A DNA stretch of 40,456 nt from Rhodothermia bacterium (lineage in GTDB: Bacteria > Bacteroidota > Rhodothermia > Rhodothermales > UBA2364): positions 1 through 40,456 of the forward strand of contig JAFLBZ010000038.1 of assembly GCA_017303715.1 (NCBI GenBank), written 5' to 3'. A model generated the notes under the pieces. It ran no database searches and was not told the DNA's origin. It saw nothing but the letters and a program-made list of their open reading frames with translations. The number at the start of each line of letters is the position of its first letter. The first letter of the stretch is position 1. A program made the translations under genes and the position numbers. This document shows, piece by piece, positions 1 through 40,456 of the stretch.

Positions 1-409
1 TGCTGCCGGTGGCCGAGATGGTGAAGGTGAAAGTGTCGTCACTTGGATCACTGGAGGTACCATTGTCGTTACAGGTTGGGGTAACGGTGGGCGTATTGAT
101 GGCACAAACAGGAGCCGCAGCACAACTCCCCGGATCGCTCACTGATGCCGTTTGGGTGCAAGAAGAGGTCGTCGCATCGGTCAGGGTAAGGGTGTAGGTT
201 GTGCCATTGCCCGCAGAACCATTTTGAAGACGGAAACTGGTGGCGCTGCTATAAGAACCGGACATTGGCGTGACAGTGCCACCATTGTTTACACTCACGT
301 TGTAGGATGCTGCTACTCCCGTGCCTGAGGCTGTAACCGAAAACGTACGGTAATCATCGCTTGCATCGGCTGGAGTGCCATTGTTATTACAAGTTTTAAA
401 AATGATGTC
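1..409 (-). pseudogene. Start-less fragment of a repeat-type surface protein
   Basis: On the minus strand an open frame runs from directly after the SQR stop codon to the left edge. It reads like extracellular repeat proteins: two units with a Cys-Asn-x-Asn-Gly-Thr motif followed by Asp-rich and Thr/Ser-rich beta-strand sequence (CNNNGTPADASDD, then CNDNGTSSDPSDD about 95 residues later). Such units are typical of giant Bacteroidota gliding/HYR/DUF11-like adhesins. No plausible start codon or signal peptide precedes it. The frame begins at the TAA of the upstream gene, so the N-terminus is missing. It is either a truncated gene remnant, the internal part of a larger gene cut by rearrangement, or an assembly join. 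The remainder lies outside the window. Confidence 0.6.
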
Positions 410-1681
410 TTATGCAGTTCCTTTGAGAATTTTGTTCCAATACAAATAGGGCAATAAGTTCTTTTTTAACAACCACATAGAGAAGCGTTCCTTTGTTTGG
501 TCAAAAGGAAAAGACGTCATTGGCTTGTTGTCGTAGTCAAACTCTGCCAGAACCAATTTGTGGTAGCCTGTAACCAATGGGCATGAACCATAGCCCGTGT
601 AATGGCCACTTCCCTGCCTGTTTTGTATAGAAGACAAGAGGTTTTCTACCAAGACAGGGGCTTGTTTTCGGATTGCCGCACCTGTTTTTGCATTTGGGGT
701 ACTGGTTGCATCGCCAGCACCCCAAATATTCGCAAAACGATTGTGTTGCAAGGTGTGTTTGTTGATGTCCAGCCAGCCGAAAGCATTTTCGGGTACGGAT
801 AGCGGGCTATTCTTGATGAAATCCGGTGCGCTTTGTGGCGGCGTGGCGTGCATGATTTCGTAAGGAACACCCACTTGGACTATGCGTCCGTCGTGGCTTG
901 TGTCCACCACAACGCACCCCATCCGTTCTAATTTCTGTTGGTGAGCATGGTGGTCAAAGACTTCTGTCTCAAAAACAGCAATTTTCTCGTCGCCTCGAAC
1001 TTCCACAAGGTTGTGTCCGAAATGGGTTTCGATGTCATACCGCTTAACAACCTCGTTTAGGGTTTTGGCAAATTCTGGTACTGCAAAAATTACAGTTCCA
1101 CCAGAATAAAAATGTACACTATCGTGTTTTAATAGGCCATTTTTGCGGAAATGATCAGCCGCCAAATACATGATTTTTTGAGGAGCACCGCCACATTTAA
1201 TCGGTGTACTCGGTGCTGTAAAGAGGGCTTTCCCTTTACCTGTATAGCCTCGGATCAACTCCCACGTTTGGGGCGCCCACTCAAAGCGGTAATTACTGGA
1301 CACTCCTTGTCGGTTCTCAATCGCAGACCGAAGCCCCTTAACCTTGTCCCAATTGAGCTGGATACCCGGACAAACGACCAAATGATCATAACTGATTTGA
1401 TCCCCATCCGAGAGTGTTACAACGTTTTCTTCGGGCGTAAAACCAGTACAAGCGGCCTGAATCCATTTAACATACGAGGGCATTACGTCGGCTTGCGGAC
1501 GTACTGTTTTTGCGACATCAAATGTCCCTCCTCCCACCAAAGTCCAAGCGGGTTGGTAATAGTGTTTTTCTGCCGGATCTACGATCGCAATGTCCAAACG
1601 CTTGTCTTTACGGTAAAGTTGTGATGCAATTGAGATACCGGCATTACCGCCGCCGATAATTAAAACCTGATGATGACGCAT
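410..1681 (-). CDS. sqr: Sulfide:quinone oxidoreductase, type II (SQOR-like)
   Basis: FAD-dependent membrane-associated enzyme that oxidises sulfide to sulfane sulfur and passes electrons to the quinone pool. The N-terminus has the Rossmann FAD motif GGGNAG (residues 10-15). Two redox cysteines sit in characteristic contexts: TPIKCGGAPQK (about Cys163) and YGSCPLVTGY (about Cys367). The C-terminal stretch with FPFDQTKER and LLPYLYWN matches the mitochondrial/type II SQOR family, as does the length of 423 aa. The gene is monocistronic and divergent from the DUF1801 gene. The shared upstream region carries two TACAGG direct repeats 10 bp apart (1711-1716 and 1721-1726) that could be an operator, which is a guess. 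The likely role is sulfide detoxification or use as an electron donor. Confidence 0.93.
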   Translation of the reverse strand: MRHHQVLIIGGGNAGISIASQLYRKDKRLDIAIVDPAEKHYYQPAWTLVGGGTFDVAKTVRPQADVMPSYVKWIQAACTGFTPEENVVTLSDGDQISYDHLVVCPGIQLNWDKVKGLRSAIENRQGVSSNYRFEWAPQTWELIRGYTGKGKALFTAPSTPIKCGGAPQKIMYLAADHFRKNGLLKHDSVHFYSGGTVIFAVPEFAKTLNEVVKRYDIETHFGHNLVEVRGDEKIAVFETEVFDHHAHQQKLERMGCVVVDTSHDGRIVQVGVPYEIMHATPPQSAPDFIKNSPLSVPENAFGWLDINKHTLQHNRFANIWGAGDATSTPNAKTGAAIRKQAPVLVENLLSSIQNRQGSGHYTGYGSCPLVTGYHKLVLAEFDYDNKPMTSFPFDQTKERFSMWLLKKNLLPYLYWNKILKGTA

Positions 1682-1864
1682 AGAAGTTTGGTTTAGGGGG
1701 TTAGGTTAATTACAGGTTAATACAGGATGTAAGTTGTTATTACAAGTGAAAAGATAGAAAATAAATTGTGTAAAAACAATATGCAAAACGCTTTTTTTGA
1801 TTAAATTATGTTTTTAGGGCTTTTCCGCAAGTCCTTGTTTCTTTACCGCCTCAATCCCGCAGCC

Positions 1865-2320
1865 ATGCAGTCTAACGCCCCCACACCTGATGCTTACATT
1901 GCATCTTTGCCCGAAGACCGGAAAGCCGTTATCCAGAAACTGAGAGAAGTTATTTCGGAGAATTTACCAGATGGCTTCCACGAAGAGATGAATTACGGTA
2001 TGATTGGCTATGTTGTACCGAAAACACTTTATCCATCTGGATACCATTGCGATACAAAAATGCCGCTCCCATTCCTAAACATTGCCTCTCAAAAGCAGCA
2101 TGTGGCGGTCTATCATATGGGCATATATGTGGATCCCGACTTGTTGACGTGGTTTAAAGGAGCCTATGCCGAGCGGGTTAAAACGAAATTAGATATGGGG
2201 AAAAGCTGTATTCGGTTTAAGAATCCGGCACATATCCCTTATGATCTAATTGGTGAATTGGCTTCTCGGATGACTCCGCAGACGTGGATTTCACTTTACG
2301 AGCAGTTTGTGAAGCGCTAA
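1865..2320 (+). CDS. DUF1801 domain protein
   Basis: Small soluble protein of the DUF1801/YdhG-like family. Seen: DAYIASLPEDRK near the start, EEMNYGMIGY in the middle, a KSCIRF strand and a C-terminal amphipathic helix. The family is conserved but its biochemical function is not firmly known. The frame is open from 1808, but the upstream codons (Phe/Leu/Arg-rich) do not belong to the family. I therefore chose the ATG at 1865, which gives MQSNAPTPDAY and about 151 aa. It ends 3 bp from the convergent crcB stop. It could be a stress-related accessory protein, with no specific role visible. Confidence 0.8.
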   Translation: MQSNAPTPDAYIASLPEDRKAVIQKLREVISENLPDGFHEEMNYGMIGYVVPKTLYPSGYHCDTKMPLPFLNIASQKQHVAVYHMGIYVDPDLLTWFKGAYAERVKTKLDMGKSCIRFKNPAHIPYDLIGELASRMTPQTWISLYEQFVKR

Positions 2321-2323
2321 ATC

Positions 2324-2707
2324 TTATCCTGCCGAAAGCGTTTTGCCTGCCCAAATACCCATCGCTGTGGCAATAAGACCGAGACTGAGCGAAGAAACAA
2401 CATTGAGTAATGCCGTGCCATACTCCTCACGGTGTACAAGTTCTATTGTCTCAAGGCTAAATGTAGAAAAGGTGGTGTAAGCGCCCAAAAAACCTGTAAC
2501 AAAAAAGAGTCTAAACCCCGTGGAAATCTCTGTTTTGGCAAAATGCGGAAGTATTAAGCCGATCAGGAAGCACCCCAAAAGATTCGCGATGGCCGTACCT
2601 AAAGGAAACGCGCCTCGCCAAAGGTTGGCGACACCAACTGCAGTTGCATAACGGAGTATTGCCCCGATTGCACCACCAAGGGCGATGTATAAAACAGGAT
2701 AGGACAT
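2324..2707 (-). CDS. crcB: Fluoride-specific ion channel CrcB/Fluc
   Basis: Four-helix membrane protein of 127 aa, the usual length for Fluc subunits, which work as antiparallel dimers exporting fluoride. Family signatures are present: GGAIGAILRY near the N-terminus, the central GTAIANLLGCF helix with its conserved Asn, and the phenylalanine/threonine track GFLGAYTTFSTFS. Single-gene crcB is often controlled by a fluoride riboswitch, but I could not recognise one in the 68 bp separating it from the divergent corA gene. The start MSYPVLYIALGGAIGA agrees with the family. Confidence 0.95.
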   Translation of the reverse strand: MSYPVLYIALGGAIGAILRYATAVGVANLWRGAFPLGTAIANLLGCFLIGLILPHFAKTEISTGFRLFFVTGFLGAYTTFSTFSLETIELVHREEYGTALLNVVSSLSLGLIATAMGIWAGKTLSAG

Positions 2708-2775
2708 AATTCTTGTTTTGGATATGGGCAGAAGAAAATTAAATTACGACAATCCTATACCCTAAAACAACGCAA

Positions 2776-3846
2776 ATGCCGAACCGAGACGCTATCAGTC
2801 GGAAGCATAAATTGGGGCAGCCACCCGGTGCTTTGCTCTATACTGGCGCACCCAGAGACGCTAAGGCCACGTTTTCCATGATTAGCTACAACGAGAAAAC
2901 GCAAACGGCCCGTACCTACAACAATTTGGAACACTGCCTCGAAAGATTGACCCGTGACTCGGTACATTGGCTTAATATTGAGGGCTTACATGATACGGAT
3001 TTGGTCGCTTTGATTGGGGAGCGCTTTGGGATTCACCCGCTTACGTTGGAAGATGTGCTCAATACGCAAACGCGCCCCAAATTTGAGGATTATGAAGGTT
3101 ATTTGGTAGCCATCTTAAAAATGATCCGCTTTGATCCAACATCGCAGGAGGTGATAACGGAACAATTGGTCTTAATTCTCAAAGACCAAATGGTGATCAC
3201 CTTTCAAGAAAAAGATGGGGAAGACGCCTTCGACCATGTACGGCATCGGATCAAATCGGTACGTGGACGGATTCATAAGTTGGGGGCCGATTACCTCTAT
3301 TATGCCCTTATGGATGCGGTTGTGGACTATTATTTTGAGGTTTTAGAGCGCATCGGAGACATGGTCGAGACGTTGGAGGAGGCTTTAATTGAGGGGCCAA
3401 GTCCAGAGATGATGCGCCAACTCCACCACCTGAAACGCCAAATGATCTTGTTGCGAAAGTCTGTTTGGCCGCTGAGGGAATTGATTAATAACATCGAACG
3501 GTCGGATAATCCACAACTCACCGAGCATACACACCTCTATTTACGCGACCTTAGAGACCATATTGTCTTGGTTTTAGACACCGTAGAAACCTACCGTGAC
3601 TTGCTTTCTGGCTTGATGGATCTCTACCTCTCCAGTGTCTCGAACCGCATGAACGAGGTGATGAAGGTACTCGCCATTATCTCGACAGTCTTTATTCCGG
3701 TTACGTTTTTGGCGGGGGTTTATGGGATGAATTTTGACATTATGCCAGAGCTACACGAGCCTTACGCCTACTACATTTTGTGGGCGGTCATGATTGTGCT
3801 TATGGTTTCTCAAGTAATTTATTTCAAGAAGCGAAAATGGCTTTAG
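2776..3846 (+). CDS. corA: CorA-type divalent cation transporter
   Basis: Pentameric Mg2+/Co2+ channel of the inner membrane, 356 aa. The N-terminal cytoplasmic alpha/beta domain includes VHWLNIEGL and HPLTLEDVLN. The long coiled helical stalk spans roughly residues 185-290. The C-terminus has two membrane helices separated by the diagnostic YGMNF motif (near residue 316) with a short acidic loop, ending in the basic KKRKWL tail. All these elements fit an intact CorA. It is transcribed divergently from crcB and its stop lies 1 bp from the convergent metallophosphoesterase gene. Confidence 0.94.
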   Translation: MPNRDAISRKHKLGQPPGALLYTGAPRDAKATFSMISYNEKTQTARTYNNLEHCLERLTRDSVHWLNIEGLHDTDLVALIGERFGIHPLTLEDVLNTQTRPKFEDYEGYLVAILKMIRFDPTSQEVITEQLVLILKDQMVITFQEKDGEDAFDHVRHRIKSVRGRIHKLGADYLYYALMDAVVDYYFEVLERIGDMVETLEEALIEGPSPEMMRQLHHLKRQMILLRKSVWPLRELINNIERSDNPQLTEHTHLYLRDLRDHIVLVLDTVETYRDLLSGLMDLYLSSVSNRMNEVMKVLAIISTVFIPVTFLAGVYGMNFDIMPELHEPYAYYILWAVMIVLMVSQVIYFKKRKWL

Positions 3847-3847
3847 A

Positions 3848-5125
3848 TCATGCCTGTACATCCGATTTCGCCTTTTCCAAACGCAGAACGGTGATTTCCG
3901 GCCAAATGCCCACCCGTCCCGGAAAGCCTAAAAAGCCAAATCCACGGTTTACATATAGGTATTTGCCCGCTTCATGGTAGAGATCGGCCCAACGGCTATA
4001 CCGGAATTTCACAGGGCTCCATCGGAAGCCGGGAACCTCTATCCCGAATTGCATCCCGTGGGTGTGCCCCGAAAGGGTCAGCGGGAAGTGTGTCTCATGT
4101 CTCAGTACCTTTTGTTCCCAATGGGTTGGATCGTGACTAAGCAAAATTTTGAAGGTGTCCTGCGGGAGGTTTTCCAATGCTTTTTGCAAATCACCATGTT
4201 GTGGGAAGGGCGGCAAACCCCAATTCTCTACACCCACAATGGCCAATTTTGCCCCCTTGGCCTCGATTACATGGTGTTCATTCCGCAACAACCGAAACCC
4301 AATTTGTTGATGATGCTGTACCAAGTCCGCTAAATTTTTTCGTTTTTCCTCCGCCGATGGCCACGCCACATAGTCGCCGTAGTCATGATTGCCCAGCACC
4401 GAGTATAAGCCATGTGGCGCTTTCATCTTGGCAAAAACAGACTGCCAAGCCACCATTTCCTCGGCTTTGTTGTTGACCATATCACCTGTAAAAAGAATGA
4501 CATCACTGCCTTGTTCATTAATCAAGCGGACGCCTCGCTCCACCGCTGTGGGATCGTCGAAGCTCCCGACGTGCAAGTCCGATATTTGTGTGATGGTAAA
4601 GCCATTCAGTTCCTCCGGCAAATCTGGAAACGTCAAGGTCCGGCGGCGAACCGTAAAATTATACTTACCGATCGTAACACCATGTACAATTCCAGCAAAT
4701 GGGATACTGGCCAAGCCTAATGCCAACATGCTCACAAAGCGGCGTCGGCCTTCCATCACGGGGGTTTCGGGGGCAACTTGCCCGAACTGCTTGAGTGCCC
4801 AAACCCCGCCACCGCGTACAAGACGATAGGCATCTTCGAGCAACAAAGGAATCATGAACACAATTTTAGGCGCATAGAGCAAGATGAGGCCAATCCCAAT
4901 AAAGCGCATAAAATCGGGAGAGGGGCGACCTCCCGTCCAAAAAATGGCCGTAGAAACAAGCAATCCAACCCAGAAAACAAGGTGAGTAGCCCACCAAAGC
5001 ACCAAGGCCGTTTTACGAAGTTGCGGTGCAAGGCCATCCGTGATGGTGCGTAATCCCCGATAAGCATAGAGGTCTAAGAGAACCAAAAGTCCTACAAATA
5101 TCCCGACCCGTAAAATTGCTGGCAT
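3848..5125 (-). CDS. Membrane-anchored metallophosphoesterase (YkuE-like)
   Basis: Calcineurin-like phosphoesterase with several N-terminal hydrophobic segments (about residues 1-150) and a catalytic C-terminal domain. The dimetal-binding signatures are in canonical order: ISDLHVG (DxH), FTGDMVNN (GDxxxN), LGNHDY (GNHD), LLSHDP and SGHTHG (GHxH). Such proteins act on phospholipids or UDP-diacylglucosamine in some relatives (YkuE, LpxG), but the substrate here is not deducible. At 425 aa it is intact. The preceding ~700 bp of intergenic DNA holds the tandem repeat at 5289-5364. Confidence 0.9.
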   Translation of the reverse strand: MPAILRVGIFVGLLVLLDLYAYRGLRTITDGLAPQLRKTALVLWWATHLVFWVGLLVSTAIFWTGGRPSPDFMRFIGIGLILLYAPKIVFMIPLLLEDAYRLVRGGGVWALKQFGQVAPETPVMEGRRRFVSMLALGLASIPFAGIVHGVTIGKYNFTVRRRTLTFPDLPEELNGFTITQISDLHVGSFDDPTAVERGVRLINEQGSDVILFTGDMVNNKAEEMVAWQSVFAKMKAPHGLYSVLGNHDYGDYVAWPSAEEKRKNLADLVQHHQQIGFRLLRNEHHVIEAKGAKLAIVGVENWGLPPFPQHGDLQKALENLPQDTFKILLSHDPTHWEQKVLRHETHFPLTLSGHTHGMQFGIEVPGFRWSPVKFRYSRWADLYHEAGKYLYVNRGFGFLGFPGRVGIWPEITVLRLEKAKSDVQA

Positions 5126-5288
5126 CTTGTTCTAACGTTGTGTTTTTGGTTTGAGATCCGCCTCTTACGCCATGAGGTGCAAAAAGATGCCCACTTTATC
5201 CAATTATACAGCACGCTTAACGCAAACATAACCTTAAGAGGGATGTAAGCATAGGCTCGTTGTACTTTGCTTTGGCGTCGCCCATTGG

Positions 5289-5364
5289 TGGTTTGAGTAA
5301 GTAGGGGTGGTTTGAGTAAGTAGGGGTGGTTTGAGTAAGTAGGGGTGGTTTGAGTAAGTAGGGG
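5289..5364. repeat. Four-copy 19-bp perfect tandem repeat
   Basis: The unit TGGTTTGAGTAAGTAGGGG occurs four times head to tail without a single mismatch (5289-5307, 5308-5326, 5327-5345, 5346-5364). It is non-coding and lies upstream of the metallophosphoesterase gene, about 160 bp from its start. Perfect identity implies recent expansion by slippage, so the locus is likely variable in copy number. Confidence 0.97.
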
Positions 5365-5827
5365 AAATGTGTCATGAGGCTTCCAACACCACCAAAACCT
5401 CAACCAGGGGCCTACACACAACATCTGACCATTGCGGCTATATCCAAACAATGATTTGCTCCCTGAAAGGCATCAAATTATGCCGCTACATGGCTCATTC
5501 CGGCCATAAAAGAAGTGGCTACAGTTTTTGACAAAGTAGGTGAAAATCCTTATCCTACGCACATAGGATTGGGTTTTGATTTGTCACACCTTATTTTGGT
5601 GCAAAGTACAAAATCACAACATCTCCAAAATATTTTAGGGTATTACAGCTCCAAAACGACTGAAAGGTAAACGTTTTTCATAAAAAAGCCCGCATAAAAT
5701 ATATTAGTCCTCTTGAGATCTGCAACCTATAACGGACAGTGGTTTGCCCCAATATTGTGGGACAGTTTTTGGGCATCCGTACAATCATTAACGCAAGGGG
5801 CATAGAATCACTAAAAATCATCCGCTT
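5365..5827. other. Intergenic stretch, no recognised gene
   Basis: AT-rich spacer between the tandem repeat and the OLD-family nuclease. I see a small inverted repeat ATCCT/AGGAT (5552-5556 and 5565-5569) and no credible ORF. It probably contains the promoter of the nuclease gene, but no clear -33/-7 pair was found. Confidence 0.5.
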
Positions 5828-7561
5828 ATGATTACGAAGGTTATTTTAAAAAACTTCAAACGAATAGATTCAGAGGAGTTTGAACTTTCTGACTTCGACT
5901 TATTGGTAGGCTCAAACAATAGTGGAAAAAGCACCTTGCTTCAGGCGATGGCGATTTGGCAGTATTGCGTTGACCAATTCAAAAGAACCAACAGAAAGGG
6001 CAGTACGGGTATTCAGATAGTGTTGCCCGATTTTACCGCGCTGCCCCTGCCCGAATTCAATCTGTTGTGGAAAGACAAAACCGAACGGAAAAATGTCAAG
6101 AAGGCAGAGGGCGGGCATAAGCCCGAATTAATCCTCATCGAGATTTCGGTATTTTGGCAGTCTGTCGAGGCAGAAAAATTGGTTGAAAAATACTTGACCG
6201 TACAGCTCAGGTATGCCTCCCCCTTGTCCATTTATGCCATACCAGAAGGTGGGTTTGAAAAATTTAAATTATTGAGTGAGCATAAGGATTTCCCACAAAT
6301 CATATATGTTCCTCCATTTTCTGGTTTGGAGCCAGTGGAAAAATGGCTTGACGATGGAAATGTGAAACAAAATGTGGGAAAGGGGCAACCCGGCTCAGTT
6401 TTAAGAAACCTATTGTATAGGGTGGTGGACAGATTGGACGAAAACGGACACTTATTATCTCCAGAAAAAAATCCGAACTGGAAAGAGATAGAAAACAAAA
6501 TTAATGAATGGTTTGGAGTGAAGTTGAATCCGCCAGTTTACCAAAAAGGACAAAGTACGCAGATTAGCATGACTTACAAGGTTGGGAAAAAGGCATTTGA
6601 TATAATTTCGGCGGGTAGTGGTTTCCATCAAATACTTACACTGATGGCTTTTTTTTACGGATATAAAGGAATTACGACCATTCTCTTTGATGAGCCTGAT
6701 GCACACCTTCATGTGAACCTTCAAAAGCAAATCCTCTCTTATTTCAAACAAAAGAAACAAATACAATTCTTGATTGCAACCCATTCAGAGGAATTTATAC
6801 GAGGTGTTGAAGTCAATTCTATCGTGTCCATCTTGTCGGGGAACCCCAAGAGAATCCAATCCACTGAAGAGGTCGTTAGGGCGATGAGTGTGGTTGACAA
6901 TATAGAAGTCATTAGGACCAACCAAAACCCTTATATACTGTATGTGGAAGGGGAAGATGACGAAAGAATCCTAACGGCATGGGCAGAAAACTTAAGCAAA
7001 ATCGAAGTCCTCAAACAATTCTATGTCTATAAAATGGGGGGTACATCAAAAGAAGAAATGAAAAAGCGGCAGGAGGAGCATTTCAGGGCGCTTAGGCAAA
7101 TAAACCCAGGCATCAAAAGACTTGTACTGTTTGACTATGACACGGACGTGTCTTTCCACCCCGATGAAAACAACCCTGTCATGAAGGAATGGAAAAGAAA
7201 GAACATTGAAAACTATCTTTTAGTGCCTGAAGCATGGAAGAAGGCGATTCTTGACGTGACTAACCAAAAAGAGTTTAACTTATTTAACCTCGGTTACAAA
7301 ACTATCATCGAGGATTTTTTTGACGAGCAAAACCTTACCTTGCCCCCCAAATCAACTTGGGCAACAGTTAGGGCTAACATTTTCTCGGTAGTTGACGGCA
7401 AAAAAATCTTATTTGAAGAAAGCGACTCTTTATTTCAAAGGATTAAAAAAGTGGAAGACCTTAAGGTGAATAGGGAAAAAGTCGCCAGTAATATGAGTAA
7501 GGATATGATACATGAGGACGTGATACATTTTTTTAATTTACTTACTGACATAGTTTCATGA
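5828..7561 (+). CDS. OLD-family AAA ATPase with TOPRIM nuclease domain
   Basis: Predicted ATP-dependent DNA nuclease of the overcoming-lysogenization-defect type, 577 aa. The ABC-type ATPase shows Walker A GSNNSGKST (residues 28-36), a signature-like region ISAGSGFHQIL (about 262-272) and Walker B TTILFDEPDAHLH (about 282-294), followed by an ATHSEEFI switch segment. The C-terminal TOPRIM domain has the invariant Glu in YVEGEDDE (about 372-379) and the acidic LFDYDTD motif (about 434-440). Relatives act in phage defence, for example the GajA subunit of Gabija and OLD nucleases. No GajB-type helicase follows, but a decayed restriction helicase begins about 45 bp downstream. The gene looks intact and may function alone. 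Confidence 0.88.
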   Translation: MITKVILKNFKRIDSEEFELSDFDLLVGSNNSGKSTLLQAMAIWQYCVDQFKRTNRKGSTGIQIVLPDFTALPLPEFNLLWKDKTERKNVKKAEGGHKPELILIEISVFWQSVEAEKLVEKYLTVQLRYASPLSIYAIPEGGFEKFKLLSEHKDFPQIIYVPPFSGLEPVEKWLDDGNVKQNVGKGQPGSVLRNLLYRVVDRLDENGHLLSPEKNPNWKEIENKINEWFGVKLNPPVYQKGQSTQISMTYKVGKKAFDIISAGSGFHQILTLMAFFYGYKGITTILFDEPDAHLHVNLQKQILSYFKQKKQIQFLIATHSEEFIRGVEVNSIVSILSGNPKRIQSTEEVVRAMSVVDNIEVIRTNQNPYILYVEGEDDERILTAWAENLSKIEVLKQFYVYKMGGTSKEEMKKRQEEHFRALRQINPGIKRLVLFDYDTDVSFHPDENNPVMKEWKRKNIENYLLVPEAWKKAILDVTNQKEFNLFNLGYKTIIEDFFDEQNLTLPPKSTWATVRANIFSVVDGKKILFEESDSLFQRIKKVEDLKVNREKVASNMSKDMIHEDVIHFFNLLTDIVS

Positions 7562-7605
7562 ATGAGCCGCAATAGTATTGGGAATATAAGAGAATTTATT
7601 TTACC

Positions 7606-8313
7606 GGAGGGGTCGCAAACCCGTGGGATATGTCGTTGCTTCCGAGCGTTCAAAATCATTTGACGCCCCGGGCACCTTCATTGAAATTGATTTGGTAAAC
7701 ACCATTCGACCTAGAATTAAGAAATGGCGAGAAGATGGTTATCCCAATCTCGGCGTTACAGGAATGACCAAACGACTTTTGTAACATTGGCAAGACACCA
7801 AGAACGCAAAGACCGTAGGTTGTTCTTTTGCCAATTAGAAGCCATTGAAAGATTAATTTGGTTAACCGAAGCCCCCGAAGCGGACAAAACAGGCATTGAA
7901 ATTCCAAGAGATGGTGGAATATTCAGTCGTTGGTGCAACAAAATGGCAACAGGTTCAGGCAAAAACCATTGTAATGCGTCTGTTCATTGCATGGAATGAT
8001 TTGAACAAAGTGGTAAATGGAAAAGATACCCGTTTTTCAAAAAATGTTTTAATCGTTGCACCGGATTTAACGGTTCGCAATCGTCTTTCTCTTTCGGTTC
8101 TCAATCCTACAGACCCTGAAAATTATTATGAAGCGTTCAGTATTGCGCCTTCCGGTTTAATGGACTCTCTGCGACAGGGTAAAATAAGAATCATCAACTG
8201 GCATGGTTTGGTATGGCAGACAGAAGAAAAGATGAACAAAAAGATCAGTTAACAAACGTGGAGCAAAAAATGATGCCCTACTTCTTTCGGGTATTTTAGG
8301 AGAGCAGAAAAAG
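7606..8313 (+). pseudogene. Degraded DEAD/DEAH-helicase restriction endonuclease fragment
   Basis: Fragments in different frames together read as a contiguous piece of a large type III/BPTD_3080-like restriction enzyme. The first frame gives GYVVASERSKSFDAPGTFIE and TIRPRIKKWREDGYP, ending at an in-frame TAA inside TKRLL-stop-HWQD. A frameshift near 7800 leads to RRLFFCQLEAIERLIWLTEA and the Walker A motif MATGSGK. A second shift in the A-run 7961-7965 leads to KTIVM, FSKNVLIVAP and IINWHGLVWQTEEKM. A third near 8245 leads to KRGAKNDALLLSGILGEQKK. Both ends are missing, so the gene is dead. The downstream boundary abuts the promoter of the S9 peptidase. Confidence 0.82.
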
Positions 8314-8324
8314 AAATCTTTTTG

Positions 8325-8332
8325 TACCTTTG
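8325..8332 (+). promoter_or_regulatory. Bacteroidota-type -7 element
   Basis: TACCTTTG matches the TAnnTTTG -7 consensus of Bacteroidota primary-sigma promoters and lies 37 bp before the chosen ATG of the S9 peptidase. I do not see a good TTTG -33 element at the usual 19-21 bp distance, so this is moderate support only. Confidence 0.5.
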
Positions 8333-8369
8333 GGTTTCACTTTTTACGCATAATCCCAAAAATAACACC

Positions 8370-10619
8370 ATGAAATCTTGTCTTCGCTTCTGCATACTGG
8401 TTGTATTGGCCGGAAGTTCTTGGCTTTTGGCCCAAACGCCCGACGCCGAAATCATTACGTTTGATAAACTTTTTAGTGGATACTATGGTGGCGAGGGCTT
8501 TGGCCCTGTTCGTTGGTTGGAAAATGGCACCGCCTATACCACCTTAGAGCGCCCCGCCAATGGAAGTGCAGGACAAGACTTGGTACGATACGATACGGCC
8601 ACTGGTGCGCGAAGCGTCCTGATTCCGGCCAGCACCTTTATCCCAAAAGGCACTGCAAATCCTTTAGAACTGGAAGAATACGAGTGGTCGCCGGATCGCA
8701 AACAACTCCTGATTTTCACCAATTCCGAGCGCGTTTGGCGCACCAATACACGTGGGGATTATTGGGTTTTGGAGGTGGCAACTGGGAAATTGTGGCAATT
8801 GGGCGGCAAGGCTCCCGCTTCTACACTCATGTTTGCCAAATTTTCGCCGGATGGAAGGCATGTGGCCTATGTGTGCCAGAACAACCTCTACGTAGAGACA
8901 CTCGCAACCAAACGCATTGTGCAACTCACCCGTGATGGCTCCAGAACCACCATTAATGGAACCTTCGATTGGGTGTATGAGGAAGAATTTGGCTTGCAAG
9001 ATGGCTTCCGATGGAGTCCGGACGGAAAAAACATCGCTTATTGGCAATTGGATGCAAAAGGGGTAAGGGATTTCCTGATGATCAACAATACAGATTCATT
9101 GTATTCCTATGTAATTCCAATTCAGTACCCCAAAGCTGGAACCACGAACTCGGCGGCTCGCGTTGGTGTAGTGGCTGCAACTGGTGGCCCGACTATCTGG
9201 ATGAACGTACCGGGAGATCGTCGGAACAACTACATTGCGCGGATGGAGTGGGCGGGAAATGCCCAAGAATTGGTGATCCAACGCATGAACCGGAAACAAA
9301 ATACCAACCAAGTCATGTTGTGTGAGGCCAAAACCGGACGCACGCGCACCGTCTTTACCGATGCCGACCCCAAGGCATGGGTAGATGTGGTGGATGATGT
9401 GATCTGGACGAACGACAGCCAAACGTTTACTTGGGTCAGTGAGCGAGACGGGTGGCGGAAACTGTACAAAATCCAACGGGATGGCAGCCGTGTAGAAGTC
9501 GTTACCAAGGGCGATTTTGATGTGGCGCGGGTACTGCAAATAGACCCTACGTCGGGATGGGTGTATTACATGGCCTCGCCGGAAAATCCCACACAACGTT
9601 ACCTCTACCGCATCCGCTTAGACGGAACGGGCAACGAGCGGCTCACCCCGATGCAACAATCGGGCGTACACCAATACACGATTTCGCCCAATGGCCAATT
9701 TGCCTTACACACTTGGTCGTCTTTTGGCGTGCCGCCCGTCACCGAGATCATCCGCCTGCCCATACACGAAACCCTCCGTATTCCCGTACCCAATACCCGC
9801 ATGAAAGCGCGCGTGGCCGAAATTCGCACTGCAAAGTCCGAGTTCTTTCGCATAGATGCCGGAAATGGGGTGCAGTTGGATGGTTGGATCATGAAACCCG
9901 CCGATTTTGATCCCGCCAAAAAATACCCAATCCTCTTCCACGTATATGGTGAGCCTGCCGGACAAACCGTCATGGATTCTTGGGGCGGACGGAACTTCCT
10001 ATGGCACACCATGCTCACGCAAAAAGGCTATATCGTGGCCAGTTTGGACAATCGGGGCACGCCTTCTTTGCGTGGTCGGGATTGGCGAAAGGTGATTTAC
10101 GGCAAAATTGGGGTTCTGGCGTCAGAGGAACAAGCTACGGCCTCGCAGAATATGGCCCGAAAATGGTCTTGGATAGACTCCACAAGAGTCGGGGTTTGGG
10201 GTTGGAGTGGCGGCGGCTCTATGACCCTTAACCTACTCTTCCGCTCGCCCGAATGGTACAAAATGGGCATGTCGGTAGCACCCGTCCCCGATCAACGGCT
10301 CTACGATACCATCTACCAAGAACGATATATGGATACCCCCCAAGACAATCCAGAAGGCTATCGGATTGGGTCGCCCCTCACATTTGCAGACCAACTCAAG
10401 GGGAACCTTTTGGTGGTGCATGGCACAGGGGACGACAACGTGCATTACCAAGGAACCGAGCGCTTGATCAATGCACTGATTGAGGCCAATAAACCATTTA
10501 CCATGATGGCCTATCCCAATAGGGCACATGGCATTTATGAAGGAAAAAACACCAGCCGTCATTTGTATGAATTGCTCACCCGTTATTTGCTTACCAATTT
10601 AGCTGTAGGCGCACGATAG
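8370..10619 (+). CDS. S9 family dipeptidyl-peptidase IV-like peptidase
   Basis: Secreted/periplasmic serine peptidase of 749 aa that removes N-terminal dipeptides, typically Xaa-Pro. A signal peptide (MKSCLRFC...SSWLLAQ) is followed by an eight-bladed-propeller DPPIV_N domain. This carries the double-Glu motif VYEEEFGL (about residues 202-209) that binds the substrate N-terminus. The C-terminal alpha/beta hydrolase has nucleophile GWSGGGS (Ser613), the Asp in GTGDDNVHYQ and the His in RAHGIYEG. The frame is open from 8322, but that would put about 16 odd residues before the signal peptide, so ATG 8370 is chosen. It appears intact and monocistronic, downstream of the pseudogene. Confidence 0.95.
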   Translation: MKSCLRFCILVVLAGSSWLLAQTPDAEIITFDKLFSGYYGGEGFGPVRWLENGTAYTTLERPANGSAGQDLVRYDTATGARSVLIPASTFIPKGTANPLELEEYEWSPDRKQLLIFTNSERVWRTNTRGDYWVLEVATGKLWQLGGKAPASTLMFAKFSPDGRHVAYVCQNNLYVETLATKRIVQLTRDGSRTTINGTFDWVYEEEFGLQDGFRWSPDGKNIAYWQLDAKGVRDFLMINNTDSLYSYVIPIQYPKAGTTNSAARVGVVAATGGPTIWMNVPGDRRNNYIARMEWAGNAQELVIQRMNRKQNTNQVMLCEAKTGRTRTVFTDADPKAWVDVVDDVIWTNDSQTFTWVSERDGWRKLYKIQRDGSRVEVVTKGDFDVARVLQIDPTSGWVYYMASPENPTQRYLYRIRLDGTGNERLTPMQQSGVHQYTISPNGQFALHTWSSFGVPPVTEIIRLPIHETLRIPVPNTRMKARVAEIRTAKSEFFRIDAGNGVQLDGWIMKPADFDPAKKYPILFHVYGEPAGQTVMDSWGGRNFLWHTMLTQKGYIVASLDNRGTPSLRGRDWRKVIYGKIGVLASEEQATASQNMARKWSWIDSTRVGVWGWSGGGSMTLNLLFRSPEWYKMGMSVAPVPDQRLYDTIYQERYMDTPQDNPEGYRIGSPLTFADQLKGNLLVVHGTGDDNVHYQGTERLINALIEANKPFTMMAYPNRAHGIYEGKNTSRHLYELLTRYLLTNLAVGAR

Positions 10620-10711
10620 CCCCCCTTAACAAAATAAATGACCAATCTTACGCCCATGCAGAAATACCTCTTTTGCCTTCATAACAACAATGCCAATTCT
10701 TTGTGATGAAC

Positions 10712-10740
10712 TGTGGGTGTAAGCCATACTTGCACCCACA
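10712..10740. other. 12-bp stem-loop
   Basis: TGTGGGTGTAAG (10712-10723) pairs with CTTGCACCCACA (10729-10740), with one G-T wobble and a 5-nt loop. It lies between the convergent S9 peptidase and propeller lipoprotein genes. It is followed on the plus strand by an A-tract rather than a T-tract, so it is not a standard intrinsic terminator, although its position suggests transcription termination or mRNA 3-prime protection. Confidence 0.6.
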
Positions 10741-10820
10741 AAAAAGTTAAACAATGAAAAAATAGGGGCTTTATACACGAGCTATAACGACGGAATTATT
10801 AAGATAGGGTATTTTCGTCA

Positions 10821-11993
10821 TTAATTATTTGATTCAAATGTAAACTTGATTTTTTGTATTGATTCAAACCTCCCTTCTTTCTTGAAATAAAAATTATCTT
10901 CTTTATCTTTTGCCAATGGTAACAAATCAGAAACACCTATTTTACCTTCAGGTAATAATGGAAATTTTTGAATTATATAGTATTTAGGGACATCAGTGCC
11001 TTTTTGGTACAGCTCTATACCCAAATCTCTTGTTGTGTTATTTTGTATGAATGTGAAATGTGCTAAATCACCATTAGATAAATAAAACAATCCTTTACTT
11101 TCATTGAAATATTTAATAAACATCTTTTGACCATTTAACGAAATGGATTCATGGAAACTACCTAAAACAGCTTTATTACCCATATTAAATCTAATATTTT
11201 CATTTTGATACTTTAATCCATAAATGGTTTTTGTTTTTTGATAATCGGTATCTTTAATCTTATATGTCACAATACCCTTTTGTAAAATCCGAGGGCTTAT
11301 ACTAACTTTATCATCCAATATCGAAATATTGACTTTGTTACCAACGAGATCAAAATACCTTATATTTATATCTATACCATTATACCCAATATCATCTAAA
11401 CTCCCTAAAGGTCTAAATGATTTTACTTCCTTCATCCAATCATTCTTCCCAGTAAAATAAATAAAACCACTATCATCAAATACATTTAAAAGATACCCAT
11501 TATTGATTTTTTGCAAATGAGCACTATTGCCTCCCCATAAAACCTTAACTGAGTTAATCAAATTAAAAAATCCATCGTATATATTTACCTTACTATTATG
11601 TTTATCATACACTCCAATCTGATCGTCGTGCATACCAAAAATGGAAGTTATGTCAAAAAAATCTTTCGGAGATTCGCCTCTTTCTCCCAATTCTTTTATG
11701 AGATTCCCATTTACATCAAAAACCTTGACACTCATCGCCATAATATCTCCCACCCACAAATTACCTTTGTAATCGGCATATGCATCTGAAATCCTGCCTA
11801 ACTCAGCATTCGGATTGTTTTCACTATTTTTGCCAATTTCAATTAAAACTGTTTTTTTAAGCGTTCTTAAATTGCTTTTGGAAGGCTGATGGTTACGATT
11901 GTCCTTACATGATATAAGAAAGGATGAGGTCGCTAAAAATAATAAAAATAAAAAGGTATAAATATAAACATTATTTTTGTTAGTATAGAGCAT
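10821..11993 (-). CDS. Six-bladed beta-propeller-like lipoprotein
   Basis: 390-aa exported lipoprotein: hydrophobic N-terminus with lipobox FLISC (Cys about residue 29) and a charged linker. Repeated propeller blade motifs follow: DAYADYKGNLWVGD, VKVFDVNGNLIKELG and IGVYDKHNSKVNIYDG. These resemble the 6-bladed beta-propeller (NHL/DUF5128, BF3164-like) lipoproteins common in Bacteroidota. Those are often encoded beside small secreted peptides such as the NVEALA family. Here it is last in a minus-strand trio with a Cys-rich peptide and a CxxC lipoprotein. The gene is visibly AT-richer than the flanking housekeeping genes, suggesting acquisition. The molecular function is unknown. Confidence 0.75.
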   Translation of the reverse strand: MLYTNKNNVYIYTFLFLLFLATSSFLISCKDNRNHQPSKSNLRTLKKTVLIEIGKNSENNPNAELGRISDAYADYKGNLWVGDIMAMSVKVFDVNGNLIKELGERGESPKDFFDITSIFGMHDDQIGVYDKHNSKVNIYDGFFNLINSVKVLWGGNSAHLQKINNGYLLNVFDDSGFIYFTGKNDWMKEVKSFRPLGSLDDIGYNGIDINIRYFDLVGNKVNISILDDKVSISPRILQKGIVTYKIKDTDYQKTKTIYGLKYQNENIRFNMGNKAVLGSFHESISLNGQKMFIKYFNESKGLFYLSNGDLAHFTFIQNNTTRDLGIELYQKGTDVPKYYIIQKFPLLPEGKIGVSDLLPLAKDKEDNFYFKKEGRFESIQKIKFTFESNN

Positions 11994-12084
11994 TTTAATA
12001 TTGTTTTTTGTGGAGGTTAATACAAATTTTTGGAATTAATTCACTCTGCGTAACGTGAATAAACTGTTAGCTGTGGTTAGATTT

Positions 12085-12318
12085 TTAACTGCCGCAGTTT
12101 CCCCAAGTAACACAACTTAAATCGTATGTTTTTGAGCCATTAGGATGGTACGTAACACTCAACGTTTCTTTGCAATATTTCGCTTCGTTGCTTAACCCAC
12201 CTTGACATTCTTCATTACTAGTACAGTTGTAACAATTTGGCGGAAGTGCATTTACGAAATCCACCACTGTTAAAAACATTACTAAAATAGAAAAACAGAA
12301 TAAAGTTGTACGTTTCAT
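12085..12318 (-). CDS. Small secreted six-cysteine peptide
   Basis: 77-aa protein with a clear signal peptide (MKRTTLFCFSILVMFLTVVD, then FVNA). The mature region of about 53 aa contains six cysteines, in PNCYNCTSNEECQGG, AKYCKE, LSCVTW and a C-terminal GNCGS. An even cysteine count and export suggest three disulfides. The ATG at 12318 is preferred over an upstream ATG at 12333 because GGGGGTAG lies just before it and the signal peptide begins there. It resembles in size and context the small Cys-containing exported peptides of Bacteroidota (NVEALA-type), but it lacks that motif and I do not recognise a named family. Its neighbours are two lipoproteins on the same strand, probably one transcription unit. 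Confidence 0.7.
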   Translation of the reverse strand: MKRTTLFCFSILVMFLTVVDFVNALPPNCYNCTSNEECQGGLSNEAKYCKETLSVTYHPNGSKTYDLSCVTWGNCGS

Positions 12319-12382
12319 ACAAACTACCCCCAATAATTGATGATGATATAATTGATGTAGGTTTGAAATTCGATAATCTAAC

Positions 12383-12907
12383 CTACATTAGGAATTTTCT
12401 TAGTACTAGTTTTTTTTCTTGATCCGAAATGGGTCGAGCTAAGAGGTCTTCGCTAAACAATAGTTTATCATTTCTATTGTCTATAATTAAGACTTTATCC
12501 TTCCCTGTAATATACTTAGGAACATTTATTGGGATGTTCTTTTCTTTTTTTTCCCGTAGTACAAATAGGAAAGGTATATCAAGCTTTATTAGGCGTATGA
12601 ATTTTTCAGCATATTCTTTGTCTTGGTACAGAACAAGTCCTTTTATATCTATTCTGTCTTGAAACTCCTGACTATCAATTAATCTTTTCCATGTATAAAT
12701 ATCGTTCATACAATACGAACAAACAGGTGGATTAATTACAAATAAAATTGTCCTACTTTTATAACTTGAAATATACGATGAAATATCAACACTATCACTG
12801 TTATGAAAACGTTTTTTATTTTGTATATTTTCTGCTTTGTATTGGGAATCTGAACATCCTGAAAGAATAAAATATCCCGATATAAATAATAAAGAAAGAG
12901 TTTTCAT
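12383..12907 (-). CDS. CxxC lipoprotein, thioredoxin-like
   Basis: 174-aa exported lipoprotein with lipobox ILSGC (Cys about residue 18). The core TILFVINPPVCSYCMNDIYTWKRL has the beta-strand plus CxxC layout of periplasmic thiol-disulfide proteins (TlpA/redoxin-like). The Pro-rich approach and a helix after the second Cys are as expected. The remaining thioredoxin fold is only weakly recognisable (VLYQDKEYAEKFIRL, IPFLFVL). It is first in the minus-strand trio, 64 bp before the Cys-rich peptide gene, so it could help form or reduce the peptide disulfides, which is an inference. The gene is AT-rich. Confidence 0.65.
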   Translation of the reverse strand: MKTLSLLFISGYFILSGCSDSQYKAENIQNKKRFHNSDSVDISSYISSYKSRTILFVINPPVCSYCMNDIYTWKRLIDSQEFQDRIDIKGLVLYQDKEYAEKFIRLIKLDIPFLFVLREKKEKNIPINVPKYITGKDKVLIIDNRNDKLLFSEDLLARPISDQEKKLVLRKFLM

Positions 12908-13430
12908 TAGACTGTTTTTTATCTTGATAAGAATATATTTGATATATAGTGATTATAAAAAAAAACTTAATTAAATCAACACATAAACATTATCTTGATA
13001 AAATCTTTATAATCTTGATAGCAAATATCACCTTACACCGAGGTTGCGGCGGTATTGATGGCATTTGGGTACGAGAGAAGCCGCCGCAGAAGTTTCCATG
13101 TACATAGAAGGACTTAAAAGGACAGCTTATTTATATCGCTTGCACACCTCCAGAGGGTTTGGGGCAGAAAGGACTTTGTTTTTATGAGTTGGTGTAAAAT
13201 TTGTTGGTAATAAAGAATATCTATTAATTATTAAATATATATAATTACTATACAAAATAGCTTTAAAGCATGTATGAGTAATAAGGTCTTGAAGTTTTCT
13301 AAAAATCCAACTCGATTTGAAACTTTTGTGTTCCCTAAGCCAACATTGTTTTCTACAACTCAATTCCGCTTTTAAGTTGGAAGTGGTTCCATGTTTTTTA
13401 CCTCCTCAATCCTTAAACAAAACCCCATTT
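12908..13430. other. AT-rich intergenic region
   Basis: Spacer between the divergent peptide/lipoprotein unit and the DedA-family gene. Several TATCTTGATAA-like stretches lie just upstream of the lipoprotein (for example around 12918-12930, 12990-13000 and 13011-13021) and may belong to its promoter region. A GC-richer patch at about 13030-13180 looks like a relic of coding DNA but could not be identified. Confidence 0.4.
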
Positions 13431-14084
13431 ATGCAGACCACAACCGAGAAAGACCGATACAGCGGCCTATTTGGCTGGGTACATCGAATTAAAGACTGGG
13501 TAGAATCCCTTGCCACAAAACCCTATGGTGTACCTGCCTTGGCTTTGCTTGCCTTCACGGAGTCCATTTTTTTTCCTATCCCGCCGGATGTATTGTTGAT
13601 GGCGCTTTGTGTTGGTTTGCCCAAACGATCGCTTTGGTTCGCTCTTGTCTGTACGATTGGTTCTGTTGTTGGTGGGGCATTCGGATATGGGATTGGGCAT
13701 TTTTTGTGGTATGATGCTGCTGGCGGATTTAGTGGATTTGCACAGTTTTTCTTTACCCACATTCCCGGTTTCACAAACGAAGTTTTTAATCGTGCAGGTG
13801 AGTTATACCGCCAGTATGACTTTTGGGCGGTGATGGTTGCGGGGCTTACGCCTGTCCCATACAAAGTGGCGACGATTACGGCAGGTGTTTTTGAACTGAA
13901 TTTTGTGGTCTTTATGCTGGCCTCGGTTGCGAGTCGGGCGTTGCGCTTTTTCTTGATTGGGGCTTTGTTTTACTTCTTTGGTCGCGCCATCAAAGCCTTT
14001 ATTGACAAATATTTGGAAATTTTGAGCGTCCTATTTGTGGTCTTATTGGTGGGTGGCTTCTTGGTCATCCGCTGGTTGAGCTAA
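13431..14084 (+). CDS. DedA/YqaA-family membrane protein
   Basis: SNARE-associated (VTT-domain) membrane protein of about 217 aa with a short cytoplasmic N-terminus. Family hallmarks are LAFTESIFFPIPPDVLLMAL, the glycine-rich segment VGGAFGYGIGHFLW and the amphipathic motif GLTPVPYKVATITAGVF, followed by RALRFFLIGALFYFFGR. YqaA/DedA proteins take part in membrane homeostasis, with some members implicated in undecaprenyl-phosphate or phospholipid translocation. The ATG at 13431 is used because the upstream open frame from 13317 encodes an unrelated sequence. A terminator follows directly. Confidence 0.9.
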   Translation: MQTTTEKDRYSGLFGWVHRIKDWVESLATKPYGVPALALLAFTESIFFPIPPDVLLMALCVGLPKRSLWFALVCTIGSVVGGAFGYGIGHFLWYDAAGGFSGFAQFFFTHIPGFTNEVFNRAGELYRQYDFWAVMVAGLTPVPYKVATITAGVFELNFVVFMLASVASRALRFFLIGALFYFFGRAIKAFIDKYLEILSVLFVVLLVGGFLVIRWLS

Positions 14085-14109
14085 AACGTGAATAGGTCTA
14101 TTCCGGAGA

Positions 14110-14139
14110 AGGGGCGGCCTATTAGAACCGCCTCTTTAA
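14110..14139 (+). terminator. Intrinsic terminator after DedA-family gene
   Basis: AGGGGCGG (14110-14117) pairs with CCGCCTCT (14128-14135), with one wobble pair and a 10-nt loop, followed by TTAATT. It lies 26 bp after the stop codon. Confidence 0.7.
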
Positions 14140-14267
14140 TTCGTATGAGCCAATTTTCATCATTTCATACCGATCGTCTAAAAAATTTCATGCCAACAGC
14201 CTAAACACCTTTGTAGATTGTTGCAGTCCCTGCGTGCCATCCTTTCAACAGCAAACACGTTACGCAC

Positions 14268-16994
14268 ATGAGCGAAAAGAAAAACCTATTTGGAGCAAGA
14301 CAACTATTTGATACTGGCTCCGGACAAGCCTACCTCTACCGTTTAGACAAATTGGAGCAGGATGGTCTTGGGCAAATTAGCCGCTTACCCTTCTCCATCA
14401 AAGTCCTCTTGGAGTCCGCGCTCCGGAATTGCGACGACTATGTCGTGCCAAAATCCGCGATCGAGCGTTTGGCCGCCTACGATCCAGCCAATCCCGTAGC
14501 CGAAGAAATCCCGTTCTTGCCCGCACGGGTCATATTACAAGACTTTACAGGCGTTCCTTGTGTGGTGGATCTTGCCGCCATGCGCTCCGCCATGCAACGA
14601 TTGGGCGGAAATCCCGACGTGATTAACCCCCGCGTGCCCGTGGATTTGGTGATTGACCACTCGGTACAAGTGGATGAGTATGGCTCGGAAGCCGCAATGC
14701 TCATCAATAGTCAATTGGAATTTGAACGGAACCGCGAACGCTACGAGTTTTTGCGCTGGGGACAACAAGCCTTGGATAATTTTGGCGTAGTCCCGCCCGC
14801 ACGCGGCATTGTACACCAGATCAACTTGGAGTACCTCGCAAAGGCCGTTTGGAAACGACCAGAAGAAAATGGCATTGATGTCATCTATCCAGATTCGCTT
14901 GTCGGAACCGATAGCCATACCACCATGATAAACGGTCTTGGGATTGTAGGTTGGGGCGTGGGTGGCATCGAAGCCGAAGCCGTTATGCTTGGACAACCGA
15001 TCTACATGCTCATTCCACAAGTGATTGGCTTTAAACTCGAAGGTAAACTCCGGGAAGGCGTTACCCCAACCGACCTCACGCTGACGATCACCCAAATGCT
15101 CCGCAAAAAGGGTGTTGTGGATAAATTTGTAGAATTTTATGGCCCCGGTATCTCCAGTATCGGCTTGGCAGACCGTGCAATGATTGCCAATATGGCTCCC
15201 GAATATGGTGCGACCATTGGTTTCTTCCCGATTGATGATGAGGCGCTTAGCTACCTACGCCGGACAGGCCGCGATGAGGCTTTGGTGACAATGGTGGAAC
15301 GTTATAACAAAGAGCAAGGACTTTTCCGCACGGACGATACCCCAGACCCCGTCTTTACCGACACCTTGTCGTTGAATTTGGATGACGTAGTACCAAGTGT
15401 GGCTGGCCCCAAACGTCCGCAGGATCGGATTTTTGTACCCGAAGTAGGGAAAGCATTCCAAGCCGCCCTTACCGCTCCAATTGGCCCCGCCGGATTTGGA
15501 ACAGCCGCCGAGAAAAGTGCCGCCACCTCTACCTATGACGATGGAAAGCAACAGCTTACCATGAAACATGGTGACGTGGTCATTGCGGCCATTACCTCTT
15601 GTACCAATACCTCGAACCCCTTTGTTTTGATGGGTGCGGGCCTGATTGCCAAAAAAGCCGTTGAACGTGGCCTTAAGGTGAAGCCCTACGTCAAAACCTC
15701 GCTCGCACCGGGGAGCCGTGTGGTTACAGAATACCTCCGAGAAGCCGGCCTGCTGCCTTATCTGAACCAAATCGGGTTTAATGTCGTGGGATACGGTTGT
15801 ACCACTTGTATCGGGAACTCCGGACCACTGCGCGAACCCGTCAATAAAGCCATTACTGATGGCGACTTGGTGGTAGCTGGCGTACTTTCTGGTAACCGCA
15901 ACTTCGAGGGGCGCGTTCATCCGCTCGTAAAAGCCAATTACCTCGCCTCACCCATGCTGGTGGTTTCCTATGCCCTCGCCGGAACGGTGGACTTGGATTT
16001 GATGAACGATCCCATTGGCGCAAATGACTTAGGCGAAACTATTTACCTCAAAGACCTCTGGCCAACTGCCGCCGAAGTGAATGAATTGGTGGAAAAATAT
16101 GTGACGGCTTCCATGTTTCTCAAAGAATACAATGGTGTGGAAACCTCGAACGAAGATTGGAATGCTATTCCGGTGGCAGAGGGCGCACTTTATGAATGGA
16201 ATGACGCCTCTACCTACGTTCAAGAACCGCCCTTCTTCACCACGCTCACCCGCGATGTCTCGGCCATTCAGTCTATTCATGGTGCAAAAGTGTTGCTAAA
16301 ATTAGGCGACTCTGTGACCACCGACCACATCTCGCCCGCAGGTTCCTTCAAAAAGGACACCCCGGCTGGTACATATCTGTTGGCCAACGGTATCGAGCCG
16401 AAAGATTTTAACAGCTATGGATCGCGGCGGGGCGCACACGAAGTGATGATGCGCGGAACTTTTGCCAATATCCGGATCCGGAACCAAGTGGCACCGGGAA
16501 CCGAAGGTGGATGGACGACCTACTTCCCTACAGGTGACGTAACAAGCGTGTATGATGCCTCCATGAAGTACCAAGATGCCGGAACACCTTTGGTGGTATT
16601 AGGCGGGAAAGATTATGGGATGGGATCATCGCGCGACTGGGCCGCCAAAGGAACCATGCTTTTGGGCGTAAAAGCTGTGATTGCCGAAAGTTTTGAACGG
16701 ATTCACCGCTCCAACCTCGTTGGGATGGGCGTGTTGCCGTTGGTCTATAAAGCCGGAGAAAGCGCTGAGACATTGGGCTTGGACGGAACGGAAACCTTTG
16801 ACATTCCTGTTACCGATGACGTTACACCGCGCCAAGAGATCACCGTTACCGCTACCAAAGCCGACGGAATGCAGGTGCAATTCCAAGCCATTTGCCGCTT
16901 AGATACCCCCATTGATGTGGATTATTACCGCAACGGCGGCATCCTGAACTACGTACTCCGCGAGTTCCTGAACCAAGCTTCGGTTGCGGCATAA
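14268..16994 (+). CDS. acnA: Aconitate hydratase, AcnA/IRP1 type
   Basis: TCA-cycle enzyme interconverting citrate and isocitrate via a [4Fe-4S] cluster. At 908 aa it has the usual AcnA length. Cluster cysteines are visible: SCTNTSNP (Cys445) and [12 protein letters not shown] (Cys511, Cys514). Other landmarks are [28 protein letters not shown] and the swivel-domain motifs [29 protein letters not shown] and [16 protein letters not shown]. The gene is intact, monocistronic, and closed by a strong terminator. A CACCTTTG sequence about 60 bp upstream may be a degenerate -7 element. Confidence 0.97.
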
Positions 16995-17024
16995 GTTCGA
17001 TGGAGCTCAATGTACATTTATGAA

Positions 17025-17062
17025 AAGAGGCTACTTCCACATCGGGAGTAGCCTCTTCTTTT
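17025..17062 (+). terminator. Strong intrinsic terminator after acnA
   Basis: AGAGGCTACT (17026-17035) pairs perfectly with AGTAGCCTCT (17047-17056). The stem is extended inwards by about three more pairs and followed by TCTTTT. It is partly symmetric (an A-run lies upstream), so it may also serve the convergent minus-strand gene at 17080. Confidence 0.9.
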
Positions 17063-17079
17063 ATGAGAAAGATTGGATT

Positions 17080-17301
17080 TTATAAACGATCAGCTTCCAA
17101 TTCAGGTTCAAGTTGAGGCGCACGGTCTAAAATCTCCAAAAAATCGGCTTGAGAAATGTTTTCCGCTTTTTCTTCCCAATAACTTTGAAACCAGTGATAT
17201 AATTGATCTTGTAACACCGTTTCAACTGTTTGCGATTGCTTTTTTACGACTTTTTGTGCTTTTTCGTAAAGAGCATCTGGAATTTCAAAAGTAATTGTCA
17301 T
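17080..17301 (-). CDS. Small hypothetical protein, antitoxin-like
   Basis: 73-aa protein. The N-terminus MTITFEIPDALYEKAQKV resembles the beta-strand plus helix opening of small DNA-binding antitoxin-type proteins often found beside PIN toxins. The rest is helical, acidic and ends EPELEADRL. No partner toxin is adjacent: PhoD lies upstream on the same strand and acnA converges. It could be an orphan antitoxin relative or an unrelated small protein. Function is not assignable. Confidence 0.6.
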   Translation of the reverse strand: MTITFEIPDALYEKAQKVVKKQSQTVETVLQDQLYHWFQSYWEEKAENISQADFLEILDRAPQLEPELEADRL

Positions 17302-17319
17302 TTGTTTGATGGACTAAAA

Positions 17320-17355
17320 TAAAAATTTGGGGGTGCTTCTATAAGAGACAACCCC
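17320..17355 (-). terminator. Possible terminator after PhoD-type gene
   Basis: On the minus strand GGGGTTG (17355-17349) can pair with CACCCCC (17335-17329) with one mismatch, followed by AAATTTTTATTTT. This lies 45 bp after the phosphatase stop, before the small gene at 17301. It is a weak candidate. Confidence 0.4.
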
Positions 17356-17400
17356 TTTTTTTATGAGCAATGGAAATTTTATCCAAACGTGCGTTATCGG

Positions 17401-18795
17401 TTATTGTTTTTTGGGTTGCAGGTCTGTCGCCTTAATGGCATACGTCCAGCGGGTTTTACCGTCACCGTCTATGGCTTTCAGGGTCAAGGTACGGTCTGTA
17501 CGTGGGCCAGAAAAGGCTAATAATCCAAAGTTATTTTCTTTAAGCAATGTATTTTCAACAACTTGTGTATCCAACTCTTTGGCAACAGGCTGCGAAATTC
17601 CGGCGGTAATGGAGGAAGAGGTAAAGTCGTATAAAGTATAAAGGCCGGCAAGTTCTTTCTTACGCAAGACCGTATGATGGCGATCTCCGGTTAAGAACAA
17701 GAGTCCACTTATTTTCCGGCGTACCAATTCGTCTAAGAAGGTGCGCCGCTCCATGCCATAGGTGGCAAAATTCTCAAAAATCGCAGCATCGTTCAGTATT
17801 TGCCCACCACTCATTACAATTTTGAACGTGGCATTGCTACTGGAGAGCGCATCGAGCAACCAATCTAACTGCGCCTTGCCAAACATGGTTTTACTCGTAC
17901 TGTCTGGGTGGCGATTGGGGCTCCGGTAATATCGGTTATCCAAGAGGAAAAAGTCGGCATCACCCCATGAAAATTGCTGAAAAACCCCCGGCGTTGCACG
18001 AAGTCCATAGGCAGGATTGATCCAATATTGCTTAAAGAGGTCTAAGGCAGTGTCTTTTAAGATGTAGCTCCGGTCTGCATCGTTTGGGCCGTAATCGTGG
18101 TCATCCCAAGTGGCATAGTGGTGGATGTTACCGAGAATGGGCTGGATTTCTTCTTGTTGCCGCCATGCGTTGTAGCGGTAGGCCATCATTTTGGGGCTGT
18201 CCCAGTCCACTTCACGAAAATACACATTGTCTCCTCCCCAAAGCATCAAGTCTGGTTGGGCTTGTGCAATGGCCTTATAAATCTTTTTATCACCCCCATA
18301 AGCACGTCCGGGGCGGTCATATGGGGGGTCATTGGTGTAGTCACAGGAGCCAAAGGCCACCGAAAATGCGGGCGGATCGGTTCGCCACTGCCAGAGAGGA
18401 TTGGTTTTGAAGGTGAGGGTCATCGGGCGCGGAACGACTTTGCCATCCACCAAAACTTCGTAGGTATAGGTGGTTCCGGGTTCCAAGTAGGATGCAAAGA
18501 GATGGGCAATAAATTCTTTCTCGGCTTGGGTTTTTACTGCGGGGGTGTTTTTTTTAGCCGTGGGTTGGTTTTGAGGCCAATACCGTACCTGAACCGTAGC
18601 TGCTTGTTTGGTTTGTACCCAAATGGCTACTTCCCGCATGGCGCTATATCCGAGCATCGGGCCTGCGGCAATGGGCTGCGTGGCGGTAGTTGGTGTGACC
18701 TTGGCGCGGGTTAGGGGTTGTGCATTCAGAAAGAGTGGGAGCAAAAGCACGCCAAGCCAAAAGCCCGTGTTCGAGATGAATGATTCTTTTTTCAT
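17401..18795 (-). CDS. PhoD-type alkaline phosphatase/phosphodiesterase
   Basis: 464-aa exported enzyme with a signal peptide (GFWLGVLLLPLFLNAQ). An N-terminal Fn3-like PhoD_N domain contains VQVRYWPQNQ and YTYEVLVDGK. The metallophosphatase core shows FSVAFGSCDYTN, LMLWGGDNVYFREVDW, the metal-binding ATWDDHDYGPND, and FLTGDRHHTVL with its His pair. PhoD enzymes hydrolyse phosphomonoesters/diesters using Fe3+/Ca2+, and the second Asp-rich motif fits this. The protein appears complete. Conditions of expression (for example Pho-box control) could not be read from the upstream DNA. Confidence 0.88.
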   Translation of the reverse strand: MKKESFISNTGFWLGVLLLPLFLNAQPLTRAKVTPTTATQPIAAGPMLGYSAMREVAIWVQTKQAATVQVRYWPQNQPTAKKNTPAVKTQAEKEFIAHLFASYLEPGTTYTYEVLVDGKVVPRPMTLTFKTNPLWQWRTDPPAFSVAFGSCDYTNDPPYDRPGRAYGGDKKIYKAIAQAQPDLMLWGGDNVYFREVDWDSPKMMAYRYNAWRQQEEIQPILGNIHHYATWDDHDYGPNDADRSYILKDTALDLFKQYWINPAYGLRATPGVFQQFSWGDADFFLLDNRYYRSPNRHPDSTSKTMFGKAQLDWLLDALSSSNATFKIVMSGGQILNDAAIFENFATYGMERRTFLDELVRRKISGLLFLTGDRHHTVLRKKELAGLYTLYDFTSSSITAGISQPVAKELDTQVVENTLLKENNFGLLAFSGPRTDRTLTLKAIDGDGKTRWTYAIKATDLQPKKQ

Positions 18796-19448
18796 GTGTA
18801 TTTAAGGTTAAACGATGTCGTTAATTGGTATTGGTGGGGTAGGCTCACAATCTAACACACCTTGCGCCATATCCCAAAATAATCTTACCTTCGAAAAAGG
18901 CCATGTATCCGTTGTGTCTTTTTAGACCATTCATTTTTTTAGACCATTCATTGTAGTACCCAAATCACGATTGTACCAAACCACTTACGCAATGTAGCTT
19001 ATAAGATTTAATCATTAGAGTTATTAAAGGAATTCGGTTCTGAAATTTGTGGTTAGATTGTAAATACGTTCGCTTCGGCTAAGCTCGGAAAGCTCATAGA
19101 AAGATGCCGCCCAGTTGAGGCTGGGTGCTGCGTTGTGGAATGGTTTTCTATTAAAATGCCATACGATGGGGCTATGTGTGGTATCTTCATCTTGGTAGCT
19201 TGATCGTCCCATAGCTTGATTAACCCATAATGCACATTGGAGGTACAAAAGAAGGCCATTGGTTATAGGGGCGGGTTCGCAGTAACCTTTTGAGGCGCTC
19301 TTGGCCCACAAACCCCAATTTGTGCCCGTCAATCGTCGAATTATCCCAAAGTTTTCTCACAATTCGCAACCCTTTCGCACAACTAAGGCAAAAAGGTGGG
19401 CTATTTTATAGGGCTTAATTCGTTTGTGCCCACAGAAGCAAAAATGTT
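18796..19448. other. Intergenic region with a short direct repeat
   Basis: About 650 bp without a supportable gene. A 17-bp-spaced direct repeat of TTTAGACCATTCATT occurs at about 18921-18935 and 18938-18952. Open frames on the minus strand at 19024-19332 include the phrase FYELSELSRSERIYNL, which looks protein-like and may be a relic, but no start, RBS or family could be recognised. Confidence 0.45.
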
Positions 19449-19868
19449 ATGTATAATTTTAATGAAGCCAGTGCTTACCCCCATCCGGAGGAGTTTAAGG
19501 TCATGCGACCAGAATATACCGAGTTGGAAGATGAAGGACTTTGGCTCGCGGTCATTAACATCAGTCCGTTCCGTGTTTCGGGCCGGAGTTTAACAAAAGC
19601 CGGATCTCGACGTGCGGCACTCTACGAAGCTGAAAAAACGTATCGTTCATATCATCCCTCATACGCTGTGCAAAATCCATACCCCGAAGAGTTTGTTGAT
19701 ACCGAGGGCAAGCCTTGGAAACGACTCCCCGCTAATTTACGCCAGAAATATCAGGCAGATTACGAGTTTACCCTCGAAGACGGTGATACCGACTATGCGA
19801 GCATCGAAGATATGCTTGCCTGGGACGTCCGGTATCAGGAAGAAGACCAGAATAGCAACGACGATTAG
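19449..19868 (+). CDS. Conserved-looking hypothetical protein upstream of pfkA
   Basis: 139-aa soluble, acidic protein of unrecognised family. It starts MYNFNEASAYPHPEEF and contains WLAVINISPFRVSGRSLTKA followed by a basic AGSRRAALYEAEKTYRS helix. It is rich in Tyr and Pro and ends in an acidic tail (WDVRYQEEDQNSNDD). No signal peptide or membrane segment is present. It lies 65 bp upstream of pfkA on the same strand, so they are probably co-transcribed. Codon use looks like that of neighbouring housekeeping genes, which argues for a real gene. Confidence 0.65.
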   Translation: MYNFNEASAYPHPEEFKVMRPEYTELEDEGLWLAVINISPFRVSGRSLTKAGSRRAALYEAEKTYRSYHPSYAVQNPYPEEFVDTEGKPWKRLPANLRQKYQADYEFTLEDGDTDYASIEDMLAWDVRYQEEDQNSNDD

Positions 19869-19933
19869 GCTGCGGTTCTGAACATCACTTCCGATCCGTT
19901 TTTCTTCTGTTTGTCATTCACCCCTACCGCATT

Positions 19934-20917
19934 ATGGAAGGAATTCAACGAATTGGTGTTTATACCAGTGGTGGCGATGCCCCTGGTATGAATGCTTGTG
20001 TACGTGCAGTAGTCCGTACAGCCTATGCCCACGACATCGAAGTGGTTGGGATTCGTCGTGGTTACGAAGGTATGATAGATTCAGACTTCGTTGAAATGAC
20101 ACCACGTTCGGTCTCTAATATCCTGCAAAAAGGCGGAACCGTCCTTAAAAGCGCACGTTCGGATCGTTTCCGGACGCCCGAAGGCCGTGCCGTTGCTGCT
20201 GAAAACCTTACTGAGATGGGCATCAATGCACTTGTGGCCATTGGTGGGGATGGCTCCATGCGTGGCGCTACCTTGCTTAATCAAGAACATGGCATTTCCG
20301 TAGTCGGTTGCCCCGGAACCATAGACAATGATCTTTATGGGACGGATGAAACCATCGGATATGATACGGCCATGAATACGGCCATCGAAAACATTGACCG
20401 GATCCGAGATACCGCAGATGCCCACAATCGTTTGTTTTTGATCGAAGTAATGGGCCGCGATGCGGGATTTATCGCCCTAAATTGTGGTATTGGGGGGGGG
20501 GCGGAATTGGTGCTCATTCCGGAAAACCAAAGCGATCTCAAGGAAGTCAAAAAACAAATCTTCGGCTTGATGTCTTCTCATGCGCGGTCTTCCATTGTGG
20601 TCGTCGCAGAAGGCGATCAGTTGGGAGGCGCCCAACGAATTGCAGACGCCTTGAAGAATGATCCCAAATTCGACTTTATAGACCTGCGCGTTTGTATTCT
20701 GGGACATACGCAGCGCGGCGGATCGCCCACCGCACGAGATCGGGTATTGGCCAGCCGATTTGGTGTGGCCGCCGTCGAAGCCCTCATCGAAGGTCATACC
20801 AATGTAATGGTGGGACTTATTGGGGGAGAAATCAAAATGACACCGATGAAAAACGTATGGAGTCGCTCCAAATCCATTGATTACGAACTGATCAACCTCA
20901 CCAAAATGTTGAGTTGA
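19934..20917 (+). CDS. pfkA: ATP-dependent 6-phosphofructokinase
   Basis: Glycolytic enzyme converting fructose 6-phosphate to fructose 1,6-bisphosphate. It has 327 aa, close to the typical bacterial PfkA. Motifs: GVYTSGGDAPGMNACVR (ATP site), GGDGS (residues 104-108, the Gly-type signature of ATP rather than PPi users), CPGTIDNDLYGTDETIGYDTA (catalytic Asp) and VEVMGR-like IEVMGRDAGFIAL for sugar binding. LGHTQRGGSPTARDR follows later. A run of ten G residues (20492-20501) encodes part of GIGGGAEL. The gene is followed by an intrinsic terminator. Confidence 0.96.
   Translation: MEGIQRIGVYTSGGDAPGMNACVRAVVRTAYAHDIEVVGIRRGYEGMIDSDFVEMTPRSVSNILQKGGTVLKSARSDRFRTPEGRAVAAENLTEMGINALVAIGGDGSMRGATLLNQEHGISVVGCPGTIDNDLYGTDETIGYDTAMNTAIENIDRIRDTADAHNRLFLIEVMGRDAGFIALNCGIGGGAELVLIPENQSDLKEVKKQIFGLMSSHARSSIVVVAEGDQLGGAQRIADALKNDPKFDFIDLRVCILGHTQRGGSPTARDRVLASRFGVAAVEALIEGHTNVMVGLIGGEIKMTPMKNVWSRSKSIDYELINLTKMLS
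20492..20501 (+). repeat. G10 homopolymer inside pfkA
   Basis: Ten consecutive G bases encode Gly-Gly-Gly plus the first base of Ala in GIGGGAELVLIPE. The frame is intact at this length. Homopolymers this long are prone to slippage and to sequencing error. Confidence 0.95.
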
Positions 20918-20923
20918 CCCGTT

Positions 20924-20953
20924 AGGCAGTCCCAAAATGAGGCTGCCTTTTTT
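20924..20953 (+). terminator. Intrinsic terminator after pfkA
   Basis: AGGCAG (20924-20929) pairs with CTGCCT (20943-20948), followed by a T6 tract. It lies directly after the pfkA stop and separates pfkA from the methyltransferase gene. Confidence 0.8.
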
Positions 20954-20971
20954 GGTACTGTACAAAACCCT

Positions 20972-21652
20972 TTGCGCTTGCTTTCCGCTTTAAAAACTTT
21001 ATTCCTGCATCCAATGCCCGGCGGCCTCAAAGGTCGGGCAGAGTTGCTCTATTGGCTGTTTCAGGAAAAACGGCAAGGTGGTTTAGGAAACCAGCACTAT
21101 GCGTATTTTTTTACCACACATTTTGGACTTTCCCGCCAAGACTATGTCAATAAGCGCGTGTTGGACATCGGATGTGGGCCTCGTGGCTCTTTGGAGTGGG
21201 CCAATGAAGCCCGTGAGCGGGTTGGCTTAGACCCACTCGCCGAGGCATACCGCCTTTTGGGCGTGGATAAACACCAGATGCAGTATGTGGCCACAGGTGC
21301 TGAACAGATCCCCTTCCCCGATCAGTATTTCGACATCATCTCTTCGTTTAATTCCTTAGACCATGTAGCCGACCTCCCTGCCGCCATCGCCGAGATCAAA
21401 CGGGTCTTAGCCCCAAATGGCTTCTTCTTGCTCATTACCGATGTAGGACATAAACCCACCATCACCGAGCCTTGGGCTTTTGGTTTTGAAATCGAGAATG
21501 CCTTTAGGCCCGATTTTACGCCGATTCGCGTGCAAAAATTTGAAAAAAGCCAAACGGCGGCTATCTACGCAAGCATCCGCAACGCAATTCCATACGACGA
21601 AAACAATCTTAGTCCGCGCTATGGCGTTCTATCGGTGCTATTCCGCAAGTGA
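20972..21652 (+). CDS. Class I SAM-dependent methyltransferase
   Basis: About 226 aa if started at TTG 20972; an ATG at 21014 (MPGGLKGRAELLYW) is the alternative and perhaps true start. The Methyltransf_11-type fold is shown by motif I VLDIGCGPRGSLEWA and acidic GLDPLAEAYR. IPFPDQYFDIISSFNSLDHV forms the motif II/III strand and helix, followed by LAPNGFFLLITDVG. This resembles small-molecule or sugar/lipid methyltransferases, and the substrate cannot be assigned. It follows the pfkA terminator and precedes the DUF4159 gene on the same strand. Confidence 0.85.
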   Translation: MRLLSALKTLFLHPMPGGLKGRAELLYWLFQEKRQGGLGNQHYAYFFTTHFGLSRQDYVNKRVLDIGCGPRGSLEWANEARERVGLDPLAEAYRLLGVDKHQMQYVATGAEQIPFPDQYFDIISSFNSLDHVADLPAAIAEIKRVLAPNGFFLLITDVGHKPTITEPWAFGFEIENAFRPDFTPIRVQKFEKSQTAAIYASIRNAIPYDENNLSPRYGVLSVLFRK

Positions 21653-21779
21653 TTTGGCGAACTTTCCGAACGGCTTGACGTTCCATCGTTGACATTCCGT
21701 TCTAATAAACGTGCAGAACGGCCTGCTCCGCCGTATTTACCGTGCATCAATCTCAAAGCCTTTAACGCAGCATATGGTG

Positions 21780-22451
21780 ATGAAAAAATCTGTTGTTCGA
21801 TCTCTATGGATTGGTTTGTGTCTTATCGGATTTTTTGACGCAACGATGGCGCAAACGTATGCCATCCGAGTTGCTAAATTAAAATATGACGGCGGAGGAG
21901 ATTGGTACGGCAACGAGACTTCCCTTCCTTTGTTGCTACGCTTTGTCCGCGAGCAAACTCTTTTGGATGTCGCGCCAAAAGAAGACGTTGTGGACTTGGA
22001 CAGCGACAAAATCTTTTTATACCCTTATGTGTATGCCACCGGACATGGCAATATTTCTTTTTCCGCACGACAAGTGGAGCGATTACGTCGTTATTTAGAA
22101 AATGGTGGTTTTTTCCATGCCGATGACAATTATGGCATGATGCAGCACATCAAACGCGAGATGAAAAAGGTTTTTCCAGATCAAGATTGGGTGGAATTGC
22201 CCCATTCTCACCCCATTTTCAAAACCCAGTACACCTTTGGAGCGGGTCTTCCTAAAATTCACGAACACGACGGAAAGCCACCTCAAGCCTTTGGCCTCTT
22301 TCATGATGGGCGTTTGGTCTTTCTTTTTACCTATGAAAGTGATTTAGGAGATGGTTGGGAGGCACCAGAAGTCCATAACGACCCGCCCGAAAAACGTTTG
22401 GCCGCTTTACAAATGGGGGCAAATATCCTTGCCTATATCTTAACACACTAG
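21780..22451 (+). CDS. DUF4159 domain exported protein
   Basis: About 223-aa protein with a signal peptide (MKKSVVRSLWIGLCLIGFF, then cleavage near ATMAQ). The DUF4159 domain is recognised from IRVAKLKYDGGGDWYGN, FLYPYVYATGHGNISFS, LRRYLENGGFFHADDNYG and the His-containing LPHSHPIFKTQY. The fold resembles glutamine-amidotransferase-like/ThuA proteins that often accompany MoxR-type gene clusters, but the biochemical role is unknown. The frame is open from 21711. Adjacent ATGs at 21774 and 21780 are both possible, and 21780 fits the signal peptide best. Confidence 0.88.
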   Translation: MKKSVVRSLWIGLCLIGFFDATMAQTYAIRVAKLKYDGGGDWYGNETSLPLLLRFVREQTLLDVAPKEDVVDLDSDKIFLYPYVYATGHGNISFSARQVERLRRYLENGGFFHADDNYGMMQHIKREMKKVFPDQDWVELPHSHPIFKTQYTFGAGLPKIHEHDGKPPQAFGLFHDGRLVFLFTYESDLGDGWEAPEVHNDPPEKRLAALQMGANILAYILTH

Positions 22452-22482
22452 GCACTACTTTTTCGCTTTTGTCATTCTTTTT

Positions 22483-22990
22483 GGATACGGATTTCTACGA
22501 TGATACCACCCCTACGGGGCTGGGTTGAGATTGGTCATGGCTAAAGCCGAAAGTGGTGACCGTTGCAGAAAACCCCACGCTGAAGCATGGGGTTAATGTG
22601 ATGCCGGAGAGCATATGGCAACGTCGCTCGTCTGAATGGAGATGTAAAGCAAGCAAAAACAAAGCCCAATGCTACATTAAACCGTCCTTCAGGGCGGAGA
22701 TATGAACAACCAAAAGCAATAGCTTGCCAGAGACGAGAAGTAAAGCGATTAACTCCGTCCTTTAGGGGGAAGGCATCAAGCAAGAACTTACGCATAATGC
22801 GATATTAACTCCGTCCTTTAGGGCGGAGTAGTAGGCTCCGGAATAGCATTGGGCTTTAGCCCTGAACGATCATCTAGCGTGAATGCCGTGCGTTGGGAAC
22901 GGATTTCTACGATGATACCACCCCGATGGGGCTGCGTCGTGCGTTTGTAAGGACGGATAAGCCATTGGCTCTATCCCCGAACGACTACAC
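22483..22990. repeat. Hairpin repeat cluster 1 (divergent copy of the A-B-C-D family)
   Basis: Order: a divergent A unit (TTTCTACGATGATACCACCC), a B unit with GGCTAAAGCC and the CCCCACGCTGAAGCATGGGG hairpin, three C-type palindromes (near 22682, 22745 and 22809), a D unit with GGGCTTTAGCCC and a second divergent A unit near 22905. A units here read ATGATACC where other clusters read GAAGATGCC, and they are not tandemly expanded. The cluster is older or from a sister subfamily. No gene is supported inside it. Confidence 0.85.
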
Positions 22991-23278
22991 CGCGTAAGTG
23001 AGAAAACTGGCTTTCGACAGGCACAAGCACCGTTCGTGGACTTCTGGCTACGCTAAGTCACCGATCGAATTGTATGGAGCAAGAGAAAACGTGCGGTGGA
23101 TTTTTAAGTCGTATGCTAAAAAACGACTTTCCCCCGCCATTAGGGATGACGAGGGAAGCCGTGCAAGCAATGAGTTGGAAAAAAAGTTTACTCCCAATAG
23201 GGAGGGTCTTTCTACAAAATGACGTACTTTTTGGTTCCATGAATACGTCCAAAGTACCCATCTTTCAGAGAAACGGGG
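22991..23278. other. Spacer after repeat cluster 1
   Basis: Non-coding stretch between the repeat cluster and the convergent kinase gene end. Short open frames exist but none has recognisable content, an RBS or composition like a gene. Confidence 0.4.
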
Positions 23279-25261
23279 TTAAAAATCAAATACTTTGCCC
23301 GGGGCATTGTTGTCGGGTGGTGTTTCCTCTTGCTGCAAGGCATCTTCCTGTTGTTCCAGCATACTTCCGCGCTCGTAGGTTACCACAAAACGATCGCCCC
23401 GCCAATTCAGGGTAAACCGTTTTTTTTGTCGAAAACTACGCCGTACCCCATCCGTCACATTATCCCCCGAAAAAGCCAAATCAAACAAGACTTTATAGCG
23501 GTTCAGTCCGGTAGAAGCTTCCACTTCTATTGGCGAAGCCACCTCATAGGAGGCATTGATATATTGGTTAAGTTCATCGGCCAATATCGTTTTAATGTCC
23601 TCCCGTTTTAGTGTGCCTTTGCCCAGATAGTCCACCGTATCATCATATAAATTATAGATTTGGGAAGAATCCCCACTATTCAAGACATCCGTATATTGTT
23701 CCGCAAAGGTGCGTGCTCGTTGTGTCATGGTATTCAGCCCTTGGCGTGCTTTCCTCAGCCGCTCGGCCACTTCGGGAGAGTCCGGAATGGTTTGTTGCGC
23801 CTTTTCATAAGACTCAATCGCCTTGGCAAACCAAGCTTCACCGCTTTGGTCATCGCCCTCACTAAGGGCAGTTTGATAGGTACTCAACATCTTGATGCGT
23901 TCTCTAACATAGGGCGTATCTTGTTTTTCGAGTGCTGCTTCAAAACTCCTAAGCGCATTTGCATAGTTTTTATTCGCTAAATACGTATCACCCTCTTTTT
24001 TATATTCCTCGTAGAGTTTTTCCGGCGTAGCCACAATATTTGGCAAAACGTATTCATAGGCCACATAGCCCATTCCGCCAAACACCAGAATCATCAATAC
24101 CGGAATCCACCAACGGAAACCTTTCGACTCTGGCTCGATCACTGTAGCCCGTTTTGGCGTTGGCGTACCTACTGGCGTTACGGGGCGAGTGGCCCCAACC
24201 GGTGTTGTAACAGGCCGGGTTGCGCCGATGGGTTGCGAAGTGGGGGGCGTAATTGGTCGAGTGATGTTTGGATCATACATCCCCGAAAACGAGTTTGCTT
24301 CAACGGATTTTGTGACTTGGGGTGCGCCAGCAAGATTGGCTTGCCCAGCGGGTACAATAGGCTCGCCCAGCAAAGCATCTTGAAAAAGAGCCGCATCTTG
24401 GAAGCGGTCTCTTGGATGAATGGCCATCCCGCGTGTGAGAATCGCCGCAAAACGTTCGGACAGGCCAAAAGCGCGTGGCGGCTGCAATTCGTCTTGCATC
24501 ATCCGGTCAGTGGCGGGAGGTGGTTGCGTACCCGTACACGCATGGTACATGGTAGCTGCTGCACCGTAAACATCCGTCCACGGCCCCAAATCGCCCTTAC
24601 TTTGATATTGCTCATAAGGTGCATATCCGGGCGTAACAATCATCGAAATGCTTTTGCTACGCTCGCCAATAGCAAAACGCGCCGCACCAAAGTCCAATAG
24701 AATGGGCCGGACGTTGCCCGTATCCAATTTGGCCAAATAGATGTTTGCAGGCTTGATGTCTCGGTGCAAGATGCCTTTTCGGTGTGCCTCCCTTAGTCCA
24801 TCGAGGAGCGGGATAAACAAATTGGTGACCAACTCTTCCGGCAAGCGCCCGCCACGTACCGCCATGAACTCCTCCAAGGTATGCCCTTCGTAGTAATCCA
24901 TGATAAAATAGGCCGTTCCATTGGCCTCGAAAAAATCCCGTACCCGCACGATGTTATAGTGCCCCAACTGCGCCAACGTCCGAGCCTCATTCAAAAATCG
25001 GTCTAATCCAAAGCGAAATTCCTCCGGTCGGTTTGGATGGAGCATGTGCTGATCTGGGTCTCGAACGGCCATACCAGCGGGTAAAAACTCCTTAATCGCA
25101 ACGGGAATGTGCAACACCTCGTCCCAAGCCAAGTACGTGATGCTAAAGCCACCCACTCCCAAAACCATCCCGACAGTGTATTTCCCGTTCAGGAGGGTTG
25201 CGAGCGGCAAAGCTGCGGGATAGCGGCTGGAGGATTCTTGTAAAACGTGCTGTTTTTCCAT
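23279..25261 (-). CDS. Transmembrane serine/threonine protein kinase
   Basis: 660-aa Hanks-type kinase. Catalytic domain about residues 27-295: Gly-loop GVGGFSITYLA, Lys57 in VAIKEFL, HRDIKPANI (166-174), LLDFGAARF and the APE-like GYAPYEQY. A Pro/Thr-rich linker (about 330-375) repeats GATRPVT. One membrane helix (about 384-404) leads to an exported region with TPR-like helices (EEYKKEGDTYLANKNYANAL) and a C-terminal NTF2-like stretch (ADELNQYINASYEV ... FVVTYERG). This design suggests sensing outside the cytoplasm and phosphorylation inside. Ligand and targets are unknown. No cognate phosphatase is adjacent. Confidence 0.9.
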   Translation of the reverse strand: MEKQHVLQESSSRYPAALPLATLLNGKYTVGMVLGVGGFSITYLAWDEVLHIPVAIKEFLPAGMAVRDPDQHMLHPNRPEEFRFGLDRFLNEARTLAQLGHYNIVRVRDFFEANGTAYFIMDYYEGHTLEEFMAVRGGRLPEELVTNLFIPLLDGLREAHRKGILHRDIKPANIYLAKLDTGNVRPILLDFGAARFAIGERSKSISMIVTPGYAPYEQYQSKGDLGPWTDVYGAAATMYHACTGTQPPPATDRMMQDELQPPRAFGLSERFAAILTRGMAIHPRDRFQDAALFQDALLGEPIVPAGQANLAGAPQVTKSVEANSFSGMYDPNITRPITPPTSQPIGATRPVTTPVGATRPVTPVGTPTPKRATVIEPESKGFRWWIPVLMILVFGGMGYVAYEYVLPNIVATPEKLYEEYKKEGDTYLANKNYANALRSFEAALEKQDTPYVRERIKMLSTYQTALSEGDDQSGEAWFAKAIESYEKAQQTIPDSPEVAERLRKARQGLNTMTQRARTFAEQYTDVLNSGDSSQIYNLYDDTVDYLGKGTLKREDIKTILADELNQYINASYEVASPIEVEASTGLNRYKVLFDLAFSGDNVTDGVRRSFRQKKRFTLNWRGDRFVVTYERGSMLEQQEDALQQEETPPDNNAPGKVFDF

Positions 25262-25545
25262 AACAGGCCCTTATTTAAGTGCAAGGCGTATCGTGTGGTC
25301 GTTAAAATAGGTCTAAATTCTTGTTCATGAACGAGCAAGCACCGCTGAAAGTTGCGGAGGAGACCGCTTCCTAATAAACTACGCTGTATTCAGCGTGCAA
25401 TCTATGGGGTTTCCCCAAAGAATGTCTGCGGGCTTTTATGATAACGCCTGCTAAATTTAACGCATGGTGTCAAAAAACCCTTTTCTTTGTGTTGAAAATT
25501 TAGTACCTTTATTCTTAACACTGTTAATTTACTACAAAAGTTATT
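25262..25545. promoter_or_regulatory. Divergent regulatory region, kinase/SCP2 genes
   Basis: It contains a perfect 10-bp palindrome GTTCATGAAC (25323-25332), a small hairpin CGCT/AGCG (25382-25396) and TACCTTTA (25504-25511), a near-match to the Bacteroidota -7 element placed 34 bp before the SCP2 start. A TTTG lies only 14 bp upstream of it, shorter than the usual -33/-7 spacing. Confidence 0.45.
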
Positions 25546-25881
25546 ATGGCACGCAAATTTGACAACATCCAAGACGTGGTCGCCTCCATGCCCAAGAGTT
25601 TTCGGGCAGACAAAGCCGAAGGCATCGAAGCGGTTATCCAAATTCATTACACGGGTGACGGCGGTGGCGACTGGTGGTTAGACATCAAAGACCAGACGGT
25701 AAGCGTAAACGATGGCACGCACGAATCGCCCGCCCTGACGATGACCTGCGCCTCGGAAGACTGGCTAAAATTGGTAAACAAAGAAGCCAATCCAATGGCC
25801 ATGATTATGCAGCGCAAACTCCAATTTTCCGGCTCTATGCCCATGGCCATGAAGTTTGCGGCAATGTTTGGACTGGCTTAA
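25546..25881 (+). CDS. SCP2 sterol-binding domain protein
   Basis: 111-aa stand-alone SCP2-like lipid-binding domain. Typical pattern: a helix (IQDVVASMPKSFRADKA), strands around VIQIHYTGDGGGDWWLDIKDQ, the SPALTMTCASEDWLKLVNKE segment and the closing helix LQFSGSMPMAMKFAAMF with conserved Gly-Ser-Met. Family members bind fatty acids or other lipids; the bacterial role is unclear. Monocistronic with its own terminator and probable promoter. Confidence 0.9.
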   Translation: MARKFDNIQDVVASMPKSFRADKAEGIEAVIQIHYTGDGGGDWWLDIKDQTVSVNDGTHESPALTMTCASEDWLKLVNKEANPMAMIMQRKLQFSGSMPMAMKFAAMFGLA

Positions 25882-25905
25882 AGCCACCACATAAAGAAGC
25901 CGAAC

Positions 25906-25939
25906 GCCCTTTTTCCGTATTGGAATGAGGGCTTTTTTT
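25906..25939 (+). terminator. Intrinsic terminator after SCP2 gene
   Basis: GCCCT (25906-25910) pairs with AGGGC (25928-25932), with an inner TTCC/GGAA pairing, followed by seven T residues. Confidence 0.75.
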
Positions 25940-26101
25940 GTTTAGTCAAGCGACACCTCCTCCCAAATCGCGTGAACAATCGCCGGAAAAGGAACATCGC
26001 AAAGCCGAAGGCGTTTTTTTGTGCTTAAAAAATGCGTAAGTTGCAAAGTTTTTTTGTGCCCCTCATAGTGGCTACGTGGCTGTTTTCTATACCCTATTGA
26101 T

Positions 26102-26971
26102 ATGCTCCGGCTTTTATCCCGCTCTAAGAACCGTCTAACATCCGCTCAAGGCGATGCTCTCCCTGCGCCTGCACAAATTTCTGCTCTGGAAGGCGGGCCA
26201 GAGATGGGATTTTTGGATCATTTAGAAGAACTTCGTTGGCACGTTATCAAAGGTGGGGCTGGGATACTGGTGGGCATGATCGTTTGCGGCATCTTCTCGG
26301 AGTTTGTGATGCACCAGTTGCTACTTGGTCCGGCGCGGTCAGATTTCTTTGTGTACCAGTGGTTGGGGCTAAATATTCCACCGATAGACCTCCAGAACCG
26401 TACCATCACAGGCCAGTTTTTTGCGTATTGGGGCACCATTTTTATTGCCGGTTTAACCTTGGGATTACCGGTGGTTATTTATCAGTTTTGGCGCTTTATC
26501 GAGCCGGGGCTTTACCCGCATGAAAAGTCGGGGATGCGGTTTGTGGCTTGGTTTGTTACCTTTTTCTTCATCTTGGGCGTAGCATTTGGGTATAGTGTTT
26601 TGATGCCGATGTCCCTCCAGTTCTTTGCCCGTTTCTCCATCTCCGAGACCATCACCAACCAGTTTGACATTTCGGCTTATTTTGACATGCTTTTTGCTTC
26701 CATTATGGGAACGGGGCTGCTCTTTGAGCTTCCGGTGGTGGTTTATGCCCTTTCTAAACTCCGGATTGTAACACCCGACCTGCTGAGGCGGCAACGACGG
26801 ATGGCGTTGGTGGTTATTTTGATTTTGGCGGCCTTGATTACGCCCTCTACCGATATGATTTCGCAAATCATTGTGGCCATTCCGCTGATGTTGCTCTACG
26901 AATTGTCCATCCAGATTTCAGCCTATGTCAACAAGAAAGAGGAAGAGGCTACCCGAAAAGCACTCGCCTAA
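26102..26971 (+). CDS. tatC: Sec-independent protein translocase TatC
   Basis: 289-aa polytopic membrane protein that recognises twin-arginine signal peptides in the Tat complex. The N-terminal signature MGFLDHLEELRWHV (from residue 35) is followed by six predicted membrane helices. Conserved loops include FWRFIEPGLYPHEK, FFILGVAFGYSVLMP and RRMALVVILILAALITPSTD. A poorly conserved N-terminal extension of about 34 aa is unusual but common in this phylum. No tatA is adjacent. The S41 peptidase gene follows on the same strand. Confidence 0.95.
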   Translation: MLRLLSRSKNRLTSAQGDALPAPAQISALEGGPEMGFLDHLEELRWHVIKGGAGILVGMIVCGIFSEFVMHQLLLGPARSDFFVYQWLGLNIPPIDLQNRTITGQFFAYWGTIFIAGLTLGLPVVIYQFWRFIEPGLYPHEKSGMRFVAWFVTFFFILGVAFGYSVLMPMSLQFFARFSISETITNQFDISAYFDMLFASIMGTGLLFELPVVVYALSKLRIVTPDLLRRQRRMALVVILILAALITPSTDMISQIIVAIPLMLLYELSIQISAYVNKKEEEATRKALA

Positions 26972-27070
26972 CTTTTTTGTTGCCCAAGCATGGTTCAGGC
27001 AAGGTATTTGTTACATTTATCTTCCGAACAACGTCTGTATAGCATCTGTAACTTAACTTCTTCTATGCTC

Positions 27071-28723
27071 ATGAAATACCTGCGTGTCTGGCTGGTGGTG
27101 ATTCCCACTGGTGCATTGCTGTTTTTTGGCTTCCGAAATGATGACTTATTTTTCCAACTCAAGAAAAATTTCACCATCTTTGGGAAGATTTACGAAGAGT
27201 TGGCAACAGGTTATGTTGACCCCGTGGATCCAGAAAAGCTCCTCCGCAAAGGCGTTAATGAGATGATGCGTTCGTTAGACCCCTATACGGTCTTTTTTGA
27301 CGAGGCAGACAACGAAGATGCCGAGATGCAAATGCGGGGCGGCCTCGGTACGATTGGCGTGGCCGTAGGAATGCGCGAAGGCAAGGTGACGGTGATCGAA
27401 CTCTTGGAGGGGTATAGTGCCGCCGACCAAGGCATCCGAGCAGGTGACGTAATCACTCATATTAATGACAAACCAACTTCCGGACAAACCATTCGGGAAT
27501 CGGCCTCGTTGCTGAACGGCGAACCCGGTTCTACGCTTGGTTTACGCATTGAGCGACAAGGGGAAACCGAGCCGCTCAATTTTTCCCTGATTCGGAAAAA
27601 ATTAGAACTCAAAAACGTGACCCATGCCGGATTTGTGGCCGATGATACCACGCGCGGCATTGGCTACATCAAACTGGCACAATTTGGCCGTGATTGCGCC
27701 CGCGAGGTCAAAGAAGCCGTTTTACAGCTCAAAAACACGAATAAACTCAAGGGCTTGGTTTTGGACTTGCGCGGAAATCCGGGCGGTTTATTGGATCAGG
27801 CCATTATGATTACCTCCCTTTTTGTGCCCGAAGGTTCGCCCATCGTCTCTACCAAGGGTCGTTTGGCTACCTCCGAACAATTGGTCAAGAGTGCCGTCCC
27901 ACCCGTCTTGCCCGATACCCCACTCACCATTCTCTTAGACCGCTCCAGCGCCTCGGCCAGCGAGGTGGTCTCTGGTGCCATTCAAGACTTGGATCGTGGG
28001 GTGATTGTCGGGGAAACGTCTTTTGGAAAAGGATTGGTGCAGGCCGTAAGACCATTGGTCTATAATACCTCGATGAAATACACAACAGCCAAGTATTATA
28101 CACCCAGTGGACGCTGTATTCAGGCATTGAACTACTCGGATGTGGACGAAGACGGCGAACCCGTTGCGGTTCCAGACTCACTGCGTAAGTCCTTTAAAAC
28201 CAAAGCTGGACGAACCGTAAAAGATGGCAAAGGCATAGACCCAGACCTGCCCGTAAAAATGGGAACCACCACCGAGTTGGAGCAAGCCCTGCAAAGGCGA
28301 TCGGCCTTCCTGTTTTTTGCCAATCATTTTGCAGCCAACCAGCCCAATATTCCCGCCAACTTTGATGTTACGGACGGGGTATTGAATGACTTCCGGCAAT
28401 GGCTGAGTGGACAAAAGTTTACGTACAAAACCAAGTCCGAAAAAGCACTCGAAAAACTCCAAGCAGAACTGAACAAGGCCGGATATTCCCGATCTACATC
28501 CCAAGCGCAAGCACTACTTACCCAGATTAACCGCGAGAAAAACGAAGACTTTAATAGAAATACGCCCCGCCTAAAGCTCTTACTCCGCTCGGCTATTCTG
28601 GCGCGGTACTATGGCCCCGTTGCTCAGATCAAAGCCCAAATGGTGAATGATCCTTTCCTAACCGAGGCCGAGAAGATTATCCGCGATCCTAAACGATATG
28701 CACAAACTTTGGGGAAGGGATGA
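27071..28723 (+). CDS. S41 C-terminal processing peptidase
   Basis: About 550-aa periplasmic or envelope protease with an N-terminal membrane anchor (YLRVWLVVIPTGALLFFGF). A PDZ domain carries GTIGVAVGMREGKVTV and GIRAGDVITHINDKPT. The catalytic domain has LVLDLRGNPGGLLDQA, the nucleophile region DRSSASASEVVSGAIQD and the Lys of SFGKGLVQ, giving the Ser-Lys dyad of CTPs. ATGs at 27065 and 27071 are both plausible starts, while an upstream frame from 26990 is unlikely. It probably degrades or processes exported proteins and is likely co-transcribed with tatC. Confidence 0.93.
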   Translation: MKYLRVWLVVIPTGALLFFGFRNDDLFFQLKKNFTIFGKIYEELATGYVDPVDPEKLLRKGVNEMMRSLDPYTVFFDEADNEDAEMQMRGGLGTIGVAVGMREGKVTVIELLEGYSAADQGIRAGDVITHINDKPTSGQTIRESASLLNGEPGSTLGLRIERQGETEPLNFSLIRKKLELKNVTHAGFVADDTTRGIGYIKLAQFGRDCAREVKEAVLQLKNTNKLKGLVLDLRGNPGGLLDQAIMITSLFVPEGSPIVSTKGRLATSEQLVKSAVPPVLPDTPLTILLDRSSASASEVVSGAIQDLDRGVIVGETSFGKGLVQAVRPLVYNTSMKYTTAKYYTPSGRCIQALNYSDVDEDGEPVAVPDSLRKSFKTKAGRTVKDGKGIDPDLPVKMGTTTELEQALQRRSAFLFFANHFAANQPNIPANFDVTDGVLNDFRQWLSGQKFTYKTKSEKALEKLQAELNKAGYSRSTSQAQALLTQINREKNEDFNRNTPRLKLLLRSAILARYYGPVAQIKAQMVNDPFLTEAEKIIRDPKRYAQTLGKG

Positions 28724-28776
28724 TGGAGAAGGGGGTTGTAAAAAGTGTTATCGCTTGTTTTTTTCTGTAGAACGGC

Positions 28777-28909
28777 TTTCGACGAAGATGCCACCCCTAC
28801 GGGGCTTTTCTGTTCGTTTGGGAACGGCTTTCTACGAAGATGTCACCCCGCTGGGGCTTTTCTGTTCGTTTGGTGACGGCTTTCTACGAAGATGTCGCCC
28901 GCTGGGGCT
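28777..28909. repeat. 52-bp tandem A array, 3 copies
   Basis: The (T/G)ACGAAGATG core recurs at 28781, 28833 and 28885, exactly 52 bp apart. Each copy carries a CCCC...GGGG mini-hairpin with loop variants (CCCCTACGGGG, CCCCGCTGGGG). Confidence 0.95.
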
Positions 28910-29314
28910 GTGCTTGGTCATGGCTAAAGCCGAAGGTGTTATCCGTTCCACGCAACCCCACGCTGAAGCATGGGGTTAATATGATGCCGGAGAACAAGTG
29001 GCAACGTCGCTCGTCTGAATGGAGATATAAAGCAAGTAAAAACAAATCCAAATACCATATTAACGCCGTCCTTGAGGGCGAGGATGAACGCAACCCAAAA
29101 GCAATAGCTTGGAAGAGATGAAAAGCCAAGCAAGGCATTAACGCCTTCGGTTAGGGCGGAGTAGTCGGCGTACAAACCCAAAAGTAATAGCTCGCCAGAG
29201 ACAAGAAGTAAAGCGATTAACTCCGTCCTTCAGGGCGGAGTAGTCGGCCCCGAATAGTATTGGGCTTTAGCCCTGAACGATGGCAAAAGGCGAATGCCGT
29301 GCGCTGGAAACGGG

Positions 29315-29395
29315 TTTCTACGAAGATGTCACCCCGCTGGGGCTTTTCTGTTCGTTTGGTGACGGCATTCTACGAAGATGTCGCTCGCTGGGGCT
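29315..29395. repeat. 52-bp tandem A array, 2 copies
   Basis: Cores at 29319 and 29371, 52 bp apart. The second copy has a mutated stem (GCTCGCTGGGGC). Confidence 0.95.
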
Positions 29396-29715
29396 GTGCT
29401 TGGTCATGGCTAAAGCCGAAGGTGTTATCCGTTGCACGCAACCCCACGCTGAAGCATGGGGTTAATTTCAAGCGAGAAAACAAGTGGCAACGTCGCTCGT
29501 CTGAATGGAGATATGAACAACCAAAAGCAATAGCTTGGAAGAGATGAAAAGCCAAGCAAGGCATTAACGCCTTCCTTCAGGGCGGAGGCATCAAGCAAGA
29601 ACTACACATAATGCAATACTAACTCCGTCCTTTAGGGCGGAGTAGTCGGCCCCGAACAGTATTGGGCTTTAGCCCTGAACGATGGCAAAAGGCGAATGCC
29701 GTGCGCTGGAAATGG

Positions 29716-29797
29716 TTTTCGACGAAGATGCCACCCCTACGGGGCTTTTCTGTTCGTTTGGTGACGGCATTCTACGAAGATGTCGCCCGCTGGGGCT
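29716..29797. repeat. 52-bp tandem A array, 2 copies
   Basis: Cores at 29721 and 29773, 52 bp apart, flanked by D upstream and B downstream as in the other arrays. Confidence 0.95.
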
Positions 29798-29908
29798 GTG
29801 CTTGGTCATGGCTAAAGCCGAAGGTGATAGCCGTTGCACGCAACCCCACGCTGAAGCATGGGGTTAATATGATGCCGGAGGACAAGTGGCAACGTCGCTC
29901 GTCTGATG

Positions 29909-30293
29909 AACCATAACGCACGTTATTTTTGCGCCATGCACGCTGGCGTAAGAAGCACCCAAACCCCTTATTACAAAGAAACTCAAAATTTTTATTGTGA
30001 ATAAATATGCGTTTGGAAAGAACCCATAGAAAAAAGGGCTTCAATCCTTCATACACTATTGAGATTTGACCCAATAACCTGTATATTCTGTGTGTTCCTG
30101 TCTGGTGTTCCCCCTCTATACTGTTTACTTGTAATTAATCTGAGCCATACGGATAATACCTTAAACCAAAAAACCACAGCTTTTGCGTATGGTTAGCTTG
30201 AAAACGTTTTTGGTTATACGCCCTTAACACAAGCCCCACCGCATTATGCTTATTTTATACCCACTACTTATTTCACAACTTTAAACACACACG
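29909..30293. other. Promoter/5-prime region of T9SS cargo gene
   Basis: AT-rich spacer of 385 bp between the truncated B unit and the T9SS cargo gene. No gene supported. It is the likely promoter region, but no clear -33/-7 pair could be fixed. Confidence 0.4.
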
Positions 30294-31478
30294 ATGATGA
30301 AAAAAATAGTTACGATTTTGTTTTTACTCTTTGCGGTAAATGTCTGGAATGTACAGGCGCAGACGACATTAGCGGCAGGGCAACTTGTTGTACTTGGGTT
30401 TAACATGGATGATCCAGATCAAGTTTCTTTTATGCCCTTAGTTGATATAGCAGCAGGTACTGTAATAAAATTTACAGATAACGGTTGGACATCAGCAGGT
30501 GCTTTTCGGACTGCTGAAGGGATTATTACTTATACTGCACCGAGCGCCGTAACAGCAGGAACAATTATCACCTTTACAAACCCTGTAGCATCACCTTTTA
30601 CTTCTTCTGGCAGTTTTCTTTTCTCAGCCTCTGGAGATCAACTACTTGTTTATCAAGGCGCAGAAGCTACACCTACGTTTCTTTTTGCCATAAACAATGA
30701 AGGAAGTGCTTGGCAAGCAGATGCAACGAATGCTAATACATCAGCTATTCCAACAGGATTAACAAATGGTACTAATGCTGTTGCACTGCCCGAATTAGAT
30801 AATTACATATACACTGGCCCAACTGGAAATGTTACACAAATTTTAGAAAATGTCACTGATCCTGCAAATTGGACAGGGAGTGAAACGGTTTATCAAACAA
30901 TGCCAACAACAAGCCCCCTCCCCATCGAATTGGCGGACTTCACGGCGCAAACCAGCAACGGAGACGTAACGCTGAACTGGCAAACCATCTCGGAGATCAA
31001 CAGCGATGTATTTGAGGTGCAACACTTGGCGGGCGGCGAATGGGTAACCGTAGCAACCGTACAAGCTGCTGGCGCCAGCACGGATGTCCGTTCCTATACG
31101 CAAGCCGTAAAAGGGCTACAGGTGGGTACACATTATTTCCGCCTCAAGAGCGTTGACAAAGACGGTGGCGTAAAATACAGCAAACAAATTGCCGTAGCGG
31201 TCGAGGTTCCGGGTACGTTCGTCATGAATCCAGCGTATCCAAACCCGTTTAATCCGCAAACCACCCTTACTTTTGCGGTTGCCAAAAAACAAGCCGTTAC
31301 CATGACGTTGTTCAATGCTTTGGGCCAGCAAATTTCGGTACTCTACCAAGGCTCGCCAGAGGCGAATACCCTCCAAACCGTACAACTGAATGGCAGTACT
31401 CTCCAAAGCGGTGCCTATTTTGTTCGCTTGACGGGTGAGAACTTCAGCGGGATGCAAAAAGTGATGTTGGTGAAATAA
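30294..31478 (+). CDS. Secreted protein with T9SS type A sorting domain
   Basis: 394-aa exported protein. Signal peptide MMKKIVTILFLLFAVNVW... ending near VQAQ. The N-terminal half (about 25-200) has a lamin-tail-like/beta-sandwich pattern (GQLVVLGFNMDDPDQVSFMP, GTVIKFTDNGWTS). The C-terminal half begins SPLPIELADFTAQ, a common Bacteroidota linker, followed by a fibronectin-like region (VFEVQHLAGG) and the T9SS sorting domain AYPNPFNPQTTLTFAV ... MTLFNALGQQI ... GAYFVRL ... MQKVMLVK. The first ~610 bp are clearly AT-richer than the rest, so the gene looks mosaic. Repeat clusters 2 and 3 flank it. Confidence 0.9.
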   Translation: MMKKIVTILFLLFAVNVWNVQAQTTLAAGQLVVLGFNMDDPDQVSFMPLVDIAAGTVIKFTDNGWTSAGAFRTAEGIITYTAPSAVTAGTIITFTNPVASPFTSSGSFLFSASGDQLLVYQGAEATPTFLFAINNEGSAWQADATNANTSAIPTGLTNGTNAVALPELDNYIYTGPTGNVTQILENVTDPANWTGSETVYQTMPTTSPLPIELADFTAQTSNGDVTLNWQTISEINSDVFEVQHLAGGEWVTVATVQAAGASTDVRSYTQAVKGLQVGTHYFRLKSVDKDGGVKYSKQIAVAVEVPGTFVMNPAYPNPFNPQTTLTFAVAKKQAVTMTLFNALGQQISVLYQGSPEANTLQTVQLNGSTLQSGAYFVRLTGENFSGMQKVMLVK

Positions 31479-31505
31479 GCCGCATCTTTCCTCAAGAAAA
31501 TCAAG

Positions 31506-31535
31506 CTCGGTCGCCAACGGTGGCCGAGTTTTTTT
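31506..31535 (+). terminator. Strong intrinsic terminator after T9SS cargo gene
   Basis: CTCGGTCGCC (31506-31515) pairs with GGTGGCCGAG (31519-31528) around a 3-nt loop, followed by seven T residues. Confidence 0.92.
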
Positions 31536-31597
31536 GTTTGTGACCTATGCCGCCCTTCTGTGTCCATATAGCCATTTCGCCGCCCAAATCACAATGA

Positions 31598-31732
31598 GTT
31601 TCTACGAAGATGTCACCCCTACGGGGCTTTTCTGTTCGTTTGGTGACGCCTTTCTACGAAGATGCCACCCCTACGGGGCTTTTCTGTTCGTTTGGTGACG
31701 CCTTTCTACGAAGATGCCACCCCTACGGGGCT
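31598..31732. repeat. 52-bp tandem A array, 3 copies
   Basis: Cores TACGAAGATG at 31603, 31655 and 31707. Copies 2 and 3 are nearly identical, indicating recent duplication. Confidence 0.95.
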
Positions 31733-32072
31733 GTGCTTGGTCATGGCTAAAGCCGAAGGTGTTATCCGTTGTACGCAACCCCACGCTGAAGCATGGGGTT
31801 AATATGATGCCGGAGAACAGGTGGCAACGCCGCTCGTCTGAATGGAGATATGAACAACCAAAAGCAATAGCTTGCCAGAGACGAGAAGTAAAGCGATTAA
31901 CGCCTTCGGTTAGGGCGGAGTAGTCGGCGTACAAACCCAAAAGCAATAGCTTGCCAGAGACGAGAAGTAAAGCGATTAACGCCTTCGGTTAGGGCGGAGT
32001 AGTAGGCTCCGAATAGTATTGGGCTTTAGCCCTGAACGATGGCAAAAGGCGAATGCCGTGCGCTGGAAATGG

Positions 32073-32311
32073 TTTTCGACGAAGATGCCACCCCTACGGG
32101 GCTTTGGTGTTCGTTTGGTGACGGCATTCTACGAAGATGTCACCCCTACGGGGCTTTTCTGTTCGTTTGGTGACGGCATTCTACGAAGATGCCACCCCTA
32201 CGGGGCTTTGGTGTTCGTTTGGTGACGGCATTCTACGAAGATGTCGCCCCTACGGGGCTTTTCTGTTCGTTTGGTGACGGCATTCTACGAAGATGCCACC
32301 CCTACGGGGCT
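32073..32311. repeat. 52-bp tandem A array, 5 copies
   Basis: Cores at 32078, 32130, 32182, 32234 and 32286. Alternating variants (GGGGCTTTGGTGTTCG versus GGGGCTTTTCTGTTCG, and GATGCC versus GATGTC) suggest a two-unit duplication. Confidence 0.95.
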
Positions 32312-32334
32312 GTGCTTAGTCATGGCTAAAGCCG

Positions 32335-32428
32335 AAGGTGTTATCCGTTGCACGCAACCCCACGCTGAAGCATGGGGTTAAAAGGTGTTATCCGTTGCAC
32401 GCAACCCCACGCTGAAGCATGGGGTTAA
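32335..32428. repeat. 47-bp exact tandem duplication within a B unit
   Basis: 32335-32381 and 32382-32428 are identical and each contains the whole CCCCACGCTGAAGCATGGGG hairpin, so this B unit has two such hairpins in a row. Confidence 0.95.
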
Positions 32429-32626
32429 TATGATGCCGGAGAACAGGTCGCAACGTCGCTCGTCTGAATGGAGATGTAAAGGCAATCGAAAGATTAACGC
32501 CGTTCCGATGCGGCTAAAAATACGCAATAATATATTTCGAAAATTATCTTATGAAAGTTTATTTTAAGATACTATACCGATTTTGGGAGCTATTTTTTAA
32601 TGTTATAAGCACTTGCTAATTATTTT

Positions 32627-33556
32627 TCAATTCGCTTTAGACATCTGCCTTGCGAGTTTGCCTTGAAAGCGTCTTGAAACTGGAATGGGATCGGGTACAT
32701 TTCGCAATTTCAGGCGGTATCCTTGTGCATTGCCAAAGACTTGCTCTACATGTTCTAAGTTTACGATAAATGCACGGTGACACCGAAAAAACGAACAAAT
32801 ACCTTCCAACTCTAAGGCTACTCTTTTGAGTGTACTACGGAGGAGATGTTGAACAAGAACTCCTTCGGGATTTAGATAATAAACCTGCACATAGTTGTCC
32901 GCTGCTGTCATATAGCGTAAAGACTCTGGTGAAACAGTTAGACTTTCGCGGAGGTTGTCTGAATTTAAGACCACATGGTTTGGAGTTCGACAAGGCAAGT
33001 TTGTTTGCGTAAGGTCTTGCTCCTCCGTTTTAGAAAGTGGTGTATCTGGCGCTGGCTCCACCTCAAATTGGACTGACCAAAGTTGCGCCTGACGAATATG
33101 TGCTTGTAACGTGCGCATATATAACCACATTAGGAAAACTCCTGCGGGCATCATGGTTATGGCTCCTAACTTTAGACTTGACAAGGCCACAAATTCCCAA
33201 GTTGGCACACCAATCTTCGTAAAGCGCGCATAAATGACTAAGGCCAATACCACCGTTCCAAAAGACCAACATGTATAAAGGATTGCAGAGGAGACCCGCC
33301 AATCCTGATCATCTAATCTGTAATTGAATAAAAAACGTAATCCTATACCATTTAAAGACATAACCAAAAAACCGATGAACGTTGCTCCAACCGTATATGA
33401 CAGATGGTCTCTCGAATGAAAAGCATCTATGCCAAAAGGTTCAAAAATAGCTACAAAAACGAAAATGAAGACCACAAATCCAGCATTCATCCAGAGTTGA
33501 TCCCGAAATTGAACAACAATTGGAAACGGCTTATGTAGAAAAGAAAAAGAGCACAT
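32627..33556 (-). CDS. Membrane-anchored LytTR DNA-binding regulator
   Basis: About 309 aa from ATG 33556; the frame extends to 33604 with a Cys/Phe-rich, doubtful N-terminus. Four hydrophobic segments follow (NAGFVVFIFVFVAIFEPFGI, YTVGATFIGFLVMSLNGIG, VVLALVIYARF, LGAITMMPAGVFLMWLYM). The C-terminal LytTR domain has SLRYMTAADNYVQVYY, LLRSTLKRV, FFRCHRAFIVNLEHVEQV and PVSRRFQGKLARQM. Such proteins combine an inner-membrane sensor with direct promoter binding and lack a receiver domain. It lies beside several surface-protein genes, which may be its targets, although this is inferred from proximity only. Confidence 0.88.
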   Translation of the reverse strand: MCSFSFLHKPFPIVVQFRDQLWMNAGFVVFIFVFVAIFEPFGIDAFHSRDHLSYTVGATFIGFLVMSLNGIGLRFLFNYRLDDQDWRVSSAILYTCWSFGTVVLALVIYARFTKIGVPTWEFVALSSLKLGAITMMPAGVFLMWLYMRTLQAHIRQAQLWSVQFEVEPAPDTPLSKTEEQDLTQTNLPCRTPNHVVLNSDNLRESLTVSPESLRYMTAADNYVQVYYLNPEGVLVQHLLRSTLKRVALELEGICSFFRCHRAFIVNLEHVEQVFGNAQGYRLKLRNVPDPIPVSRRFQGKLARQMSKAN

Positions 33557-34134
33557 AGATAAGAAAAAGCAAGCAAAAAAGAAAAAGCAAATAGAACAAG
33601 ACAAAGACTAAGATACAACGAAATCAATTAAGATGATGGTAGGGAAATGAAAACAAGCAGGATTCATGAAGATTTATTTCTGAGCAAAGTACCGCCGTTG
33701 TGCCCTATTTACGCTGCATCTTTCTAATCATGTATCTGTAGGGGGATGAAAACCCAAAAAGGCAGCAGAAGGCAATACAATTTAACCGTCAAGTTTTTAG
33801 AGATAAGTTGAATAAAACCTTTAGCAGTACGCTTGATTTTATACGTGATAGTAGGGATTTGAGACGCACGACGGTTTGTGTAAATGATTAGAGAATGGGT
33901 ACTTCCAGATGCAGGGTTTGCAGTCTATCATGGCTGCTAGCCCGATAACCCACAAACACACGTAAGACTTGGCAATTTTGTATCTGCATGTACCATAGGT
34001 TGCTGGGTAAAGAACGTGTATTTACGGTAGAAAACCAATATCACGAAGTAGCAGCACAAGTATTCCTTTACAAGCGGAGGTGGTATGACATTACGCCAAG
34101 TGTTACCAAGCCGGCCTAATTGATGTTACAGACC
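33557..34134. other. Intergenic region with an unidentified relic frame
   Basis: About 580 bp. A plus-strand frame of 57 codons without a start (33949-34119) ends in RRWYDITPSVTKPA and may be the tail of a decayed gene, but I could not match it to a family. The rest appears non-coding. Confidence 0.4.
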
Positions 34135-35997
34135 TTACAAAAATATTTGACTATTTCCGAATCGTTGATTGATGGGATTAATGTAATTGCTGCCAAAATT
34201 AAAAGTTAATCCAACAGAACCCCCCAGTGAAAAGTTACTGGGCAGTTTGGCACGTCCTAATAAAATGTCTTCGGGTGTGATACCATCCAGATAGAAGTTT
34301 TTAGAATAACGCTTAATACTACTTTGTAAGAAGCCATATATAGAGAAATTAAAAGAAAATTTTTGATTGATTCTCAAATTAATATTGCTATTAAAATTAA
34401 TAGAACTATCATTGATTTTATCGAAGAAACGACTTGCTCTCAATGTTAGACTTGCAGAACCCCATTGCTCATAAAAGTTACCGATCAAAGCAATTTCACC
34501 AGACAAAAGCGTTTCTTTCTTTCTATCTAAATAAGTAGAATCAATATATGAATAATGGAACATTCCTAGTAAAGAGCGTATAGCAAATTGCTTCGTTACC
34601 CTTTCTGTGATCGGGAAAATACTATATTCAAATCCAGGCATAGCGATAAAACTACCTGCCACATTTTGAGAAGCCATTCTGATGGTTCCAAGAATCCCTC
34701 CCATTGCCCATTGTGAATTTAAAGCTATTGATCGTAGAGTGGTTACATTCCAATCAAGGTATTTATTTGTTGAAGTACGTGCTCCTTCAGAAGTTATAAA
34801 TGTAAAAGAACTTAGGTTATAGCCGAGCTGTAAACCAATATCTAAGCGGTTCTTTCCTTTTGTTTTATTGGCTATTAATGAATTGATAAAATTACCGTTT
34901 TTGCTATTTTCTGTTAGGCTTATACTTCCATTTATTGTTGACATAATGAGCCAGTCTTCCAGTTTATTTTTTGTTACAGCTGTGATGTTACTTGTCTCTG
35001 GCATTGAAGTTGTTTGGGTATTGGTAAGGTTAGGGTTTAAACGTGAAGGCACATCTGCGATGATTCCTGACTCCATTAATAGTCTTTTTGTATTTTGAAA
35101 AATAACCTCGGATTTTGCCGGGGTTGTAGCGTCTTTAGAAACCGTTATAGATGCGTTAGAGTTTTTATCTCCAAATTTTTTTTGGCCAATAATCCGCAAA
35201 TCATATTTTATAATTGAGGTTTCGATCTCAGGTGCAATCGTAATAAATAAATCTGTCTCTAAACTGTTTTTAGAAAGGGTTAATTCTGGGATAAATGTGT
35301 TTATACGTGCAAAAGTGTTTCTCAATTCATCACACTCATTCTGAATACTGCTTTTGCCTACATTCAATGCAAGACAATTAAAGAGGACTTGTATTTTTTG
35401 ATTTGTATCGTCTCCAATTTGACGGAAGGTGTTTGGAATGGGCATGTTAGGTTGTAACCCTTCGGATGTCTGTAGTGCTGAGATGTCGTTGGTTGAAGGA
35501 GCTGGGGTGGATGCGCTTCTCCAAGAGTTGGTCGTATTGGCGGTATGCGAAATGGTTTGGGTGTTGCTGATGGGGGGAATGGCTTGTGCTGGCATCGTAT
35601 TTCTCCAACGTTGTGCCGTAACCGAAGATGCTGAAGGTGTAAGTCCATTAGGCCAGTATAACGAGATTTTTTGCGCAATTTCTTGGCAAACCTCCGCCCT
35701 GCTGGAGCCTCTTCTAATGGTATAAACAAATTGTTGGATAATCCCTTGCTCTCTGTTGTGGAGAGATACATCAACCAAATTGTAAAATGTATTCTGTTGA
35801 TTTCTTTTGTTGATTTCAAGCCAGTCTGGGTGGCTTACCTCATTGTTAAAAAGCGACATGTTTGAGATTGTCTTAGCCATGTCCCTTATGCCACATGTTT
35901 CATTAGAACGCAAATAAAGCGTTTTTGTACTGTATTCTTGTGCATAGGCGTATGTTGAGGAAAACAACATTATTATATATAGAATGTGATTATTCAT
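34135..35997 (-). CDS. Exported protein with putative outer-membrane barrel
   Basis: 620-aa protein with a signal peptide (NHILYIIMLFSSTYAYAQ). The N-terminal region (about 25-120) contains paired Cys residues (NETCGIRDMAK, RAEVCQEIAQK). A Ser/Thr/Pro-rich low-complexity linker (about 125-200) follows. The middle domain (NCLALNVGKSSIQNECDELR, SLETDLFITIAPEI) is unassigned. The C-terminal ~270 aa alternate aromatic and polar residues like a transmembrane beta-barrel (LDIGLQLGYNLSSFTFI ... FSLGGSVGLTFNFGSNY). No T9SS tag is seen. It is transcribed in the same direction as the DUF11 gene upstream. Family unknown and AT-rich. Confidence 0.6.
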   Translation of the reverse strand: MNNHILYIIMLFSSTYAYAQEYSTKTLYLRSNETCGIRDMAKTISNMSLFNNEVSHPDWLEINKRNQQNTFYNLVDVSLHNREQGIIQQFVYTIRRGSSRAEVCQEIAQKISLYWPNGLTPSASSVTAQRWRNTMPAQAIPPISNTQTISHTANTTNSWRSASTPAPSTNDISALQTSEGLQPNMPIPNTFRQIGDDTNQKIQVLFNCLALNVGKSSIQNECDELRNTFARINTFIPELTLSKNSLETDLFITIAPEIETSIIKYDLRIIGQKKFGDKNSNASITVSKDATTPAKSEVIFQNTKRLLMESGIIADVPSRLNPNLTNTQTTSMPETSNITAVTKNKLEDWLIMSTINGSISLTENSKNGNFINSLIANKTKGKNRLDIGLQLGYNLSSFTFITSEGARTSTNKYLDWNVTTLRSIALNSQWAMGGILGTIRMASQNVAGSFIAMPGFEYSIFPITERVTKQFAIRSLLGMFHYSYIDSTYLDRKKETLLSGEIALIGNFYEQWGSASLTLRASRFFDKINDSSINFNSNINLRINQKFSFNFSIYGFLQSSIKRYSKNFYLDGITPEDILLGRAKLPSNFSLGGSVGLTFNFGSNYINPINQRFGNSQIFL

Positions 35998-36114
35998 ATT
36001 TATTTTTTGAATTTAATATCTGATATATTCACAATTTTTATTTAATATTAAATATGATTGTTTTTATTAAAAATAGGTTTAATTTAAGCGAAATTAATCT
36101 ACAATGTTCACAAT

Positions 36115-36147
36115 ATAAAAATGCCCAGAATGTTTAATTCCGGGCAT
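36115..36147 (-). terminator. Intrinsic terminator after DUF11 gene
   Basis: On the minus strand ATGCCC (36147-36142) pairs with GGGCAT (36126-36121), extended by GGAA/TTCT-like pairing, and is followed by a T5 tract. It lies 22 bp after the DUF11 gene stop and insulates the barrel gene at 34135-35997. Confidence 0.85.
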
Positions 36148-36169
36148 TAATTTTAAATGGTTGTAGTAA

Positions 36170-38506
36170 TTAGTTGACAACAAATGGGGCACAGCCAATA
36201 TTGTTTCCTTGGTTAGGATCCGGAGCAGGGCTACTGGTGATGGTAGCACAAACTTGTGAGATACCGCCCCCTACTACACTTGCATATAAAATCAGACGTG
36301 CTGATCCACCACCTGAAATTGAATTGGTTAGGGTCCAAGTTTTAGAGTTGGTGTTGTAGCTACCATTGCTCGGGAAGGCTTGGAGTACCTGTAAGCCGGC
36401 TGGCAAATCCACCTGTGTCATAATGGGTGCATTGGCTAAAGATGAGGTTGTTGCGTTCAGAAGGTCAATAAATAGAAAAACAAAGCCACCAACAGCCGAG
36501 GAAGAGGTACTTGCTGTGGTATTGATGGCAAGGTCGGATCCTCCTCCACCGCCACCTGCTGGTAGTTGAACATTCACACATGACTGGTTATTTCCGGCAT
36601 TGTTATCCGTTGGGGTGCTTGTTGCTAGTTGTGCGCAGTTTGTGCCTGACGAAAGAGCCGTTGCCAAGATGGTTAGGGTTGCCTCTTGGCCTACAAGCAG
36701 GTTGCCGACATTCCAGTTTCCAGTTTGTGCTACGTAGGTACCTTGGCTTGCAAAACTACCAACATGCGAAAAACTTCCGTTTAACAAATCTGTCACATTG
36801 ACATTCGTTGCATTTTGTTGTCCATTGTTGCGCACCCGAATCGTAAACGAGGCTTCATAACCACCCGAAAACGGCTGAAGTTGGAACGTTTTATTTACTT
36901 GAATATCGGTAGTTCTTGGTTGGACGTTGATGTCAGCACAAGATTGGTTGTTACTACTGTTGGTGTCACGGGGAGTGCTTTCCCAATACATGGCGCAATT
37001 TTGGATCAATCCCGTACCCGTAACAGTGACAGTAATATTTAACGTTGCAATCGCGCCAACAGGAAGGATTGGAATCATCCAATTCGGTGGAGTGTAGCTT
37101 CCATAATTGGCGGAACTTGATACATAACTTACCCCTGTAGGCAATTCATCTTTAATCCAAAGATTGACTAAAGGTACATCGCCAATATTCATTGCCGTAA
37201 TGGTGTACGTTATCTGACTATTCGGTGCAGGGTTAGGGTTGTTTACGGTCTTGAGAATTTTAACATCTGGATTTTGAGGTGGTGATTGAACCGTAATCGG
37301 GCAGCAAGAGCGGTTGTTAGCGCTGTTGTTATCGGCTGGGTTAGAGCTTTGGAGTTCCGCACAATTGTTTGCATCAGCATTTGCAATCACCGTAATGGTG
37401 ATCGAGACTGTTTGTCCGGCACCAACTGTACCCACCGTCCAGATTCCAGTGGTGGCATTGTAGTTTCCGGTTCCATTTGCAGAGACAAAAACCAATCCTG
37501 CAGGAAGTACATCCCTCACAACAACATCGGTAGCCGTGATATTAGAGAGGTTCGTGACGCTCACGGGATAGCTGATTTGTGTCCCGGCTATAGGATTGAT
37601 ATTCGTTACGGACTTTGTTACCCGAAGGTCTAAGGTTGGGGACTGTATTTCCGAAATGGAGGTGCAATCGTCGTTGTTTCCGGTAGAGGTTTCTTGTGAT
37701 GTTGTAGTGGCAGCCATACAGTTGCGTATGGAGGCGGAACTAATACGGCGAACTGTAATGGTTAGGGTTGCCGTAGCGCCTGCGGCGAGTGTTCCAACAT
37801 TCCATGTAGCACCACTAAAGGAGCCTTGTGTAGCACTGTGGCTCACATATTGTACGCCGCTCGGAAGTTGATCAGTGACAACCACGTTAGATGCCGGGCT
37901 TGTTCCTTGGTTTTTGACCTTTAGAATGTAGTTAAAGGTACTGTTCAGGGGTGGATTGTCATTGTTCTTCGTCTTATCTACCGTTAGGTCAACACTCCCG
38001 CCGGGCTGAACAGTGTTGGGACAGCATGAATTGTTATTGGACGAATTGCCATCCAATGGAACTGAACTAATTAATTGGGCGCAGTTATTTGCAGCCGTAT
38101 TTGCGATCACACGAATGGTAAGACTATATACAGCACCTGCTGGAATAGTGCCTACGTTCCAAACACCAGTACTTGAGCTGTAAGAACCAACTTGGGCATT
38201 ATGGGAGACATAGACCAAGCCAGATGGCAAACGATCTGATAAGGTAACATTGGTTGCTGTTACATTACTCCTATTGCGAGCAATAACCGTAAATGTAATT
38301 TGTGAGCCTTGCACAGGATTAGGGTTGCTTATTGACTTCAAAACCTCAATATCCGTTAATGAAGCTCGTTTGTCGTTAAGCATTTCAACTGTTCTTTTTT
38401 CATTGGATATTTCGATGTTTTCAGCATAAACAACATTGAATAAAAATAAACATATAAAGCTGAAATAAAATCGAAATAAGACTCTTTTTTGGTAGTGGTA
38501 GGTCAT
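36170..38506 (-). CDS. Surface protein of six DUF11 repeats
   Basis: 778-aa exported protein: signal peptide (VLFRFYFSFICLFLFNVVYA) and then six tandem DUF11-type beta-sandwich repeats of about 115-125 aa. Each has a D-x-x-V-x-K start, the LPSGLVYVSH-type core and the W-x-V-G-x-x-x-x-G turn. Five repeats also carry a Cys pair (NCAQL ... NNxSC), with SCCP in repeats 1 and 3. Repeat 6 is divergent and follows a GGGGGGS linker. There is no recognisable T9SS sorting domain, LPXTG motif or membrane anchor, which is unusual for a surface adhesin in this group. It was probably built by repeat duplication. The role is likely adhesion or matrix formation. Confidence 0.85.
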   Translation of the reverse strand: MTYHYQKRVLFRFYFSFICLFLFNVVYAENIEISNEKRTVEMLNDKRASLTDIEVLKSISNPNPVQGSQITFTVIARNRSNVTATNVTLSDRLPSGLVYVSHNAQVGSYSSSTGVWNVGTIPAGAVYSLTIRVIANTAANNCAQLISSVPLDGNSSNNNSCCPNTVQPGGSVDLTVDKTKNNDNPPLNSTFNYILKVKNQGTSPASNVVVTDQLPSGVQYVSHSATQGSFSGATWNVGTLAAGATATLTITVRRISSASIRNCMAATTTSQETSTGNNDDCTSISEIQSPTLDLRVTKSVTNINPIAGTQISYPVSVTNLSNITATDVVVRDVLPAGLVFVSANGTGNYNATTGIWTVGTVGAGQTVSITITVIANADANNCAELQSSNPADNNSANNRSCCPITVQSPPQNPDVKILKTVNNPNPAPNSQITYTITAMNIGDVPLVNLWIKDELPTGVSYVSSSANYGSYTPPNWMIPILPVGAIATLNITVTVTGTGLIQNCAMYWESTPRDTNSSNNQSCADINVQPRTTDIQVNKTFQLQPFSGGYEASFTIRVRNNGQQNATNVNVTDLLNGSFSHVGSFASQGTYVAQTGNWNVGNLLVGQEATLTILATALSSGTNCAQLATSTPTDNNAGNNQSCVNVQLPAGGGGGGSDLAINTTASTSSSAVGGFVFLFIDLLNATTSSLANAPIMTQVDLPAGLQVLQAFPSNGSYNTNSKTWTLTNSISGGGSARLILYASVVGGGISQVCATITSSPAPDPNQGNNIGCAPFVVN

Positions 38507-39588
38507 TATTTTGATTGTTTTATTTGATTATTTCAAAACCCATTCTTTTTAAATTCATATTAATGAAGAAATAAATATTTGGGCCAAAGATCAATGTAAG
38601 GAGTGAATAAATCAACGAATGGTTTAATAAAATTAATTAATAGATCAAAAGAGCTAATCAGATTTTTGATATGCACTCCAAGGGGTTTTTACATGTTAAA
38701 TATTTATCAAAATTAGGTTGATTTGTCTTATTTGTTGTTTTTTGTATTGTTCAATAGCTCTTATCTCACCGATACTCAATGCGACATTTTAGCCACATCT
38801 ATAGGGCAATGGCTTATCATGGCATAACTTGGTTAACGTGAAGTGTACGTCGAAAGAGGAAAAGAAATCCTTTGATAAAAAATCATATTTTCAGAAGTCC
38901 TTTTGGGCAGTATCATTTTTATGATCATAAACCATCTGTTATTATGTAAGTGCTCAAATAAAATGAATGTATTTATTGTGGTGGTCAAGTGTTTGAATTA
39001 TAAAGATTTATACCAATGAATAGTCGTAAGATAATTTATAACCACTTGTATATAAATCAACCATCCGGTTATTGTGTACCGTTGTCTCAATATTTGCAAG
39101 TTTAAGATGGAGATAAAACATTCTTTTTTTTGCAGTGAATGGCCTAACTTTTTTGTGCTTTAAAATCACCCTGAAAGTGTTAGTAAAATTAGATCATTTG
39201 GACTAATTTCATAGGTCAAATGACCTAATTGAGGTCTGTTACTTCCTGTCTTCGCTTATATCGGCACATGGTTTGCCTTCACTCTCTTATGGCTATACCT
39301 ATAAAACATATTCGGTTTAGCCTCTGTTATAACAATGGACTTTGGCAGGTTTGTTGTCCAGTATCCGATCGAAATTAAGTGGTAAAAATGAAACGTAATC
39401 ATGAACGAAAAGCAACCATTGTTGTTGTGTTTTTGTGTGTGTGCATTTACATCATACACACATTTACTTGACCTGTTCAAAAGGTTGGTGGTTTCAGAAG
39501 TACCTCAACAGAGCCGGAAAATGTATGGTGTACCAGTCCTTTGAGCCGAGCTTCGCTCTGGGCTGGGGAGCCTCACTTTAGAGCAGGA
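38507..39588. other. Long AT-rich non-coding region
   Basis: About 1.1 kb without a supportable gene. It includes AT-rich sequence, likely promoter DNA of the DUF11 gene near 38510-38600, and a TGTGTG/CACACA inverted repeat near 39433-39461. The frames present lack starts or recognisable content. Confidence 0.5.
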
Positions 39589-39736
39589 ACAGGAAAAAGC
39601 CACCTTAAAATCTCGACTCGCCATGCTCTTGCGCAAAAATGGTTCGATCAAGGCTTGAATTACTTACATGGCTTTTGTGGGAACCGTAGCCGCAGGCGAG
39701 ACGAAAACCTTGACCATTACGGTCACGGTAAACTAG
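39589..39736 (+). pseudogene. Fused relics of a TPR-type protein and a DUF11 repeat
   Basis: 39589-39675 encodes TGKSHLKISTRHALAQKWFD followed by QGLNYLHGF. This resembles the HPIST-x-x-x-AQ-x-WFDQGL opening segment of a family of Bacteroidota/Proteobacteria TPR proteins. Immediately after, in another frame, 39668-39736 encodes MAFVGTVAAGETKTLTITVT followed by VN and a stop, which matches the end of a DUF11 repeat. Two unrelated fragments overlapping at one point mark an old rearrangement junction. Confidence 0.5.
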
Positions 39737-39945
39737 GGCCTTCTTTGTTTTAGAACAAGAGTCGGGTCACAAGGGCTTTGAATGTAGTCCGATTGGCCTG
39801 TTTAGCGAGTTGTTGTGTAGGCTTTTAACTGTTAGGCACGCAAGTTGTGAAGCCTACACATCATCATTAGCATCATGCAAAAGCCCCAAGATTTGCGGTA
39901 TTCACAGTGTTCTTATTATGTAACCTTCTTAAATGATTTCTACCT

Positions 39946-40350
39946 ATGTATAGTGTTTCAAGGCAGCTCATTCTCTACATCAGTTTTGTGCTGGTTACCC
40001 ATTCAGGCGTTTTGGCTCAAGTGAGTGGGCAAGTATTTCGGGATTTTAATGGAAATGGAATAAAGGATGCAAATGAGATTGGTGAGCCTGGTATTACGGT
40101 TCGCGCTTTTAATAGTGTAGGTACAGAAGTAGCAGGGTCGCCTTCTTCCACGAATGGAAATGGAAACTATTCGATTAGTGGTGGCAGTGGAACTTTGCGT
40201 GTGGAGTTTAGCTTACCTACTTGGTTTTATGCCTCAAATGGGCAAGTCAGCAATACCAGCATCCAATTTATAAGTGCAGGAGGAACGGCAAGCCTTGGGA
40301 TTAATGCACCCAATGACTATTACAACAATAGACTTGTTGCATTGGGATAA
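39946..40350 (+). CDS. SdrD B-like domain protein, short or truncated
   Basis: 134-aa exported protein: signal peptide (MYSVSRQLILYISFVLVTHS, cleavage near VLAQ) and one SdrD_B/Cna_B-like domain (VSGQVFRDFNGNGIKDANEI, GEPGITVRAFN, GNGNYSISGGSGTLRVEF). In relatives the same opening leads into proteins of one to several thousand residues with many further domains. Here the frame stops soon after FISAGGTASLGINAPNDYY. It may be an early-stop remnant of a giant surface gene, or the first part of a gene split by mutation. It is interrupted before the window end. Confidence 0.7.
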   Translation: MYSVSRQLILYISFVLVTHSGVLAQVSGQVFRDFNGNGIKDANEIGEPGITVRAFNSVGTEVAGSPSSTNGNGNYSISGGSGTLRVEFSLPTWFYASNGQVSNTSIQFISAGGTASLGINAPNDYYNNRLVALG

Positions 40351-40409
40351 GTATAATGTTTACATTAGTTTAAACGTGTATTCCTCTCAATATTAATCTA
40401 TATAAAACG

Positions 40410-40456
40410 ATGAAAGATTTTTCGATATATTCAAATGTCAAAACAGATCGTGACTT
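40410..40456 (+). CDS. Possible start of next gene (runs off edge)
   Basis: The frame from ATG 40410 (MKDFSIYSNVKTDRD) stays open to the window end. Too short to identify; it may be a separate gene or chance. Confidence 0.25.
   Translation, partial: MKDFSIYSNVKTDRD

Follow-up and report, generated by a model that had tools for sequence, protein, structure and literature searches.

Introduction

The methylamine dehydrogenase (mau) cluster encodes a Cys-rich chain (MauA), a propeller (MauB), a thioredoxin-like protein (MauD), and a membrane protein (MauE). According to an earlier note on the DNA analyzed here, Bacteroidota pair small exported peptides of the NVEALA type with propeller lipoproteins. 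The broad kind of propeller that concerns us here, the six-bladed NHL and DUF5128 (PF17170) proteins, includes a curated family without an assigned function, and open-literature searches for NVEALA and for DUF5128 found no papers. According to the available text of PMC7794033, which cites the earlier studies, maturation of methylamine dehydrogenase involves both MauE and MauD, and a function in forming the disulfides of the small subunit has been proposed for MauE. The same text describes decRiPPter clusters of Streptomyces in which MauE, once together with MauD, lies beside precursors with at least eight cysteines and is proposed to take part in precursor modification. Thioredoxin-like and NHL propeller domains also occur together in one protein in NHLRC2, as the available text of PMC6107167 describes.

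We analyzed a stretch of 40,456 nucleotides of DNA from a Rhodothermia bacterium (hereafter the window), which contains a cassette of three genes. The cassette shares with the mau cluster a small exported, putatively disulfide-rich chain, a propeller, and a thioredoxin-like protein encoded together, and in two distant relatives a true MauE (PF07291) is fused to the thioredoxin-like protein or encoded next to it. It differs in its six-bladed NHL-type propeller lipoprotein and its roughly 50-residue peptide without a quinone-forming Trp; other mau genes are absent, and the window has no MauE. The decRiPPter clusters are actinobacterial, and a propeller lipoprotein is not mentioned in the available text of PMC7794033; by this description they are set apart. 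The NVEALA (PF14055) peptides of Bacteroides resemble the window peptide in being small, exported, and from Bacteroidota. In SOQ1 and NHLRC2, thioredoxin-like and NHL propeller modules likewise work together, but these are single fused eukaryotic proteins and a small secreted peptide is absent. As far as compared, none of the mau set, the decRiPPter candidates, and NVEALA has the combination of all three genes, which appears undescribed in the searchable literature. A description of the cassette was not found in the searchable open literature, and a search there that joined peptides rich in Cys with these bacterial orders and with beta-propellers returned nothing relevant by title or abstract.

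The Window Cassette and Its AT-Rich Insert

The features of the locus are as follows.

10619..13414, no strand: lineage-specific AT-rich insert with three genes, delimited by GC contrast and sister genomes
12383..12907, minus strand: thioredoxin-like lipoprotein of the "type II" family, leading gene of the unit
12085..12318, minus strand: exported six-Cys peptide precursor, second gene, ATG at 12318
10821..11993, minus strand: six-bladed NHL/DUF5128-type propeller lipoprotein, third gene, 390 aa

An earlier note on this DNA had described three minus-strand genes in a compact AT-rich unit, and they are found at these coordinates, with intergenic gaps of 64 bp between thioredoxin and peptide and 91 bp between peptide and propeller. 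The lipoprotein that the note had recognized by its PPVCSYC motif is the 174-aa open reading frame at 12907-12383, with lipobox LSGC, the signal MKTLSLLFISGYFILSGC, and the active site C63-S-Y-C66. The mature peptide of about 53 residues with six cysteines was likewise recovered: a 77-aa precursor carries a Sec-type signal ending in VNA, which leaves 53 predicted mature residues (LPPNCYNC...WGNCGS), and its cysteines occupy precursor positions 29, 32, 38, 49, 69, and 75. A GGGGG motif ends 8 bases upstream of the ATG at 12318. At the local Cys frequency, the binomial probability of at least six cysteines in 52 residues is about 2e-6, and a peptide-like ORF appeared in 5 of 500 shuffles of the insert, produced by a two-base block shuffle that is only approximately dinucleotide-preserving. 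The propeller gene has the lipobox LISC-KDN.

The 2.8 kb insert (10619-13414) has a GC content of 30.8%, whereas its flanks have 52.2% and 51.1%. It is bordered by a peptidase gene ending at 10619 and a DedA/VTT-like membrane gene, aligned from 13415. In two congeneric sister genomes (G001 and G002) both flanks align and the flanking genes are nearly adjacent, about 0.34 and 0.44 kb apart, which identifies the window cassette as a lineage-specific insert; sequence searches found neither the peptide nor the thioredoxin in either sister. The stretch at 12925-13414 has no repeat copy elsewhere in the genome, and so we identified no mobile element at this edge of the insert. The window also encodes, at 5828-7561 and upstream of the peptidase gene, an AAA-type ATPase of 577 aa whose layout is OLD-nuclease-like, a possible defense gene.

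Recurrence of the Trio in Other Genomes

The trio is more than a chance neighborhood, as it recurs in the same order from a search with the thiol protein alone. When the window thiol protein was the sole query against about 390 genomes of the phylum, it had matches in four genomes besides its own. Two of these (G341 and G005, at loci L157 and L170) have the thioredoxin, then a Cys-rich exported peptide, then a propeller, which is the window order; a genome of another class (G396, locus L172) has all three genes in a different order; and the fourth (G012) has the thioredoxin-like protein alone. A family profile adds trios in G049, G061, G035, G180, G227, G176, G065, and G348, and outside the class in G441 and G447. 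Peptide and propeller lie beside nine of the ten strong thioredoxin matches that were intact, assessable, and not used as seeds; the exception, in G330, is a TlpA-like protein of the generic kind. Among the weaker TlpA-like matches examined, most have neither partner. At one locus (L219) a single thioredoxin is upstream of two consecutive peptide-propeller pairs. Co-occurrence of the three genes had been set beforehand as a refutation test, together with conservation of the cysteines among homologues. The proposal withstood both: the three genes recur together in other genomes, and six Cys columns are kept in 16 peptides.

Two Classes of Cassette

In Rhodothermales and Balneolaceae, 15 cassettes of type II and 26 of type I were found, the latter class having been reached by starting from propellers, and type I also occurs in Gemmatimonadota. 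The gene order of type II is thioredoxin, peptide, propeller, and that of type I is peptide, propeller, thioredoxin. Type I peptides follow the pattern C-x4-C ... C ... C ... C-x4-C, often with CExDxC. The type I thioredoxin is membrane-anchored with the motif VYIGSSxCxxSN, and most of these proteins have CxxS instead of CxxC, which would fit isomerization or other thiol chemistry rather than oxidation. Its named carriers are Rhodothermales metagenome-assembled genomes (MAGs), Fodinibius salsisoli, two Gemmatimonadetes MAGs, and one Acidobacteria MAG. Full type I trios are present at most Rhodothermales loci and both Gemmatimonadetes loci, and at the Fodinibius and Acidobacteria loci thioredoxin and propeller are the genes recognized.

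Peptide class, thioredoxin class, and gene order track one another. Across all fetched loci, 26 combine a type I peptide with a type I thioredoxin placed last, 15 combine a type II peptide with a type II thioredoxin placed first, and one is mixed (Fisher P 1.6e-10), a count that is partly circular because the peptides neighboring each thioredoxin class were the source of the peptide profiles. A propeller tree, which is free of this circularity and for which the other genes were unused, separates types I and II with one change. In a profile-free test at the named type I loci, an ORF with a signal and five cysteines lies upstream of 10 of 17 propellers, and among 53 other long ORFs one has such an ORF upstream (P 5e-7).

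Further members, all in AT-rich stretches, are carried by the window's own genome: contig C2 has a type I cassette (L010), C21 a degenerate cassette (L009), and C11 a lone propeller (L008). In the degenerate cassette (L009 14190-11718) the propeller is split into two frames, a Cys-rich ORF is joined with another, longer frame, and the thioredoxin-like protein has one active-site Cys left (KKEGCSNRF). Contigs C2 and C21 both end in the same repeat (..NKLVASHVLLTKSFKFMRIKASILK..), apparently an insertion sequence beside two of the cassettes, which on C2 extends into the thioredoxin frame. Also on C2, an AraC-type regulator-like ORF (L010 10501-10947) precedes the type I peptide at a distance of about 140 bp, a neighbor that the window cassette lacks.

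Profiles built with the window sequences left out were tested on the 298 window ORFs, and each profile had the corresponding window gene as its sole significant match. The type II profiles found the thioredoxin with an E of 1.3e-18 (61.7 bits) and the peptide with an E of 7e-5 and only 17 bits, and a profile of 16 related-cassette propellers found the propeller with an E of 1.2e-12. Each of the six cysteines of the window peptide occupies a conserved family column, in the type II pattern C-x2-C-x(n)-C-x(n)-C-x(n)-C-x(n)-C that follows a signal sequence, and the CxxC (C63/C66) is invariant in the 16 type II thioredoxin members. The window gene order, on one strand with short gaps, is common to 14 other type II cassettes. 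In the propeller tree the window propeller is within the type II clade with a support of 100/100 and a long end branch of 2.65, and it is divergent, with a best identity of 21%. Membership in type I was rejected: type I profiles from which the window was left out recognize neither its peptide nor its thioredoxin, and a profile-profile comparison of the two thioredoxin types gave a probability of 0.5%, that is, no detectable homology. These two results assign the window cassette to type II.

An unrelated small ORF could have come to lie between ordinary neighbors, a thioredoxin lipoprotein and a propeller that are both generic, given that propellers of the DUF5128 type are common, as are TlpA-like proteins, and that generic TlpA matches at five loci (L192-L195 and L199) have no adjoining peptide or propeller. 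However, all three genes recur independently, with their order and the cysteines both conserved, and the left-out profiles and the tree jointly place the window genes, which makes such an arrangement highly improbable.

The Thioredoxin-Like Protein and MauE

The profile of 16 type II thioredoxin members, including two with clear Redoxin matches (L189 and L191), matches the solved structures of StoA (E 2.9e-5) and ResA (E 1.5e-4), while the window protein alone matched no Pfam model. A type I protein is predicted to adopt a thioredoxin fold (pLDDT 81), and the top Foldseek matches of this model are all TlpA/ResA-like (E 1e-4). Judged from sequence comparison, the type II thiol protein is ResA/TlpA-like, probably a thioredoxin-fold oxidoreductase. 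In L189 and L191, which are more distant relatives of the window thioredoxin, the protein is linked to MauE (PF07291, cut-off 27), as a fusion in L189 (75 bits) and as the gene after MauE in L191 (79 bits). No MauE is linked to the window cassette, and the one MauE-like gene of its genome is located elsewhere. In G447, a run of MauE, thioredoxin, peptide, and propeller has directly upstream of it a response regulator (L214 7960-8631) whose C-terminus is of the HTH type. The earlier note had seen in the lipoprotein an apparent disulfide partner of the peptide, a suggestion strengthened by the ResA/TlpA-like profile with CxxC in 16 of 16 members, the MauE fusion or neighbor in two relatives, and the tracking of peptide class by thioredoxin class.

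The Cys-rich chain might also be a permanent propeller subunit of a heteromeric surface or periplasmic complex, as in the methylamine and quinohemoprotein amine dehydrogenases, with a thioredoxin/MauE pair that matures the chain. Such an arrangement would account for a gene set of propeller, Cys-rich chain, and MauD/MauE-like maturation, and for the MauE carried by L189 and L191. However, a Trp that could form a tryptophylquinone cofactor is not conserved in the peptide alignments, the peptide is about half the size, and the propeller has no Pfam match to amine dehydrogenase heavy chains, its profile matching NHL proteins instead. We consider a complex of this kind unlikely.

Propeller and Peptide Families

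A profile of the window propeller and 16 relatives matches solved six-bladed NHL propellers down to an E of 1e-48, in agreement with the propeller-like lipoprotein that had been noted from the DNA, and also matches SOQ1. Against PF17170 the window propeller scores 20.7 bits as a whole protein (cut-off 22.9) and 23.9 in the genome search, and it is of the broad DUF5128 and six-bladed NHL kind. Its model, predicted from the alignment, has an all-beta blade pattern and is confident only in the first blades, at about residues 45-150 (mean pLDDT 56). Some cassette propellers have CKD or CKE at the lipidated cysteine, which we take to resemble Bacteroidota lipoprotein export signals and to suggest putative surface exposure of these proteins. 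By the cassette profiles, 73 of 148 propellers of the family have neither partner. A Balneolaceae genome (L159 1-9191) has six tandem DUF5128-like propeller lipoproteins with no recognizable peptide or thioredoxin nearby, and one Rhodothermales family (f15; G049, G026, G061, G069, and G085) shows a large expansion, with 37-59 candidate propellers per genome.

The peptides are strongly variable outside the Cys positions. Members of the peptide and thioredoxin families have no Pfam, NCBIfam, or PADLOC match, except for two Redoxin-like thioredoxin members, and the peptide profile has no relative among solved structures. Two known categories were considered and rejected. The first is NVEALA, whose motif had already been reported missing from this peptide: the window peptide has no PF14055 match, PF14055 is absent from the genome, and above its cut-off it was found in 0 of 148 sampled genomes, only the Bacteroides control being positive. 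The second is an anti-phage defense system, as no PADLOC model matches the window cassette.

Variation of this kind raises bacteriocin-like antagonism, in which the peptide would be a secreted toxin, the propeller a surface immunity protein, and the thioredoxin a maturation enzyme. The multi-copy, AT-rich, and lineage-specific character of the cassettes and the direct adjoining of peptide and propeller in both types point the same way. Yet a propeller of 390 aa would be an unusual immunity protein, numerous propellers occur without any peptide, no dedicated exporter was noticed beside the cassettes, and PADLOC gave no match. Antagonism as the specific function seems rather unlikely to us.

Proposed Mechanism

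We favor, with somewhat more confidence than doubt, the reading that the type II unit represents an undescribed, horizontally mobile class in which an exported disulfide-rich peptide is encoded with a thioredoxin-fold oxidoreductase dedicated to it and with its cognate propeller lipoprotein. In a first step, suggested by the signal sequence, the 77-aa precursor would pass through Sec and be cleaved after VNA. The CxxC lipoprotein, putatively periplasmic, would then make or shuffle three disulfides of the 53-residue peptide, much as MauD and MauE are thought to do for the Cys-rich methylamine dehydrogenase subunit; its family, the MauE linkage, and class tracking point to this role. Finally, the propeller lipoprotein may hold or recognize the folded peptide. 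Because the adjacency of peptide and propeller is constant, we infer one candidate peptide per propeller. After binding, the pair may be ligand and receptor, antagonist and immunity protein, or one surface complex.

Significance

The trio occurs dozens of times, with duplicates inside single genomes, and seems to be transferred between lineages. The uncharacterized DUF5128-type propellers thereby gain a concrete candidate ligand, and thiol maturation of secreted peptides can be put to the test in a part of the tree that has been little studied. The cassettes also indicate a pool of natural disulfide-rich peptides missed by family databases. More tentatively, and at less than even confidence, Rhodothermales, Balneolaceae, Gemmatimonadota, and possibly Acidobacteriota may possess multi-copy, horizontally spread peptide systems for intercellular recognition or antagonism, in which each peptide would have its own oxidoreductase class and surface propeller.
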